Source: Azospirillaceae bacterium
GTDB taxonomy: Bacteria > Pseudomonadota > Alphaproteobacteria > Azospirillales > Azospirillaceae
Assembly (NCBI GenBank): GCA_035645145.1
Contig: DASQNC010000025.1
Location: forward strand, 434,001 to 498,000
Direction: 5' to 3'
DNA: 64,000 nucleotides
Under the pieces are notes generated by a model, which had not been told where the DNA came from, ran no database searches, and saw only the letters and a program-made list of their open reading frames with translations. The position numbers and the translations under genes were made by a program. The number at the start of each line of letters is the position of its first letter. Position 1 is the first letter of the stretch. Below, in pieces: positions 1 to 64,000 of this stretch.

Positions 1-795
1 CAGCGTGTCCGCCGAGGCTCCCCCGTTCGGACCGGCGAAGAAGAGTCCGCCGAGCAGCATGGCGGCAACGGCCACCACGACGTAGCTCTCGAACAAGTCG
101 GCGGCCATGCCGGTGCAGTCACCGACATTGTCGCCCACATTGTCGGCGATCACCGCGGGATTGCGCGGATCGTCCTCCGGGATCCCGGCCTCCACCCTGC
201 CCACCAGGTCGGCCCCCACATCCGCGCCCTTGGTGAAGATACCGCCCGCCAATCGCCCGAAAATTGAGACGACCGAAGCACCGAACCCGAGCGCAACAAG
301 CGCCTCCAGCACGGTGCGGAGACCGGCGGACGACCCCGTTTCGGCAATCAGGAGCAGAACCCAATAGTATCCGCCGACGCCCAGCAACCCCAGGCCGACC
401 ACCAGCATCCCGGTGACCGTGCCCGCCTTCAGGGCCACATCGAGGACGGCGGCCAAACTGCGGCCCGCCGCAGCGGCCGCGCGCCCATTGGCCCGGACCG
501 AGATCTCGGTGCCCACATGGCCGGCCAATGCCGACAGGACCGCACCGAGAGCGAAGCCGACCGCGACCTGCCATCCGAACACCGGCCAGAGGACGGCAAG
601 GATGACGGCACCGACGATGGCGATGGTGACCGATTGGCGGCTCAGATAGGCCTTGGCGCCCTCCAGGATCGCGCCGGAAATCTCCAGCATGCGCGGGGTC
701 CCCGCATCCGCCGCCATTCCGCGCCGAGCGGCATGGGCACCGAAAACCAGTGCGCAAAGGCCACAGCTGACGACCAGGATATAGCCAAGCGTCAT
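1..795 (-). CDS. hppA: Membrane-bound proton-pumping pyrophosphatase, N-terminal part (gene runs off the left edge)
   Basis: Integral-membrane H+-translocating inorganic pyrophosphatase, which couples hydrolysis of PPi to ion export across the inner membrane. The 265 residues present are a run of hydrophobic helices plus the signature loop: [13 protein letters not shown] at about 192-204, the acidic EDDPRNP just after, and [10 protein letters not shown] at 218-227. These Asp/Lys/Glu residues bind Mg-PPi. The family is usually about 670-800 aa, so roughly the first third is here. The residue that separates K+-dependent from K+-independent enzymes lies outside the window, so that subtype cannot be called. 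The start is the ATG at 795, preceded by GGGGAGAG at a good distance. It lies downstream of the MFS gene on the same strand, 187 bp away, so it may have its own promoter. Confidence 0.95.
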
Positions 796-982
796 CAGCT
801 CTCCCCGCCCCTTCCCGCCCCCCGGACGCCATATCGGTCCGGCATGCCCGGCGCTGCAGCCGCCGGTTCCGGCGCCGCACGTCCCGCCTGGAGCCCACAA
901 TTGGGACGTAACACGCGCCCAGGCCCGGTGGTGCCTCAACGAACGGAAGGAGGCGGGTGCCCTGGGCGCCCGGAGGCGGGGG

Positions 983-2176
983 TCAGGCGGTCCGCACGGC
1001 GCGGCGGGTGCCCAGCCAGACGGTGGCACCCAGGGCCGCGGCCACGAGAGGTGCCACGGCCAAGTTGACGGCCTGCCATCCGAAAGCCGAGTGCAGAGCA
1101 CCGGACAGGAAGGATGCCGCGGAAACCGTCGTGAACACGATGAAGTCGTTCGCCGCCTGCACCTTGGCGCGTTCCGCCGGACGCTCGCATTCCGTCAGCA
1201 GCGTGGTTGCGCCGATGTACATGAAGTTCCAGCCGACCCCGAGCAGGACGAGCCCGCCCCAGAAGTTCAGCACCGCCGCGCCCGACAGGTTGACGATCAG
1301 GCAGCAGAAGTTCAGCAGGGCCCCCGCCGTGATGATGCGGGTGCAGCCGAAGCGGCGGATCAGGCCCCCGGTGAAGAAGGACGGCGCGTACATGCCCAGC
1401 ACGTGCCACTGAATGACGAAGGCGGCGTCCGCGAAGTGATGGCCGCCTGCGAGGATGGCGAGCGGAGTGGCGGTCATGACCAGCGTCATGGTGCCGAAAC
1501 CGACCGCGCCGGTGAACACGGCCACGGCGAAAGTCGGCTGCCGGAGGATTTCGCCGAGCGGGCGGCCACCTTCCCGCCGCATCTCCGCAGTGGGCGTGGG
1601 AATGCGCAGGAACCGCAGTATCGCCAGCGTCAGCCCTTGCAGTCCGGCGATGACGATGTAGGCGCCGGCGAACAGGGCCGGGGCGAACAGATCGCGCGTC
1701 AGTTTGGCCAGTTCCGGACCGGCAATCGCGGCGACCACGGCACCGGTCAGCACAAGGGAGATCGCCCGGCTCTTGAAATCCGGCCGGGCGGTGTCCGCCG
1801 CGGCGAAGCGGTAGAAGTTGATGAACGCCATCTGGAAGCCGAGCAGCACATGGCCGGCCAGGAACGTCCAGAAGTCCGCGGAGAAAATGGCCCAGGCGGA
1901 GAGCAGCGCACCCGCAATGCCGATGCCGGCCCCGATGGTGAACCCGTTCCGCCGCCCGATGCGCCCCATCAGCAGCGATGCCGGGATGGTGGACAGCATG
2001 GTGCCGACGAATTGGAAGGCCAGCGGCAACGTCGCCAGCGACTTGTCCTCGGCCAGGGAGTGCCCGACCAGCCCCGCCCCCACGATCACGGTCGTCATCC
2101 CGGTCTGCCCAAGGGCTTGGCAGAGTGCGAGGAGGAAAACGTTGCGGCGGGTGGGATCGTGGGCGTCGGTCGTCAT
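983..2176 (-). CDS. MFS transporter, substrate unknown
   Basis: Major facilitator superfamily permease of about 397 aa with roughly twelve hydrophobic segments. The loop after helix 2 carries the MFS-like GRIGRRNG sequence. Nothing in the sequence identifies the substrate; by its general look it is a drug/metabolite-efflux-type MFS. An upstream in-frame TTG would add five residues. I prefer the ATG at 2176, which has AGGTG just upstream. It is 58 bp downstream of the orphan FliL-like gene on the same strand and may be co-transcribed with it. Confidence 0.85.
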
Positions 2177-2234
2177 GGCACCTGTTTCCAACCCACCCCG
2201 CCCACTGGCAAGCGCGGTTCGCGCAAGCCCCGGG

Positions 2235-2684
2235 TCAGAGCGACCGCTGGGTGATGCCGAGAATCAGGACCTGCCGAACAACGCCGCGCCCGACAACATC
2301 GTCGGCCGTGTTCTTGAGACGTCGCCGGACCTTTTGCAGATCCAGCGCCGCCCCCTGCACCGTGCCCTCCTCGGCGAAGGTTCGGTAAAGGGTTTCGATG
2401 AACGCGTTCTTCAAGCGCTGCTGCACGCTTTGGACACGGCTGAGCCCGGACAGATCGTCGACCTCGATCGACAGGCGCAGCGTCACGAATTGTTCGGCCT
2501 TCGCCTCGCCGACCACCGAAACCATGATCGGAGGTATGGTGGCGTAGAAAAGCTCGGGGGAACCGGATGACGTGTCGGCCTGGACCGTCGTCTCTTCGGT
2601 TTCGCGGCTCAAATACGACCACGTCGCAACACCGCCGCCCGCAATCAGCGACAACAGGACGATAAGGACGATGAGACGGTGCAT
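2235..2684 (-). CDS. Orphan FliL-family protein next to thiL
   Basis: Small (149 aa) single-pass membrane protein. It has an N-terminal transmembrane helix at about residues 4-22, a short linker, and a periplasmic domain from about 45 onward with the FliL pattern: an aromatic-Pro-hydrophobic strand (FYATIPPIMV), then EQFVTLRLSIEV, then helices ending in a C-terminal hydrophobic strand. FliL proteins are stomatin-like periplasmic rings around the flagellar stator. A second, canonical fliL sits in the flagellar cluster of this window at 55257-55769, so this copy is a paralog outside that cluster, placed between thiL and an MFS gene. Family membership is fairly secure; a flagellar role is only inferred. 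Confidence 0.75.
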   Translation of the reverse strand: MHRLIVLIVLLSLIAGGGVATWSYLSRETEETTVQADTSSGSPELFYATIPPIMVSVVGEAKAEQFVTLRLSIEVDDLSGLSRVQSVQQRLKNAFIETLYRTFAEEGTVQGAALDLQKVRRRLKNTADDVVGRGVVRQVLILGITQRSL

Positions 2685-2757
2685 GCGGCTCGCGGGAACC
2701 GGGGTGGCCTGAGGGCGAAACCATCCTACCTCTTTTGGATGGGAAGCGCAGGCGGAA

Positions 2758-3768
2758 TCAGAAATGCGACCAGCCGCGGGCGGCTATCGGCAAGTCCCTC
2801 CCCTGCCCGTCCACGACAGCCACCGCTCCCGCGGGGCCGGAGACGCACTCGCCAATATCGGTCACAGCCACACCAAGCGCCGCCGCGTCCGCAATGAACG
2901 CACCCGACCGATCCGGGGGCACCGCAACCACCAACTCGTAATCGTCGCCACCACCCAGCAGCCCAGCGAGCAGGCCGGGGTCCGCGCCCAATGCGGCGCG
3001 CGCAGCATCACTCAGCGGCACCCGCGACGCATCCAGTCGCAGGGCAACGCCGGAGGCCGCAGCCACATGGCCGGCGTCCGCAACCAGCCCGTCCGATACG
3101 TCCGCGGCGGCGTGGGCATGCCGCCGGAGCGCCGGGCCCAGGCGTACACGGGGTGTCGGACGCCGCAGGCGGTCCACCAACGGCCCCGGATCGGCGACGG
3201 ACAGGCGCCCTTGCCGCACGGCCAAGCCCAACCAAGCATCCCCGATCGTCCCGGTGACCAACACCCTGTCCCCGGACCGCGCCCCATCGCGCCGGACGGC
3301 CCCGCCGACCGGCACGGTGCCGAATGCGGTGACGCTGAGGAACATGGGACCGGGCGTGGAAACCGAATCGCCACCGGACAGGCCGATCCCGAACAGGTCC
3401 TGGTCCGCGGCGAGGCCCTGCACGAAGGCCGCCAGCCAATCATTGCCGATCCGGTGCGGCAGGCCGGTCACCAGCGAGTAGGCAAGCGGATCCGCCCCCA
3501 TCGCAGCCAGATCGGACAGGTTCACCCGCAGCAGCTTTGCGGCGATGTCCCCAGGCGGGTCGTCGGGCAGGAAGTGGATGCCCTCGACCATTGCGTCCGT
3601 GGTGACCACCAGTTCGCAGCCCGCCGGCACGTCGAAGACGGCGGCGTCATCACGCAGGTCGAGGGCGCCGGCAAAGCCGCGCGCCAACGGGCGCAGGAAG
3701 CGTTCGATCCGGTCGAATTCGCCCAGGGTACCGCCGGGGGCGGGACCAGGGCTACTCGGCGCCGCCAC
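2758..3768 (-). CDS. thiL: Thiamine-monophosphate kinase
   Basis: ATP-dependent kinase that converts thiamine monophosphate to thiamine pyrophosphate, the last step of cofactor synthesis. The sequence has the family hallmarks: GEFDRIERFL near the N-terminus, DDAA at about 38-41, TTDAMVEGIHF at about 55-65, LSGGDSV, ADVSDGL and GGGDDYEL. I start it at the GTG at 3768, which overlaps the end of nusB by 17 bp and has a G-rich SD just upstream; an upstream in-frame start at 3822 would lie well inside nusB. About 336 aa, close to the usual 320-340. The nusB-thiL order is standard in alphaproteobacteria, and the overlap suggests translational coupling. Confidence 0.93.
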   Translation of the reverse strand: MAAPSSPGPAPGGTLGEFDRIERFLRPLARGFAGALDLRDDAAVFDVPAGCELVVTTDAMVEGIHFLPDDPPGDIAAKLLRVNLSDLAAMGADPLAYSLVTGLPHRIGNDWLAAFVQGLAADQDLFGIGLSGGDSVSTPGPMFLSVTAFGTVPVGGAVRRDGARSGDRVLVTGTIGDAWLGLAVRQGRLSVADPGPLVDRLRRPTPRVRLGPALRRHAHAAADVSDGLVADAGHVAAASGVALRLDASRVPLSDAARAALGADPGLLAGLLGGGDDYELVVAVPPDRSGAFIADAAALGVAVTDIGECVSGPAGAVAVVDGQGRDLPIAARGWSHF

Positions 3769-4306
3769 CCGCGCCCCCCGGTGCCGCGGCACCGGGCACC
3801 ATCTCGTCCGGGCGGAGCACATGGGCGATCCGGTCCAGTACGCCGTTGACCATAGCGGGTTCGCGCCCGGCGAAGAACGCGTGGGTCACGTTGACATAGT
3901 CGTTGATGATGATGCGCGGATGCACGTCCTGATGCGCCAGGATCTCGTATGCGCCGGCCCGCAACGTCGCCCGCAGCAAAAGCTCCAGCCGCTCCAGCGC
4001 GTGCCCGTGCAGGCTTCCCGAAAGCATCCGGTCGATGTCGGTCAGGCGGGCCATGGTGCCGTTGACGATGGCGGCCAGAAGCTCGGTGTCCGGCGTGACC
4101 AGCACGTCGCCGTCGATTTCCTCGCCGACCCGGTGCTTGACATATTCGTTCAGGGCGTTGGGCGCAGGCGCACCCGTCAGGTCGACCTGGTACAGGACCT
4201 GAACCGCCGCCAAGCGCGCCGCCGAGCGACGGGCCTTGGCCGACCCGCTGGGCCGGCGGCGCGACTTGTCCGACGGCCCGGGCACAGGCTTGGAAGGTGT
4301 GGGCAT
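3752..4306 (-). CDS. nusB: Transcription antitermination factor NusB
   Basis: All-helical RNA-binding protein that, with NusE (S10), binds boxA RNA in the antitermination complex on rRNA operons. At 184 aa it is slightly long because of a basic Pro/Ser/Arg-rich N-terminal tail of about 28 residues. The conserved core begins at ARRSAARLAAVQVLYQVD and continues to IINDYVNVTHAFF and VNGVLDRI. The C-terminal tail is Gly/Ala-rich. The start ATG lies 14 bp after the stop of the short ribH-like ORF, so it belongs to the rib-nusB-thiL transcription unit. Confidence 0.95.
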   Translation of the reverse strand: MPTPSKPVPGPSDKSRRRPSGSAKARRSAARLAAVQVLYQVDLTGAPAPNALNEYVKHRVGEEIDGDVLVTPDTELLAAIVNGTMARLTDIDRMLSGSLHGHALERLELLLRATLRAGAYEILAHQDVHPRIIINDYVNVTHAFFAGREPAMVNGVLDRIAHVLRPDEMVPGAAAPGGAGGGAE

Positions 4307-4320
4307 GGCAGGGACCGGGA

Positions 4321-4458
4321 TCAGCGGGGACAGAAGCCGAACTGGCGTTTGAGCGCAATCATGTCAAGGCAGGCCCGGGCGGCTCCACCGCTCTGGTCGT
4401 TACAGACTACGCCCGCGATGACAATTGTCGTATGGGCCATCACACAGGGTGCGGTCAT
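4321..4458 (-). pseudogene. 45-codon ORF in the ribH position; likely internally deleted lumazine synthase remnant
   Basis: In related genomes ribH (6,7-dimethyl-8-ribityllumazine synthase, about 150-160 aa) sits between ribB(A) and nusB. Here that slot holds a 45-codon ORF. Its ATG overlaps the ribB stop as ATGA, and it ends 14 bp before nusB. Its C-terminal half (GGAARACLDMIALKRQFG) resembles the last helix of RibH, where a G-AA-A-L-MI-L pattern is typical. The short N-terminal part (MAHTTIVIAG) could match the first beta strand. Everything between, including the active-site loops and His, is absent, so it cannot be an active lumazine synthase. I infer an in-frame internal deletion that kept the operon spacing. 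It could instead be an unrelated small protein; similarity was judged by eye only. Confidence 0.45.
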
Positions 4459-5603
4459 CTGCGCGGCTCCGACGGGATCGGCCGGTGTCCGCCGATCGTC
4501 AGCCCGTACCCCTCCAGGCCAATGATCGTCTTCTTGTTGTTCGTCAACAGGATCATGTCGCGAATGCCGAGATCCAGCAGGATCTGAGCGCCGACCCCGT
4601 AATCCCTGAGTTCGGCCGACCCTTGCCCGTCCCCCTCGCCGAGCCGGGCCTTCAGCCGCTCGGAAAGGCTCGTGGGCTTGGGTTCGCGGATCAACACCAC
4701 GACGCCACGCCCTTCGCGTGCGACCTCCGCCATGGCCGCCTGCAACTCGCCGCCCCGACCGTTGGACGCGCCATACAGCACGTCGTCGAGCACGTTGAGC
4801 GCGTGCATCCGCACCAGCACCGGGCCGGGCGTCGAAATATCGCCCTTCACCAGTGCCACATGCTCGGCATAGGTGACGGAGTTGACATAGAGGATGAGCC
4901 GGAAGTCGCCGCCCACCCGGCTGGTGAAGTCGGTTTCCAGCGTGCGGCGGACGATGGTCTCGGTCCGCCGGCGATAGGCGATCAGGTCGGCGATGGTCCC
5001 GACCTTGAGCCCGTGCAACTGGGCGAAGCGCACCAGGTCGGGCATACGGGCCATGGTGCCGTCGTCGTTCATGATCTCGCAGATCACGCCTGCGGGGACC
5101 ATTCCCGCCAAGCGGGCGATGTCGACGGCCGCCTCGGTGTGGCCGGCACGAACCAGCACCCCTCCGTCCTGGGCCATCAACGGGAACACGTGGCCGGGGG
5201 TGACGATGTCCTGGGGGCCGCTCTCCGGATCCGTGGCGACCGCAATCGTGCGGGCACGGTCGGCCGCCGAAATGCCGGTGGTCACCCCCTCGCGCGCCTC
5301 GATCGAAACGGTGAAGGCGGTCTGGTGCCGGGTCCCGTTGTGCCGCGCCATCAACGGCAGGCCGAGGCGTTCGACCCGGCTGCGTTCAAGGGCCAGGCAG
5401 ACCAGGCCGCGCCCGTGCTTGGCCATGAAGTTGACCATCTCGGCCGTGCAGGCCTGGGCGGGGACCACCAGATCGCCCTCGTTCTCCCGGTCCTCGTCGT
5501 CGACCAGGATGAACATGCGGCCTTGCCGCGCCTCTTCGATGATCTCCTCGGCCGAGGACAGGAAAGGCTTGCCGTCGGCCGGAAGCGTGCCGTGATCGGT
5601 CAT
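4455..5603 (-). CDS. ribB: 3,4-dihydroxy-2-butanone-4-phosphate synthase fused to an inactive GTP cyclohydrolase II-like domain
   Basis: Residues about 10-210 are a complete RibB (DHBP synthase). It has the acidic loop DDEDRENEGDLV, HGRGLVCLAL, the His motif RHQTAFTVSIEA, and GHTEAAVDIARLAG, and makes DHBP from ribulose 5-phosphate. The rest (about 215-382) follows the RibA (GTP cyclohydrolase II) fold, but the zinc site is gone: where active enzymes have a three-Cys cluster, this one reads RMHALNVLDDVLYG with no Cys. Such RibB plus dead RibA-like fusions (RibBX) are known from alphaproteobacteria, so a separate RibA is expected elsewhere. The start ATG at 5603 follows the ribE stop by 2 bp; the ORF extends further upstream but into ribE. 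Confidence 0.92.
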   Translation of the reverse strand: MTDHGTLPADGKPFLSSAEEIIEEARQGRMFILVDDEDRENEGDLVVPAQACTAEMVNFMAKHGRGLVCLALERSRVERLGLPLMARHNGTRHQTAFTVSIEAREGVTTGISAADRARTIAVATDPESGPQDIVTPGHVFPLMAQDGGVLVRAGHTEAAVDIARLAGMVPAGVICEIMNDDGTMARMPDLVRFAQLHGLKVGTIADLIAYRRRTETIVRRTLETDFTSRVGGDFRLILYVNSVTYAEHVALVKGDISTPGPVLVRMHALNVLDDVLYGASNGRGGELQAAMAEVAREGRGVVVLIREPKPTSLSERLKARLGEGDGQGSAELRDYGVGAQILLDLGIRDMILLTNNKKTIIGLEGYGLTIGGHRPIPSEPRR

Positions 5604-5605
5604 GG

Positions 5606-6223
5606 TCACGCCGCCCCCGCGGGGAACGCATCGGTCGCACGCGTCTCGACCAGACGTTGAAGGTAGCGCGCCAGCATGTCGATCTCGCAATTCACCTTAT
5701 GACCCGCCCCCAGATCCTTGAAGTTCGTGCATGCCAGGGTATGGGGAATGATGTTCACGCCGAATCGGGCGCCCTGCACCTCGTTGACCGTCAGGGACAC
5801 ACCGTTGAGCGCCACCGATCCCTTCGGCGCGATGAAGCGGGCGAGCGCCGCCGGCACTTCGAACAGGAAACGGTGGCTGTCGCCCTCCGGCGTGATCGAC
5901 ACCACCGACGCGATGCCATCCACATGGCCGTAAACCAGATGCCCGCCCAGCTCGTCGCCGAGGCGCAGCGACCGCTCCAGATTGATCGGCGTGCCTTCGC
6001 CCCAGTCCCCCAGCGTGGTCCGGGAAAGCGTCTCGGCGGAGACGTCGAACGCGAGCCGTCCAGGGCCCTTTTCGACCACCGTCAGGCACACGCCGTTGCA
6101 TGCCACCGACGCCCCCATGTCGATGCCCGACGTATCCCAGGACGTGGTGATGGTGAAACGCACGTCGCCGCGCCGTTCGACGGCGGCGACGCGTCCGATA
6201 TCGGTGATGATCCCGGTGAACAT
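5606..6223 (-). CDS. ribE: Riboflavin synthase, alpha subunit
   Basis: Catalyses dismutation of two 6,7-dimethyl-8-ribityllumazine molecules to riboflavin. At 205 aa it has the expected two tandem lumazine-binding repeats: repeat one starts MFTGIITDIG with CNGVCLTV, and repeat two has YGHVDGIASV and LNGVSLTVNE. It lies between ribD and ribB. It needs lumazine made by RibH, whose gene appears degraded in this operon, so lumazine must come from a RibH encoded elsewhere. Confidence 0.95.
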   Translation of the reverse strand: MFTGIITDIGRVAAVERRGDVRFTITTSWDTSGIDMGASVACNGVCLTVVEKGPGRLAFDVSAETLSRTTLGDWGEGTPINLERSLRLGDELGGHLVYGHVDGIASVVSITPEGDSHRFLFEVPAALARFIAPKGSVALNGVSLTVNEVQGARFGVNIIPHTLACTNFKDLGAGHKVNCEIDMLARYLQRLVETRATDAFPAGAA

Positions 6224-6303
6224 GGCGTCAAACTAGTGACCCGAAGGCCGCTTGGCTACAACGGAGCAATGCAACCGAGCTCGTACGAACGACGCGGTAC
6301 GCG

Positions 6304-7443
6304 TCAGCGCTGCCGAGCGTAGCTTTCCCACAGATCGTCGCCAGCGTGACGGACGGCGGTTCGCACGAATGCACGGGCCTCGGCAAGACCGTCGATGCCG
6401 AAGCCCATGGCCGCGGGCAGGCCGTCCCCGCCGATCAGCAGGGGCGCCCGGAACCACTCAAGGCGGTCCACCAGACGCGCGCGGAACAGCGAGGCGGCAA
6501 GCCGCGCGCCCCCCTCCACCAGCACCCGTGTCAGCCCGCGCGCGGCGAGTGCCCCCAGAAGGGGCTCAACCTCCATCTCGTGGCCGGGACCATCGGGCAC
6601 CTCCACCAGTTCCACCCCGGCGTCCCGGAAGGCGGCCGCCCGCAACCGGTCCCCGCCTGCGAGCGTCACCACCCATGTCGGCACCGAACGCGCGGTCGCC
6701 ACCAGCTTCGATGTCAGCGGCAGGCGCAGGCGGCTGTCCACCACGATGCGCACCGGGGAGCGGTCCTCCATGCCGGGCAAACGGCAGGTCAACTCGGGAT
6801 CATCAGCCAAAGCCGTTCCGATCCCGACCATGACCGCATCGTGCCCGGCCCGCAGCCCATGGGTCCACGACCGCGCCACCGGTCCGGTGATCCACTTGCT
6901 CTCGCCGGAGCGGGTGGCAATGCGGCCGTCCAGCGTCGTCGCCAGCTTGAGCGTGACGAGCGGGCGCCCCTCCTCGACCCGGCGGAAGAAGCCTTCGTTC
7001 TGCGCCCTCGCCTCCTGCGCCAGGAGCCCCTCGTCCACCCGGATGCCGGCATGGCGCATCCGGGCAATGCCGGCCCCGTTGGTGCGGGGATCCGGATCCC
7101 CGCACGCGACCACGACCCGGGACAACCCCGCCGCCACCAGCGCATCACTGCACGGCGCCCCCCGGCCGTGATGGTTGCAGGGTTCGAGCGAGACATAGCC
7201 CGTGGCCCCGCGGGCGCGTTCGCCGGCCGCCTCCAACGCCATGGCTTCGGCATGGGGCCGGCCGCCGGGCTGGGTCCACCCCGCCCCCACCAGGCGCCCG
7301 TCGCGGACAACGACGCACCCCACGGACGGGCTCGGCCACACCCGCCCGAGACCACGCTCGGCCAGTGCAAGCGCCGCCCGCATCCACCGGATGTCGCTCT
7401 CCGCATCCATTGGCCCTGCGCCCATCGGACCGCCCCGCAGCAT
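6304..7443 (-). CDS. ribD: Bifunctional riboflavin deaminase/reductase
   Basis: Two-domain enzyme for the second and third steps of riboflavin synthesis. The N-terminal deaminase (about 15-150) has the zinc motif HAEAMAL and PCNHHGRGAPC. The C-terminal NADPH-dependent reductase (about 155-375) starts at VTLKLATTLDGRIAT and includes EGGARLAASLF. The length of 379 aa is normal. The longest ATG start is 4 bp after the nrdR stop; in-frame ATGs at 7425 and 7410 are also possible, and the last best matches the usual start of the deaminase domain. Confidence 0.95.
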   Translation of the reverse strand: MLRGGPMGAGPMDAESDIRWMRAALALAERGLGRVWPSPSVGCVVVRDGRLVGAGWTQPGGRPHAEAMALEAAGERARGATGYVSLEPCNHHGRGAPCSDALVAAGLSRVVVACGDPDPRTNGAGIARMRHAGIRVDEGLLAQEARAQNEGFFRRVEEGRPLVTLKLATTLDGRIATRSGESKWITGPVARSWTHGLRAGHDAVMVGIGTALADDPELTCRLPGMEDRSPVRIVVDSRLRLPLTSKLVATARSVPTWVVTLAGGDRLRAAAFRDAGVELVEVPDGPGHEMEVEPLLGALAARGLTRVLVEGGARLAASLFRARLVDRLEWFRAPLLIGGDGLPAAMGFGIDGLAEARAFVRTAVRHAGDDLWESYARQR

Positions 7444-7447
7444 CGGC

Positions 7448-7906
7448 TCAGGCGGTCTCGGGCCGAAGCGTCCCGACGATCTGGTTGAAGTCGGTGACCT
7501 CGCGGAAATCCTTGTAGACCGACGCGTAGCGGATGTAGGCGACCTGGTCCAAGGCCAGCAGCGCCTGCATCACCATTTCGCCGACCTGCTTGGACGGGAT
7601 TTCCGTCTCGCCCGAGGATTCGAGTTGGCGGACCAGACTGTTGACCACGCGGTCGATCCGGTCCGCATCCACCGGGCGTTTGCGCAATGCCACCCGCATC
7701 GACCGCACCAGCTTCTCGCGGTCGAAGGGTTCACGGTGGCCATTGGCCTTCACCACCACCAGTTCGCGCAGCTGCACGCGTTCGAAGGTCGTGAATCGGG
7801 CGCCGCAGCTTGGGCAGAAGCGGCGGCGCCGGATCGCCGAATTGTCCTCCGTCGGACGCGAGTCCTTCACCTGGGTGTCGTCGTGTCCGCAGAACGGGCA
7901 GCGCAT
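7448..7906 (-). CDS. nrdR: Transcriptional repressor NrdR
   Basis: Zinc-ribbon/ATP-cone repressor that senses dATP/ATP and controls ribonucleotide reductase genes. The four zinc Cys are visible as CPFC at residues 3-6 and CPSC near 31-34. They are followed by RFTTFERVQ, then an ATP-cone ([16 protein letters not shown] through YASVYKDF). The length of 152 aa is typical. It lies 13 bp after glyA and 4 bp before ribD, the usual alphaproteobacterial order. Confidence 0.97.
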
Positions 7907-7919
7907 CGGGACCGCCGGA

Positions 7920-9257
7920 TCACAGGCCGGCGTAGATCGGGAAGCGCTGGCACAGGGAACGCACCCGCTCCCGGACCGCGGCCTCGACCTTGCCGTTGTC
8001 GCCCGAGTTGCTGGCCACGAGGCCGTCCAGCACCTCGACGATCAGGCGGCCGACCTCGGCGAACTCGGCCGTCCCGAAGCCGCGGGTCGTCCCCGCGGGA
8101 GTGCCGAGCCGCACGCCCGACGTGATCATCGGCTTCTGCGGGTCGAAGGGCACACCGTTCTTGTTGCAGGTGATGCCGGCCCTCTCAAGGCTGGCCTCCG
8201 CGGCCTTGCCGGTGAGGTTCTTCGGACGCAGGTCCACCAGAACGATGTGGCTGTCGGTGCCGCCCGACACGATGTCGAGCCCGCCCTTCACCAGCACGTC
8301 GGCGAGGGCGCGCGCATTGTCCACGACCTGTTGCGCATAGACCTTGAACGCCGGCGTCAACGCCTCGCCGAACGCGACGGCCTTGGCGGCGATGACATGC
8401 ATCAGCGGCCCGCCCTGCAGGCCGGGGAACACGGCGCTGTTGAACTTCTTGCCCAGCTCCGGATCGTTGCAGAGGATCATGCCGCCCCGCGGACCGCGCA
8501 GGGTCTTGTGGGTGGTGGTGGTCACCACGTGGGCGTGGGGCAGCGGGCTGGGATAGACGCCGGCCGCGACCAGTCCGGCGTAGTGGGCCATGTCCACGAA
8601 GAGATAGGCGCCGACACTGTCCGCGATCCTGCGGAAACGCGCGAAGTCGATCTGGCGCGGATAGGCGGAGCCGCCGGCGATGATCAGTTTCGGCTTGTGC
8701 TCCAGCGCCAGCCGCTCGACCTGTTCATAGTCGATCCGCGCGTCCTCGCGGCGGACACCGTACTGGACCGCCTTGAACCACTTGCCCGACAGGTTGGGCG
8801 CCGCCCCGTGGGTCAGGTGCCCGCCGTGGGACAGGTCCATGCCCAGGAACGTGTCGCCCGGCTGCAGCAGGGCCAGGAAAACGGCCTGATTGGCCTGGGC
8901 GCCGGAGTGCGGCTGGACGTTGGCATACGCGCAGTCGAACAGCTTGCAGGCACGCTCGATCGCCAACGCCTCCGCCACGTCGACGTATTCGCAGCCGCCA
9001 TAGTACCGGCGGCCGGGATAGCCCTCGGCGTACTTGTTGGTCAGCACCGAGCCTTGGGCCTCGAGGACGGCCCTGGACACGATGTTCTCGGACGCGATCA
9101 GCTCGATCTGGTCCTGCTGGCGGGCAAGCTCGTCACGGATGGCCGCGAAGAGCTGCGGATCGGCCTCGGCAAGGCCGGCCCCGAAGAATCCCGCCGTTGC
9201 GGAGGTGCCGGTCGAGGAAGTCCCGGCGGGGGTCGGACGGGCGGCTGTGGACGTCAT
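7920..9257 (-). CDS. glyA: Serine hydroxymethyltransferase
   Basis: PLP enzyme that interconverts serine and glycine with transfer of the one-carbon unit to tetrahydrofolate. The PLP-lysine motif [16 protein letters not shown], the N-terminal [11 protein letters not shown] and the C-terminal [15 protein letters not shown] are all present. The open frame extends upstream to 9389, but I use the ATG at 9257 (445 aa), which has a GGAG SD. The upstream extension is basic, unlike the family, and overlaps rpiB. The first 20 or so residues are Thr/Ala/Ser-rich, slightly longer than average. It is downstream of rpiB and upstream of nrdR. Confidence 0.96.
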
Positions 9258-9333
9258 GGCTCCAGGACCTCTCGCGGATCGTGTTGTGGCGGGGCGGCCG
9301 GGCGGCCCCGCCCGTCTCGGACGGGTTTTCGCC

Positions 9334-9798
9334 TCAGCCGAGTTTTTCCACCCGGCGCTGGTGGCGGCCGCCTTCGAAAGGCGTGGCAAGGAAGGTGACC
9401 ACGCAATCCTTCGCGACTTCGGCGCCCACCATCCGTGCCCCCAGCGCCAGGACGTTGGCGTCGTTGTGCTGGCGCGACAGGCGCGCCGACGTCACGTCGT
9501 GGCACAACGCGGCCCGGATGCCCGGATGGCGGTTCGCCGCAATGCTGATACCGATGCCGGTGCCGCAGATCAATACGCCGCAGGACGCGCCGCCCGTCCG
9601 AACCGCATCGGCCATTGCGGAAGCGAAATCGGGGTAATCCACGGACTCGGTTGAATGCGCCCCCAAGTCCAGAACCGGATATCCGGCACTTTCCAGGAAG
9701 GACTTGATTTCCTGCTTCAAGGCATAGCCGGCGTGATCGCTGGCAAGGGCGATCGTGCCCGAAATCGTCATCCCTGGGGCGGTTGCTTGACTGGACAT
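9334..9798 (-). CDS. rpiB: Ribose-5-phosphate isomerase B
   Basis: Interconverts ribose 5-phosphate and ribulose 5-phosphate; the latter is the RibB substrate a few genes downstream. RpiB/LacAB-family features are present: [11 protein letters not shown] near the N-terminus, the active-site Cys in [10 protein letters not shown], and the C-terminal [11 protein letters not shown]. The frame is open to 9849. I prefer the ATG at 9798; the ATG at 9771 is also possible and fits the usual start of the fold. First gene of the run towards glyA. Confidence 0.93.
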
Positions 9799-10062
9799 GG
9801 TGCGGCGCGGTCTCTCGGGAAAAGGTCTTGCGGGGACGTTAGCAGACATCCCGGCGGCCCACTAGACCGCCCACGCGCGGAGCGAACCCTTTGCCCGCGA
9901 AGTGCCGGGGGGCCTCGGATCCGGCCTTCCACCTGTGATCCCCCACTACTCGCCCATTAATCATGAAGTGCGGCCGACCCGTCCAACATTGGAACCCGCC
10001 CCCCAGACTTGGGCCGTTCTGTCCGCATCCCGGTGGGGTTAGATATTCGGAGCGCGCCACCA

Positions 10063-10142
10063 ACAAATTTATTGACACCCCAAATCCTCTATGCAAATTC
10101 AACGGCAAAAGAAGATTAATTGACCCACAAGGTGTTTAGGGC
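10063..10142 (+). promoter_or_regulatory. AT-rich leader/promoter region of mucR
   Basis: The 293-bp gap between rpiB and mucR ends in a markedly AT-rich stretch (about 10063-10130) in an otherwise GC-rich window. It contains a perfect TTGACA at 10072-10077 and a second TTGAC at 10120-10124. No good TATAAT lies 16-18 bp from either. Ros/MucR proteins are known to bind AT-rich sites with T-A steps and to repress their own genes, so this is a plausible autoregulatory region. The promoter is inferred. Confidence 0.45.
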
Positions 10143-10586
10143 ATGAGTGACAAAATGACTCAAGACGGCTTCGACGGCGCACTTCTCCGCATGACTGCGG
10201 ACATCGTCTCCGCTTACGTCAGCAAGAACGTCCTTCCGGCACAGCAGATTCCGGATGTGATTAGCACTGTCTACGGCTCCCTTTCGGGTCTGCAGTTGGG
10301 CCCGCAGCAGCCGGCCGCCGAGCCGCCGAAGCCCGCAGTACCGATCCGCAAGTCGGTCACGCCCGAATACATCATCTGCCTGGAAGACGGCAAAAAGCTG
10401 AAGATGCTGAAGCGGCACCTTCGCTCGACCTACGACATGACCCCCGACGAATACCGCACCAAGTGGGGGCTGCCGCCGGACTACCCCATGGTGGCCCCGA
10501 ACTACGCCGCGCAGCGTTCCGAGTTTGCGAAGAAGATCGGCCTGGGCCGCGGCGCCGGCCGCCAGCCGCGCCGCCGCGCCTCCTGA
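10143..10586 (+). CDS. mucR: MucR/Ros-family zinc-finger-type transcriptional regulator
   Basis: 147-aa DNA-binding regulator of the Ros/MucR family, which in alphaproteobacteria controls exopolysaccharide, motility and cell-cycle genes. The N-terminal half is a helical oligomerisation region followed by a Pro/Ala linker. The DNA-binding domain (about 75-137) has the family core KLKMLKRHL, MTPDEYRTKWGLP, DYPMVAPNYA and the basic tail. The zinc site differs from Ros: CLED replaces CxxC, and the region after RHL (RSTYDM) lacks the second His pair. It may therefore fold with altered or no zinc, as reported for some Mesorhizobium homologs. Followed by a strong terminator. Confidence 0.93.
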   Translation: MSDKMTQDGFDGALLRMTADIVSAYVSKNVLPAQQIPDVISTVYGSLSGLQLGPQQPAAEPPKPAVPIRKSVTPEYIICLEDGKKLKMLKRHLRSTYDMTPDEYRTKWGLPPDYPMVAPNYAAQRSEFAKKIGLGRGAGRQPRRRAS

Positions 10587-10610
10587 ACGCGCGCACCGGC
10601 GGCAAAGAAA

Positions 10611-10638
10611 GGGCCCGCGGCATACCGCGGGCCCTTTT
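10611..10638 (+). terminator. Intrinsic terminator after mucR
   Basis: Perfect 10-bp stem GGGCCCGCGG / CCGCGGGCCC with a CATA loop, followed directly by TTTT. It is 25 bp after the mucR stop. It also faces the small minus-strand gene ending at 10659, for which it could act in reverse. Confidence 0.88.
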
Positions 10639-10658
10639 GCGTTCCATGGCGCCGCCCG

Positions 10659-10850
10659 TCAGGGTGCAAGCAGCCCCTGCTTGCGCAACACATATTCCAG
10701 GCGCCGAACCGCGTTCTGGCGCAGCACGAGTTCACTTGCCCAGGCAGGCCCCTGGATCGACACCTCGACAAGGGTTTCGGTGTCCACCGCGGTAACCTTC
10801 ACGTAGTTCCCCATGCGGTGGAACTCGAACAGGACGTTCCGGCCCGTCAC
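10659..10850 (-). CDS. Small DUF6898-like protein
   Basis: 63-aa protein read from the GTG at 10850 with a GGGGGCGAA SD. A compact beta-beta-alpha pattern is visible: VLFEFHRMGNYVKVTAVD, then TLVEVSIQGPA, then a helix ending RLEYVLRKQG. This layout matches a small uncharacterised alphaproteobacterial family (DUF6898) by my recollection. Function unknown. The frame continues upstream as a long open frame antisense to gcdH, which I treat as a shadow. Convergent with mucR and divergent from gcdH. Confidence 0.7.
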   Translation of the reverse strand: MTGRNVLFEFHRMGNYVKVTAVDTETLVEVSIQGPAWASELVLRQNAVRRLEYVLRKQGLLAP

Positions 10851-11012
10851 TTCGCCCCCAACCCTTCCGACGCCTGATTGCCGTGCGCGATCCGCACCGC
10901 TATGTGATGGAATGAGTATGCGCACGCGGCGCCATTCGCGCCATCCCGTCCGCTCCACGCCGCCCGCCCAGGACCATCGGACTGTGCGGGGCCATGATGA
11001 GAGGAATACCGC

Positions 11013-12224
11013 ATGACCGCACAGCCCCTCGATGCCCCGCCCCGCAATACCCGTCCCGCCTTCGACTGGCAGGACCCCCTTCTTCTGGAGGAGGAACTGA
11101 CCGAGGAGGAGCGGCTGGTCCGCGACACCGCCCGCGGCTACTGCCAGGACCAGTTGATGCCGCGGGTCCTGGAGGCCAACCGGCACGAAATCTTCCACCG
11201 CGAGATCATGAACGAGATGGGGGCACTCGGCCTTCTGGGCGCAACCCTGCCCGAGACCTATGGATGCGCCGGCACGTCCTATGTCGCCTACGGCCTGATC
11301 GCCCGCGAAGTGGAGCGCGTGGACAGCGGCTACCGGTCGGCGATGTCGGTGCAGTCCTCGCTGGTCATGCATCCCATCTACGCCTACGGCACCGAGGAGC
11401 AGCGGCGCAGGTACCTTCCGGGCCTTGCCAAGGGCGAACTGGTCGGCTGCTTCGGCCTGACCGAGCCGGATGCGGGCTCCGATCCCTCGTCCATGACCAC
11501 GCGGGCGCGCAAGGTGCCCGGCGGGTACCGGATCTCCGGCCGCAAGCAGTGGATCACCAACTCGCCCATTGCCGACGTGTTCGTCGTCTGGGCCAAGGAC
11601 GACGCGAACGAGATCCGCGGCTTCATCCTCGAGAAGGGCATGAAGGGCCTGAGCGCGCCCAAGATCGAAGGCAAGTTCTCGCTCCGCGCCTCGATCACCG
11701 GCTCCATCGTCATGGACGAGGTCGAGGTCGGGGAAGACGCGCTGCTGCCGAACGTGAAGGGCCTCAAAGGGCCATTCGGCTGCCTGAACAACGCACGCTA
11801 CGGTATCTCGTGGGGGGCGATGGGTGCGGCGGAGTTCTGCTGGCACACCGCGCGCGACTACACCCTGGAGCGACGGATGTTCGGCCGGCCGCTGGCGGCC
11901 ACCCAGCTGATCCAGAAGAAGCTCGCGGACATGCAGACCGAGATCACCCTGGGTCTGGCGGCGGCCCTGCGCCTGGGGCGCCTCAAGGACCAGGACCGCG
12001 CCGCACCGGAAGCGATCTCGTTGATGAAGCGGAACAACTGCGGCAAGGCGCTCGACATCGCACGGGCGGCCCGCGACATGCTCGGCGGCAACGGCATTGC
12101 CGATGAGTACCATGTGATCCGCCACGTGATGAACCTGGAAGCCGTGAACACCTACGAGGGCACCCACGATGTGCACGCCCTGATCCTGGGGCGGGCCCAG
12201 ACGGGTATCCAGGCTTTCAGCTGA
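11013..12224 (+). CDS. gcdH: Glutaryl-CoA dehydrogenase
   Basis: FAD-dependent acyl-CoA dehydrogenase, 403 aa. The family-specific N-terminus has the [23 protein letters not shown] pattern (residues 18-40). [13 protein letters not shown] and [16 protein letters not shown] are the flavin/substrate strands, and the C-terminus [18 protein letters not shown] carries the catalytic Glu. It oxidises and decarboxylates glutaryl-CoA to crotonyl-CoA in lysine/tryptophan breakdown. Transcribed alone; an inverted repeat follows it. Confidence 0.95.
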
Positions 12225-12247
12225 GGCTTTGACGGCCGCGACCAAGT

Positions 12248-12270
12248 CCCCGGTGCGCCTCGCACCGGGG
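12248..12270 (+). terminator. Hairpin after gcdH, terminator-like without a U-run
   Basis: Ten-bp perfect stem CCCCGGTGCG / CGCACCGGGG with a 3-nt loop, 23 bp after the gcdH stop. It is followed by GCTTCGGGT rather than a U-tract, so termination may be inefficient or need Rho. Confidence 0.55.
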
Positions 12271-12635
12271 CGCTTCGGGTCTCCGGGAAGGGGGCCGGAT
12301 GGGTCGCCGCTCATGCCGGTGGGGTGGACGGGCTCGCCCAACGCGGACCCATTCACCGAACCATTGCGCGGCGTGTCTTCCAACGAAAACACCGCCCGAT
12401 CCATTGGGATCGGACGGTGCTCCACCTGACTGTTCGCCAGGCGTTTGACCGGCCGAGCGGTTCCGCCGGATCGAAAAACTTACCCTGTCAGCGTACGTGC
12501 ATGCGACCCGGCACGGCCCCGCCCGCTGGGCACCCCCCGGATCCCGGTGGGGGCCGGCGCGACCGCCGGCCCCGACACAGGCGTCCACAGATGTCAAACG
12601 CCTTGCGACAGCGGTCCTGCTGCCGCAACGCCTTA
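12271..12635. other. Gene-free convergent region with two further hairpins
   Basis: Between gcdH and the MarR gene I see no credible ORF. Two strong inverted repeats stand out. The first, at 12391-12418, is ACCG-C-CCGATCC, ATTG loop, then GGATCGG-A-CGGT, an 11-bp stem with one mismatch. The second, at 12550-12573, is GGGGCCGGCG / CGCCGGCCCC with a CGAC loop. The second is 63 bp beyond the MarR stop on the minus strand and may terminate it. The first is not placed like a terminator of either gene. Confidence 0.45.
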
Positions 12636-13124
12636 TCAGGCCGCCGCCGAATTCAAAGGATAGCGGGCGGCGTCGAGGGCGGTCGTCCAGAAGCGCTCCA
12701 ACCGGCGCAGCAGGTCATTGCCCTTCTGCAGCTCCTCGTCGGTCAGACCGGCCCTGCCGAGTTCGCCCACCTGACGCTCGAACATGACGCTGATCTTCTC
12801 GCGCAGTTCGAGGCCCTTCGGCGAGAGGCGGACCCGGACGGACCGGCGGTCGTGCGGAGACCGCTCCTGCATCAAGTATTCGTTCTCCACCATCTTCTTA
12901 ACATTGTAAGAGACGTTGGAGCCCAGGTAGTAACCGCGCGCGGTCAGCTCGCCCACGGTCAACTCATCGTCGCCGATGTTATAGAGAATCAACGTCTGAA
13001 CGTTGTTGATATCCTGGATGCCTAGGCGATCGAGTTCGGCCTTCAACACTTCCAGAAAATGCCGGTGAAGCCGCTCGATCAGAAGGATGCTGTCGAAATA
13101 GGGTTGGCGCACGAACATCTCCAT
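12636..13124 (-). CDS. MarR-family winged-helix regulator, PetP/LdtR type
   Basis: About 162-aa regulator. The N-terminal dimerisation helices (FDSILLIERLHRHFLEVLKAEL) are followed by the winged helix (about 50-110): ELTVGELTARGYYLGSNVSYNVKKMVENEYL as helix-turn-helix, and SPHDRRSVRVRLSPKG as the wing with the typical DxRS. The YYLGSNVSYN recognition helix is characteristic of the alphaproteobacterial PetP/LdtR group, linked to cytochrome bc1 expression in Rhodobacter and to stress/cell-wall genes in Liberibacter. I use the ATG at 13124 (GGTAAG upstream); an in-frame GTG at 13154 is an alternative. Its targets here are unknown; the valine genes are its immediate neighbours. Confidence 0.88.
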   Translation of the reverse strand: MEMFVRQPYFDSILLIERLHRHFLEVLKAELDRLGIQDINNVQTLILYNIGDDELTVGELTARGYYLGSNVSYNVKKMVENEYLMQERSPHDRRSVRVRLSPKGLELREKISVMFERQVGELGRAGLTDEELQKGNDLLRRLERFWTTALDAARYPLNSAAA

Positions 13125-13193
13125 CTTACCGAACTGTCTCGGGCGCCGGCCCACCGACGCACCGCCGCCTCTAATAACAATTAGGCTAAACGA

Positions 13194-14081
13194 TCAGAGC
13201 CCTCTTAGCATCCGAAAGATTCCGGAAAAATCCAGACCACCCTGCCCCGATGCGGAAAACAGGCTGTACAGTTGCGCCGCCTCCGCTCCCAGGGGAGTGG
13301 AAGCGCCGGCCTGCATCGCCGCCTGTTGGGCGAGCTTCAAATCCTTCAGCATCATATCGACGGTGAACCCCGGCTGATAGTCGCGGTTCGCCGGCGAGGT
13401 CGGCACCGGTCCGGGCACCGGGCAATAAGTGGTCAAAGACCAGCACTGGCCCGATGACTTGGAACTGATATCGAACAACTTTTGCTTGTCGAGGCCGAGC
13501 TTCTCGGCCAACGCGAAAGCCTCGCACACGGCAATCATCGAAATGCCGAGGATCATGTTGTTGCAGATCTTCGCAGCCTGCCCGGCACCGGCATCGCCGG
13601 CATTGACGATGGTCTTGCCCATCGCGTTCAGGATCGGCTCGGCCCGGGTGAAGGCCGCCTGCGGACCGCCCACCATGAATGTCAGGGTGCCCGCCTGCGC
13701 CCCCCCGGTCCCTCCGGACACGGGAGCATCCAGCATGTCGAACCCGGCCTCCGAGGCGGCCTTCGCCACCGCGCGCGCGGTTTCCACGTCGATGGTGGAA
13801 CAGTCGATCAACAGGGCGCCGCGGGGTGCCGCCGCGAACACGCCGTCCGGTCCGGTATAGACCTGACGCACATGCTGACCCGCCGGCAGCATGGATACCA
13901 CCACCTCGGCATCCCGGACGGCGTCGGCGACGCTGCTTGCGGCCCGCGCACCGGCATCGGCCGCGGCCTTCCTATTGGCCTCCACCACATCGAAGCCCGC
14001 CACCTCGTGCCCGGCTTTGATCAGGTTGCTGGCCATCGGGCCGCCCATGTTGCCAAGCCCGATGAAAGCGATCCTGGACAT
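13194..14081 (-). CDS. mmsB: 3-hydroxyisobutyrate dehydrogenase
   Basis: NAD-dependent oxidation of 3-hydroxyisobutyrate to methylmalonate semialdehyde in valine catabolism. It has the N-terminal dinucleotide motif IAFIGLGNMGGPMASNL, the substrate loop DAPVSGGTGGAQAGTLTFMVGG, and the catalytic-Lys strand GAGQAAKICNNM. At 295 aa it is typical. It follows the 3-hydroxyisobutyryl-CoA hydrolase gene, which makes its substrate, 84 bp downstream on the same strand. Confidence 0.94.
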   Translation of the reverse strand: MSRIAFIGLGNMGGPMASNLIKAGHEVAGFDVVEANRKAAADAGARAASSVADAVRDAEVVVSMLPAGQHVRQVYTGPDGVFAAAPRGALLIDCSTIDVETARAVAKAASEAGFDMLDAPVSGGTGGAQAGTLTFMVGGPQAAFTRAEPILNAMGKTIVNAGDAGAGQAAKICNNMILGISMIAVCEAFALAEKLGLDKQKLFDISSKSSGQCWSLTTYCPVPGPVPTSPANRDYQPGFTVDMMLKDLKLAQQAAMQAGASTPLGAEAAQLYSLFSASGQGGLDFSGIFRMLRGL

Positions 14082-14165
14082 GCGTTCCTCCCTTTTGTTT
14101 GCTTTTGCACGGGCGGCCGTTGCGACTGGCCGAACCTCGCCAACCCGGCGCCGGGCCGCCTGCGC

Positions 14166-15245
14166 TCAGTCGGTAAACACCAGTTCGCGCGCCCCCAGGG
14201 TCTTGAAGTGGGCCTCCACCAGATCGTCGCCGACCTCGGCCAGGGTCGCGGGTTTCCACGCGGGGTTCCGGTCCTTGTCCACCAGGACGGCGCGGATGCC
14301 TTCGTAGAAATCGTGCCCGGCCATGCAGGCCTGCGACATGCGGTATTCCATGGCCATGCAGGCGTCGAAGTCGAGCGTCGCCCCCCGGCGCACCTCGGCG
14401 AGCGAGATCTTCAGGCTGGTGGGCGAAAGGTGGGCCAGCGCCTTGAGCTGGGCTTCCGCCCATTCGCCCCCATCGCGCTCCAGGGCGGCGATGATGTCCT
14501 CCACCCTGTCGAAGGCGAAGCAACGGTCGATCGCCTCCCGGTGTGCGGCCAGGGGCGCCCCGCCCGCCGGCACGGCATGGCGCGATACCACGGCCTGGAC
14601 GGCGGCACCCGGCGCGTCCGCCCCCGCGAGCTCCCGCTCCAGCTCGGCCACCAACGTGTCCAGGGCCTCGCTCGGTACATGATGGGTGCCCGCCCCTGTG
14701 TACAGGGCGTCCGCGGCATGCAGCCGGGCACCGGTCAACGCCAGGAAAGCCCCCAGTTGGCCCGGCATACGGGAAAGGAAGTAGCTGCCGCCGACGTCCG
14801 GAAACAGGCCGATGCCGGTTTCCGGCATGGCGAACAGGGTCTTCTCCGTGACGATCCGGTGGGACCCGTGCACCGACAGGCCGACACCACCGCCCATGGT
14901 GATACCGTCCAGAAGCGCGATGTAGGGCTTGGGGAAACGGTGGATGCGCCGGTTCAGCACATACTCCTCGCGGAAGAAATCCACCGTCAGCGCCCCGTCG
15001 CCGCGCCCCTCCTTGGCCGCCTTTCCGGCCTCCCACGCGGCGCGGACATCGCCGCCGGCACAAAACGCCCGGTCCCCGGCCCCGCGAATGACAACGGCCC
15101 TCACATCCGGATCCTGCGCCCATGCCTTCAACACCGGATCGAACGCACGGATCATCGGCAGGGTCAGCGCATTGAGCGCCTTCGGTCGGTTCAACGTCAC
15201 GACCGCGAGCGGGCCGCGCCGCTCGAGCAGGATTTCGTCCGTCAT
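14166..15245 (-). CDS. 3-hydroxyisobutyryl-CoA hydrolase (crotonase superfamily)
   Basis: Crotonase-fold thioesterase that releases 3-hydroxyisobutyrate from its CoA ester in valine breakdown. Diagnostic stretches are FCAGGDVRA, the oxyanion-hole region LLDGITMGGGVGLSVHG, and MPETGIGLFPDVGGSYFLSR. The long C-terminal half (about 180-359) separates this subfamily from ordinary enoyl-CoA hydratases. The ATG at 15245 gives 359 aa; nine upstream in-frame codons are not preceded by a better SD. It sits between isobutyryl-CoA dehydrogenase and mmsB, in pathway order. Confidence 0.93.
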   Translation of the reverse strand: MTDEILLERRGPLAVVTLNRPKALNALTLPMIRAFDPVLKAWAQDPDVRAVVIRGAGDRAFCAGGDVRAAWEAGKAAKEGRGDGALTVDFFREEYVLNRRIHRFPKPYIALLDGITMGGGVGLSVHGSHRIVTEKTLFAMPETGIGLFPDVGGSYFLSRMPGQLGAFLALTGARLHAADALYTGAGTHHVPSEALDTLVAELERELAGADAPGAAVQAVVSRHAVPAGGAPLAAHREAIDRCFAFDRVEDIIAALERDGGEWAEAQLKALAHLSPTSLKISLAEVRRGATLDFDACMAMEYRMSQACMAGHDFYEGIRAVLVDKDRNPAWKPATLAEVGDDLVEAHFKTLGARELVFTD

Positions 15246-15431
15246 CTCTCCCCCGTACGATCTTGGGCGCAAATGGCCGGCAAGCCCCTTAACAGAACCT
15301 CACCCCCGGTTCCAGGGCGCACGCGGTTGGTTCCCCGACGCCCTCTTCCACGGCGGCGCCGTCCATGCCCATGCGCGGGGGCCGATGCCCGCTGCCGTGA
15401 CCCCGACGATGGCGGCTGCTGCCCGCCCCGC

Positions 15432-16571
15432 TCAGGAGGCCAGCAGGCGGCGGGCCACGATCAGGCGCATGATCTCGTTGGTGCCTTCGAGGATCTGGTG
15501 AACACGCACGTCCCGCAGCACGCGTTCAATGGGATATTCGCGGATGTAGCCGTATCCACCATGCAGTTGGAGCGCCTGGTTGCAGACCTCGAAGCCGACG
15601 TCGGTGGCGAAGCGCTTGGCCATCGCGCTGTACTGGGTGGCTTCCGGATGCCCCTTGTCCAGCGCGTCGGCGGCCCGGTGCACCATCAGGCGCGCGGCGT
15701 CGAGTTCGATCGCCATGTCGGCCAACTTGAACTGCAACGCCTGGAATTCGGCCAACTTGCGGCCGAACTGGCTGCGTTCACCCATATAGGCGCGCGCCTG
15801 ATCGAGGCAGAACCGTGCCCCGCCCAGCGAGCACGCCGCAATGTTGATGCGCCCGCCGTCCAACCCCTTCATGGCGATCTTGAAGCCTTCGCCCTCCTCG
15901 CCCAGGCGGTTGGCGACCGGCACGCGGCAGTCCTCGAAGATCACGGCCGCGGTGGGCTGGCTGTTCCAGCCCATCTTGCGTTCCTTCTTGCCGAACGACA
16001 GGCCGGGGGTTCCCTTTTCCACCACCAGACAGGTGATACCCTTCGGTCCCGCTTCACCGGTGCGGACCATGCAGACGTATACGTCGGACGTCGAGCCGCC
16101 GGAGATGAAGGCCTTGGACCCGTTCAGGACGTAGTGGTCGCCGTCGCGGACGGCGCGCGTCTTGAGCGATGCCGCGTCCGATCCGGCCCCCGGTTCGGTC
16201 AGGCAATAGCTGGCGAAATGCTCCATGGTCGCGAGCTTCGGGACCCAGCGGGCGCGCTGCTCCGCCGTCCCGAACGTGTCGATCATCCACGCCGCCATGT
16301 TGTGGATGGAGATATAGGCGGTCGTGGACACGCAACCGGCCGCCAGCTCCTCGAACAGGATGGCCGCGTCCAGACGGTTGAGGCCCGTGCCGCCGTAGTC
16401 CTCGCCGCAGTAAATGGCCCCGAAGCCCAACTCGGCGGCAGCGCGCAGGGCGTCCACCGGAAAGATCTGGTGCTCGTCCCATTCCGCCGCATTCGGCGCC
16501 AGGCGTTCGGCGGCGAACGCCCGGGCCATGTCCCGGATGGCACGCTGGTCGTCGCTCAGCTCGAAATCCAT
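15432..16571 (-). CDS. Isobutyryl-CoA dehydrogenase (acyl-CoA dehydrogenase family)
   Basis: FAD acyl-CoA dehydrogenase of 379 aa. Key segments are [18 protein letters not shown] at the N-terminus, [17 protein letters not shown], the flavin strand [17 protein letters not shown], and the C-terminal [17 protein letters not shown] with the catalytic Glu. Order with the CoA hydrolase and mmsB assigns it to the valine branch (isobutyryl-CoA to methacrylyl-CoA), although a general short/branched-chain role cannot be excluded. Start at the ATG at 16571 with AAGGAG upstream. A methacrylyl-CoA hydratase is not encoded next to it. Confidence 0.9.
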
Positions 16572-16750
16572 CTGGTTCGCTCCTTCCCCTGCGCTTGCCC
16601 CGGATATTAAGCCGGTGGCGAGGCCCGTCAACGCATCGGGCGGGCGCGAAGGCGGCACCAAAGGAGTTGAAGGAACAAGCGCGGGGCGCCGGGGTTGCCC
16701 CGCCGGAAGATCATCCGGCCCAGCAGCCGGCTGCCACAGCGAGGTGCGGC

Positions 16751-17656
16751 GTGCGGATCACCGTCGTCCTGAACAAATCGGCTGGAACGTTGATGGGAAT
16801 GGACGCCGACGCGGCGGGGGAGCGCATCGGTGAGGTGTTCCGTGCGGCCGGTCACGAAACCAACGTGCTGACCACGCTGGGCAAGGACGTTCCCCGTGTC
16901 CTGAAGCAAGCCTGCGAGGCGGACATGGACGCCGTCGTGGTCGGCGGCGGTGATGGCACCATTGCCACCGCGGCCCACCACATGGTGGGCAAGGACATGG
17001 CGCTCGGCATCCTTCCGCTCGGCACCATGAACCTGCTGGCGAAGGACCTGCGGATCCCATCCGACCTGGACGAGGCCGTGCACGGCCTTGCCCACGGGTC
17101 CATCCGGACCATCGATGCATGCGACGTGAACGGCCGCATCTACCTGAACAATGCGGTCCTGGGCCTGTATCCGCGCATGGTCGAGGAGCGCGAGCGGCAA
17201 CGCGGGGTCCACCATCTCCGCAAATGGCCGGCGATGGGGATCGCCGCGGCCGAGGTGTTGTGGCGGTATCCCCAATTGCGCGTCGAGATCGAGAAGGATG
17301 GCGAGCGGTGGTCGGTGACGACGCCCGTGCTGGCCGTTGCAAACAATGTCTACGACGACAACTTCGGCCGGTTCTTCCACCGTGAACGGCTGGACGCCGG
17401 CGTGATGGGTGTCTACGTGGCCAAGCACAGGTCGCGGCTGGGCCTGACAATCCTGATGCTGCGGACCGTGACGGGGGGCTGGCAGAAGGACCAGGAGGTG
17501 GACGTCTTCACCGCCACGGAAATCACGGTGCACAGCCGGCGCCGGCGCATCCGGGTCGCAACGGACGGCGAGGTCCTGCGCCTCAAACCGCCGCTGCGGT
17601 TCCGCATCCGGCCGCACGCGCTGAAGATCCTGGCACCTGCGGGCAACGAGACCTGA
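16751..17656 (+). CDS. Diacylglycerol/sphingosine kinase-family lipid kinase
   Basis: About 301 aa. The DAGK catalytic domain starts at once: [10 protein letters not shown] (nucleotide-binding strand), then [19 protein letters not shown] with the GGDGT motif, then [19 protein letters not shown]. The second beta-rich domain follows, with DGE near the C-terminus. The likely reaction is ATP-dependent phosphorylation of a lipid diol at the membrane. I use the GTG at 16751 (GAGGTG 4 bp upstream); the upstream in-frame extension is basic and overlaps the divergent dehydrogenase promoter. It is 15 bp before the phosphoesterase gene, so probably an operon. Confidence 0.9.
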
Positions 17657-17671
17657 AGAAGGGGGCACCCG

Positions 17672-19682
<2,011 letters not shown>

Positions 19683-19704
19683 AAGCCCGGCCCCCGGCTT
19701 CGCC

Positions 19705-20271
19705 TCAGGCGGTCGCCGCCTCGGGCGCGGAGGGTGTCGCCTTGGCTTCGGCCACGATGTCGGACAGTGGCCGTGGGGTCTGCAGGCGGTAGCCGGAGAT
19801 GCCGGGATACCGCATGCGCACCCGCTCCTCGGCCTCCTGGACGGATTTGGCGGACAGCACGAAATGCCGTGCCTTGTCCCAGCGGTTCAAGCGCGCGAAC
19901 TCGCTGTCACCTCCGCCCGCCTCCTGCAGGAACGACACGACCCAAAGCTTGTCGCCCCGGATCTGCGCCCGGTCCAAAACGTGCAGGCGGCGCGTCTGGG
20001 TGCCGGTCATCTCGTGCAATTGCTCCTCGATGTTCGCCAAGTCGCGCTCACGCCGTTCGATTTCCGCCTCGGCCAGTTCGATCTGCTGGCGTGCGCGGGC
20101 TTCCCGGGTCCGCCCCCGGGCAAGGGCCTGCTGCGCCCGGGCGATCTCCGCCGCCAATCGGAACCTTTGCTCGCGCAAATTCCGCAACATGAGGTCGGCA
20201 CGTCTACGCAGGCCGACCGACGCGACCAGCGAAAGACCGACGAGGATGATCAGGAACAGGTCCCCGCTCAT
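19705..20271 (-). CDS. Membrane-anchored coiled-coil protein, second of a paralogous pair
   Basis: 188 aa with no recognised function. It has an N-terminal transmembrane helix (about 5-21), then a long Arg/Glu/Ala/Gln-rich coiled coil (about 25-92). A small C-terminal domain follows (about 95-180), with the pattern KLWVVSFLQ, FVLSAKSVQEAEERVRMRYPGISGYRL, and an Ala/Pro-rich tail. The start ATG overlaps the stop of the upstream gene as ATGA, so the two are translationally coupled. The two C-terminal domains look related, suggesting duplication and a heteromeric membrane complex. It is convergent with hemB. Confidence 0.8.
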   Translation of the reverse strand: MSGDLFLIILVGLSLVASVGLRRRADLMLRNLREQRFRLAAEIARAQQALARGRTREARARQQIELAEAEIERRERDLANIEEQLHEMTGTQTRRLHVLDRAQIRGDKLWVVSFLQEAGGGDSEFARLNRWDKARHFVLSAKSVQEAEERVRMRYPGISGYRLQTPRPLSDIVAEAKATPSAPEAATA

Positions 20272-20825
20272 GCGACCGCTCCCTTGTCGAGGGTTTCACG
20301 GAGCGGACGGGCCGGTCCCGCCGTAACGCCGACCTCGGCGGAGAACACCAGATTGGCTTGGCGCTGGGCCTCGTCGACGTCGCGGGCCCAGATCTCCGCG
20401 ATGTTCTGGAACTCCCAGAGGCGGCTGCGCGTCAGTTCCGCCATCGGTCCGTCGGCGCGCTTGTGGACCAGCTTGAGGTGACTGACGAACAGGTCCTTGC
20501 TGAAGTCCGGCGTGCCCAATTCGTAGACATACACGATGCGGGAACTCTGCAGCTTGCGCAGCCGGTCCCGCGCATCGTTCAGCCGGCGGCGCAGATCCTC
20601 CGACCGGCGGTACAGCGCGTCCGCCTTCGGCTCTTCCTCCGCCAGGACGCCCCCGAGCCTCTCCACCTCCGCCACCAGCTTGGCAAGCTGTCCCGCCATG
20701 CGGGCCCGGCTCTGGCGCATGCGGAGCTTGCGCAGCGCGGAAATGATCTCCAGTCCGACGAGGCCCGAAAGACAGAGCGTCGCCACCAGGACAACCACGG
20801 GAGAGAAAAAGCCCATGAACACCAT
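20268..20825 (-). CDS. Membrane-anchored coiled-coil protein, first of a paralogous pair
   Basis: About 185 aa, function unknown. It has an N-terminal transmembrane helix (about 5-28), a basic turn (RKLRMRQSRAR), a coiled coil (about 40-90), then a C-terminal domain with SRIVYVYELGTPDF, KDLFVSHLKLVH, and ARDVDEAQRQANLVFSAEVGV. This layout matches its coupled downstream partner segment by segment. The exact start is uncertain: GTG 20843, ATG 20825 or ATG 20816; I take 20825. An AT-rich stretch upstream (20870-20895) could hold the promoter. Likely inner-membrane with the coiled coil in the cytoplasm. Confidence 0.75.
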   Translation of the reverse strand: MVFMGFFSPVVVLVATLCLSGLVGLEIISALRKLRMRQSRARMAGQLAKLVAEVERLGGVLAEEEPKADALYRRSEDLRRRLNDARDRLRKLQSSRIVYVYELGTPDFSKDLFVSHLKLVHKRADGPMAELTRSRLWEFQNIAEIWARDVDEAQRQANLVFSAEVGVTAGPARPLRETLDKGAVA

Positions 20826-20917
20826 TCCGCCCACGGCAGGCACTTCACGCCCGCCGGATACTCCTACCAGGAAGAATTTTTCTAAGAGTTAATACGAAAG
20901 TCCGCAACAAGGGAGGC

Positions 20918-21916
20918 TTAAGCCGCGCCCACGGTGGCGTCCAGGAATCTCAGCAGGGCGACGTCATGCCAGGCGCCGCCCTTGGCATGGAACCCCACGT
21001 GACCGCCTATGCGCGGCAGCAAGGGAACGAGGCTGGGGTTCCGCCCCCAGTCGAAGGAGCTGTAGACCTCGCCGGGTATCCACGGATCGTCAAGCGCATG
21101 GATCACCAGCGTCGGCACCCCGATGCCGTGCAGGTACGACCGGGCCGAGCTGTGGGCGTAGTAGTCGGCCGCATTCCGGAAGCCATTGCCCGGGGCCACA
21201 TACGCGTCGTCGAAGGCCCAAGTGGTCCGCAATCCGGCCACAAGCGCGGCCGTCCCGGCGTCGATCCCTGGCGTGGCCAGGGCGTCCGACTTCATCCGCC
21301 GCAGCAGCCACCGGTGGTACAGGCGGTTGCGCAAAGCCAGGAACCTGCGCGAGGTCACGCCCAGGTCGATCGGTGCGGATACGGAAACGGCCGCCCGCAC
21401 AGGGGCTTCGACCGGTGCCTCGCCCAGGAACTTGAGCAGGATGTTGCCACCCAGCGAATAGCCCACCAGCACCAGCCCATGCCCGGTCAGTTCGGACGGG
21501 AGCTGCGCCAAGACCGCGCGCAGGTCCGCGGTGCGGCCGGCGTGATAGGATGCGCGGCACAGGGGCCGGGAGGGTCCGGCACCCCGCAGGTTCAGACGCA
21601 AAACAGCATAGCCCCGCGCAAGAAGGGCCGCCCCGGTGGCATGCATGTAGGCCCCGTCCTGGCAGCCCGTGAGGCCATGAAGCAGGACGGCCAGCGGCCG
21701 TCCCCTGGCGTCGGCGTCCGGCTGCGGACGGTTCAGCGCCCCCAGCAATACGTCGCCGTCCCCCATGGGAAAGCGCAGATGCTCAGGAGGCCCGGCAATC
21801 CGGGGACCGGGGCGGCGGAGCGCCTCGCGCACGGTCGCGCGGACCGTTTGCAGGTCGCCGCCGATCCAGGGCCAAGCCGGCCGGAACGCGGGAAAGTCGG
21901 AAACCGCCAGCGTCAT
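20918..21916 (-). CDS. YheT-family alpha/beta hydrolase
   Basis: 332 aa, similar in layout to E. coli YheT/ABHD1-3 esterases. The N-terminal PAWPWIGGDLQTV is typical. The fold then shows LLHGLTGCQDGAYMHATG (oxyanion region), LRGAGPSR, the nucleophile elbow GYSLGGNILLKFLGE with Ser, and the acid (HALDDPWIPGE) and His (RIGGHVGFH) of the triad. The physiological substrate is unknown. Ten bp separate it from the upstream acidic protein gene, so they form a small operon. Confidence 0.88.
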   Translation of the reverse strand: MTLAVSDFPAFRPAWPWIGGDLQTVRATVREALRRPGPRIAGPPEHLRFPMGDGDVLLGALNRPQPDADARGRPLAVLLHGLTGCQDGAYMHATGAALLARGYAVLRLNLRGAGPSRPLCRASYHAGRTADLRAVLAQLPSELTGHGLVLVGYSLGGNILLKFLGEAPVEAPVRAAVSVSAPIDLGVTSRRFLALRNRLYHRWLLRRMKSDALATPGIDAGTAALVAGLRTTWAFDDAYVAPGNGFRNAADYYAHSSARSYLHGIGVPTLVIHALDDPWIPGEVYSSFDWGRNPSLVPLLPRIGGHVGFHAKGGAWHDVALLRFLDATVGAA

Positions 21917-21925
21917 GCCCCACGG

Positions 21926-22453
21926 TCACGCCACAGTGGAGCCGCCGTCCTCGTCCCCCGTCTCTTCCTCACCCACCGCTTCGCCGGCCTGTTCGGAAAT
22001 CCGTTTGAAGTAATAGGCGTACCGGCGATCGGTGCGAAGCAGCTTCCGGAAGGCGGTGGCGGTCTTGCGGTCGGTGTCGATCCAGGCGAGCGCCGCCTCC
22101 TGGTGCTCGGGGTGGGCGGACAACAGATAGCAGGCCGCCTGCTCGACCGTGGAAATCCTGTCCTCGCCAAGGGCTTCCAGAATGCCGCCGACGTAGGCCG
22201 GCAACACGTCCGCCACATCGACGTCCGGCTGGCCTTCATCGTCGGACCGGTCCTCCTCGTCCATTCCGGCATAGGCGACATCGATGCCCTCGACGATGTC
22301 GAGGATGGTCTTCTTCCGCACGACCCAGTTGGAGCCCGCGGCCACGGCGTCGCGCATTTCGCCCACGGCGGCCTTCAGATCCTCGGTCAACTCGGGCGAG
22401 GCCAGGATGGGGGACGAGAGCGCGTCGATGGTGACGCTCTGGACTTCGGACAT
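21926..22453 (-). CDS. Acidic hypothetical protein
   Basis: 175 aa from the ATG at 22453, with GGGAGAA upstream. I do not recognise a family. Features visible: no signal or membrane segment, an acidic patch in the middle (MDEEDRSDDEGQPDVDVADV), a predicted helical C-terminal half ending KLLRTDRRYAYYFKRISEQAG, and a Glu/Gly/Asp-rich tail. The frame is open further upstream, but that part overlaps the hydrolase gene. It lies between two alpha/beta hydrolase genes with short gaps (9 and 20 bp), so the three are probably co-transcribed. Confidence 0.7.
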   Translation of the reverse strand: MSEVQSVTIDALSSPILASPELTEDLKAAVGEMRDAVAAGSNWVVRKKTILDIVEGIDVAYAGMDEEDRSDDEGQPDVDVADVLPAYVGGILEALGEDRISTVEQAACYLLSAHPEHQEAALAWIDTDRKTATAFRKLLRTDRRYAYYFKRISEQAGEAVGEEETGDEDGGSTVA

Positions 22454-22473
22454 TTTCAATTCTCCCGGGCCGG

Positions 22474-23322
22474 TCAGGCCCCGTTCAGGAAATCGCGTAT
22501 GGGTGTGATCTGGTCCTCGGCCATCAGGGAAGGGGCGTGACCGCAACCGGGGACCTCAATGATCTGCGCCTTGGGACCCCGCCGGGACATCTCGGCCATG
22601 GTTTCGGGCAAAAGCAGGCCGGAGCCGGCCCCACGGATCACCAACACCGGGCAGCGGATCAGGTCCCAAACAGCCCACAGGTCCACGTCGGACGCCGGCT
22701 GCGCACGCATCGGTTCCGCAATGGCCGGATCGTAGGCCAATCGATAGGACCCGTCGGCGTTACGGATGGTGCCGTGCTCGGCCATGTGCCGCCACTGCGC
22801 ATCCGTAAGGGGGCCGAAGCCGGCATGGACGGCCCGCAGATGCCCTTCCGCGGCCTTGAGGTCCGGGAACGCCGGCGCCTGCCCGACGTAGGCGGCAATC
22901 ACTTCGAGCGCGGCCTTGGGCACGAGGGGGCCCACGTCGTTCAGGACCAGACGCCGGACCGGCGAACCCGGCCGGGCGGCCAGAAACATCCCGATCAGGC
23001 CGCCCATGGAGGTGCCCACCCAGTCGACGTCCGCCGTGTCCAGCCGCGCCAGCAGGGCCACCATGTCGGCCATGTACTGCGGGAATCCGTAGAGCATGGG
23101 ATCGGCCAGCCATCCGCTACGGCCGCGCCCCACCACGTCAGGGCAGGCCACGCGCCGGCCGGTGCCGGCAAGGGTGGCGGCCAGCGGATCGAAGTCCCGG
23201 CCGTTGCGGGTCAGGCCGTGGACACAGACGACCGGCCGGGTCGCATCGGGGGGACCCCATTCGGTGTAGGCAACCGTATGGAAGCCGGCGGCGCTGAGGC
23301 CCAGGAAGCTCTTTCCACGCAT
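22474..23322 (-). CDS. Alpha/beta-fold hydrolase
   Basis: About 282 aa. Canonical alpha/beta hydrolase elements are present: VVCVHGLTRNGRDFD (oxyanion), DVVGRGRSGWL, the nucleophile elbow VGTSMGGLIGMFLAAR, an Asp after RNAD/YDPA..., and the C-terminal GCGHAPSL with the catalytic His. It resembles the epoxide-hydrolase/haloperoxidase-like group; the substrate is unknown. Start at the ATG at 23322; the open frame upstream lacks an SD. First gene of a three-gene run with the acidic protein and the YheT-type hydrolase. Confidence 0.88.
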   Translation of the reverse strand: MRGKSFLGLSAAGFHTVAYTEWGPPDATRPVVCVHGLTRNGRDFDPLAATLAGTGRRVACPDVVGRGRSGWLADPMLYGFPQYMADMVALLARLDTADVDWVGTSMGGLIGMFLAARPGSPVRRLVLNDVGPLVPKAALEVIAAYVGQAPAFPDLKAAEGHLRAVHAGFGPLTDAQWRHMAEHGTIRNADGSYRLAYDPAIAEPMRAQPASDVDLWAVWDLIRCPVLVIRGAGSGLLLPETMAEMSRRGPKAQIIEVPGCGHAPSLMAEDQITPIRDFLNGA

Positions 23323-23450
23323 GGGGCACAGGCTAGGCGGGCCGCCCGCCCGGGGCAAGCGAGCGGAAGCGTTCCGCCACCATGCCGCGGTCTGCTAAAA
23401 AGCGGTCAACGAACGGCCCGGACCTGGGCCGGCATTCCGGAGGAAACACG

Positions 23451-24950
23451 ATGTCCACGAAGACCCTCGCCCCCATCCTGGATCCCTTCGCCCTGGCGCA
23501 GGAGCTTTCGGGCAAGCAGCTGATCGGCGGCGAACTGGTGCCGAGCCGTTCGGGCCGGACCTTCGACGTCGTGAATCCCGCCACGGGCAAGGTGATCGGC
23601 CGTGCGGCCGAAGGCGACGCCGCCGATGTGGATGCCGCCGTGCAGACCGCCGCGACCGCGCAGAAGGCCTGGGCGGCACTGCCGGCCCGTGAGCGCGGCA
23701 AGCTGGTTGCCGAATGCGGCCGCCTGCTCACCCAGCATGTGGAGGAGTTGGCGCGGCTGGTGGCGCTGGAGACCGGCAAGGCCCTGCGCACCGAAAGCCG
23801 GGTCGAGGCCAACGTGCTGTCGGACAGCTTCGTGTTCTACGGCGGCCTCGGTTCCGAGCTGAAGGGCGAGACGATCCCCTTCAATCCGAAAATGCTGACC
23901 CTCACCCAGTACGAGCCGGTGGGTGTGGTGGGGGCGATCATCCCCTGGAACGTGCCCATGATGCTGATGGCGCTGAAGATCGCGCCCGCCATGGTGGCCG
24001 GCAATGCGGTGGTGGTGAAGTCGGCCGAGGAGGCCCCGTTCGCCGTGCTGCGCGCCTGCCAGATCATGAACCAGGTGCTGCCGCCGGGCGTGCTCAACAT
24101 CCTGTCCGGCATGGGGCCGGAGTGCGGCGGGCCGCTGGTGTCCCACCCCAAGGTCGCCAAGGTGACCTTCACCGGCTCGGTCGAGACCGGCAAGATCATC
24201 TACCGCGCCGCCGCCGAGAAACTGATCCCGGTCACCCTGGAGCTCGGCGGCAAGAGCCCGATGATCGTCATGGGCGACGCCGACCTCGACCGGGCGGTGG
24301 ACGGGGCCGTGGTCGGCATGCGCTTCACCCGCCAGGGCCAGAGCTGCACCGCGGCCTCCCGCATCTTCGTGCACGAAAGCCTCCACGACGCCTTCGTCCA
24401 GAAGCTCAAGGCCAAGGTCGACGCCATGGTCATGGGCGATCCGCTGGACGAGCGGACGGACATCGGCGCAATCGTCTCGCGCCAGCAGTTCGAAAGGGTG
24501 CAGTCCTACATCCGGATCGGCACGCAAACCCCTGGTGCCACGGCGCATGCCTGCTCGCGGATGCCGGAGGACGGCAACTTGGCCGACGGCCTGTTCGTGC
24601 AGCCCGTGATCTTCACCGGCCTCGACAACCAGAGCCGTCTGGCGCGGGAGGAAATCTTCGGCCCCGTGACCTGCGTCATCCGGTTCAAGGACTACGAGGA
24701 GGCCATCGCTGCGGCCAATGACAGCGAATACGGCTTGGCGGCGACGATCTGGACCCGCGACCTGCGCACCGCGATGGACGCCACCCAGCGGCTGGAGGCC
24801 GGCTTCGTGCAGGTGAACCAGAACCTGGTGGTGCAGCCGGCCCTGTCCTACGGCGGCGTCAAATCGTCCGGCCTCGGCAAGGAAGCGTCGCTGGAAGCCA
24901 TGCTGGAGCACTTCACCCACAAGAAGACGATCATCATCAACATGACCTGA
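23451..24950 (+). CDS. NAD(P)-dependent aldehyde dehydrogenase
   Basis: 499-aa ALDH superfamily enzyme. Visible elements are IPWNVPMMLMALKIAPAMVAGNAVVVKSAEEAPF (cofactor site), FTGSVETGK, the general-base Glu in VTLELGGKSPMIV, and the catalytic Cys in RQGQSCTAASRIF. The C-terminal GGVKSSGLGKEA is typical of betaine-aldehyde/phenylacetaldehyde-type members. The substrate cannot be set from sequence, and neighbours give no pathway. Start at the ATG at 23451 with GGAGGAA 7 bp upstream. Confidence 0.93.
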   Translation: MSTKTLAPILDPFALAQELSGKQLIGGELVPSRSGRTFDVVNPATGKVIGRAAEGDAADVDAAVQTAATAQKAWAALPARERGKLVAECGRLLTQHVEELARLVALETGKALRTESRVEANVLSDSFVFYGGLGSELKGETIPFNPKMLTLTQYEPVGVVGAIIPWNVPMMLMALKIAPAMVAGNAVVVKSAEEAPFAVLRACQIMNQVLPPGVLNILSGMGPECGGPLVSHPKVAKVTFTGSVETGKIIYRAAAEKLIPVTLELGGKSPMIVMGDADLDRAVDGAVVGMRFTRQGQSCTAASRIFVHESLHDAFVQKLKAKVDAMVMGDPLDERTDIGAIVSRQQFERVQSYIRIGTQTPGATAHACSRMPEDGNLADGLFVQPVIFTGLDNQSRLAREEIFGPVTCVIRFKDYEEAIAAANDSEYGLAATIWTRDLRTAMDATQRLEAGFVQVNQNLVVQPALSYGGVKSSGLGKEASLEAMLEHFTHKKTIIINMT

Positions 24951-24974
24951 TGCCGGCGTCCGCGAGGCCGCACA

Positions 24975-25013
24975 CCGCACCGGACGGTTTGCACGCCCGG
25001 CCCGTCCGTGCGG
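24975..25013 (+). terminator. Hairpin between aldehyde dehydrogenase and penicillin-acylase genes
   Basis: CCGCAC-C-GGACGG pairs with CCGTCC-GTGCGG, a 12-bp stem with one bulged C, 24 bp after the aldehyde dehydrogenase stop. No U-run follows. It probably insulates the two co-directional genes. Confidence 0.45.
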
Positions 25014-25044
25014 TCCGCCCCGATTGGACGGGCCTGGGAGCAAC

Positions 25045-27453
25045 ATGATGCGGTGGGTTCTGCGGATCTTAGGCGGCATCTTCGGGGGCGTGCTCGCACT
25101 GGCTGCGGCGGTCGTGGGGCTGGCGGTCGCCGCGGCCGTTGGCGGTTGGCTCTGGTTGTCCTGGAACCAGCCGCCCACCCAGGGCCGTGTCGCGCTCGAA
25201 GGCATCCAGGGGCCGGTGGAGGTGCTGCGGGACGGAAACGGCATTCCGCACATCTTCGCCGCGCGGATGGACGATGCCTATTTCGCGCTGGGCTACCTGC
25301 ATGCCCAGGACCGCCTGTTCCAGATGGAGATGATGCGGCGGGTCGGTGCCGGTCGCCTGTCGGAAATGATGGGCTTCTTGGGCGACTTCACGCTCCGGCT
25401 CGACCGGATGATGCGGACCTTCGGCTTCTATGCCCATGCCGAAGCCAGCTACGACACCCTGGCACCCGACGTCCGGCAGGCGCTGGATGCCTACGCCGCG
25501 GGCGTCAACGCCTGGCTTGCCACGCGCAATGTGCCGCTGCCGTTGGAATTCCAATTGCTCTGGCATACACCCGAACCGTGGCGGCCGTCCGACAGCCTGG
25601 TGTGGGGCAAGCTGATGGCGTTGCAGCTCGCCAGCAATTACAACCAGGAGACGCTGCGGGCGCATCTGATCGAGCGGCTCGGCGCGGAGAGGGCGGACGA
25701 GCTGTTCCCCCAGACCCCTCCCGGCTTGGCCACCACCCTGGCCTCGACCCTGGTGGACTGGCCGCGCCTTGCCGCCACCCTGCGCCAGCCGTTGGGACCG
25801 AGCACGGCTTCCAACGAATGGGTGCTGTCACCCTCGCGCACCGGCACCGGCGGCGCCCTTCTGGTGAACGATCCGCACCTCGGCCTGGACGCGCCGGTGC
25901 TGTGGTATCTGGCCCGGGTCGTCACGCCCGAGCTTGAGCTGACCGGGGCCACCGTTCCGGGCGTGCCGATGCATGTGCTCGGCCACAACGGCACGATCGC
26001 CTGGGGCGCCACCACGACCGGCGGCGATGTGCAGGATCTGGTGGTGGAGCGGATCGACCCGCAGGACCCGTCGCGCTATCTGGCGCCGGACGGGCCCCGC
26101 CCCTTCAAGGTGCGCGAGGAGGTGATCGGCCGCCGCTTCGCGGAGCCGCTGCGCATCCAAGTGCGCGAAACGCACAACGGGCCGGTGCTGTCCGACCTGC
26201 AAGGGACGTCGGCCCCCGCCGCCGGCAGTGGCGAAGCCGTGTCCATCCGGTTCACCGCACTCGACCCGGCGGACACCTCGGCCGAAGCGGTGTTCCGGGT
26301 CAACCGGGCGCGGGACTGGACGCAGTTCAAGGACGCCCTGCGCCTCTACCGCGCACCGCAGCAGAATTTCGTCTATGCCGACCGGGTGGGAAACATCGGC
26401 TTCATCGCGCCGGCACGGATCCCGATCCGGCGCGAAGGAATGGGATTGGTGCCCGTGCCGGGCTGGGATGCACGGTTCGACTGGGTCGGGTTCCTGCCGT
26501 TCGACGATCTGCCCCAGGCGTACAACCCGCCGTCCGGCCGGTTCGTCAATGCCAACAACCGCGTGGTGCCGGCCGACTATCCGCACCTGATCGCGCTGGA
26601 TTGGGCGGACCACTATCGGGCCCAGCGCATCGAACAGTTGCTGGACGAAGGCGGGCCGCAGTCGGTGGAGACCTCGGAGACGCTGTTGATGGACAACCGA
26701 TCCGTCGCAGCCTCCGACCTGCTCCCGGTCCTGCTCGGCCATCTCGGACCGGTGGAGGGCAATCTGGCGGACGCCGCGCACCGGCTACGTGCCTGGAGCG
26801 GCGACATGCTCCGCGACCTGCCCGAGCCGCTGATCTTCGAATGGTGGCTTCTGGAACTGAACCGCGCCCTGTTCGCGGACGAGTTGGGTCCCCTCATGCC
26901 GGAGTTTCGGGGTCTGAACGCGCTGGCGGTGCACCGGGCCCTGACCGAGCGGACACATTGGTGCGACGATGTGACGACACCCGCGATCGAGGGATGCGGC
27001 GTGCCGGTCCGCCGTGCGCTGGAAGCCACTTTGTCCGCCTTGACCCGTCGCCATGGCGCCGACGTGGCGAAATGGCGTTGGGGGAACGAGCATGTGGCCC
27101 CGCTGGCCCATCAGGTTCTGAGCCGGATCCCGATCCTGCGCGATCTGGTCGACCTGTCGGTCGAGACGGACGGCGGTTTCTATACCGTCAACCGGGGTGC
27201 CACCCGGACGGGAGATCCCAACCGCCCCTTCGCCAACATCCACGGGGCCGGATACCGGGCGATCTATGATTTGGCCGACCCGGCCAATTCCCGCTTCGTG
27301 ATCACCACGGGCCAGTCCGGCAATCCGCTGTCCCGGCACTGGGGCGATTTCGTCCGCCGATGGCGGGACGGCGGGCATGTCCGCATCCATGGCACGCGGG
27401 AGGAACTGGCGGCGCAGGGCGCGCAACGCCTGAGCATCGCACCGGCCCGGTAG
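25045..27453 (+). CDS. Penicillin acylase family protein (Ntn hydrolase), membrane-anchored
   Basis: 802-aa member of the penicillin G acylase/AHL acylase/cephalosporin acylase superfamily. Instead of a cleavable signal it shows a long N-terminal hydrophobic segment (about 10-38) that would anchor it in the inner membrane facing the periplasm. The catalytic N-terminal Ser of the beta chain is Ser256 in ASNEW, after the alpha-chain and spacer region. Other conserved parts are DGNGIPHIFA near 63-72 and NDPHLGLDAP just after the Ser. The natural substrate (amide, N-acyl-homoserine lactone or other) is unknown. ATG at 25045 with GGGAG upstream. Confidence 0.9.
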   Translation: MMRWVLRILGGIFGGVLALAAAVVGLAVAAAVGGWLWLSWNQPPTQGRVALEGIQGPVEVLRDGNGIPHIFAARMDDAYFALGYLHAQDRLFQMEMMRRVGAGRLSEMMGFLGDFTLRLDRMMRTFGFYAHAEASYDTLAPDVRQALDAYAAGVNAWLATRNVPLPLEFQLLWHTPEPWRPSDSLVWGKLMALQLASNYNQETLRAHLIERLGAERADELFPQTPPGLATTLASTLVDWPRLAATLRQPLGPSTASNEWVLSPSRTGTGGALLVNDPHLGLDAPVLWYLARVVTPELELTGATVPGVPMHVLGHNGTIAWGATTTGGDVQDLVVERIDPQDPSRYLAPDGPRPFKVREEVIGRRFAEPLRIQVRETHNGPVLSDLQGTSAPAAGSGEAVSIRFTALDPADTSAEAVFRVNRARDWTQFKDALRLYRAPQQNFVYADRVGNIGFIAPARIPIRREGMGLVPVPGWDARFDWVGFLPFDDLPQAYNPPSGRFVNANNRVVPADYPHLIALDWADHYRAQRIEQLLDEGGPQSVETSETLLMDNRSVAASDLLPVLLGHLGPVEGNLADAAHRLRAWSGDMLRDLPEPLIFEWWLLELNRALFADELGPLMPEFRGLNALAVHRALTERTHWCDDVTTPAIEGCGVPVRRALEATLSALTRRHGADVAKWRWGNEHVAPLAHQVLSRIPILRDLVDLSVETDGGFYTVNRGATRTGDPNRPFANIHGAGYRAIYDLADPANSRFVITTGQSGNPLSRHWGDFVRRWRDGGHVRIHGTREELAAQGAQRLSIAPAR

Positions 27454-27496
27454 GAGGTCGCCGTCCGCGGCGGAACGTTGAACTTGAAAAGGCAGC

Positions 27497-27522
27497 GGGG
27501 CGCCGGGATTTCCCGGCGCCCC
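27497..27522. terminator. Bidirectional hairpin between penicillin acylase and gcrA
   Basis: Perfect 12-bp inverted repeat GGGGCGCCGGGA / TCCCGGCGCCCC with a TT loop, placed in the 120-bp gap between these convergent genes. It has no clear U-run on either strand. Confidence 0.6.
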
Positions 27523-27573
27523 GCGCGTTATCGGCCTCGGCCGAAATTCTGGACGGATCGGTCCGACCGCGTT

Positions 27574-27933
27574 TCAGGCGGCGCCCAACTTCCGCTCGTC
27601 ATCGCGCTTCTTGGCGGGCTGATAAGCCAGCGCCGAATGCTCGGCGCAGTAGGTCACGCCCGGAGACGTCTGCTTTCCGCAGAAATGGAAGTCGTTGTCG
27701 CGCGGGTCGCCCACGGGCCATTTGCACATGCGCTCGGTGAGGGCGAGGATGTTCGCGCCCTTGCGCGGAACGCGCTTGATGGGCGACGGGCGACCGGACA
27801 GACCAAGACGGTGCGCTTTGCCAATCACGGCGTTGCGGGTGACACCGCCCAGCGTCTCGGCGATTTCGCTGGCACTGCGGCCTTCAGCCCACAGCTGGCG
27901 AAGCTGCTCGATACGCTCATCGGTCCAACCCAT
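27574..27933 (-). CDS. gcrA: Cell-cycle regulator GcrA
   Basis: Alphaproteobacterial regulator that binds sigma-70 RNA polymerase and acts at GANTC-methylated promoters (Caulobacter model). The N-terminal helix-turn-helix GWTDERIEQLRQLWAEGRSA continues to TRNAVIGKAHRLGLSGRP. The C-terminal sigma-binding domain has MCKWPVGDPRDNDFHFCGK and YCAEHSALAYQP. At 119 aa it is compact: the linker between the two domains is much shorter than in Caulobacter GcrA (about 170 aa). The ATG at 27933 has GGAGG upstream. A TTAACCAT site lies about 220 bp upstream. Confidence 0.93.
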   Translation of the reverse strand: MGWTDERIEQLRQLWAEGRSASEIAETLGGVTRNAVIGKAHRLGLSGRPSPIKRVPRKGANILALTERMCKWPVGDPRDNDFHFCGKQTSPGVTYCAEHSALAYQPAKKRDDERKLGAA

Positions 27934-28344
27934 GTCGCCCTCCTCTATCTGCCTGACCCCGAAGTGCTTTTCCGATCCGGTGCGCCCTGGCCTCTCGGCC
28001 ACCCCCGAGCGTCACTAGATCTTGTACCTCTTCAACCGCAAACTACCAGATACATGCCTGCTGAGCCAGGGCTGGCGGGCAAAAAGCTGTGGAAAGAATG
28101 CAGTTCCCTGGGGAAAAGCCGCGGGTTTGCGCGAGGAGGAAGATGCGCCCGCGATGGTTAACGCCCGCTGAACATCTTTGCATTCCCCCACGGTTGCGAA
28201 AGCCCAGGCATGGACTTGTCACAGCCCCCGCCCCTCGCCCTCCTGAGTACCCCTTCGGCACCGAAGGAAAGGTTGACAAGGCACGAAGGCCGGCCGCCGG
28301 CCGGTTGAAAAACACCGGGCCGGCGACTCGACCTTCGGCTCAAG
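27934..28344. other. 411-bp gene-free region upstream of gcrA
   Basis: No credible gene. It holds the gcrA promoter region and the downstream end of icd. An open frame at 28043-28315 on the minus strand has atypical composition and no SD, so I did not call it. Features seen are the CtrA-type half site at 28154-28161 and a GC-rich imperfect palindrome near 28285-28305 that could form an icd 3' hairpin. Confidence 0.4.
28154..28161 (-). promoter_or_regulatory. Possible CtrA half site upstream of gcrA
   Basis: The minus strand reads TTAACCAT, the conserved CtrA half-site sequence, with no second TTAA seven bases away. In Caulobacter CtrA represses gcrA. The location, about 220 bp before the gcrA start on the gcrA coding strand, fits that link but is distant, and one 8-mer is weak evidence. 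Confidence 0.35.
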
Positions 28345-29799
28345 TCATTCGCCCTCGTCGGCGGAAAAGCCGTTCTTACCGTCGAAACGGTAGAGGTGCT
28401 CGGTCTTCACGAAGTCCATGCCGGCCTCGGCGAACCGGGCCAGGAGCCTGGCGATGTCGGCATGGGTTGCGGCTTGACCGCTCCCCGAGCCGAAGAACCG
28501 GCAGCGCCAGTGATCGGAGCACCAGGTCCCTGGAATGCCGTCCGGCCACACCTTGAGCCCGCGGTTGGAGATCATGGACAGGTCCAGCCCCTGCCCGCCC
28601 AACGGCTTGACCTTGGCCGCGACGTCCTCCGGCCGGGCGCCGTTCCAATGCAGGAACACATCGACGCCCACCAGATCCTTTTTGGCGCGCTTGGTGGGCG
28701 TGATCGGAATGCCGGACCAACGGTGCTCCCGATCGTCGGAGTAGCTGACGGGGATCAGTTGCTTGGGCAGATCGCCCAGCCGCGCGATCACGGCTTCGGC
28801 GAACACACCCGTCTTGACGCGGCGCTTGGACAGGGTGCGGTCGAAGATGTCGGCGGTGTGGACGCCATCCTCGATCGTCTTGAGCCAGGCATTGTGGATG
28901 CGGGCCGCGGCCTCGCCCTGGCCGATATGGACCAGCATCTGCACCGCCGCCTGGAGCAGGCCGGACGGGTTGGCGATCTGTTGGCCGGCGATGGTCGGGG
29001 CGGAACCGTGGATCGCCTCGAACATGGCGCACTTGTCGCCAATGTTGGCCGAACCGGCGAGCCCGACCGAACCCGCGATCTGTGCGGCGACGTCGGAGAT
29101 GATGTCGCCGTACAGGTTCAGCGTCACGATCACGTCGAACATCTCGGGCGTATCGGCCAAGCGGGCCGTGCCGATGTCGATGATCAGGCTGTCGCTCTCG
29201 ATCTCGGGGTATTCCTGCGCGACCTCCTTGAACACCTTGTGAAACTCACCGTCGGTGAGCTTCATGATGTTGTCCTTCACGAAGGCCGTCACCTTCTTGC
29301 GGTGATGCGCGCGGGCATATTCGAAGGCGTAGCGCACGATGCGCTCGCAGCCCGGCCGCGAGATCAGCTTCAGCGACTGGAAAACCTCGTCGGTCTGCCG
29401 GTATTCGATGCCGGCGTACAGGTCCTCCTCGTTCTCGCGGACGATCACCACGTCCATCTTCGGGTGCTTGGTCTGCACGAAGGGGTGGTACGACACGCAG
29501 GGCCGCACGTTGGAGTAGAGGCCCAGCGCCTTGCGGATGGTCACGTTCAGCGACTTGAAGCCGCCACCCTGCGGAGTGGTGATGGGCGCCTTCAGGAAGA
29601 CCTTGGTCCGTTGCAGCGAAGCCCAGGCGCTGTCCTCGATGCCGGTCGGCGTGCCGCGTTCGTACACCGCCTTACCGATTTCGATCTCTTCGATCGCCAG
29701 GTTCGCGCCGCCTTCCTCGAGGATGCGCAGCGTGGCGTCCATGATTTCGGGGCCGATACCGTCGCCGCGTGCGACGGTGATGGGGGTTGGCTCGGTCAT
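28345..29799 (-). CDS. icd: Isocitrate dehydrogenase, long form with C-terminal extension
   Basis: 484-aa TCA-cycle enzyme (isocitrate to 2-oxoglutarate). The N-terminal 330 residues are the standard isopropylmalate/isocitrate dehydrogenase fold: ARGDGIGPEI, the substrate-Ser loop GGGFKSLNVTIRK, and ENEEDLYAG, then DIISDVAAQIAGSVGLAGSANIG and FEAIHGSAPTIAGQQIANPSG. An extra domain of about 150 aa follows, as in the Rickettsia/Thermus-type enzymes and unlike the shorter E. coli form. Cofactor preference (NADP expected) was not proven from sequence. Confidence 0.95.
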   Translation of the reverse strand: MTEPTPITVARGDGIGPEIMDATLRILEEGGANLAIEEIEIGKAVYERGTPTGIEDSAWASLQRTKVFLKAPITTPQGGGFKSLNVTIRKALGLYSNVRPCVSYHPFVQTKHPKMDVVIVRENEEDLYAGIEYRQTDEVFQSLKLISRPGCERIVRYAFEYARAHHRKKVTAFVKDNIMKLTDGEFHKVFKEVAQEYPEIESDSLIIDIGTARLADTPEMFDVIVTLNLYGDIISDVAAQIAGSVGLAGSANIGDKCAMFEAIHGSAPTIAGQQIANPSGLLQAAVQMLVHIGQGEAAARIHNAWLKTIEDGVHTADIFDRTLSKRRVKTGVFAEAVIARLGDLPKQLIPVSYSDDREHRWSGIPITPTKRAKKDLVGVDVFLHWNGARPEDVAAKVKPLGGQGLDLSMISNRGLKVWPDGIPGTWCSDHWRCRFFGSGSGQAATHADIARLLARFAEAGMDFVKTEHLYRFDGKNGFSADEGE

Positions 29800-29969
29800 C
29801 GTCTGGCACTTCGCTGGTGCGGAAGAATGGGGCGCACGCTACGCGGGCGCGCGAGTCCTTTCAACTACCGCAACCCGATCACATTGCCGCAAACGGTACA
29901 GGCGGGGCGGGCGGCACCGGTTCGGGGGAATACGGGACATCCGTCCGCCCCCCGGACCACCCGTTGTGG

Positions 29970-31157
29970 TCAGTGGTTCAGCTCGCGCATGGCCGAATCC
30001 AGACCTTGCAGCGTCAGCGGGAACATGCGGCCGTCCATCTCGGCTTTGATCATGGCGATGGACTGCGTGTAGTCCCAATAGCGCTGCGGCACGGGATTCA
30101 ACCACGCCGCGTGCTTCCAAGTACCCAGCATACGCCGCAGCCACACCCGCCCGGGCTCGGGGTTCCAGTGCTCGACGCTTCCGCCGGGCTGCGCGATTTC
30201 GTAAGGGCTCATGGACGCGTCACCGACGAACACCAGCTTGTAGTCCGGCCCGTAGGTGTGGATCACATCCCAGGTCGAGGTCCGTTCGGCGTTGCGGCGC
30301 CGGTTGTCCTTCCACACCGATTCATAGACGCAGTTGTGGAAGTAGAAGTGCTCCAGGTGCTTGAACTCCGCCTTGGCGGCGGAGAACAGCTCCTCGGCGA
30401 TGCGTATGTGGTCGTCCATCGATCCACCGACGTCGAGGAACAGCAGCACCTTCACGGAATTGTGCCGCTCCCGCTGCATGCGGATGTCGAGATAGCCGGC
30501 ATTGGCCGCGGTGGAACGGATGGTGCCGGGCAGGTCCAGCTCCTCCGCCGCCCCGGTCCGCGCGAACCTGCGCAGCCGGCGCAGCGCCACCTTGATGTTG
30601 CGCGTGCCCAACTCCACCGTGTCGTCCAGGTTCCGGAACTCGCGCTTGTCCCAGACCTTGACCGCGCGCCGGTGGCGGCTTTCGTGCTGGCCGATGCGCA
30701 CGCCCTCGGGATTGTATCCGTAGGCGCCGAAGGGCGAGGTTCCGGCGGTGCCGATCCACTTCGACCCGCCCTGGTGCCGGCCCTGCTGTTCGCGCAGCCG
30801 TTCGGCCAGGGTCTCCATCAGCTTGTCCCAGCCGCCGAGCGCCTGGATCTGGGCCTTCTCCTCCTCGGTCAGGTGCTTTTCGGCCAAGCGCCGCAACCAC
30901 TCCTCGGGGAGTTCGGCAAACACCTCGCCCAGCGCCTCGCCCAGGGTCTCAAGGCCCCGGAAGACATGCCCGAACACCTCGTCGAAACGGTCGAGGTTGC
31001 GCTCGTCCTTCACCAGCACGGCGCGGGCGAGATAGTAGAAGTCGTCCACACTCCAGCCCGCCACGCCGGCCTTCAGGGCTTCGAGCAGCGCCAGGTATTC
31101 CTTGAGCGAGACGGGTACCCGCGCCTTGCGCAGCTCATAGAAGAAGCTGGTGAACAT
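29970..31157 (-). CDS. CoxE-like von Willebrand factor A domain protein
   Basis: 395 aa. N-terminal helical region with FFYELRKARVPVSLKEYLALLEAL, typical of CoxE/vWA-containing partners of MoxR ATPases, then a basic middle, then a C-terminal vWA domain (about 240-390). Its metal-ion-dependent adhesion site reads DVGGSMD. Such pairs are thought to act as a chaperone/assembly machine; the classical case inserts the CO dehydrogenase cofactor, but no cox structural genes are here. Start at the ATG at 31157. It lies 72 bp downstream of the AAA+ gene on the same strand. Confidence 0.9.
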   Translation of the reverse strand: MFTSFFYELRKARVPVSLKEYLALLEALKAGVAGWSVDDFYYLARAVLVKDERNLDRFDEVFGHVFRGLETLGEALGEVFAELPEEWLRRLAEKHLTEEEKAQIQALGGWDKLMETLAERLREQQGRHQGGSKWIGTAGTSPFGAYGYNPEGVRIGQHESRHRRAVKVWDKREFRNLDDTVELGTRNIKVALRRLRRFARTGAAEELDLPGTIRSTAANAGYLDIRMQRERHNSVKVLLFLDVGGSMDDHIRIAEELFSAAKAEFKHLEHFYFHNCVYESVWKDNRRRNAERTSTWDVIHTYGPDYKLVFVGDASMSPYEIAQPGGSVEHWNPEPGRVWLRRMLGTWKHAAWLNPVPQRYWDYTQSIAMIKAEMDGRMFPLTLQGLDSAMRELNH

Positions 31158-31229
31158 GATCCGGCCTTCCGACGCGCTGTCCGCCCCACCACCCCGTGCC
31201 ATGCTGCCCCGGGAGGGGAAAGGCGTTTG

Positions 31230-32078
31230 TTAATGCCCGTCCCGCTTCTGCAGGAACACCAGCCGTTCGAACAGGTGCACGTCCTGCTCGTTCTTGAGCA
31301 GGGCGCCGTGCAGCGGCGGGATCAGCTTCTTCGGATCCTTCTGCTTAAGCACATCGACCGGAATGTCCTCGATCAACAGCAGCTTCAGCCAGTCGATCAG
31401 TTCCGACGTGGACGGCTTCTTCTTCAGACCCGGAACCTCGCGCACCTCGTAGAACAGCGTCAGCGCCTCGCGCAGCAGGTCCTTTTTCAGGCCCGGGAAG
31501 TGGACGTCGACGATGCGTTCCATCGTCTCGGGATCGGGGAAGCGGATGTAGTGGAAGAAGCAGCGGCGCAGAAACGCGTCGGGCAGCTCCTTCTCGTTGT
31601 TGGACGTGATGACGACGATGGGACGGATCTTCGCCTTCACGGTCTCCTGCGTCTCATAGACGTAGAACTCCATGCGGTCGAGTTCGAGCAACAGGTCGTT
31701 GGGGAACTCGATGTCCGCCTTGTCGATCTCGTCGATCAGCAGGACCGGCCGCTTGGGCGCCTCGAACGCCTCCCACAGCCTGCCCTTCTTGATGTAGTTG
31801 CGGATCTCGTGCACCCGGGGATCGCCGAGCTGGCTGTCACGCAACCGGCTGACCGCGTCGTATTCGTAGAGACCCTGCTGCGCCTTGGTGGTCGATTTGA
31901 TGTGCCAGGTCAGCAGATCGGCGCCGACCGCCTTCGCAATCTCGTGGGCCAGGACCGTCTTGCCGGTGCCCGGCTCGCCCTTCACCAGGAGCGGGCGCTC
32001 GAGCGCGATGGCGGCGTTCACGGCCACACGGAGATCGTCGGTGGCGACGTAGCTTTCGGTCCCTTGGAAACGGGTCAC
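31230..32078 (-). CDS. MoxR-family AAA+ ATPase (CoxD-like)
   Basis: 282-aa AAA+ ATPase. It has Walker A GEPGTGKT at about 34-41, Walker B VLLIDEIDKAD, and sensor 1 VVITSNNEKELPDAFLRRC with the Arg finger region. This is the MoxR/CoxD class, which works with a vWA partner, encoded just downstream. I start it at the GTG at 32078 with AGGAG seven bases upstream; the frame is open to 32327, but that segment overlaps the divergent MFS promoter and has no family match. Confidence 0.92.
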   Translation of the reverse strand: MTRFQGTESYVATDDLRVAVNAAIALERPLLVKGEPGTGKTVLAHEIAKAVGADLLTWHIKSTTKAQQGLYEYDAVSRLRDSQLGDPRVHEIRNYIKKGRLWEAFEAPKRPVLLIDEIDKADIEFPNDLLLELDRMEFYVYETQETVKAKIRPIVVITSNNEKELPDAFLRRCFFHYIRFPDPETMERIVDVHFPGLKKDLLREALTLFYEVREVPGLKKKPSTSELIDWLKLLLIEDIPVDVLKQKDPKKLIPPLHGALLKNEQDVHLFERLVFLQKRDGH

Positions 32079-32274
32079 GCGGGTACTCCTGCTGGCAAGC
32101 GGACGGATCGATGCGGCGATTGGCGAGCATCCTAAGGTTGGAGATTTCCCAAGGAAAGGCGAGCGATCCTTCGACCATTGCCGAAGGGAGGCCTGCGCCG
32201 TCGCGCAAGAAGCGGGTGGGACAAGCCATGGGGCGCCGGCAGTGTGGCCGTCCGTCCGCCGCACGGAGTGTCCG

Positions 32275-33534
32275 ATGCCTCGATCCCGCCCCCCCATTCC
32301 CGCCTTTGCCGCCGCGTCGGCCGGCACCTATTTTGCCGATCAGGCCATCCTGGCCGCCCTGCCATTGGCCGCAGCCCAGGCCGGTGCCGGACCGGGTCTG
32401 ACCGGTGCCCTGGTGGCGGTCCAGGCGGCGGCTTGGCTCCTGGTGTCCCTGCCGGCGGGCGCCCTTGCCGACCGGGCGTCGCGGCGAACGCTGATGTGGG
32501 GCGGCGCCGTGTTGACCCTGCTGGGCGCGGCCCTCGGCGCCATCCTGTTATCAACCGGCCGGGCCCTCCCCCATCCTGCGGCCCCCGATCCCTTGGCCCT
32601 GGGCGGTGCCGCCTTCCTGGCTTCGTCGGGTGTCGTCCTGATGGCGCTTTCGATGTCGGCCCTGCTGCCGACCGTCATTCCCCCGCCAGCCCTGCCCCGG
32701 GCCAATGCCCGCATCGAATTGGCACGGGCAACGGCCATGTTGGCCGCGCCGGCCATTGCAGGAGCGCTGGTGGAAGCGGGACGCGCCGATGCCGCCTTCC
32801 TTGCCGCCGCCGCGGGTGGGTTGGCCGCCATGGCCGCCGTCGCCTTCGTGCCGATGGATCCGGCCGCCGAAAGGTCTCCCCCCGACACGCCGGACCGGCG
32901 TCCGTCCCTCGTCCGGGCGGTACGGGCAGGGGCGGTGTTCGTCGCGGCCAACCCCGTCCTGCGCGGGATCGCGCTGTGCGCAATCTTCTGGAACATGGCC
33001 TTCTTCGCCCTGACCGCCCTGTTCGTCCCTTATGCGACGGGCAGGCTGGGCCTCGACGCCCGCGATATTGGGGTCATATGGTCCGTCTACGGTGCAGGGT
33101 CGTTGGCGGGGGCACTGCTGGCACCGGTCATTGTCGCGCGGGTTCCGGTCGGCGCCGTGCTGCTGTTCGGACCAGGGGTGTCCCTGCTGGCAGTCCTGCT
33201 TCTGGTCGCCGCACCGTCCGGGACCGCCTTCGTGCCCGTGGCAGCCGGTTTCGCCCTGTTCGGGTTCGGACCGATGCTCTGGCTGATCGTGCAAACCAGT
33301 CTGCGTCAGACGATCACCCCACCCGCCCTCATGGGCCGGGTGGGCGCGACCGTGCAATTCGCCATCTACGGGGTGCGGCCGCTCGGTGCGTTGGCTGCCG
33401 GCGCGCTCGCGGCCTCCGTCGGTGTGGAAACGGCGATAGGGTTGCCGGTGGCCCTGTTCGCGGGATCACTGGCGGCGATTGCGATCTCGGGCCTGGGGCG
33501 CATGCGCGGGATGCCGGCCACCGCGGATGCCTGA
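32275..33534 (+). CDS. MFS transporter (MFS_3/EntS-like)
   Basis: About 419 aa with roughly 10-12 hydrophobic helices separated by short loops. The first loop reads PAGALADRASRRTLM, matching the DRxxRR-type MFS signature, and the central loop is Pro/Asp-rich. It resembles exporters of the EntS/MFS_3 group; the substrate is unknown. Start at the ATG at 32275 with GGAGTG upstream, rather than the longer frame from 32242. Convergent with the DUF1127-like gene; a hairpin lies between. Confidence 0.85.
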   Translation: MPRSRPPIPAFAAASAGTYFADQAILAALPLAAAQAGAGPGLTGALVAVQAAAWLLVSLPAGALADRASRRTLMWGGAVLTLLGAALGAILLSTGRALPHPAAPDPLALGGAAFLASSGVVLMALSMSALLPTVIPPPALPRANARIELARATAMLAAPAIAGALVEAGRADAAFLAAAAGGLAAMAAVAFVPMDPAAERSPPDTPDRRPSLVRAVRAGAVFVAANPVLRGIALCAIFWNMAFFALTALFVPYATGRLGLDARDIGVIWSVYGAGSLAGALLAPVIVARVPVGAVLLFGPGVSLLAVLLLVAAPSGTAFVPVAAGFALFGFGPMLWLIVQTSLRQTITPPALMGRVGATVQFAIYGVRPLGALAAGALAASVGVETAIGLPVALFAGSLAAIAISGLGRMRGMPATADA

Positions 33535-33538
33535 ACAC

Positions 33539-33558
33539 GGGGCGGCGGAGGCCGCCCC
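33539..33558. terminator. Hairpin between convergent MFS and DUF1127-like genes
   Basis: Perfect 8-bp stem GGGGCGGC / GCCGCCCC with GGAG loop, 5 bp after the MFS stop and touching the stop of the opposite gene. It probably serves both transcripts, though no long U-run follows. Confidence 0.6.
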
Positions 33559-33825
33559 TCACATTCGGGGTGGATGATCGAACGGGAGTGCTCGATCCGG
33601 TCGGCCCTCAAAACGCGCGGGACGGTCGGTGAACCCGATATCCTGACGAAGCCTTGGCCCCAGTTCGCGCTCGTCGAGCAATGGCCGCCGGGCGAAGGGC
33701 GACAGCAGGTGCATCGCGATCCGGCGGAGCACACCGCGGAGCACGAACGACACGCGGACACCCGAGCGCTCCCGGTCGGCACGGATTGTCCGGATTGCGG
33801 ATGGCACATGCGGGACAACGGTCAT
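33559..33825 (-). CDS. DUF1127-like small basic protein
   Basis: 88 aa, rich in Arg. The stretch LLDERELGPRLRQDIGF near residues 50-66 fits the core of DUF1127 proteins (a helix followed by DIGF/L). In alphaproteobacteria such small Arg-rich proteins affect RNA turnover and phosphate/carbon metabolism. The ATG at 33825 has a clear AGGAG eight bases upstream. It is transcribed divergently from the LysR gene across a 110-bp region with an inverted repeat, so LysR control is plausible. Confidence 0.7.
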   Translation of the reverse strand: MTVVPHVPSAIRTIRADRERSGVRVSFVLRGVLRRIAMHLLSPFARRPLLDERELGPRLRQDIGFTDRPARFEGRPDRALPFDHPPRM

Positions 33826-33900
33826 GTCCGTTACTCCTGGTTAATCGTCATGTCGACGACCCATCCAGGAAATGCGCTGGACTGGCGGACCTTACCAATG

Positions 33901-33930
33901 GAACCTGAAGCAGGATCCATAAGCAGGTTC
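33901..33930. promoter_or_regulatory. Inverted repeat, possible LysR operator
   Basis: GAACCTG at 33901-33907 and CAGGTTC at 33924-33930 form a perfect 7-bp inverted repeat with a 16-bp spacer. The flanks extend the symmetry loosely (ATG before, TAT after). It ends 6 bp before the LysR gene start, in the divergent region. LysR-type regulators usually bind such dyads next to their own promoter. Inferred from position and symmetry only. Confidence 0.5.
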
Positions 33931-33935
33931 TATGG

Positions 33936-34877
33936 ATGAGCCCCGCACCTCCCGCACCCTCCGCCCCGCCTCCCCTGCCTCCGCTCGCCGCCGTCCGCGT
34001 GTTCGAGGCTGCGGCACGACTGGGCAGCTTCACCAGGGCCGCCGGGGAATTGGGAATGACCCAGGCGGCGGTCAGCTACCAGATCAAGATCCTGGAGGAA
34101 CGGGTGGGCGGCCCTCTGTTCCGGCGCCTGCCGCGCCAGGTCGTTCTAACCGAGCTGGGGCAGAGGCTCGCCCCGGCCGTGACGGACGCGCTGGACACGC
34201 TCCGAACGGCGTTCGCCGGGGCCCGGTCGGACGCGGGGACCATCCTGACCATCAGTACCACGCATGCCTTCGCGTCGAACTGGCTGGCCCCACGGCTGGG
34301 GCGGTTCCAACTGGCGCATCCCGGGCTCGCACTCCGGTTGGCCGCCAGCAGCACGCTGGTGGATTTCGGACGTGAGGAGGTCGACGTCGGAATTCGCGCC
34401 GGCCATGGCGATTGGCCGGGGCTGGAAGCGCACCGGATGTTCCCGGTGGAATGCACCCCCTTGTGCAGCCCCGATCTTCTGAAACGGCTGGGCGGGCTTT
34501 CAAAGCCGACGGACTTGTTGAACGCACCGTTGCTGACGCCGTCGGACCCCTGGTGGCGCCTTTGGTTCAAACACGCAGGCGTGGACACCACGGAACTCGA
34601 GGCCATGCCCGGTCTTCGGATCGGCAATCAGCAGATCGAGGGGATGGCAGCCCTCGCGGGCCAGGGTGTCGCCATCCTGTCGCCGGCCCTGTGGTCGGAG
34701 GAGCTGGCGCACGGGCGTCTGGTCCAGCCCTTCGACATTGTGGCCGGCGAGGGGCGCAGCTATTGGCTGGTTTACCCGCGGGCGTACCGCAACACCCCCA
34801 AGATCAGGGTGTTTCGCGAATGGCTCCTCACCGAGGTCTCCGCATCTTCCGCCCTTGTCATACGCGGCAGGCATTGA
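33936..34877 (+). CDS. LysR-family transcriptional regulator (GcvA-like)
   Basis: 313 aa. The N-terminal helix-turn-helix begins at LAAVRVFEAAARLGSFTRAAGELG and continues with MTQAAVSYQIKILEERVGGPLFRR (about 18-65). The C-terminal substrate-binding domain has the GcvA-type features FASNWLAPRLGRFQ, DFGREEVDVGIRAGHG, and GQGVAILSPALW. The effector and targets are unknown; the divergent DUF1127-like gene is the best candidate target. The Pro-rich first 17 residues are unusual. Confidence 0.92.
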   Translation: MSPAPPAPSAPPPLPPLAAVRVFEAAARLGSFTRAAGELGMTQAAVSYQIKILEERVGGPLFRRLPRQVVLTELGQRLAPAVTDALDTLRTAFAGARSDAGTILTISTTHAFASNWLAPRLGRFQLAHPGLALRLAASSTLVDFGREEVDVGIRAGHGDWPGLEAHRMFPVECTPLCSPDLLKRLGGLSKPTDLLNAPLLTPSDPWWRLWFKHAGVDTTELEAMPGLRIGNQQIEGMAALAGQGVAILSPALWSEELAHGRLVQPFDIVAGEGRSYWLVYPRAYRNTPKIRVFREWLLTEVSASSALVIRGRH

Positions 34878-34906
34878 CCAGGTTTGCCGGAATGCAAAAA
34901 CGGAAA

Positions 34907-34926
34907 GGGCGCCCGATCGGGCGCCC
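34907..34926 (+). terminator. Terminator after the LysR gene
   Basis: GGGCGCCC / GGGCGCCC self-complementary stem of 8 bp with GATC loop, preceded by AAAACGGAAA and followed by CTCTTC. It lies between the convergent LysR and 72-aa genes; the A-rich left flank would supply a U-run for the minus-strand transcript. Confidence 0.7.
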
Positions 34927-34958
34927 CTCTTCGCGGTCCGGTGGGATTGGGCGGCCTA

Positions 34959-35177
34959 TCAGGCCGCGGCCTGCAACGGCGCCACCAGCACGTAGCTATC
35001 CCGCTGCTCGTTCAAGCTGGCCAGAAGATCGACCAGGCTTTCGCGGGCGAAGGGGTTAACGGTCGCGGCCATCTTGGCCTCGGTGGCCGTGATGAACTCG
35101 TCCAGAAGATCCTGGTGGATCTGGGCGGCGGCGAAAACGGCGCGGGTCAGGTCGGTGCTGGAGAATTCGGCGGCCAT
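34959..35177 (-). CDS. 72-aa orphan protein with a CtrA box upstream
   Basis: Small, mostly helical, mildly acidic protein with no membrane segment. Visible pattern: TDLTRAVFAAAQIHQDLLDEFI, then ATEAKMAATVNPFARESLVDLLASL, then NEQRDSYVLVAPLQAAA. I do not recognise a family. Supporting reality: an ATG with AAGGGAG seven bases upstream, a terminator downstream, and a full-consensus CtrA box 60-74 bp upstream on the same strand. That suggests cell-cycle-controlled expression. Confidence 0.7.
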   Translation of the reverse strand: MAAEFSSTDLTRAVFAAAQIHQDLLDEFITATEAKMAATVNPFARESLVDLLASLNEQRDSYVLVAPLQAAA

Positions 35178-35236
35178 TGCGGTGTCTCCCTTGTGGGCGG
35201 AGTGCGTTGCGCAGGCCTATTGAGCACCCAGGCCGG

Positions 35237-35251
35237 TTAACAGACTCTTAA
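35237..35251 (-). promoter_or_regulatory. CtrA box, with an embedded GANTC methylation site
   Basis: On the minus strand the sequence is TTAA-GAGTCTG-TTAAC, an exact match to the alphaproteobacterial CtrA consensus TTAA-N7-TTAAC. The spacer contains GAGTC, a CcrM (GANTC) methylation site. It is 60 bp upstream of the ATG of the 72-aa protein. CcrM-dependent control of CtrA promoters is known in Caulobacter; here the combination is inferred from sequence. Confidence 0.7.
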
Positions 35252-35283
35252 TTTTGACCCGCACGACCTTAGCGAATACAGAG

Positions 35284-35312
35284 TACCACCACGCGAATAC
35301 TCAAAGGTGGTA
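35284..35312. other. Inverted repeat between the cupin gene and the CtrA-box promoter
   Basis: TACCACC at 35284-35290 and GGTGGTA at 35306-35312 form a 7-bp inverted repeat with a 15-nt loop, 44 bp beyond the cupin stop. It could be a 3' hairpin of the alaS-cupin transcript or an operator for the small gene. Confidence 0.35.
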
Positions 35313-35355
35313 ATCAAGTGGAGGGGTTGCCCTTCCGCCCACATCGATTTCAACA

Positions 35356-35685
35356 TCAATCCACGACGAACAGCTTCGCACCCACGGCCGTGCGCGACCG
35401 GTGGGGTTCGGCCCCGTCCGCCACCTGATAGGACGAGCCGGGCTTCAGCACGAAGCGCCGGCCGTCCGCCAGCTCGGTTTCCAACTCGCCGTCCAGGACG
35501 AGCAGGATGTGACCCTTGGTGCACCAATGGTCGGCCAAATAACCCGGTGTGTATTCGACCATCCGCACACGCACGTCGCCAAACATGCGCGTGCGCCAGA
35601 ACGCGGCGCCCGTTTCGCCCGGGTGCTCGGTCCGCTCCACCGTGTCCCAGTCGGTGGTGCCGAACGGGATACCGACGATCCGCAT
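35356..35685 (-). CDS. DHCW-motif cupin-fold protein
   Basis: 109-aa single cupin domain. The metal-binding cupin 1 motif region carries ADHWCTKGHILLVLDGE, and cupin 2 has LKPGSSYQVADGAEPHRS. It matches the small cupins with a DHxC/KGH signature. No substrate is known. It starts 28 bp after alaS ends and may be its co-transcribed neighbour. Confidence 0.85.
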   Translation of the reverse strand: MRIVGIPFGTTDWDTVERTEHPGETGAAFWRTRMFGDVRVRMVEYTPGYLADHWCTKGHILLVLDGELETELADGRRFVLKPGSSYQVADGAEPHRSRTAVGAKLFVVD

Positions 35686-35713
35686 CGTTTACTCCTTAAC
35701 CAGATCCGCCCTG

Positions 35714-38374
<2,661 letters not shown>

Positions 38375-38495
38375 CGGGCAGCCCGCAGCGGATGGCGTTT
38401 GTCGGAAAGAGCGGTTCTAGCCGCCCAGTCACGGACTTGTCCAGGGTGGGCGGCCCGACCGGCGTGGCGTTGCAAACGCCGGCCCGCCCGACCGG

Positions 38496-39050
38496 TCAGC
38501 GGGCGAGACCGATATCCGCGAGTTCACACCCGGCTTGGCGGTGGTCCTCGGCCAGGAAATATTCGTCCAATTGCGGCGGCTTCACGTCCGTGCCCGACAG
38601 CATGGCGTGGACCTGGCCACGGTGGTGGATCTGATGCACGAACAGATGGGCCAGAATTCCGCCGGCGGGATCGGGCATCTTTCCGCGCCGGCCACGGTCC
38701 AAATGGACGGTCCGTGCGAGGCCCTCGTCGGTCACCCCGTCGCAAAAGGCGATCAGCCGGCGGTCGGCGGCGGCCTGCGCCGCCCAAAGCGACCGTGCAT
38801 CGTGGTCGGGAACGTATGTCTCGAAAATCGACGCGCCCCGGCCGCCGTCTTCGAGACCGTCCAGGTAGTACAGGTCGACTTCCAGGATGTGGTTGAGGGT
38901 CAGACTGATGGAGGGGAAGAAGCTGGTCCGGGTCGCCGTGAACGCCTCGGGCGAAAGCCGGAGGCAGGCATCGTACAGGCGGCGGTTCGACCAGGCGTTG
39001 TTCCGGGCCATGGCCCGGAAATGACCCACCAGACCGGATGCCCCTTCCAT
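38496..39050 (-). CDS. DinB/YfiT-family metal-binding four-helix protein
   Basis: 184 aa, DinB superfamily. It has the N-terminal helix (HFRAMARNNAWSNRRLYDAC), a metal His in LNHILEVDLYYLDGL, and the C-terminal HQIHHRGQVHAMLSG with the paired His that complete the triad. Such proteins bind a divalent metal and often act as thiol-dependent S-transferases; here no function is established. Start ATG with GGAGG upstream. It lies downstream of recA, but this position alone does not make it SOS-regulated. Confidence 0.9.
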   Translation of the reverse strand: MEGASGLVGHFRAMARNNAWSNRRLYDACLRLSPEAFTATRTSFFPSISLTLNHILEVDLYYLDGLEDGGRGASIFETYVPDHDARSLWAAQAAADRRLIAFCDGVTDEGLARTVHLDRGRRGKMPDPAGGILAHLFVHQIHHRGQVHAMLSGTDVKPPQLDEYFLAEDHRQAGCELADIGLAR

Positions 39051-39075
39051 TGCGACCTCCGCGTCCGCAAACGCT

Positions 39076-39248
39076 TAGGGCACGGAGGGTTTCCACCGGG
39101 GTGCGGACGGGGCGGAGAGACACCCTTCCGGGTGCTCCGGCCGCCATCCCACGCCGCCCCTGGCAGCGGGCCTTCCGGCCCCGGATCCGGTGGTTGGCGG
39201 CCGTCCGCGGCGAACCGCGACCGAGCCGGCAAAACGCTCCGTGCCCTA
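39076..39248 (-). ncRNA. Possible structured RNA in the recA-DinB gap
   Basis: The 258-bp gap between recA and the DinB gene has no ORF of its own but is highly structured. A 12-bp perfect inverted repeat, TAGGGCACGGAG and CTCCGTGCCCTA, closes a 173-nt segment. Inside, read on the minus strand, are GTCGCGG-TTCG-CCGCGGAC, GGGCC-GGAA-GGCCC and CACCC-GGAA-GGGTG hairpins, plus GCTGCC-AGGG-GGCGGC. UUCG and GNRA-type GGAA tetraloops all fall on the minus strand. This suggests an RNA made from that strand, as a 3' product of recA or a leader of the DinB gene. It matches no RNA family I recognise. A GC-rich repeat element is the alternative. Confidence 0.35.
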
Positions 39249-39308
39249 GCTCATGGACCCGGTCCCGGCCAGGGCATACCTGGCGGGATCCGGGCCGGTT
39301 CCCAAGTC

Positions 39309-40379
39309 CTACTCGTCACCGCCGTCGGCTTCGGGCGTGCCCATCATGGCGTTCGCCACCAGCCCGGCATTCTCACGGACCTTGTGCTCGATGGCACGTG
39401 CCATCTCGGGGTGGTCACGAAGAAAAGTCTTTGCGTTCTCGCGGCCCTGGCCGATGCGTTGGCCTTCGTAGGAGAACCAGGCGCCCGACTTGTCGACCAC
39501 GCCGGCCGAAATGCCGAGGTCCAGGATCTCGCCGGTCTTGGAAATACCCTCGCCGTACATGATGTCGAACTCCACGACCCGGAACGGCGGGGCCATTTTG
39601 TTCTTCACCACCTTCACGCGGGTCTGGTTCCCGACCACCGTCTCGCGGTCCTTGATCGACCCGATGCGGCGGATGTCCATGCGGATCGACGCATAGAACT
39701 TCAGCGCGTTGCCGCCGGTCGTGGTCTCCGGGCTGCCGAACATGACACCGATCTTCAACCGGATCTGGTTGATGAAGATGACCATGCAGCGGGACTTGGA
39801 GATCGAGCCGGTCAGCTTGCGCAGGGCCTGGCTCATCAACCGGGCCTGCAGGCCCGGTTGGTTGTCACCCATCTCACCCTCGAGCTCGGCCCGCGGCACC
39901 AGCGCCGCCACCGAGTCGATCACCAGCACGTCGATCGCACCCGACCGCACCAGCGTGTCGGCGATTTCAAGCGCCTGCTCGCCCGCATCCGGCTGCGAGA
40001 TCAGCAGCTCGTCGATGTTGACGCCCAGCTTGCGGGCATAGCCCGGATCCAGGGCGTGTTCGGCATCCACGAACGCACAGGTGCCACCGGCCTTCTGCGC
40101 CTCCGCGATGACATGCAGCGCCAGCGTGGTCTTGCCGGAGCTTTCCGGGCCGTAGATTTCGATGATGCGGCCGCGCGGCAGGCCGCCGATCCCGAGCGCA
40201 ATGTCCAGGCCCAGCGAGCCCGTGGAGATGACTTCGGTCTCGGCCACACCCTCGCGGGCGCCGAGCTTCATGATCGACCCTTTGCCGAACGCGCGTTCGA
40301 TCTGGGTCAGGGCGGCATCGAGGGCCTTCTGCTTGTCCATGGAATCCTTTTCGACCAAACGCAGTGGTGCGGTGGACAT
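39309..40379 (-). CDS. recA: Recombinase RecA
   Basis: 356-aa recombinase/LexA coprotease. It has Walker [10 protein letters not shown], Walker [12 protein letters not shown], and the loop [28 protein letters not shown] with the DNA-binding loop L2. The C-terminal tail is short and acidic. I use the ATG at 40379, with AGAGGA upstream; the longer frame from 40457 covers the SOS-box promoter region. Confidence 0.98.
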
Positions 40380-40464
40380 TGGCGTCGGTCCTCTTCTCTC
40401 ACACGGGCCGGAACGATTCAACGCACCCAATGTACGCATTTTGTTCCGCCCGTTCAAGGCAACG

Positions 40465-40479
40465 GTTCGCGCAATGTTC
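40465..40479. promoter_or_regulatory. LexA/SOS box of recA
   Basis: GTTC-GCGCAAT-GTTC, an exact match to the alphaproteobacterial SOS box GTTC-N7-GTTC, 86 bp upstream of the recA start. A related but N5-spaced GTTC pair lies at 40443-40455. This supports LexA control of recA; it would lie at or near the promoter. The site is direct-repeat-like, so strand is not meaningful. Confidence 0.8.
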
Positions 40480-40531
40480 CGGTTTGCATCCTATTCGCCG
40501 GGGTGCCTGCGGGCCCGGACCGCCCAGGCCG

Positions 40532-42952
40532 TCAGCCCCCCCCGGCCATCACGTCCTTCACCTTCGCCGCGAGCTGCTTGAGGCTGTAGGGCTTGGGTAG
40601 GAACTGGACGACCGTTCCCGGATCCAGGTTCCGGCGGAACCGGTCCTCCGCATAGCCGGAAATGAAGATCACCTTGAGGTTGGGCAAGGTTTCGCGCACG
40701 CGGCGAACCAGGGTCGGCCCGTCCATCTGCGGCATGACCACGTCGGAGATCAGCAGGTCGATGCGCCCGGCGTTCGCCTTCAGGAGTTCCAGCGCAGCCT
40801 CGCCGCTGCGCGCCTCCATGACATTGTAGCCCTTGTTGCGGAGAGCCCGCGCGCTGAACACCCGGACGGCGTCCTCGTCCTCCACCAGAAGGATGGTGCC
40901 CGCTCCGGTCAGGTCGCCCGGCATCTGCTCGACCACGGCCGGAAGTTTCTGTTCCTCGCCCTTCCAACGGGGCAGCAGGATCGTGAAGGTGGCGCCCGCG
41001 CCGGGTGCGGAGTCCACCAGCACGATGCCGCCGGTCTGGCGGACGATCCCGTAGACGGTGGACAGGCCGAGACCGGTGCCCGAGCCGACCTCCTTGGTGG
41101 AGAAGAACGGCTCGAAGATGCGGGCCAGGTTCTCGGGCGGAATGCCGATGCCGGTGTCCACCACCTCGATGGCGACATACTCCCCGGCCGGCACCTCCTC
41201 GCTGTTCCGGCGCAACGGCATGTCCAGGGTCATGTTGCGGGTGCCGATGGTCAACTGACCGCCATTCGGCATCGCATCGCGGGCATTCACCGCCAGATTG
41301 ATGATCACCTGCTCCAGTTGCCCCTGGTCCACCTTCACCAGACCCGTATCCCGGCCATGGACCATGCGCAGCTCAATGTTCTCGCCGATGAGCCGGTGCA
41401 GCAGGTTCGACAGTTCGGCCAGCACATCGGTGATGCTCAGCACCTTGGGCTGCAACGTCTGCTGGCGGGAGAAGGCAAGGAGCTGACGCACCAGATTGGC
41501 GGCCCGGTTCGCGTTCTGCTTGATCTGCATGATGTCGCTGAACGACTGGTCGCCCGGCTTGTGCCGCAGCAGCAACAGGTCGCAGAAGCCGATCATCGCG
41601 GTCAGCAGATTGTTGAAATCGTGCGCGACGCCGCCGGCCAACTGACCGACGGCCTGCATCTTCTGGCCCTGCACGAACTGGGTCTCCAGGCGCTTCTGCT
41701 CGGTCAGGTCGATCGCGTGCAGCACCAGGGTCCCATCCCCGGCCGCCCCACCCAGCCGGCCGGCATACAAGCGCAGGACCCGCTCGCCCGGCCCGGCCAG
41801 GCGCACTTCGAACGGGGCGTTCGGGTCGGTGCCATCACGGGCCTGGGCCAAGCGTGCCCCGGCCTCCTGCATGTCGTCGGGGAGCAGCAGCTCCGCAACG
41901 GGTCGTCCCAATCTCGCGTCACCGCCCGTCATCTGCTGGAATGCGGGATTGCACTCCAGCAGCCTGTCGGTGGCATCCACCAGGGCAATGCCGGTGGGTG
42001 AGTCGTCGAACAAGCGCTGGAACCGGTGCTCGGAGCGGCGCAGTGCGCCCTGCCGGTCCTGATCCACCGCCAAATCCACGGCAACGAGGCAGGTTCCACC
42101 GTGGCGACGGGCGCCGATCACCACGTCGGCATAGACCTTGAACCCGTCCGCACCGCTCAGAACCAGTTCGCTGCGGGCCGGCCCGGCATCGCTCCGACCG
42201 TCCCAACCGGGAGGGGGAACCACCAGCGCATCCAGTCGCACCGCGCTCCGCGGAAGGGTGCGCCGGTCGAGACCCAGTGCCCGTGCCAAGGGCAGATTGG
42301 CGAAGGTCACCCGCCCACCCGGATCGGCCAACAGGATCCCGAACGGAAACCCGTCAAGAACCTGCTCAACGCCGGGGTCGAGCTCTGGCGCACCGCCCGC
42401 CGTCGGTTCCATCCGCCACAGGACCAGGCCGTCGCCCGAGGGTTCCGCGCTGACACGGATGGTGCCCGCCTGCGCCCCGGCAACCAGGACCGTGGCCGAC
42501 CGGCCGGCGACCGCCGAGGCCATCAATGCCTCCAGGCGGGACGCATCCTCCGTGCCGGTGGCGATCAGACGCGGAATGGGAGATGCGGCACCGGGGGGAA
42601 TAAGCCTGCGGGCTGCGGCATTCATCCGGACAATGCGCCCCGTCCGGTCCGTCAAGGCACGGGGGGGGCCGTCCTCGAAGGCGCGCACCATCAGCTCGAG
42701 CCCATTGCGGGCCTGCGCATCGGACAAAATCACACGGCGGATGGCGACGGTGGCGACACCGACGGCGGCCACCGCCGCCAATCCGGCCACACCGGCTGCC
42801 GTCGCCCATCCGACGAAGCCCAGAATGGCGGCGGCCAGCGCCGCGATGGCGGATAGTCCCCCTCCGAGGATCGCCAGGGACCGTCCATCCCCGGCGGCGC
42901 CAGAGGCGGAGGGCAGCAGGTCGAGGGACGCGGACTGAGCGGTATCGGGCAT
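40532..42952 (-). CDS. cckA: Hybrid histidine kinase CckA
   Basis: 806-aa cell-cycle kinase that feeds phosphate through ChpT to CtrA. Two N-terminal transmembrane helices (about 30-75), PAS-type domains (about 100-400), and the phosphoacceptor His in GGVAHDFNNLLTAMIGF. The ATPase domain has NLAVNARDAMPNGG, DTGIGIPPE and GSGTGLGLSTVYGIV. A C-terminal receiver domain follows with phospho-Asp in LISDVVMPQMDGP. ATG at 42952 with GGAGG upstream. It follows flhB in the same direction, 112 bp away, as in related genomes. Confidence 0.96.
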   Translation of the reverse strand: MPDTAQSASLDLLPSASGAAGDGRSLAILGGGLSAIAALAAAILGFVGWATAAGVAGLAAVAAVGVATVAIRRVILSDAQARNGLELMVRAFEDGPPRALTDRTGRIVRMNAAARRLIPPGAASPIPRLIATGTEDASRLEALMASAVAGRSATVLVAGAQAGTIRVSAEPSGDGLVLWRMEPTAGGAPELDPGVEQVLDGFPFGILLADPGGRVTFANLPLARALGLDRRTLPRSAVRLDALVVPPPGWDGRSDAGPARSELVLSGADGFKVYADVVIGARRHGGTCLVAVDLAVDQDRQGALRRSEHRFQRLFDDSPTGIALVDATDRLLECNPAFQQMTGGDARLGRPVAELLLPDDMQEAGARLAQARDGTDPNAPFEVRLAGPGERVLRLYAGRLGGAAGDGTLVLHAIDLTEQKRLETQFVQGQKMQAVGQLAGGVAHDFNNLLTAMIGFCDLLLLRHKPGDQSFSDIMQIKQNANRAANLVRQLLAFSRQQTLQPKVLSITDVLAELSNLLHRLIGENIELRMVHGRDTGLVKVDQGQLEQVIINLAVNARDAMPNGGQLTIGTRNMTLDMPLRRNSEEVPAGEYVAIEVVDTGIGIPPENLARIFEPFFSTKEVGSGTGLGLSTVYGIVRQTGGIVLVDSAPGAGATFTILLPRWKGEEQKLPAVVEQMPGDLTGAGTILLVEDEDAVRVFSARALRNKGYNVMEARSGEAALELLKANAGRIDLLISDVVMPQMDGPTLVRRVRETLPNLKVIFISGYAEDRFRRNLDPGTVVQFLPKPYSLKQLAAKVKDVMAGGG

Positions 42953-43064
42953 GAATACGCAGGGCCTCCAGACCGGAAGCGGCGGGAGATGGCAGGACAC
43001 GCCGGGCGGCCACACCGGGCCGCCCGCTCGGCATGCCGGCGTATGGCCCGCCGGCACTTGTGCG

Positions 43065-44147
43065 TCACCGCCCGGTGTTAACCGTCTTGCGCTTCAGCTT
43101 AAACACAAAGGAGATGATTTCCGCCACCGCCCTGTACTGCTCGGGCGGGATTTCCTGCTCAAGCTCCACGGTCGCATAGAGTGCGCGCGCGACCGGCGGG
43201 TTCTCCACGATGGGGACGTCGTTTTCGGCGGCCAGTTCGCGGATGCGCTTGGCCACGAGATCGGTCCCCTTCGCCACCAGTTTCGGGGCGGCCATCGCCG
43301 CCGGATCGTATTTCAGTGCGACAGCGTAGTGCGTGGGGTTGGTGATGACGACGTCCGCCGTCGGAACAGCGGCCATCATACGGCGGCGCGCCCGCTCCAT
43401 GCGGATGGACTTCAACTTGGACTTGACCTCGGGCGAACCTTCGGCCTGCTTCCACTCGTCCTTCACCTCCTGCTTCGTCATCCGCATTTCCTTCATGTAC
43501 TTCCACTTCTGGTAGAAGTAGTCCGCGGCGGCGATGACGGTCTGGGTGCCGATGACGGCGTACAGGATGCCAAGGGTGATATCGAGAACCTCCCACAGCA
43601 GCGCCTCCACCGGCATGTCGGTGAAGGCGTCCGGCTTGCGCAGGCGGGGCCACAGGATCGCCGTGAGGAGGCCTCCGAGGATGGAGACCTTGACGAGTGA
43701 CTTGAGGAATTCGATCAACCCTGAAACCGAGAAGATCCGCTTCCAGCCATTTATCGGGTTGAGCTTGCTCAGGCTCCAGGCCAGGGGGGCGGTGGTCCAC
43801 ATCCAACCGTTCTGGAGATAGCTGGCGGCGACTCCGGCGATGGCCAGAACCAGAAGCGGCAGCGCCAGCATCAGGGCGGTGTCCGCCGCCACCTGGGTCA
43901 GGGTGGATGAAATCCCGCCCCGGTCCACGGGAATCTGGTGCGCGAACTCGAAGAAGGGTTTGACCGCCCGAACGAACTTGTCGGCCATTCCCTCCGACAT
44001 GGTCGCCAGCACGAAGGCGGTGCCGAGCAGCATGAACCAGTGCTTGACTTCGGCACTGACCGGAACGTGCCCTTTGCCGCGGGCATCGCCCAGCCGTTTA
44101 CCGGTGGGGTCTTCGGTTTTGGAGGCGTCGTCCTGTTCTTCGGCCAC
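43065..44147 (-). CDS. flhB: Flagellar type III export gate protein FlhB
   Basis: 360-aa inner-membrane export switch protein with four hydrophobic helices and a C-terminal cytoplasmic domain. The autocleavage motif NPTH is in VVITNPTHYAVAL. The start is the GTG at 44147, 10 bp after the fliR stop, with GAGGGGG upstream; the longer frame overlaps fliR. The C-terminal tail after PPEQYRAVAEIISFVFKLK is short. Cleavage at NPTH controls the switch from rod/hook to filament export. Confidence 0.96.
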   Translation of the reverse strand: MAEEQDDASKTEDPTGKRLGDARGKGHVPVSAEVKHWFMLLGTAFVLATMSEGMADKFVRAVKPFFEFAHQIPVDRGGISSTLTQVAADTALMLALPLLVLAIAGVAASYLQNGWMWTTAPLAWSLSKLNPINGWKRIFSVSGLIEFLKSLVKVSILGGLLTAILWPRLRKPDAFTDMPVEALLWEVLDITLGILYAVIGTQTVIAAADYFYQKWKYMKEMRMTKQEVKDEWKQAEGSPEVKSKLKSIRMERARRRMMAAVPTADVVITNPTHYAVALKYDPAAMAAPKLVAKGTDLVAKRIRELAAENDVPIVENPPVARALYATVELEQEIPPEQYRAVAEIISFVFKLKRKTVNTGR

Positions 44148-44157
44148 GGCCGCCCCC

Positions 44158-44925
44158 TCAGGAGAACACGCCGAGCAGGACCTGCTCGAAGCTGGATACC
44201 CACAGCGCCATCGCCGCGCCCAGCGAGACCATGAACAGCAGCAGGCCGCCGGCAATCTGCACCGGCAAAGCCACGAAGAAGATCTGCATCTGTGGCACCA
44301 GACGCGCCAGGACGCCCAGCGCGACGTTCAGGGCCATGCCCCCGATGATGAAGGGCGCCGCCATGCGGGTGGCGATCAGGAAGGTCTGACCGACAATGCG
44401 GGCAATGGTGTCCGCCATATCGTTCAAGGGCAGCGGCGCACCCGGCCGGAACAGCTCGTAGCTGTTGGCGATCGCCCCCAGCATCATGTGATGCAGGTCG
44501 GTCGAAAAAATCATCACCAGGCCCATGGCGCCCATCATCGACCCGAACGGCGTGCCTTGGGTGCCGAGTGCCGGGTTGAACATGGCCGCCGACGAGAGGC
44601 CGGTCTGGAGCGAGATCAAACTCCCCGCTGTCTCAAGGGTCATCAACAGCAGGCGGCATGCCATGCCGAAGAACACGCCGACCGTCACCTCGCCGGCAAG
44701 CAATGCCACAAAGCCCGGCGTCGACGGCGGGATCGGGGGCAGGCTGGACTGCAGGACCGGGACCAGCAACAGGCTGAACCCGAGCGCGATCAGAACGCGG
44801 ATCTGGGGGCTGACGAACGCCTCGCCCATGGCGGGCATCATCATCATCGCCGTTCCCACGCGCGCGAAAACGAGAAGAAAGGCGAAGACCTGCGCCGTTA
44901 GGAAGGCATCCAGCGCACCGGCCAC
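44158..44925 (-). CDS. fliR: Flagellar export gate protein FliR
   Basis: 255-aa multi-pass membrane protein of the export gate. Characteristic parts are RVGTAMMMMPAMGEAFVSPQIRVLIAL, GACRLLLMTLETAGSLISLQTGLSSA, and the C-terminal PVQIAGGLLLFMVSL. Ends 10 bp before flhB; starts 3 bp after fliQ. Forms the FliPQR helical channel with the FliP encoded at 47585-48346. Confidence 0.96.
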   Translation of the reverse strand: MAGALDAFLTAQVFAFLLVFARVGTAMMMMPAMGEAFVSPQIRVLIALGFSLLLVPVLQSSLPPIPPSTPGFVALLAGEVTVGVFFGMACRLLLMTLETAGSLISLQTGLSSAAMFNPALGTQGTPFGSMMGAMGLVMIFSTDLHHMMLGAIANSYELFRPGAPLPLNDMADTIARIVGQTFLIATRMAAPFIIGGMALNVALGVLARLVPQMQIFFVALPVQIAGGLLLFMVSLGAAMALWVSSFEQVLLGVFS

Positions 44926-44928
44926 GCG

Positions 44929-45201
44929 TCAACCCATCCCGATGCCGATGGCGCGGTCCATGAGCTGCCGGGTGAACTCGATCAGCGTGTTGATGGCGAA
45001 GGGGCCGATCACGAGCACCGCCCCGAACAACAGGAGCACCTTCGGCACGAAGGTGAGCGTCGCTTCCTGCAGTTGCGTCATGGCCTGGAGCAGGGAGATC
45101 CCCAATCCGACCACAAGCGCAATGATCATGAACGGGCCACCCACCAGGATCGTGATCCAGATGGAGTCCCGCATCACCTCCATCACGTCGCCGGTGTTCA
45201 T
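44929..45201 (-). CDS. fliQ: Flagellar export gate protein FliQ
   Basis: 90-aa two-helix membrane protein typical of FliQ: VMEVMRDSIWITILVGGPFMIIALVVGLGISLLQAMTQLQEATLTFVPK is the first helix-turn region, then VLLLFGAVLVIGPF and FTRQLMDRA. Placed between fliE and fliR, with gaps of 5 and 3 bp, so tightly coupled in translation. Confidence 0.96.
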   Translation of the reverse strand: MNTGDVMEVMRDSIWITILVGGPFMIIALVVGLGISLLQAMTQLQEATLTFVPKVLLLFGAVLVIGPFAINTLIEFTRQLMDRAIGIGMG

Positions 45202-45206
45202 GGCCG

Positions 45207-45518
45207 TCAGATCTGCATGCGGAGGATTTCCTGGTAGGCTGACACGACCTTGTCGCGCACGGCCACCACTGCCTGCATCGTCACCTCGGCCGCGGAGACC
45301 GCGGTGACCACGTCGGTCATGTCGGCGCGGCCGAGTGCGGCGCGGACGGTCATCTGCTCGGCTTCGCGCGTGGTTTCGATGGCGTCCTGGGCTGCATCGC
45401 CCACCATCTCGGCGAAGGACGGGCCGGCTGCCTTCGCCTTGACCGCCGGCGGCACCGTCCCGGTGACACCGTTGGAAACGGCGCTGTAGGCGGAGATGGC
45501 ATTCGAAATGCTGACCAT
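45207..45518 (-). CDS. fliE: Flagellar hook-basal body protein FliE
   Basis: 103-aa rod-base protein linking the MS ring to the rod. The C-terminal half is typical: FAEMVGDAAQDAIETTREAEQMTVRAALG, then VVTAVSAAEVTMQAVVAVRDKVVSAYQEILRMQI. The N-terminus is a short coil. It is 50 bp downstream of flgC. Confidence 0.95.
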   Translation of the reverse strand: MVSISNAISAYSAVSNGVTGTVPPAVKAKAAGPSFAEMVGDAAQDAIETTREAEQMTVRAALGRADMTDVVTAVSAAEVTMQAVVAVRDKVVSAYQEILRMQI

Positions 45519-45568
45519 TTGGGTTCGCGGTCCTTCGGCCTGCTTGGCAGGTGATCAGGTCTGGGGGA

Positions 45569-45979
45569 TCAGGAGCGAATGATGTCGAGGGTGCGCATCA
45601 GCATCGTCTTCGATGCGTCGATGACGTTCACATTCGCCTCGTACGACCGCTGCGCCTCGCGCATGTCCATTGCCTCGATCAGCGAATTCACATTTGGATA
45701 CAGCACATAGCCCTGGGCGTCGGCGCTGGGGTGGCCAGGCTCGTATCGGCGCTGGAAATCACTGCTGTCCACGCCGATTCGCTTGACCTTGACGGCCTCG
45801 ACCCCAAGGGCTCGGTCCATCTCGTTTGCGAAGGTGATGGTCTTGCGCCGGTACGGAAGCCCGTCGGGCGACGACGCGGTCGACTGGGCGTTCGCCAGGT
45901 TTTCGGCGATCACGCGCAGCCGCGCGCCCTGGGCCCGCATACCGGAGGCGGAAATCTTCATTGCGCTGTTGATGTCCAT
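45569..45979 (-). CDS. flgC: Flagellar proximal rod protein FlgC
   Basis: 136 aa. N-terminal MKISASGMRAQGARLRVIAENLANAQST and C-terminal NLIEAMDM-like region with REAQRSYEANVNVIDASKTMLMRTLDI form the coiled-coil rod core of the FlgBC family. The frame is open upstream to 46531, but that part is antiframe to flgB; I use the ATG at 45979. FlgB lies 44 bp upstream. Confidence 0.95.
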   Translation of the reverse strand: MDINSAMKISASGMRAQGARLRVIAENLANAQSTASSPDGLPYRRKTITFANEMDRALGVEAVKVKRIGVDSSDFQRRYEPGHPSADAQGYVLYPNVNSLIEAMDMREAQRSYEANVNVIDASKTMLMRTLDIIRS

Positions 45980-46023
45980 ACCGTCGCCTCTCGCCTCACC
46001 ATTTCCAATCCGGCGCCAGCGCC

Positions 46024-46428
46024 TTACGGCCCCTTGGCGATGACCATTTTGATGATACCGACCTGCTTGCGGTACAGGTTGGTGACCATCTGGTAGTTCA
46101 TTCCGTTTTCGGCGACCTTCATCATCTGCTGCTCGAGAACGACCTGATTTCCATCGGGCGCCGTCTCGTAATAATTGCGGTCGCGATCCGCCTTCACATC
46201 CCGGTCCCGCGACTTCGGACCGGGCATATGCCCGGCCTGCGTCACGGCGGGCTTCAGCTGCCGCTGCTCGCCCATGGCCATTCGGAACGTGAAGGGCTGC
46301 AGATCCTGCGGACGGTAGCCGGGAGTATCCGCATTCGCGATGTTCTGGGCGACCACGTCCTGACGCTGGCCGATCCAGTTCAGGCGCTGCTTCATCACGC
46401 GAAACACGCCGAGATTGCTCAGATCCAT
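46024..46428 (-). CDS. flgB: Flagellar proximal rod protein FlgB
   Basis: 134-aa rod protein, first gene of the operon flgB-flgC-fliE-fliQ-fliR-flhB. N-terminal rod motif QRQDVVAQNIANADTPGYRPQDL; C-terminal EQQMMKVAENGMNYQMVTNLYRKQVGIIKMVI. I start at the ATG at 46428 (four codons inside the longest frame). The promoter should lie in the 264-bp divergent gap towards flhX. Confidence 0.94.
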   Translation of the reverse strand: MDLSNLGVFRVMKQRLNWIGQRQDVVAQNIANADTPGYRPQDLQPFTFRMAMGEQRQLKPAVTQAGHMPGPKSRDRDVKADRDRNYYETAPDGNQVVLEQQMMKVAENGMNYQMVTNLYRKQVGIIKMVIAKGP

Positions 46429-46466
46429 ATGTGTGCCCACGCGCCATGCCGTGCGACCACATGTTT

Positions 46467-46492
46467 ACCACGTGGTGAGCGAAAGTAGAACC
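46467..46492 (-). promoter_or_regulatory. Palindrome and weak -24/-12 element upstream of flgB
   Basis: ACCACGTGGT at 46467-46476 is a perfect 10-bp palindrome. Just beyond it, the minus strand has GG-N10-GC spacing (46479-46492), reading CGGTTC then TCGC, a weak sigma-54-like match about 51 bp upstream of flgB. Together they may form the flgB control region. Evidence is only pattern-based. Confidence 0.3.
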
Positions 46493-46692
46493 GCTAATCA
46501 AAAGGGAGTACCCAGATCCGAGGCGCACCAACTTGTCACGGGATGGGGGCGAGACCTGGGGAGTTTCCAGGCCACCGCCGCTTTGAACGCCCTGACCGAA
46601 GTGTTAACCTGCCCGAATTGGGCACCACCTGTGTGCCATTATGGATTTCAACATCGCGGCGCCCGCGCCGTCAACGGAGGTCCCGGCAGCCT

Positions 46693-46980
46693 ATGGACAA
46701 GCGGCATCGGCAGATGGTCGCGATCGCCCTCGACTATGAATGGGGCTCCGGCGGGGTGCCGAAGGTCGTCGCCACCGGGCGCGGCAAGATCGCCGAACGC
46801 ATCCTGGACCTGGCATTCACGGCCGGTGTGAAGGTCCGCGAGGATGCCGACCTTGCGGAAATCCTATCCGCCGTCGACCTTGGATCCGACATCCCCGCCG
46901 AAGCCATCCTGGCCGTGGCGGAAGTCCTGTCGCACGTGTACCGCGCAAACGGCACGCTACCGCCGGCCGGGACGCCATGA
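46693..46980 (+). CDS. FlhB C-terminal-domain paralog (FlhX)
   Basis: About 95 aa, matching the cytoplasmic FlhB/EscU/YscU C-terminal domain without membrane helices: VAIALDYEWGSGGVPKVVATGRGKIAERILDLAFTAGVKVRED, then the helix SDIPAEAILAVAEVLSHVYRANG. The NPTH cleavage motif of FlhB is absent. Known FlhX proteins partly substitute for the FlhB C-terminal domain in some species. Start ATG at 46693; GGAGG is 12 bp upstream, rather far. Its stop overlaps the next ORF as ATGA. Confidence 0.88.
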   Translation: MDKRHRQMVAIALDYEWGSGGVPKVVATGRGKIAERILDLAFTAGVKVREDADLAEILSAVDLGSDIPAEAILAVAEVLSHVYRANGTLPPAGTP

Positions 46981-47258
46981 CCGCGCCCCTTGCGCAGTTC
47001 GAGGCCCTGACCGCGGAGGTCGAGGCATTGACCCGGGATGTGGAGAGCGGCACCCGCATCGAACTCGGCGCCTTGGATTCGCGCGTCGGTGCGCTGTGCG
47101 AGGCGGTGATCACCCTGCCCCGCGGCGAGGCCAAGGATTTCCGCGCGCCCATGGAATTGCTGATCCAAGCATTGGATCGCCTCAATGAAGCCCTGGACGC
47201 CCAGGCCGGCCGGCCCCGGCCCGGTCCAACCGGCCCCGCTTCGTCGCAGGAAGGCTGA
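46977..47258 (+). CDS. 93-aa helical protein between flhX and fliO
   Basis: Function unknown. Sequence is helical with heptad-like Leu (FEALTAEVEALTRDVESG, then LPRGEAKDFRAPMELLIQALDRLNEALDA) and a Pro/Gly-rich tail. Its ATG overlaps the flhX stop (ATGA), and fliO follows 6 bp later, so it is in the export-gate operon. By size and position it could be a flagellar export chaperone or regulator, but I see no diagnostic motif. Confidence 0.75.
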   Translation: MTAPLAQFEALTAEVEALTRDVESGTRIELGALDSRVGALCEAVITLPRGEAKDFRAPMELLIQALDRLNEALDAQAGRPRPGPTGPASSQEG

Positions 47259-47264
47259 TCCGCC

Positions 47265-47588
47265 ATGGACGCGTCCGACTACCTGCGTTTCGCCGCGGCG
47301 CTGGTCGCGGTGCTTGCGTTGATCGCGCTCTGCGGCCTCGCGGCCCGTCGGTGGGGTGGGACCGCCCTGCCCGCCGCCCGCAACCGGCGCGTCCGGGTGG
47401 TCGAGGTGGTGCCGGTGGACGCAAGACGCCGCCTGCTGCTCGTCCGCCGCGACGATGTCGAGCACCTGCTACTTCTCGGCCCGACCCAGGACCTCCTGGT
47501 CGAACCCGCCATCAAGCCCCCGGCCTTTTCCGCGGACGCAGGCGCGGATCCCTTCACCGTGCCAAATAGGAAGAATCCGCCCCCATGA
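47265..47588 (+). CDS. fliO: Flagellar biosynthesis protein FliO-like
   Basis: 107 aa. One N-terminal transmembrane helix (about 7-27) followed by a small cytoplasmic domain RRVRVVEVVPVDARRRLLLVRRDDVEHLLLLGP, the pattern of FliO, which helps assemble FliP. The stop overlaps the fliP ATG as ATGA, supporting the assignment. Confidence 0.85.
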   Translation: MDASDYLRFAAALVAVLALIALCGLAARRWGGTALPAARNRRVRVVEVVPVDARRRLLLVRRDDVEHLLLLGPTQDLLVEPAIKPPAFSADAGADPFTVPNRKNPPP

Positions 47589-48346
47589 TCCGGCGCATTG
47601 CCTTCGCCCTTCTCGCCGTGGCCGGTGTTTCGGCGTCACTCGCAGCGCTGCTGTGGACGGCCCCCGCGGTCGCACAGACCCTGACCCTGGACCTCGGCCA
47701 GGGTGGCGGGTCCACAACCGCACGCGTCATTCAGATGCTGGTGCTGATGACGGTGCTCTCACTGGCACCGTCCATTCTGATCATGGTGACTTCGTTCACC
47801 CGGATCGTGATCGTGCTGTCCTTCCTGCGCTCGGCCATGGGCATCCAACAAACGCCACCCAACACGGTGATGGTCAGCTTGGCGCTGTTCCTCACCCTGT
47901 TCATCATGTCGCCGGTGCTGGAGACGATCTACCGCGATTCGTTCCAGCCGCTCCTGGCCGAGGACATCCAGGAGGAGGAGGCGCTGCAGCGGGCGCTGGT
48001 GCCCATCGAATCCTTCATGCTGCGCCACACCCGTGAGCAGGACTTGAACCTGTTCCTTGGCATCGCGCGCATGGACCCGCCGGAAAAGGTGGAGGACACG
48101 CCCATCCACATCCTGATCCCGGCGTTTATGATCTCCGAACTGCGGCGGGCCTTCGAAATCGGGTTCCTGCTGTTCATCCCGTTCCTGATCATCGACATGG
48201 TGGTGGCGTCGGTGCTCATGTCGATGGGCATGATGATGCTGCCGCCGGCCGCCGTGGCACTGCCGTTCAAGATCATCTTCTTCGTGCTTGTGGACGGCTG
48301 GTACCTGATCATCGGCAGCCTTGTCCAAAGCTTCAATCCCGGCTGA
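47585..48346 (+). CDS. fliP: Flagellar export gate protein FliP
   Basis: 253 aa. A cleavable signal peptide (residues 1-30, ending AVAQ) then four membrane segments. Typical stretches: SLAPSILIMVTSFTRIVIVLSFLRSAMGIQQTPPN and HILIPAFMISELRRAFEIGFLLFIPFLIIDMVVASVLMSMGMMMLPP. Pairs with FliQ and FliR from the divergent operon. Last gene of the flhX-orf93-fliO-fliP run. Confidence 0.97.
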   Translation: MIRRIAFALLAVAGVSASLAALLWTAPAVAQTLTLDLGQGGGSTTARVIQMLVLMTVLSLAPSILIMVTSFTRIVIVLSFLRSAMGIQQTPPNTVMVSLALFLTLFIMSPVLETIYRDSFQPLLAEDIQEEEALQRALVPIESFMLRHTREQDLNLFLGIARMDPPEKVEDTPIHILIPAFMISELRRAFEIGFLLFIPFLIIDMVVASVLMSMGMMMLPPAAVALPFKIIFFVLVDGWYLIIGSLVQSFNPG

Positions 48347-48651
48347 ACCGGGTACAAGCTCGGCTTGAAAATCCGCAAGGGCCCCATCCGTCGCGCTGCG
48401 TAAAAACGCGGCGGTGACGGATGGGGGAGCCATACCGCCGGCTCAGGTTCCGAAACCGCGGCTGGTCCATTCCCCATTGGGGCGGGGATGCTTCTTCAAA
48501 ATCCCGGATGTCCGCGGGAAGCGGACGGCAGTTGTCCCGGCGCCATCGCCCCGGCGGGTTTGAAGCCGCCAGCGGCGATGGGACGCCTGTAGGCGGGTCG
48601 GCCGACGAGCAATTCTCGGCCGCCGCGGAATTGGCCCGCCGAATTGGCCCT
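48347..48651. terminator. Gene-free convergent region with two large hairpins
   Basis: 305 bp between fliP and the TPR gene, no ORF. At 48382-48426, CCCCATCCGTC pairs with GACGGATGGGG around a 23-nt loop that contains TAAAAA; it is 35 bp beyond the fliP stop. At 48543-48581, CCATCGCC pairs with GGCGATGG, enclosing a second stem GGCGG / CCGCC. The first suits fliP termination and the second the minus-strand TPR operon. Neither has a clean U-run. Confidence 0.5.
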
Positions 48652-51600
48652 TTATGCCCGGCCAGCGTCCCCCATACGGCGCCGGTACTCCTGCAGGAAG
48701 TTCTGGAACAGATCCACTTCGCCGACCTTCTGCTGGATCGTGCGAATGTCCAGAAGCCCAGTCGCCTGTTCGGGCCGTGTCATCAGACGGAACGTGTCGA
48801 AGTCCGGCGTGCCCTCCATCGCCGCCGAGAAATCGCGGCGCAGAGCAGCCAGTCCCCCCGCATCCCCCGACAGGGCCAGAGCCACGGCCCGGTTCAACAA
48901 TGCCCGGCGCAGCTCGGGGGCGATCTGTCCACTCTTCGGCGGCGGGCCGATCAGGACCGCCAGCGCACGCTCGGCGTCGCGCCAGCGCTGGGCACGCCAC
49001 GCAATGTCGATGCGCAGAAAATCCGCGGGCTGGGAATCGTCCCCATCCAGAAGCCGAAGCGCCTGTTCCGACCGGCCGAGTTCCGCGAGCGCACGTGCAT
49101 AGAGCAGCCGACGCTCACGCACCATCTCCGTCGACAGACCCTGCGCATTGCTCATCTCGATCGCCTGGGCGGCTTCCTCCGGCCGATTGTCGAGCAACCG
49201 GATCGCGGCCAACCGTGCGCCGACCGCGGCCTTTTCAGGACCGACCAAACGGTCGCGAACCTGCATTTCCAAAAGCGTCGCCGCTCGGTCCAACAGGTCA
49301 ACCTGCACGAGGCGCTCGGCAAGCCGTGCGATCACGACCTCGCCCCGCCGTCCGGACGGCAGGAGGTGGCGCCACTCGTCGAAGAAGCTGAGTGCGTTCA
49401 GCGGCGACAGGGCCGCGGCACCATCCTCCACGAAGATCCGCGCAAAGGTTTCGGCCAACTCGCGATCAATGGAAGATCTGTTCGGGTGGTCGGGGTAGAA
49501 TTCTATCAATTGCTTCAGGTTGGCGAAGCCGCGCACGAACTCGCCATGGGCGATCTGCAAGCGTGCCAAGCGTCGGCGGATGGCGATCTCCAGTTCGTCG
49601 CCGCGCCAAGCAAAAGTGAGGCGTTCCAACCGCTCCATCGCCTGTACGGCCGTGGCCTTGCCGGTCGTCAGTTCCAGGTCGATCAGCGCGAATTCCGCCC
49701 GGGTCCGGGCAAGCCGGTCGGTTCCCTTTTCTGCCGCGAGGGCCCAGAGCTGCGCCGCCGCATCCGTTCGCTTCTGCTGGTACTCCGCCAAGCCGCGCAG
49801 GAAGCGGCTCGCGCCGCTGGACTCGTCGCCAGCCTCGACACGGGTGTCGAGGCGATCCAGCAGGCGGATGGCCTCCTGCGGCTCATTTGCAACGAGGGCC
49901 GCCTCGGCGGCCAAAAGCGAGAAGCGGGTGAAGAACGGGTCCGGATAGGCGACCAGTGCGGCCTCGGCCCGTGAAAAGCCGCCGCGGGCGGCGGTCCAAT
50001 TGCCGGCCGTGGCTTCGCCGGCGGCCCGCCACAAGGTGGCCTCCAGGTCTCCATCAAGGGCCTTGTCCGCCAGATCGGCCAGACCTTCCTGCGGCCTCCC
50101 CGCCCAAACCCGTGCGGCTCCGCGCATGGCGCGGAACTCCGGCCGAAGGGCCGCGGTGGGCAGCGCCATCTCCACCAGATCCAATGCCCCCAACGTTTCG
50201 GGGGCAAACCCGTGGGCGAAGTAGAAGCGGGCCAGTTCGATGCGGCGCTTCTCGCGTTCGTCACCCGCGGGCGCCTGCACCACGGCGTCCAGCAACTGCT
50301 GGCGCGTTTCGACATAGGCGCTCGACGGGCCGCGGCGCCAACCATGGATGTCGAACAGGCGCACGGCATCGCCCGGTCGGGGGACACGCCGTAGATCGGT
50401 GGTCGGCGAGAGGGCGAGGCCACCCTGCGCCGTAATCTCCACCATCGCCGTCAGCGGCCGCGCCACCAGCCCATCCCGCAACGGGCGGATGGCGACCCCC
50501 TGCAGGGTGGGGACCAGTTCGACATCGGGGAAGCGGCTGCCATCGGCCACGGCCTGCGGCGCCTCCGAAAGGGGGACGATCAGGAGCTCGTCGCCGATTT
50601 CGGGATCTGTGAACGGTACCACGCGCGTCGCACCACTGGCCCGGACCAGAATACGTGGGCCAAGGGTGAATTCCGGCTCGGACTCGACGGGCAGCGAGAA
50701 CGCGCGGGGCGCACGGGTGGTCAGCAGCAGCACCCGCCAGGTGTTGCCGTCGCGTTCCACCGCCGGCTCGACACCCGGAGGCATCCGGAACCGCATCGCC
50801 GTCACGTCGCCGACGGCCGCCGACTCGACCGTACCGAAGCGCGGCGTCTGCGGCCCCACCTCGATTTCCGGTTGGCGGGCCAGACGGCGGTCGAAAACGA
50901 CGTAGATGTAGCCGGCCCGCTGAAACACGGCCGCAGCCGCGGGTTCCGCCAACTTCAGTGTGACGGCCGATGCCGGACCTGACGGATCCTGCGCCACCGG
51001 TCGCGCAGATGCCACTGGAACGGATGGCGCGCTCGGCCCCTGGGCTCCCCCCACGGCTCCCGGTGGGCCGCCCAGTTGGGCCGCGGATGGAGCAGTGGCC
51101 TCCTCCCCTGCACGAGCCGCCGGGGACGCCGAAGGAGGCGGTTGCACCGATCTCTGTTCGGCAGCCGGCTGAGGGGCCTTTGCTTGCACGCCAGCCGGCT
51201 GAGAAGATGCGGGTTGCGCTGCGGGCGCCGGCTGGGCCGGTGCCGCCGGTCCCTGCGCCATCGGCTGCCCCTGCGGAGCAGACGCAGCCGCCTGGGCCGG
51301 GGCCGCGGAGGACGGATGGGCATCGAGAACGTCCAGAACGACGCTGTTCCCGACCCGGAAGTCCCGGACCCGCGCATCCGCGGGCACGGTGACCTTCACG
51401 GAAAGCTGGTCACCACTCAATTGCGGGGCGAGGCCATGGATCCGCTGCGGCTTCACCAGGTCGACGTGGGACGAGTCCACCTTTGCCGCACGGGGGAAGG
51501 TGACGGTCACGATGTTACCGTCACGGGTGACATGGTAATCGGTGCGATCCTTCCAGTTGAATAGAAGGCGGGTGTATCCGTCATGCAGGCCCGTCCGCAC

Positions 51601-52080
51601 CGGCAGGTTCGGCAGGTTGCGGGCAGCCGGCTGCGTACCGGTCGGAGCCGGGGCGGAGGCCGGCTGTGCCTGTGGCCCGGGCACGGTGCCCAGAACATCG
51701 ACCACGACGCTGCTGCCGTCGCTGAAAGCCCGAGCCGACACCGGCCGCTTGGTCGTAATGACCAGAGTCCGGCCATCGGGTCCGACGCCGACCGTGCTCA
51801 CCATATCGGGCAAAGCGGCGGAAATTGCGCCGAAGCTTCCCTCCACGGGGCGGTCGAACCGAAGCGACACCTGTTGCGCCGATGCGTCGAACGAAAATTC
51901 GACGGGCTGCGGCCAGGTGAGAACGATACGGCCGCCTTGCCCTTGGGGCTGCGCCGCCACCCCGACCTGCTCGGCGCGCGATGGTACGGCGGCACCGATA
52001 GCCGTCGCCAGAACCGCCGTGGCGATCAGCGCGCCACCACGCCCTGTTGCCGTCCGGTTCCTGTTCTTCGCACCGCGCAT
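48652..52080 (-). CDS. Large exported protein with beta-rich repeats and C-terminal TPRs, last gene of the fliL operon
   Basis: 1142 aa. Signal peptide (about 1-36, ending SRA). Then two beta-rich AMIN-like modules (about 49-131 and 160-254; each ends VVVDVLG/VVLDVLDA), an Ala/Pro/Gln linker (about 255-370), a third module, and a long helical C-terminal half (about 600-1140) with TPR-like repeats (YFAHGFAPETLGALDLVEMAL, SPLNALSFFDEW). This predicts a periplasmic scaffold. No catalytic motif. It follows motE by 62 bp, which points to a flagellar motor or envelope role. I know TPR proteins in this operon position only as uncharacterised Rhodospirillales proteins. Confidence 0.85.
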   Translation of the reverse strand: MRGAKNRNRTATGRGGALIATAVLATAIGAAVPSRAEQVGVAAQPQGQGGRIVLTWPQPVEFSFDASAQQVSLRFDRPVEGSFGAISAALPDMVSTVGVGPDGRTLVITTKRPVSARAFSDGSSVVVDVLGTVPGPQAQPASAPAPTGTQPAARNLPNLPVRTGLHDGYTRLLFNWKDRTDYHVTRDGNIVTVTFPRAAKVDSSHVDLVKPQRIHGLAPQLSGDQLSVKVTVPADARVRDFRVGNSVVLDVLDAHPSSAAPAQAAASAPQGQPMAQGPAAPAQPAPAAQPASSQPAGVQAKAPQPAAEQRSVQPPPSASPAARAGEEATAPSAAQLGGPPGAVGGAQGPSAPSVPVASARPVAQDPSGPASAVTLKLAEPAAAAVFQRAGYIYVVFDRRLARQPEIEVGPQTPRFGTVESAAVGDVTAMRFRMPPGVEPAVERDGNTWRVLLLTTRAPRAFSLPVESEPEFTLGPRILVRASGATRVVPFTDPEIGDELLIVPLSEAPQAVADGSRFPDVELVPTLQGVAIRPLRDGLVARPLTAMVEITAQGGLALSPTTDLRRVPRPGDAVRLFDIHGWRRGPSSAYVETRQQLLDAVVQAPAGDEREKRRIELARFYFAHGFAPETLGALDLVEMALPTAALRPEFRAMRGAARVWAGRPQEGLADLADKALDGDLEATLWRAAGEATAGNWTAARGGFSRAEAALVAYPDPFFTRFSLLAAEAALVANEPQEAIRLLDRLDTRVEAGDESSGASRFLRGLAEYQQKRTDAAAQLWALAAEKGTDRLARTRAEFALIDLELTTGKATAVQAMERLERLTFAWRGDELEIAIRRRLARLQIAHGEFVRGFANLKQLIEFYPDHPNRSSIDRELAETFARIFVEDGAAALSPLNALSFFDEWRHLLPSGRRGEVVIARLAERLVQVDLLDRAATLLEMQVRDRLVGPEKAAVGARLAAIRLLDNRPEEAAQAIEMSNAQGLSTEMVRERRLLYARALAELGRSEQALRLLDGDDSQPADFLRIDIAWRAQRWRDAERALAVLIGPPPKSGQIAPELRRALLNRAVALALSGDAGGLAALRRDFSAAMEGTPDFDTFRLMTRPEQATGLLDIRTIQQKVGEVDLFQNFLQEYRRRMGDAGRA

Positions 52081-52142
52081 TGCTCAGCCATTCACGATTG
52101 GGGGCAGACGGGAAGGACCAGTCGCATTGGACCGGCCGGCGG

Positions 52143-53567
52143 CTATTGCACCGGAACCGGCGGGATTTGCCGGCGCTCGGCCAGTTGGGTTGTCACTTCG
52201 CGGGCGCGTTGGGCGTCCATGGCGGCGAGAATTGGGGCCGCCTTGGCCTCGCGCATGTTGCTCAGGACCTCCAGGAGCACGGGCATTTCCAGGGTGCCCA
52301 TGATGCGCGCGGCATCGGCCGGGCGCATGGTCTCGTACCATTTGACAAGACGCTCGGTTTCCTGCCGGTCGAGTTGGTCGGCCTGCTTCACCAACGCCTG
52401 GAGCTGGGTCGTCAGGTTCTTGATTTCGCCCAGCTTCTGGTCGATGCGCTTTTCCGCGGCAACCAGCAAGGCTTCCCGCTGGTCCTGCTCAATCTGCCTA
52501 CGATTCTGCTCCGCACGCCGTTCCGCCAGACGCTGCAGGACTTCCTGCTCGGCATCGGTGAAACGATCGGGAACCAACGAATTGGCGTCGCTGGAAGCGG
52601 CCGCGGGCTGGATTGACCGTACGGGCGCGGAAGATCCGGCCGGCGCCTGCTGGGCCTGCGCCACCTGCTGGGCCTGCGCCGCCGGCTGGGCCGGTCCCGT
52701 TGCCTGCGCGGTCTGCTGCGCAGGCATGGTTTGGCTCGTGTTGGTCGGGGTGGCCGCGTTCTGGGCGGGAACCTGGGCCGCGCTGGAGGCCGGAGGGTTC
52801 TGCACAGCCTGCGCCTTCACGGCGCGGGCGGCATTACCGGTTTCCACTGTTGTCCAGACGTCCTTGAGCCGGACGCCCAGCATCAGAACGGCGACGAAGA
52901 TCAGAACCGGCAGAAGCCGCGGCTGCATCTTGCGCCGCACCCGGGGAGCGGCGGGCCGGACGAGGGCACGGGCCATGCGACGCACGGCCGGTGCGGCAGC
53001 CTGCACCGCAGCAGCAGCTCCTTGAGCGATCGCCTGAGCCGGCGCGGTTGCACCCGCGGCAACACCTGCGCCCGCCTGCGGCGCCGGGCGCCCAGAGGCT
53101 GCCTCCTGCACCTGCCGCGGCGGGCCACCGGGGCGCGGCGGGCCGGACGGACGGGGTGGGCCCGGCGGACGGGGTCGCGCAGCCGGCCGCAGCTCGGCGT
53201 GGCCGGGCGCGGTTTGGGTTTGTATCGGCGCTTCGCCGCCGGGCGCGGGACGTGCGCCGGGTGGGCGCGGTGCCCCCCCTTGCGGACGTGGCGGCCCGCC
53301 GGCCGGACCACGTGGACGGGGGGGCGGGCCGGCAGGTCCCTGCGGCGACTGGGGTGCCACTTCGGCCGTCGCCGGCGCGTTGGCCGCCGGACCGGCCGGC
53401 CGGCCGCCGGAGGCAGGGGGCGGAGTGCGCGGACCGGCCGGACGCGGCGCGGGACCGCGTGGCGGCACGGGCGCTTGGCCTGAAGCGGCCGGATCGGGGG
53501 TGTGCGGCCCGGCAGCCTGTCGGGCGTTCGGGTTGGCCGGGGGCCGACGGGGAGGTGTCGAGCTCAT
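52143..53567 (-). CDS. motE: MotE-family flagellar motility protein with long Pro-rich N-terminal extension
   Basis: 474 aa. The last 260 residues are MotE-like: a transmembrane helix (about 217-233), a Gln/Ala/Pro-rich linker, a coiled coil (about 340-400: EVLQRLAERRAEQNRRQIEQ), and the MgtE-N-like C-terminus (MRPADAARIMGTLEMPVLLEVLSNMREAKAAPILAAM). MotE in alphaproteobacteria acts as a MotC chaperone. The first 213 residues are an Ala/Pro/Gly/Arg-rich tail on the cytoplasmic side, which ordinary MotE lacks. Its ATG overlaps the upstream stop as ATGA, so the extension appears real rather than a start-site error. Confidence 0.88.
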   Translation of the reverse strand: MSSTPPRRPPANPNARQAAGPHTPDPAASGQAPVPPRGPAPRPAGPRTPPPASGGRPAGPAANAPATAEVAPQSPQGPAGPPPRPRGPAGGPPRPQGGAPRPPGARPAPGGEAPIQTQTAPGHAELRPAARPRPPGPPRPSGPPRPGGPPRQVQEAASGRPAPQAGAGVAAGATAPAQAIAQGAAAAVQAAAPAVRRMARALVRPAAPRVRRKMQPRLLPVLIFVAVLMLGVRLKDVWTTVETGNAARAVKAQAVQNPPASSAAQVPAQNAATPTNTSQTMPAQQTAQATGPAQPAAQAQQVAQAQQAPAGSSAPVRSIQPAAASSDANSLVPDRFTDAEQEVLQRLAERRAEQNRRQIEQDQREALLVAAEKRIDQKLGEIKNLTTQLQALVKQADQLDRQETERLVKWYETMRPADAARIMGTLEMPVLLEVLSNMREAKAAPILAAMDAQRAREVTTQLAERRQIPPVPVQ

Positions 53568-54130
53568 CTAAGCTTCTCGATCACTTGGAGCAGTTCGCGC
53601 TCGGCCCTGGACAGGGTATCGACAACGGGCGCCGCCGGCCGCATATCCCCCCCCTCGGCGCCGGGCTTGGCCGCGACGGCGCCGGTCCGGGTCGCGGAGG
53701 ACGGCGCGGCGGAGGGCGTGCCCGTTTGGGATACAGCCGTTGCCGCCTGCCCGACGGGAGCTGCCGGTGCCGCGCTGCCCGCGGCGCGGGACGCGGGTGG
53801 TGCCACTCGGGTGCCGATGTTCTCAAGCCGGCTGCAAAGACTGTCGGCCGTTTCAATCATGATCTGCAGCTCGTCCCGCAGCGCGCGCGCGCGGTCGACC
53901 TGCTTGAGCAGCTGTTCACCCGTTTCGCTGGCCGTCTGGCGCATGGCCTTGACGCCGGCCTCGGCCCGTTGGGTCGCCTCGGCGAAACCACGGACCAGGA
54001 TTTCCAGCTCCTCGCGCCCCTGCCGGATCATCAAAATCCGCTTGTTCAGCGCAAAGGCAGTGACGATCGTCCCGGCCAAAAGGCCGATGATGATCAGGTC
54101 GAGCCCGAGGCCCAGCCAATCGACGTTCAT
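53564..54130 (-). CDS. DUF6468 flagellar-operon membrane protein
   Basis: 188 aa. A single N-terminal transmembrane helix (about 7-27), then a helical coiled coil (about 35-110: EELEILVRGFAEATQRAEAGVKAM and EQLLKQVDRARALRDELQIMIETADSLCSRLE), then a Pro/Ala-rich tail and a short C-terminal helix (LSRAERELLQVIEKLR). It belongs to the alphaproteobacterial DUF6468 family found next to fliM and motE. It overlaps both neighbours by ATGA, so it is translated in step with FliM and MotE. Function unknown. Confidence 0.85.
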   Translation of the reverse strand: MNVDWLGLGLDLIIIGLLAGTIVTAFALNKRILMIRQGREELEILVRGFAEATQRAEAGVKAMRQTASETGEQLLKQVDRARALRDELQIMIETADSLCSRLENIGTRVAPPASRAAGSAAPAAPVGQAATAVSQTGTPSAAPSSATRTGAVAAKPGAEGGDMRPAAPVVDTLSRAERELLQVIEKLR

Positions 54131-55200
54131 TGCGGCGTTTCCTCGGGTTTGGGTGTTTCGCCGTCGATGCGGACGGCAATGTGGCCGCCCTTGCGCCCCA
54201 TCCGGCCGGTGAACATCGGGACGTCACCGCAGCGGAGATCAACGGAATCGTCCGGCGAAGCATTGAGCATGATGCGGGTGCCAACCTTCCAGTTCAGCAC
54301 CTCGTGCAATGGCAGCGTCACTTGGTCGAGAACAGCCGCAAGCTGGACGTCGGTCATCCAGAGTTCGCCGGCCAGGTGGGTTTCCCAAATGCTGTCGCGG
54401 CCGAACTTCTCGCCCATGAACATCTGGAGCAGCAGCTCGCGAACTGGCTCCAGCGTCGCGTATGGGATCAGTAACTCAAGCCGGCCACCGCGGTCCTCCA
54501 TATCGATCCGCAGCTTGGCCAGGACGGCCGCATTGGAAGGACGGGAGATGGTGGCGAAGCGTGGGTTGGTTTCCAACCGGTCGAATCGGAACGTGACGGG
54601 AGACAACGGATCGAAGGCAGCGGACAGGTCCGACAGGACCACATGGACCATGCGCTCGACCAGGTTGCGCTCGATCGTCGTGTAGGGCCGCCCCTCGATG
54701 CGCATTGCGGCCGTACCGCGGCGACCACCCAGCAACACGTCGACGATCGAATAGATCATCGCGCTGTCGATCGTCATCAGGCCGAAGTTGTCCCATTCCT
54801 CGGCCTTGAACACCGCAAGCATGGCCGGCAAGGGGATTGAATTCAGATAGTCCCCGAATCGAACGCTGGATATCTGATCGAGCGACACTTCGACGTTGTC
54901 CGACGTGAAGTTGCGCAGCGACGTGGACATCATGCGCACGAGGCGGTCGAAGACCACCTCCAGCATCGGCAAGCGTTCGTAGTTGACCAGCGCCGAATTG
55001 ACCAGCGCCATGATCCCGGAGTTTTCCCCGTCTCCGGCGCCGTTCTGGTCGAAGCCCAGGAGGCTGTCGATCTCGTCCTGATTCAACACACGGGTGGAGC
55101 CGCCGAGGGCAGCACCGATTCCGCCATCCCCCTCCGCCATGGCCGCCCATTCTGCGGCCATGCGCTCTTCTTCACTCAGCCCGTCCAGCTTGCCGGTCAT
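54127..55200 (-). CDS. fliM: Flagellar motor switch protein FliM
   Basis: 357-aa C-ring protein that binds phospho-CheY and sets rotation direction. The N-terminal CheY-binding peptide is LNQDEIDSLLGF (about 39-50). The middle domain has VFDRLVRMMSTSLRNFTSDNVEVSLDQISSVRFGDYL and SDLSAAFDPLSPVTFRFDRLETNPRFA; the C-terminal FliN-like domain has LPLHEVLNWKVGTRIML and GRMGRKGGHIAVRI. An extra 38 acidic residues precede the CheY motif. Confidence 0.97.
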   Translation of the reverse strand: MTGKLDGLSEEERMAAEWAAMAEGDGGIGAALGGSTRVLNQDEIDSLLGFDQNGAGDGENSGIMALVNSALVNYERLPMLEVVFDRLVRMMSTSLRNFTSDNVEVSLDQISSVRFGDYLNSIPLPAMLAVFKAEEWDNFGLMTIDSAMIYSIVDVLLGGRRGTAAMRIEGRPYTTIERNLVERMVHVVLSDLSAAFDPLSPVTFRFDRLETNPRFATISRPSNAAVLAKLRIDMEDRGGRLELLIPYATLEPVRELLLQMFMGEKFGRDSIWETHLAGELWMTDVQLAAVLDQVTLPLHEVLNWKVGTRIMLNASPDDSVDLRCGDVPMFTGRMGRKGGHIAVRIDGETPKPEETPQ

Positions 55201-55256
55201 GGCCTCACCTCAGCCCGTTGGGCCCATCGATCGGATCCGCACCCGCACCGCGGCCG

Positions 55257-55769
55257 TCATTGCACCAGCACTTCCTGGAACAGCACGTCCTTGACCTGCA
55301 CAGGCTGGACCGCAATGGCAATGCGGTAGCGCAGCTCCTCGCGCAGTCGCTGGAAGCCGGCGGACCCGCGCAGATCCTCGAGCCGCAGCTCCCGAAGGTA
55401 GACTTGCAAATTGTCGACCACCCGGCTCTGCAGCTCGACCACCTTCGCCCGGTCCTCGATGCGGCACAACTCCAGGCTGACCCGGAGCTTCATGTAGCTC
55501 TGCCGCCGGGCCCCCGTGGATGTGAGGTTCACCAGGATTTCGGGCATGTCCTGGAAGGTCGCCACACACCCGGCCGCCTGATCCGGCGGCGGAGCCTCGG
55601 CCACCTTGGTGCCGGACAAGAAATCCAGCACGCCACTGAAGTAGACGGCCGCCCCGCCGACAGACAGCAGCAGAAGCGGCAGGACAATGAACAGGACGAT
55701 CCGCTTGCCGCTTAGTCGCTTCCGCGGAAGATCCTGGATATCAACGTCGTCGTGCATCTCCGCGACCAT
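55257..55769 (-). CDS. fliL: Flagellar basal-body protein FliL
   Basis: About 170 aa, start at the ATG at 55769 (GGAG 13 bp upstream; ATG at 55757 is an alternative). A basic N-terminal segment, one transmembrane helix (about 24-45), then a periplasmic FliL domain with MPEILVNLTSTGARRQSYMKLRVSLEL, RVVDNLQVYLRELRLEDL and the C-terminal VKDVLFQEVLVQ. It supports stator function. First gene of fliL-fliM-DUF6468-motE-TPR; divergent from flgF. Confidence 0.94.
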   Translation of the reverse strand: MVAEMHDDVDIQDLPRKRLSGKRIVLFIVLPLLLLSVGGAAVYFSGVLDFLSGTKVAEAPPPDQAAGCVATFQDMPEILVNLTSTGARRQSYMKLRVSLELCRIEDRAKVVELQSRVVDNLQVYLRELRLEDLRGSAGFQRLREELRYRIAIAVQPVQVKDVLFQEVLVQ

Positions 55770-55974
55770 CGCCACCGGCTCCCGACTTAGGATCGCGGAC
55801 AGGTGCCCGCCAGAAAGAGTTAATCCTATCGACGTTGTAGTCCAGATGTAGGTCGGACGACAAGCACCTGCACCAGCAACGTACGGCAAGTTCTGCCGGG
55901 CAACCCGTTCACAACTCCTGAACGCGGCGAGGGCGGCTCAGCATTTTCACAGCCGACCAACCCGGCGGGCAGAT

Positions 55975-55990
55975 TGGCACGGTCCATGCA
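55975..55990 (+). promoter_or_regulatory. Sigma-54 (-24/-12) promoter of flgF
   Basis: TGGCAC-GGTCC-ATGCA matches TGGCAC-N5-TTGCW with one change and keeps the essential GG-N10-GC. It is 62 bp upstream of the flgF start on the same strand. Flagellar rod/ring genes in alphaproteobacteria such as Caulobacter use sigma-54 with FlbD; a FlbD site was not identified here. Confidence 0.75.
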
Positions 55991-56051
55991 TGTCCGATGG
56001 CGACACCGGGACCCCCGGCCACTCTTCACCCGGCATCGCCGAGGACGGACG

Positions 56052-56777
56052 ATGGAAACACCGAGTTACATCGCGCTCGCCAGGCAGGACACACTGCGCC
56101 GCCAGATGGATGTGATCGCCAACAACGTGGCGAACATGAACACCACCGGCTTCAAGGCGCAGCGGATGCAGTTCGTGGAATTCCTCGAACGCGCCTCCCA
56201 ATCGGAACGCTATTCGATGCCCGTCGACCTCGCGACGACGCGGGACAACCGGCCGGGCCCGGTGACACCCACGGGCAACCCACTGGACGTTGCGATCGAA
56301 GGCGATGCCTACTTCGTCGTGGATACGGCGAACGGTCCGCGGTACACCCGCTCCGGACAGTTCCGCTTGGATTCCCAGCGCCGCATCGTCGATAAGAGCG
56401 GCCTGCCGGTCCTGAACCAAGCCAATCAGCCGATGGCGATCCCCGCTGCGGCGAACGAGATCACGATCACTGAATCCGGCATCGTCTCGACCGAGTTGGG
56501 CCAGGTCGGCCGCTTCCGCATGGTGCGGTTCAACGGCGACCAGCAACTCGAAGAGGTCGGCAACGGCCTCTACGCTACCGATCAGCAGGCCGTCGCCGCG
56601 GAGGATGCCAAGGTCGTGCAGGGCATGCTCGAGGGCTCAAACGTCCAGGGCGTCGTCGAGATGACCAGCATGATTTCTGTCACCCGCGAGTACCAGCAGG
56701 TACAGAAGATGATCGAGGCCGAGCATGAACGGATGCGCACGGCCAACCGTCAATTGTCGCGCCTCAGCGGCGCCTGA
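56052..56777 (+). CDS. flgF: Flagellar proximal rod protein FlgF
   Basis: 241 aa. Typical FlgF/G N-terminus (YIALARQDTLRRQMDVIANNVANMNTTGFKAQRMQFVEF), middle beta region with GNPLDVAIEGDAYFVVDT, and C-terminus VVEMTSMISVTREYQQVQKMIEAEHERM. ATG at 56052 with GAGGACGG upstream; the longer frame includes the sigma-54 promoter region. Leads flgF-flgG-flgA-flgH. Confidence 0.95.
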   Translation: METPSYIALARQDTLRRQMDVIANNVANMNTTGFKAQRMQFVEFLERASQSERYSMPVDLATTRDNRPGPVTPTGNPLDVAIEGDAYFVVDTANGPRYTRSGQFRLDSQRRIVDKSGLPVLNQANQPMAIPAAANEITITESGIVSTELGQVGRFRMVRFNGDQQLEEVGNGLYATDQQAVAAEDAKVVQGMLEGSNVQGVVEMTSMISVTREYQQVQKMIEAEHERMRTANRQLSRLSGA

Positions 56778-56802
56778 TCCTTAACGCCGAGGAACACGAA
56801 CC

Positions 56803-57588
56803 ATGCGCAGCCTCAGCATCGGCGCCACCGGCATGCTGGCCCAGCAGCTCAACGTCGAAGTCATTTCGAACAACATCGCGAACATGACGACGACGGGGTT
56901 CAAGCGGCAGCGGGCCGAGTTCCAGGACCTGCTGTACCAGAACATCCGGCGGGTCGGATCCACGTCGAGCGATGCCGGCACCGTGGTGCCGACCGGTGTG
57001 CAGATCGGTGCTGGCGTCCGCGCCGCAGCCGTCTACCGCATCAATGAGCAGGGGAACGTCCAGGTCACCGACAACCCGCTGGACATGGCGATCCGGGGGC
57101 GCGGCTATCTGCAGGTGCAATTGCCGACCGGTGAGACCGCATACACCCGCGCGGGCTCGCTCCAGTTGAACGCGGACGGGCAGATCGTCACCTCCGACGG
57201 CTTCCTGCTGGAGCCCCAGATCACGGTCCCGCAGGAAACCGTTTCGATCACCGTGAATGCGAGCGGCGAGGTCCTGGCCAGCATCGATGGCCAGGCGCAG
57301 CCGCAGAACCTGGGCCAGATCCAACTTGCCCTGTTCGCCAACGAGGCCGGCCTCGAGGCCTTGGGCGACAACCTGTTCCGCTCGACGCCGGCATCCGGCG
57401 ACGCGCAGGTCGGCAATCCGGGTGAGCCCGGCTATGGCCGGATCCTGCAGGGTTCGCTTGAGACGTCGAACGTGAACATGGTCGCCGAAGTGACCAATCT
57501 CATCACGGCCCAGCGCGCGTACGAGATGAACAGCAAGGTGATCCGGGCCGCCGACGAGATGATGAACAGCGTCTCGCAACTGCGCTGA
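56803..57588 (+). CDS. flgG: Flagellar distal rod protein FlgG
   Basis: 261 aa with the full rod pattern: MRSLSIGATGMLAQQLNVEVISNNIANMTTTGFKRQRAEFQDLLYQ, then the central LDMAIRGRGYLQVQL and C-terminal NVNMVAEVTNLITAQRAYEMNSKVIRAADEMM. Gap of 25 bp from flgF. It builds the distal rod that crosses the P and L rings. Confidence 0.97.
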   Translation: MRSLSIGATGMLAQQLNVEVISNNIANMTTTGFKRQRAEFQDLLYQNIRRVGSTSSDAGTVVPTGVQIGAGVRAAAVYRINEQGNVQVTDNPLDMAIRGRGYLQVQLPTGETAYTRAGSLQLNADGQIVTSDGFLLEPQITVPQETVSITVNASGEVLASIDGQAQPQNLGQIQLALFANEAGLEALGDNLFRSTPASGDAQVGNPGEPGYGRILQGSLETSNVNMVAEVTNLITAQRAYEMNSKVIRAADEMMNSVSQLR

Positions 57589-57611
57589 CCGACCGCCATC
57601 GGGGACCCCCC

Positions 57612-58559
57612 ATGATCCGCCGCGCCCTACTGATCGCCGCCCTGTGCCTGTCGGCCGCCGCCGCGCACGCCCAGGTTCTGCGGCCCGAAGCCGTGATAGA
57701 CGGCGACCGGGTGCTGCTGGGGGACCTTTTCGACGGGCTTGCGGAGAACGCGGGCGTGCCAGTGGCCCAGGCCCCGGCGCCCGGCAAACGTGCGGTGTTC
57801 GACGCCGACCACTTGGCACGCCTCGCCAGCGCCCATCGCCTGCAATGGCGTCCGCAATCGCGCCTCGACCGGTCGATCGTGACCCGGGCGTCCACGGTGA
57901 TCGGTGCGGAGGCAATTCGTGCCGCCCTCGTGCAGGCCGTTTCTGCCGGGTCCGCTCCGCGGCAGGGCCGGACTGACATCGAATTGGACCAGCGGACCCT
58001 GGAAATCCACCTGCCGAGCCATATGGAGCCGCGGGTCGCGATCGACTCACTCCAGACGGACCCCACTGGCCGCTTCACCGCCATGCTGGTGGCGCCGGGA
58101 CGTGGGGACGGTGCGGTCCGCCAGCAGGTCACGGGCCGGATCGTCTCGGTCGTGGATGTTCCTGTCCTGGCCCGCCGGATGAGCAGTGGTGAGGTCATCA
58201 CGGTCAAGGATGTGGATTGGATCCAAGTGCGCGAGGACCGTTCGCTGGCGGATGCCGTTCTGGATGTCGAGCAATTGATCGGACAAGCGCCGCGCCGGGT
58301 GATTGCCGCCGGTCAGCCGATTCGGGGCCGCGACCTGCAGACTCCCATTGTTGTTGCGCGGAACGCTCCGGTCAGCATGGTCTACGAGGCGCAAAACCTG
58401 ACACTGATCGCCCGCGGCCGGGCCACCCAGGATGGTGCGATCGGGGAAACGATCCGGGTGGTGAACGTACAGAGCAACCGCGTCATTGATGCCGTGGTCG
58501 CCGGGCCGGGCCTCGTGAAGATCGTTCGCCCTGGCCAGGCGCAACTGGTAAACAACTGA
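57612..58559 (+). CDS. flgA: P-ring assembly chaperone FlgA
   Basis: 315-aa periplasmic protein. Signal peptide (about 1-21, ending AHA). The SAF domain has VDVPVLARRMSSGEVITVKDVDWIQV and QLIGQAPRRVIAAGQPIRGRDLQTP; the C-terminal domain has NAPVSMVYEAQNLTLIARGRATQDGAIGETIRVVNVQSNRVIDAVVAGPG. It is longer than E. coli FlgA by an N-terminal beta domain. It assists FlgI assembly; flgI is in the next operon. Confidence 0.95.
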   Translation: MIRRALLIAALCLSAAAAHAQVLRPEAVIDGDRVLLGDLFDGLAENAGVPVAQAPAPGKRAVFDADHLARLASAHRLQWRPQSRLDRSIVTRASTVIGAEAIRAALVQAVSAGSAPRQGRTDIELDQRTLEIHLPSHMEPRVAIDSLQTDPTGRFTAMLVAPGRGDGAVRQQVTGRIVSVVDVPVLARRMSSGEVITVKDVDWIQVREDRSLADAVLDVEQLIGQAPRRVIAAGQPIRGRDLQTPIVVARNAPVSMVYEAQNLTLIARGRATQDGAIGETIRVVNVQSNRVIDAVVAGPGLVKIVRPGQAQLVNN

Positions 58560-58623
58560 GCGACCGATTGAGGATGCCCCTTTGGGCAGTCCGCGGGCAT
58601 CCCCCTGACCGAGGAACGTCGGC

Positions 58624-59376
58624 ATGATCCGCCCCCCCCGCACAGCCGCCGTACTGATGCTGGCGCTCGGTGCATTGCCCGGCTGCAACACCGTGGATCG
58701 GATTTCGAGCGTCGGACGTGCGCCGGAGCTGTCGCGCATCGAGGACCCCTCGCAGCGCGACTACCAGCCTGTGCGCATGCCGATGCCCACCCCGCAGGCC
58801 ACGGAACGCCAGCCGAATTCCCTGTGGCGATCCGGTGCCCGCGCATTCTTCAAGGATCAGCGGGCGAGCCGGGTCGGAGACATCCTGACCGTCACCATCG
58901 CCATCGACGACCGCGCGCAGATCAACAACCAGACGACACGCAGCCGGGACAATGGCGAGAACGTCAGCCTGCCCGGCCTGTTCGGCTTCCAGCGCAATCT
59001 GGCGCGGATCTCACCACTGCCGGACGACGCCACGCTCGACGATGTGATCGACGTCGAAAGCACATCACGGCTCCAAGGCCGCGGCCAAATCCAACGGCGT
59101 GACCAGATCGACCTCCGTGTCGCCGCCGTCATCATCCAGGTGCTTCCCAACGGGAACCTCGTGATCGAGGGGCGGCAGGAAGTTCGTGTAAACTACGAAC
59201 TGCGCGAACTGCTCGTGCGCGGCGTCATCCGGCCCGAAGACATCGACAACCGGAACACGATCCCCTACGACAAGATTGCCGAGGCCCGGATTTCCTACGG
59301 GGGACGCGGCCAGATCACCGACGTTCAGCAGCCACGCTGGGGCCAGCAGATCTTCGATATCATCTTCCCGTTCTGA
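58624..59376 (+). CDS. flgH: Flagellar L-ring lipoprotein FlgH
   Basis: 250 aa. Lipoprotein signal with lipobox LGALPGC (Cys at about 21), so anchored in the outer membrane. Typical FlgH regions: SLWRSGARAFFKDQRASRVGDILTVTIAIDDRAQINN, GNLVIEGRQEVRVNYELREL, and DIDNRNTIPYDKIAEARISYGGRGQI. The last gene of the operon; a terminator follows. Confidence 0.97.
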   Translation: MIRPPRTAAVLMLALGALPGCNTVDRISSVGRAPELSRIEDPSQRDYQPVRMPMPTPQATERQPNSLWRSGARAFFKDQRASRVGDILTVTIAIDDRAQINNQTTRSRDNGENVSLPGLFGFQRNLARISPLPDDATLDDVIDVESTSRLQGRGQIQRRDQIDLRVAAVIIQVLPNGNLVIEGRQEVRVNYELRELLVRGVIRPEDIDNRNTIPYDKIAEARISYGGRGQITDVQQPRWGQQIFDIIFPF

Positions 59377-59406
59377 CCGCTGGCTGGCGCCAGGGCAGGA
59401 CACCGG

Positions 59407-59440
59407 AAAGGGGCCGACGGAGTGTTCCATCGGCCCTTTT
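59407..59440. terminator. Bidirectional terminator between flgH and dksA
   Basis: AAAG, then stem GGGCCGA / TCGGCCC around a 12-nt loop, then TTTTCC. On the minus strand the A-run becomes a U-run, so it can end both the convergent flgH and dksA transcripts. Confidence 0.8.
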
Positions 59441-59496
59441 CCTGCCACCATTCCGGTTCGGCTTATTTGCCCGGCGTTCCGTCCGGCATGTGGAAG

Positions 59497-59916
59497 TCAC
59501 TCGTCGCGTTGCGTGCGCTCAAGGCGCTCGTGCCGCTCCTGGGCCTCCAGTGACAAGGTGGCGATCGGACGGGCCTCGAGCCGGCGGATCGAAATCGGCT
59601 CCCCGGTCTCCTCGCAATAGCCGTATGTACCATCCTCGATGCGGCGTAGCGCCTCATCGATCTTCTGGATCAATTTGCGGGCACGATCACGGGTGCGCAG
59701 TTCCAGAGCACGGTCAGCTTCGGCCGAAGCCCTGTCGGCAATATCCGGTTCCTGGATGCCACCTTCCTGCAAGCTGGCGATTGTCTCTTCAGCTTCCCGA
59801 TGAAGTTCGGCCCGCCAGGATAGCAGTTTACGACGGAAATATTCCGTCATCTGCGGGCTCATGAACTCTTCGTCTTCCGACGGGCGGTAATCCGGAGGCA
59901 GAGTAGCTGTTGACAT
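59497..59916 (-). CDS. dksA: RNA polymerase-binding protein DksA, single-Cys type
   Basis: 139-aa DksA. Coiled-coil arm EYFRRKLLSWRAELHREAEETI and the long helix ALELRTRDRARKLIQKIDEALRRIEDGTYGYC, with the conserved tip region. In the C-terminal finger only one of the four zinc Cys remains (GYCEETGEPISIRRLEARPIATLSLEAQ). Such single-Cys, zinc-independent DksA is known from Rhodobacter sphaeroides and other alphaproteobacteria. Works with ppGpp on rRNA and amino-acid promoters. ATG at 59916; the longer frame lacks an SD. Confidence 0.95.
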   Translation of the reverse strand: MSTATLPPDYRPSEDEEFMSPQMTEYFRRKLLSWRAELHREAEETIASLQEGGIQEPDIADRASAEADRALELRTRDRARKLIQKIDEALRRIEDGTYGYCEETGEPISIRRLEARPIATLSLEAQERHERLERTQRDE

Positions 59917-60064
59917 CCTTGGGACGTCCAAATCCGGTTGCTGCCGAACGCGGCGGACTATATCCACCGGTGCCGGATGCCGCAACCGCGGAGTTGTCCG
60001 ACCCGACGGGGCAAGCCCTTGGAATTGTGGCTAAAACAACAGCCCCGAATGAGACTCGAAAGTA

Positions 60065-60481
60065 TTAGCGGAGCGATTCGAGCTTGGCCAATTCGACCTG
60101 GGCGCGTAGATCGATGTCGTCCAGCAATGCGGACAGGGCGGGATCGTCAATGGCATCGCGCATGGTTTGCACCTCCGCCTGAAGGCGCAGGATCACACCT
60201 TCGGGCAGGACGCCGGACAGGAGCGCCATACGAATTTCGTCCAGGCGGTCGAGCAACGATCCCGCACGCTTGCGCGCCCGCCGTGACCGGGTGGTGGCAT
60301 CATCCACCTCCTGCGCGGAAATCAGGGCCTGCACACCGCCCACCGGGCCGGCTGAGGCGGCAGCCTTGGTCTCCGTGGCTTTGGCGAGTTCGCTCGCGAA
60401 TGAGGTGCCGTCCCCGGATACACCCCGACCGCTGCGCCGCATGGCGCTGGTCCGCAACGCTCCCGGTCCTTCGACCTTCAT
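60065..60481 (-). CDS. fliX: Flagellar assembly trans-acting factor FliX
   Basis: 138 aa. Core of the FliX family: SGDGTSFASELAKATETKAA, then the helical C-terminal half GVQALISAQEVDDATTRSRRARKRAGSLLDRLDEIRMALLSGVLPEGVILRLQAEVQTM. In Caulobacter FliX links basal-body completion to FlbD and sigma-54 transcription. It lies divergent from flgI, which has a sigma-54 promoter. ATG with GAAGGA upstream. Confidence 0.9.
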   Translation of the reverse strand: MKVEGPGALRTSAMRRSGRGVSGDGTSFASELAKATETKAAASAGPVGGVQALISAQEVDDATTRSRRARKRAGSLLDRLDEIRMALLSGVLPEGVILRLQAEVQTMRDAIDDPALSALLDDIDLRAQVELAKLESLR

Positions 60482-60649
60482 TCCGGTGTCCTTCAGGCCG
60501 CACTGAGACTACGCACTTACCCCAGGAATGGTAACGCGCCGAGAGGGGAGAGACCAAAGGTAATTCTTGCCTACCCAAGGCAAACGATGCCGGGGAGGAT
60601 CCGCTTTCGGCTGCCGGAGAGGCCACGTACGTCAAGGCCCCGGGCGGGT

Positions 60650-60665
60650 TGGCACGCGGTTCGCA
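60650..60665 (+). promoter_or_regulatory. Sigma-54 (-24/-12) promoter of flgI
   Basis: TGGCAC-GCGGT-TCGCA keeps the invariant GG-N10-GC and matches the consensus at the -24 element exactly. It is 49 bp upstream of the flgI start. Confidence 0.78.
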
Positions 60666-60713
60666 TGGACGCCACCCGCCCCACCCTGGGGCCGAGAGCC
60701 AGGACTGCCTGAG

Positions 60714-61835
60714 ATGCCTTTGTCGCTCCGCCACTGCCTGCGCATCGCCCTGCTCGCCGCGGCATTCGTTGCCGGTGCCGGTCAGGCTTTCGCGCAGACG
60801 CGCATCAAGGACATCGTCGACTTCGAGGGTGTGAGAGACAACCTGTTGATCGGCTACGGCCTCGTTGTCGGCCTGAATGGCACGGGTGATACGCTGCGCA
60901 ACTCGCCGTTCACCGAGCAGAGCCTCACCGGCATGCTCGAGCGGCTCGGCGTGAACATCCGCGGGTCGACGCTCCGCACCCGCAACATCGCGGCCGTGAT
61001 GGTCACCGCGAAACTCCCGCCCTTCGCCTCCCAGGGAACCCGCATCGACGTCAATGTCGCGGCCCTTGGCGACGCGAACAGCCTCCAGGGCGGCCAACTG
61101 CTGGTCACGCCGTTGCTCGGCGCCGATGGCGAAGTCTATGGCGTCGCCCAGGGCTCGATCGCCGTCAGTGGCTTCGTGGCGCAGGGTCAAGCTGCGACGG
61201 TGACCCGTGGCGTCCCCACATCCGGCCGGATTGCCGGCGGAGCCATTGTCGAACGCGAGATCGAGTTCGCACTGGCCGAATTGCCGCTGCTGCGGCTCAG
61301 CCTCCGGAATCCGGATTTCACGACGGCCCAGCGCATCTCCCAGGCGATCAATGGCGCACTGGGCGGAGGTGCCGCCCAGCCGGTCGATCCGGCCACGGTG
61401 GTCGTCAACGTCCCACCGTCCCAGCGACGGGACATCGTGGCCTTGATGACCCAAATTGAACAGCTTCGCGTCATTCCTGATCAGGTTGCGCGCGTGGTCA
61501 TCGACGAAGCGTCCGGTGTCATCGTGATGGGCGAGAACGTCCGGATCAGCACGGTCGCGATTGCCCAGGGGAACCTGACCGTGCGGATCACAGAAACCCC
61601 CCAGGTCTCCCAGCCCGCTCCGTTCAGTCAGGGCCAGACCGTCGTCGTGCCCCGCACCGACGTTGAGGTGGACGACCAGTCGGACCGGCGCCTTGCCGTC
61701 CTCAGGTCCGGAGTGACCCTGCAGGAATTGGTCGAAGGATTGAACGCGCTGGGCGTCGGTCCGCGCGATATGATTTCCATCCTGCAGGCGATCAAGGCAT
61801 CGGGCGCCCTGCAAGCCGAAATCGAGGTGATGTGA
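60714..61835 (+). CDS. flgI: Flagellar P-ring protein FlgI
   Basis: 373 aa. Cleavable signal (about 1-27, ending AFAQ), then the FlgI fold: TRIKDIVDFEGVRDNLLIGYGLVVGLNGTGDTLRNSPFT, RIDVNVAALGDANSLQGGQLLVTPLLGADGEVYGVAQGS and C-terminal VDEVVGALNALGV-like LVEGLNALGVGPRDMISILQAIKASGALQAE. The frame is open far upstream; I use the ATG at 60714 with AGGA nine bases upstream. Confidence 0.97.
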   Translation: MPLSLRHCLRIALLAAAFVAGAGQAFAQTRIKDIVDFEGVRDNLLIGYGLVVGLNGTGDTLRNSPFTEQSLTGMLERLGVNIRGSTLRTRNIAAVMVTAKLPPFASQGTRIDVNVAALGDANSLQGGQLLVTPLLGADGEVYGVAQGSIAVSGFVAQGQAATVTRGVPTSGRIAGGAIVEREIEFALAELPLLRLSLRNPDFTTAQRISQAINGALGGGAAQPVDPATVVVNVPPSQRRDIVALMTQIEQLRVIPDQVARVVIDEASGVIVMGENVRISTVAIAQGNLTVRITETPQVSQPAPFSQGQTVVVPRTDVEVDDQSDRRLAVLRSGVTLQELVEGLNALGVGPRDMISILQAIKASGALQAEIEVM

Positions 61836-62161
61836 TGGACGCATCCCAGGCCACCGCGAGATTCGATCTCGCACGCAACCAAGCCGTCGAGAACGCCGCC
61901 CCGCGCATCCCGACGGGCCCCAACCAAACCAAGGTGCGGGAAGCCGCAGTGGAGTTCGAGGCGGTGTTCCTCACCCAGATGCTGCAGCATATGTTCGAAG
62001 GCATTGAAGTGGATGGCGTCTTCGGGGGCGGCCATGGCGAGGAGATGTTCCGTTCGCTGCAACTGAACGAGTACGGGCGCGTCATGGCCCGAGGCGGCGG
62101 CATCGGCCTATCCCAGCAGCTCGAACGCGAGATGCTTCGTCTTCAGGAGGTGAAGTCGTGA
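61835..62161 (+). CDS. flgJ: Rod-binding protein (FlgJ N-terminal domain only)
   Basis: 108 aa. Matches the rod-binding half of FlgJ: REAAVEFEAVFLTQMLQHMFEGIEVDGVFGGGHGEEMFRSLQLNEYGRVMARGGGIGLSQQLEREML. The muramidase domain of enterobacterial FlgJ is absent, as in most alphaproteobacteria. Start is the ATG at 61835, adjacent to the flgI TGA; a GTG three bases earlier is also possible. Its stop overlaps the next gene (GTGA). Confidence 0.92.
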   Translation: MDASQATARFDLARNQAVENAAPRIPTGPNQTKVREAAVEFEAVFLTQMLQHMFEGIEVDGVFGGGHGEEMFRSLQLNEYGRVMARGGGIGLSQQLEREMLRLQEVKS

Positions 62162-62982
62162 CCACTCCCCCCCGCATGTTGGGCATGACGTCCTCGCCGG
62201 GACAGCGTACCGCAGCCCACGTGGACGTTGGCGCCCCAGCCGAACAAGAGGTCTACGCGGGCACCCAGGATGGCTACGCGGAGGGCGATTACGCCGAGGG
62301 TGATGAGTACGGCGAAGCCTACGAGTATACCGAAGGTTACGCCTACGCCGAGGGCGATGAAGCCGAGTACGAACACACGGCAGCCACCCCGGCGCATGCT
62401 TATGCCTCCGAGGACGCGGACGGCGAAACCGCTACCCACTACGCGGACTCCGGGTACGAGGGTGGAGCTTACCAGGAGGGCGATGCCGGCCACGAGGAGG
62501 GCTACGACGACGAGGGCTACGAGGCGGAGCCGCTGCCCGAAATGCCGGCGGAGGTGGAGGCCCTCCTAGCCGCCATGGCGGATTTGGAAGACATCCTGCG
62601 GCTGGAATCCGCCGCCGTCGATATGGTGGAACCGCCCCTCCCGCTCCCGGAAATCACCACCCACAAGCTCAACGCCGAGGCCGCCTACCGAGGCGCCATT
62701 GCGGCCGTGCAATGCCTTCCGGACGGTGTGGCCGGGTTGGAGCCCTGGATTCGTGAGTACCTGGCGGATGCCGCGCAGTCCCTGGCGGATGCCTCGCAGG
62801 AAAACATCGCGGCCGTCGCCGCTGCCCGCGACGCCCAGCAGCGGCTGGTCGACCTGATCATCGACACGGTCAAGCACACCCGCCAGAGTCAGGGTGGCTA
62901 TGCTCATTTGGCTCAGACTGCCGCCAGCCCGCACCAGCGTGTAGCGGCGTCGGTACCTGCCGCCGTCAGTAAGGTCCTGTGA
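62158..62982 (+). CDS. FlgN-like protein with an N-terminal Tyr/acidic repeat domain
   Basis: 274 aa from GTG at 62158, overlapping the flgJ stop (GTGA). The C-terminal part (about 130-248) is helical and resembles FlgN-type export chaperones: ALLAAMADLEDILRLE, THKLNAEAAYRGAI, then SQENIAAVAAARDAQQRLVDLIIDTVKH. Residues 29-124 are a low-complexity Tyr/Glu/Asp/Gly/Ala domain with 15 Tyr, including the pentapeptide YAEGD at 40-44, 45-49 and 63-67. I know of no FlgN with this extension. No membrane or signal segment. Position after flgJ supports a flagellar chaperone role, but identity is by eye. Confidence 0.7.
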   Translation: MTTPPRMLGMTSSPGQRTAAHVDVGAPAEQEVYAGTQDGYAEGDYAEGDEYGEAYEYTEGYAYAEGDEAEYEHTAATPAHAYASEDADGETATHYADSGYEGGAYQEGDAGHEEGYDDEGYEAEPLPEMPAEVEALLAAMADLEDILRLESAAVDMVEPPLPLPEITTHKLNAEAAYRGAIAAVQCLPDGVAGLEPWIREYLADAAQSLADASQENIAAVAAARDAQQRLVDLIIDTVKHTRQSQGGYAHLAQTAASPHQRVAASVPAAVSKVL

Positions 62983-63054
62983 GCGGCCAGATCGCGCCGC
63001 CCCGTGGAATGCGTTGGAACTCGCCGGAATAACTAACCTGAAAGACCAAACGCC

Positions 63055-63834
63055 ATGACCAACACCCCAAGCCTGTTGCCGTCCGTCGCCTACCGTATTG
63101 CCGAGAAGCAGGGCGAAGCCGGTTATCAGCGCTTTGTCGGCCGGCGCGACGTCAAGATGGAAGTGGAGAAGTTCAAGGCCGGGCTTGAGAGCATCACCAG
63201 CGTCGACGAGTTATTCAGAAACCGACGTGTCCTGGAATTCCTCGCGAAGGCGACCGGCAACGCAAGCGAAATGGAGTATCCCGGGCGCTTCCGCAAGGCG
63301 CTCGAAAGCGACATCAACGACCCCAAGTCGTTGGTCAACAGGATGAAGAATGAAATTCTCAAGGAAACCAATAAAAAGCTGAAACTCAGTGAGACTGGTG
63401 TTGAGACCCTGAAGTCCGAGAAGGTGGTCAACGACCTGATCGACTCCTATCTTCGCACCCAGCATGAAAAGGAACTGGCGGCTGGGAACAAGGAGATCAC
63501 CAACGTCCGCTACTTTAAGCAACACATCTCCGAGGTCGGAACCCAAAATGTCTATGAAATTTTGGGAGACCGCGTGTTGCGCGAAGTCGTGACCAAGGTC
63601 CTGCACCTGCCGAAGGAAATTGTCAACCAAACCGTCGAAGCCCAGGGACGTGCCATCACGTCACGCCTGGATATTTCTCGGTTCAGCGATCCCAAGTTCG
63701 TCGACAAGTTCATTGAAAAGTATCTGTCGATCGCGGACCAAGAGCGGCAGAAGGAGACGGGAACCAACTATGAGTCGCAGATCGTATCCCTGCTGCAATC
63801 CAACACCTCAAGCCTGTTCAACTTGCTGAGCTGA
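63055..63834 (+). CDS. DUF1217 flagellar-associated protein
   Basis: 259 aa. DUF1217 is an uncharacterised family found in alphaproteobacterial flagellar gene clusters. The pattern is typical: SVAYRIAEKQGEAGYQRFVGRRDVKMEVEKFKAGLESITSVDELFRNRRVLEFLAKATG, then helical segments with DPKSLVNRMKNEIL and SDPKFVDKFIEKYLSI. No signal or membrane region. It uses A/T-ending codons more than its neighbours. It is 72 bp after the FlgN-like gene. Confidence 0.85.
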   Translation: MTNTPSLLPSVAYRIAEKQGEAGYQRFVGRRDVKMEVEKFKAGLESITSVDELFRNRRVLEFLAKATGNASEMEYPGRFRKALESDINDPKSLVNRMKNEILKETNKKLKLSETGVETLKSEKVVNDLIDSYLRTQHEKELAAGNKEITNVRYFKQHISEVGTQNVYEILGDRVLREVVTKVLHLPKEIVNQTVEAQGRAITSRLDISRFSDPKFVDKFIEKYLSIADQERQKETGTNYESQIVSLLQSNTSSLFNLLS

Positions 63835-63873
63835 CGCGCCGCCCCTGGGCTTCTTGAGGCGGAGAGTTTGCCC

Positions 63874-64000
63874 ATGCTAGTCCAAGTGGCTACCCGACCC
63901 ACGTCGGCGGAAACCGGGCTTGCCTGTGTCCAGTTCCGCCGTGTGGGTATACGGCCGGCCTGCTTGACCTGGGGAGATCTCCGCACAATGCCACTTCGCA
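63874..64000 (+). CDS. Possible start of a further gene, truncated by the right edge
   Basis: An ATG at 63874, with GGCGGAGAG about ten bases upstream, opens a frame of 42 codons that runs to the end of the window without a stop. I do not recognise the protein. A poor GG-N10-GC sigma-54-like element sits at 63847-63860. The frame could equally be chance in GC-rich DNA. Confidence 0.2.
   Translation, partial: MLVQVATRPTSAETGLACVQFRRVGIRPACLTWGDLRTMPLR

Follow-up and report, generated by a model that had tools for sequence, protein, structure and literature searches.

In Caulobacter crescentus, loss of fssB (CC_2058) leaves assembled flagella paralysed (PMC7885107), and in the Fla2 system of Cereibacter sphaeroides flagella are assembled but paralysed when either motK or motE is lost; MotK and MotE bind each other and MotB2, and the operon has the order fliL-pflI-motE-motA-motK, with pflI between fliL and motE (PMC10954123). 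FlgY, FlbB, and MotE share a fold composed of a long helix and a four-helix ARM-like head (PMC13023049), and PflA of Campylobacter jejuni and Helicobacter pylori consists of a β-sandwich, an unstructured linker, and a TPR superhelix (PMC12222027). PflI, in turn, recruits FliG (PMC4187693).

The window considered here (64,000 nucleotides of an Azospirillaceae bacterium, contig DASQNC010000025.1) contains an operon that is a well-conserved example of this known system and not a new ring, because both of its supposedly uncharacterised parts, the DUF6468 protein and the TPR protein, have studied homologues in Caulobacter and Cereibacter. For a motor scaffold hitherto studied in few species only, the analysis maps across the class which flagellated Alphaproteobacteria carry MotE and the AMIN-TPR protein, what linkage these genes show to stator genes, and whether each part is likely to face the cytoplasm or the periplasm. 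It corrects two assumptions, those of a lineage-specific scaffold and of a periplasmic DUF6468 protein, and opens the E-ring/spoke model to testing in Azospirillaceae.

Genes and protein architecture of the operon

All five open reading frames described in the earlier note as coupled or closely spaced are present in a tightly packed minus-strand run (48652-55769), namely fliL, fliM, the DUF6468 gene, motE, and a gene for a 1142-aa exported AMIN/TPR protein (Table 1). Both fliM and motE overlap the DUF6468 gene by 4 bp, and the remaining gaps amount to 56 bp (fliL-fliM) and 62 bp (motE-TPR). The start of fliL was placed at an ATG corresponding to residue 41 of a longer ORF that opens with TTG, in agreement with the previously given end coordinate. 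A search of the minus strand inside the five-gene run gave no terminator-like site, and no CtrA-type box was found upstream of fliL. Two matches to the CtrA-type box occur elsewhere in the window, near the chance level.

Table 1. Coordinates of genes, domains, and motifs in the fliL-fliM-DUF6468-motE-TPR run (positions in the window)
Feature	Coordinates	Strand	Basis
fliL (170 aa), stator-associated FliL	55257..55769	-	PF03748 6e-17
fliM (357 aa), C-ring switch protein	54127..55200	-	PF02154 2.5e-64; TIGR01397 5.9e-91, over cut-off
pflI-type gene (188 aa)	53564..54130	-	PF20072 4.3e-20; family alignment; positive-inside count
motE (474 aa), E-ring-type protein	52143..53567	-	MgtE_N 5e-4 (under cut-off); structure model; head fold match
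MotE N-terminal cytoplasmic tail (aa 1-215), Pro/Ala-rich	52923..53567	-	Mostly low-confidence/disordered in model
MotE transmembrane segment (about aa 216-234)	52866..52922	-	Hydropathy, positive-inside count; model helix 219-242
MotE periplasmic long helix (338-413) and ARM-like/MgtE_N-like head (416-466)	52170..52556	-	Model
AMIN-TPR protein (1142 aa), FssB/MotK/PflA-type	48652..52080	-	ORF, family profile, model, fold search
Sec signal peptide (aa 1-36), likely cut after SRA	51973..52080	-	Read from sequence; model helix 18-29
AMIN-like domain 1 (aa 38-132)	51685..51969	-	AlphaFold2 block, pLDDT about 94-96
AMIN-like domain 2 (aa 157-253)	51322..51612	-	AlphaFold2; family profile matches PilQ AMIN region
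Pro-rich disordered linker (aa 254-369)	50974..51321	-	pLDDT mostly <50
Third beta-region (aa 370-552)	50425..50973	-	AlphaFold2 model
TPR-like alpha-solenoid (aa 578-1141)	48658..50349	-	AlphaFold2 model; TPR structure matches
Family signature LERLTFAWRGDELE (consensus LExLRFaWRGDxxE)	49588..49629	-	Two family alignments

The DUF6468 protein scores 72.1 bits against Pfam PF20072 (curated cut-off 26.9), a domain that was also matched in the control genome of Caulobacter vibrioides; searches of viral contigs and plasmids for this protein gave no match. Its layout comprises one transmembrane segment near the N-terminus (about aa 10-28), a coiled coil, and a Pro/Ala-rich tail, and the family alignment reveals a C-terminal motif of the RSxAExELLxALRxxR type. 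The single transmembrane segment is a family property (hydropathy above 1.6 in 59/60 members), and Lys and Arg are richer after it than before it in 58 of the 60 members, with the reverse seen in none. This charge distribution predicts that the coiled coil is cytoplasmic, which would place it outside any periplasm-spanning scaffold and agrees with the recruitment of FliG by PflI. Gene order, taken together with the C. sphaeroides operon (PMC10954123), assigns the protein to the PflI family: the gene sits between fliL/fliM and motE, as pflI does in C. sphaeroides. PflI of C. crescentus, a flagellar placement factor, carries the same domain and differs in lineage only; a role in placement may apply to Azospirillaceae as well.

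MotE belongs to the MotE/FlgY/FlbB group (COG3334) that forms the E-ring; the label "chaperone-like", used for it in the earlier note, reflects an older view. The C-terminus matches Pfam MgtE_N with E 5e-4 and 20.9 bits, under the cut-off of 25.9, and in the structure model the long helix is followed by a four-helix head, which superimposes on the FliG middle domain and the MgtE N domain with an rmsd of mostly 1.2-2 Å over 52-68 columns. A structure search with the head gave no match below E 1e-3, since this region is short. The charge around the transmembrane segment points to an N-in/C-out orientation in the window protein and in 44/62 members, and a single transmembrane anchor has likewise been reported for CC_2059 and FlbB. 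In the model, the long helix and the ARM-like head of MgtE_N type are shared with the known E-ring proteins, whereas the Pro/Ala-rich cytoplasmic tail of 215 aa distinguishes the window protein from them.

The AMIN-TPR protein is of the FssB/MotK/PflA type. Searched alone against Pfam, it gave no significant match, whereas its family profile matches TPR structures and the AMIN region of PilQ (E 6e-4). Family alignments show a signature in which W825 is invariant and R826, G827, and E831 are conserved in at least 90% of members. Among 350,542 PDB chains searched with Foldseek, the best match of the AlphaFold2 model (pLDDT 83.9) was 9hmf_K from the C. jejuni flagellar periplasmic scaffold (E 5.1e-9), whose 773 residues fit mature PflA, as which we infer the chain. 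The fold match in part reflects generic TPR geometry, because the PDB matches have low TM-scores (TMq 0.21 for 9hmf_K) and further TPR superhelices also score, at E 1e-7 to 1e-5; PflA was not found among the PDB matches of the sequence and profile searches. PflA shares the AMIN-like β-sandwich, the unstructured linker, and the TPR superhelix, but it has one N-terminal β-sandwich, whereas the window protein has two AMIN domains and a further beta-region. No PflB equivalent or partner was identified.

FssB resembles the window protein in being an exported TPR protein with a reported AMIN-like N-terminus, encoded next to CC_2059 (MotE) in the same kind of cluster (PMC7885107, PMC10954123, PMC13023049); it comes from another lineage and is likened to the window protein by description. 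MotK, also likened by description, has an AMIN-like N-terminus and a TPR-like remainder, but it is shorter and very divergent, and its operon carries motA between motE and motK. New here is profile-level evidence that appears to tie a protein at the MotK position to the FssB type. The Paroceanicella protein at this position matched the N-terminal profile of the window family with 61.9 bits (hhalign 98.3%), with a weak match to the C-terminal profile (13.9-21.8 bits) and without the WRGD signature; judging from these profiles, this MotK-position protein of Paracoccaceae is homologous to the window AMIN-TPR family.

Conserved gene order and distribution

For the neighbourhood comparison, 60 loci were picked solely by a DUF6468 match. 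Same-strand neighbours at a distance of up to about 8 kb included MotE in 59 of them, FliM in 57, and the TPR gene in 48, and the five-gene arrangement is far beyond chance. A second linkage, new to this analysis, concerns the stator: in many relatives a MotB-like gene immediately precedes the TPR gene, with a motB-like gene located at most 120 bp away in 30/51 loci, and in an Azospirillum plasmid flagellar locus it adjoins motA-motB. A 583-aa ORF overlapping motB in two loci (L178 and L182) was considered, by position, as a candidate for the MotC of Sinorhizobium and dropped, because it reads as a secreted trypsin-like protein; it had no match in plasmids.

The class sample of 289 alphaproteobacterial genomes contained FliM in 160, the TPR family in 152, and DUF6468 in 149 genomes, and both of the latter track FliM. 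FliM and TPR occur together in 144 genomes, FliM alone in 16, TPR alone in 8, and neither in 121 (Fisher P 2e-52, which overstates independence because the genomes are related). Strong matches in a phylum-wide sample all fall within Alphaproteobacteria, and the family extends to Sphingomonadales, so these genes are not specific to Rhodospirillales, the order to which the earlier note had tentatively confined the ring. The flagellar role, when set against TPR genes in relatives that might lack flagella, was not refuted: seven of the eight TPR-containing genomes without detected FliM encode FlhA.

Proposed stator-scaffold model and competing readings

We consider it probable that the locus represents the alphaproteobacterial version of a stator-scaffold module, sharing an operon with fliL and fliM. 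Its ring and spoke geometry, binding partners, paralysed phenotype, and polar placement would follow those of the studied homologues. MotE dimers, anchored by one transmembrane segment, would form the E-ring: their ARM-like heads would surround the MS ring and their coiled coils would extend outward. Between this ring and the stator (MotB, with FliL), a spoke or bracket would be provided by the exported AMIN-TPR protein, whose AMIN domains and disordered linker most likely bind peptidoglycan and/or a partner and which would be required for stator recruitment or activation. DUF6468/PflI, an inner-membrane protein whose coiled coil is predicted to be cytoplasmic, may help to place the new flagellum together with FliG and would not be a periplasmic component. 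Of the periplasmic motor scaffold suggested in the earlier note, the parts that stand are the E-ring-type MotE and the PflA/MotK/FssB-type TPR protein, the homologues of which are needed for the stator to work (PMC7885107, PMC10954123, PMC13023049), whereas the predicted cytoplasmic location of DUF6468 speaks against its inclusion.

The AMIN-TPR protein could instead be a regulator of stator activation or recruitment, one that opens the plug of MotB upon binding it and builds no fixed spoke. Stator activation or recruitment was proposed for MotK, the localisation of which needs MotA2/MotB2 (PMC10954123), and in Caulobacter motB plug mutations suppress the related fssA defect (PMC7885107); the frequent adjacency to a motB-like gene points the same way. 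We nevertheless regard a purely regulatory role as unlikely, as the protein is built like PflA, which is a structural spoke; the activator and spoke roles are not exclusive. A general envelope protein lying among flagellar genes by chance is very improbable. In two loci (L116 and L125) the TPR gene does adjoin an alpha-2-macroglobulin gene instead of flagellar genes, with an Amidase_3 gene nearby, and a third (L127) has the same type of setting, judged by ORF size and position. However, FlhA is present in all six relatives whose TPR gene lies outside the flagellar cluster, and this co-occurrence without linkage argues for a flagellar role; moreover, only 1 of the 152 TPR-containing genomes lacks both FliM and FlhA, and its TPR match is weak (E 4e-25). 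A Rhodospirillales-specific, periplasm-spanning outer ring that includes DUF6468 is more improbable still: export of the TPR protein and clustering of its gene with motor genes are compatible with such a ring, but the family is distributed class-wide, the soluble part of DUF6468 is predicted to be cytoplasmic, and the homologues are located at the inner membrane (PMC13023049, PMC12222027), forming membrane-proximal spokes and an E-ring that encircles the MS ring.

Within the stator-scaffold model, it is conceivable, although rather doubtful, that the MotE tail forms a connection through the membrane between the periplasmic E-ring and either PflI or the C-ring and thereby couples flagellar placement to assembly of the stator scaffold. 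Tails longer than 60 aa occur in 25 of the 116 MotE proteins examined, that of the window protein being the longest. As to the setting of this tail, motE overlaps the gene for PflI, whose coiled coil is predicted to lie on the same, cytoplasmic side.

The five-gene run and published counterparts of its parts

The five-gene system is real and well conserved. Reading of the ORFs in the window confirmed, on the minus strand and at the coordinates listed below, fliL, fliM, the gene of a DUF6468 protein (PF20072, the PflI family), motE, and the gene of a 1142-aa exported AMIN/TPR protein (hereafter the TPR protein). The first two genes are separated by 56 bp and the last two by 62 bp, whereas 4-bp overlaps join fliM to the DUF6468 gene and the latter to motE; a search for terminator-like sites on that strand found none within the run. 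In family searches FliL, FliM, and DUF6468 scored above curated cut-offs, and an MgtE_N match at the end of MotE fell under the cut-off. The idea of a motor-scaffold operon, raised in the earlier note, was borne out; the description there of the DUF6468 and TPR proteins as uncharacterized did not hold, since PflI and FssB/MotK/PflA-type homologues have been published (PMC10954123, PMC7885107, PMC13023049).

The outline of the system is already explained by work on Caulobacter, Cereibacter, Campylobacter, Helicobacter, and Borrelia. In Cereibacter sphaeroides, pflI lies between fliL and motE, and the operon continues as motE-motA-motK; MotK is AMIN-like at the N-terminus and TPR-like in the remainder, and Caulobacter CC_2058 is among its proposed counterparts (PMC10954123). 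CC_2058 is FssB, the deletion of which leaves cells non-motile though filament-bearing (PMC7885107). A 2026 review holds that the E-ring consists of MotE/FlgY/FlbB alone, and lists CC_2058, MotC, and MotK, along with PflA and FlcB, as the TPR partners of this protein (PMC13023049; see also PMC11870540). PflI is recruited by TipF and then recruits FliG (PMC4187693, PMC11236974). For the MotK-type proteins of Rhodobacterales and Caulobacteraceae, the published comparison detected structural similarity but none by BLAST (PMC10954123).

Features of the window, of the TPR protein (AlphaFold2 regions), and of loci of relatives (L-numbers)
Feature	Location	Remark
Five-gene run	48652-55769 (-)	
TPR gene	48652-52080 (-)	
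flgF	likely start codon 56052	divergent from the run
fliP		convergent, 305 bp past TPR gene stop
TTAA-N7-TTAA (CtrA-like)	35237-35251	exact match; near chance level given window size
AMIN-like domains	aa 38-132, 157-253	
Pro-rich linker	aa 254-369	disordered
Third beta-region	aa 370-552	
Alpha-solenoid	aa 578-1141	
cheZ, two MotB-like genes	L048:5036-7062, L063:5072-7892	also similar places; second MotB-like protein with OmpA domain, its gene often overlapping TPR gene
TPR relative with motA-motB	L190:7630-11932	Azospirillum brasilense plasmid
AMIN-TPR, alpha-2-macroglobulin genes	L116:11055-15185, L125:10338-14486	alpha-2-macroglobulin gene directly after AMIN-TPR gene
Same arrangement	L127:11114-15247	judged by size and position only
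Trypsin-like protein	L178:1483-3234, L182:4161-5906	secreted, 581-583 aa; two small genomes

Predicted topology, folds, and a likely link to MotK

Lys and Arg are commoner after the transmembrane segment than before it in 58 of 60 DUF6468 proteins (the reverse in none), and MotE carries the opposite pattern in 44/62 cases and the same one in 4. Because of this distribution, the positive-inside rule, a charge-based prediction and not a measurement, places the DUF6468 coiled coil in the cytoplasm, against its earlier assignment to the periplasm, and the coiled coil and head of MotE in the periplasm. The MotE model combines a 76-residue helix with a four-helix head resembling FliG-M and MgtE_N; the rest is of low confidence (pLDDT 65), with the N-terminal 175 residues unordered. 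The N-terminal tail of the MotE encoded in the window (215 aa) is the longest among 116 compared, 25 of which exceed 60 aa.

The TPR protein was modelled from 45 aligned sequences, those of the window and of named relatives (mean pLDDT 83.9, pTM 0.53); its closest named relative comes from a Rhodospirillales metagenome bin (65%). Its sequence profile hits both TPR structures and PilQ, the latter in the AMIN region. The best PDB match to the model (E 5.1e-9) was 9hmf_K, a chain of the C. jejuni flagellar periplasmic scaffold model published in PMC12222027 (entry 9HMF). This chain is probably PflA, as its 773 residues fit PflA from residue 16. Since TM-scores were low and other TPR superhelices followed closely, the match is support, not proof.

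Paroceanicella profunda has the order fliL, PflI-like gene, motE, motA, and, at the MotK position, a gene for an 883-aa protein that matched the TPR N-terminal profile (61.9 bits, E 1.3e-17 at Z=4000; hhalign 98.3%). Given how common AMIN domains are and how weak the match is at the C-terminus, this similarity supports orthology of the two proteins but does not prove it.

Distribution and gene order in Alphaproteobacteria

A profile of the C-terminal half detected the TPR protein in 152 of 289 alphaproteobacterial genomes (DUF6468 in 149, FliM in 160). In a phylum-wide sample strong matches (E below 1e-129) were confined to this class, the two hits outside it being at the 1e-9 level, so the suggested restriction to Rhodospirillales was not upheld. 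The proposed profiling against flagellation gave agreement between FliM and TPR in 265/289 genomes (both 144, neither 121), with P-values that ignore shared ancestry. Seven of the eight genomes with TPR and without FliM contain FlhA and are therefore probably flagellated, FliM being missed through a draft gap; in the eighth (G217) neither FliM nor FlhA was found, and the TPR match is weak. Conversely, eight genomes with FliM lack both TPR and DUF6468. MotB appeared PomB-like by eye at the four of these read out (L176, L177, L179, L180), which suggests a foreign, possibly horizontally acquired flagellum. FliM is divergent at these loci.

Among 60 loci picked solely by a DUF6468 match, DUF6468 is followed by MotE in 59 and preceded by FliM in 57, and 48 have the TPR gene at most ~8 kb further downstream; script totals additionally hold the window and two plasmid loci picked by TPR match. 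Where scanned, the genes between motE and the TPR gene encode a CheY-type receiver, CheZ, and two MotB-like proteins, the nearer MotB-like gene being within 120 bp of the TPR gene in 30 of 51 TPR loci, often with a 4-bp overlap. Sinorhizobium motC likewise lies downstream of motB (PMC10954123), a likeness of position. The MotB-like pair occurs in 33/51 TPR loci; it is not present at the locus of the window, whose genome gave a single MotB_plug match. The A. brasilense plasmid relative (hhalign 99.8%), beside flgF-flgG-flgA-flgH, has a WRGG form of the WRGD-type solenoid signature (LExLRFaWRGDxxE).

At six named loci (L102, L115, L116, L123, L125, L127) the TPR gene is unlinked, with no fliL, fliM, DUF6468 gene, or motE within ~8 kb; FlhA was found in all six genomes and, these included, in 24 of 26 behind named loci. 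The AMIN-TPR genes next to alpha-2-macroglobulin genes are among these unlinked ones, and an Amidase_3 gene is upstream in L116 and L125. At L178 and L182 a 4-bp overlap joins the gene of the trypsin-like protein to the end of motB.
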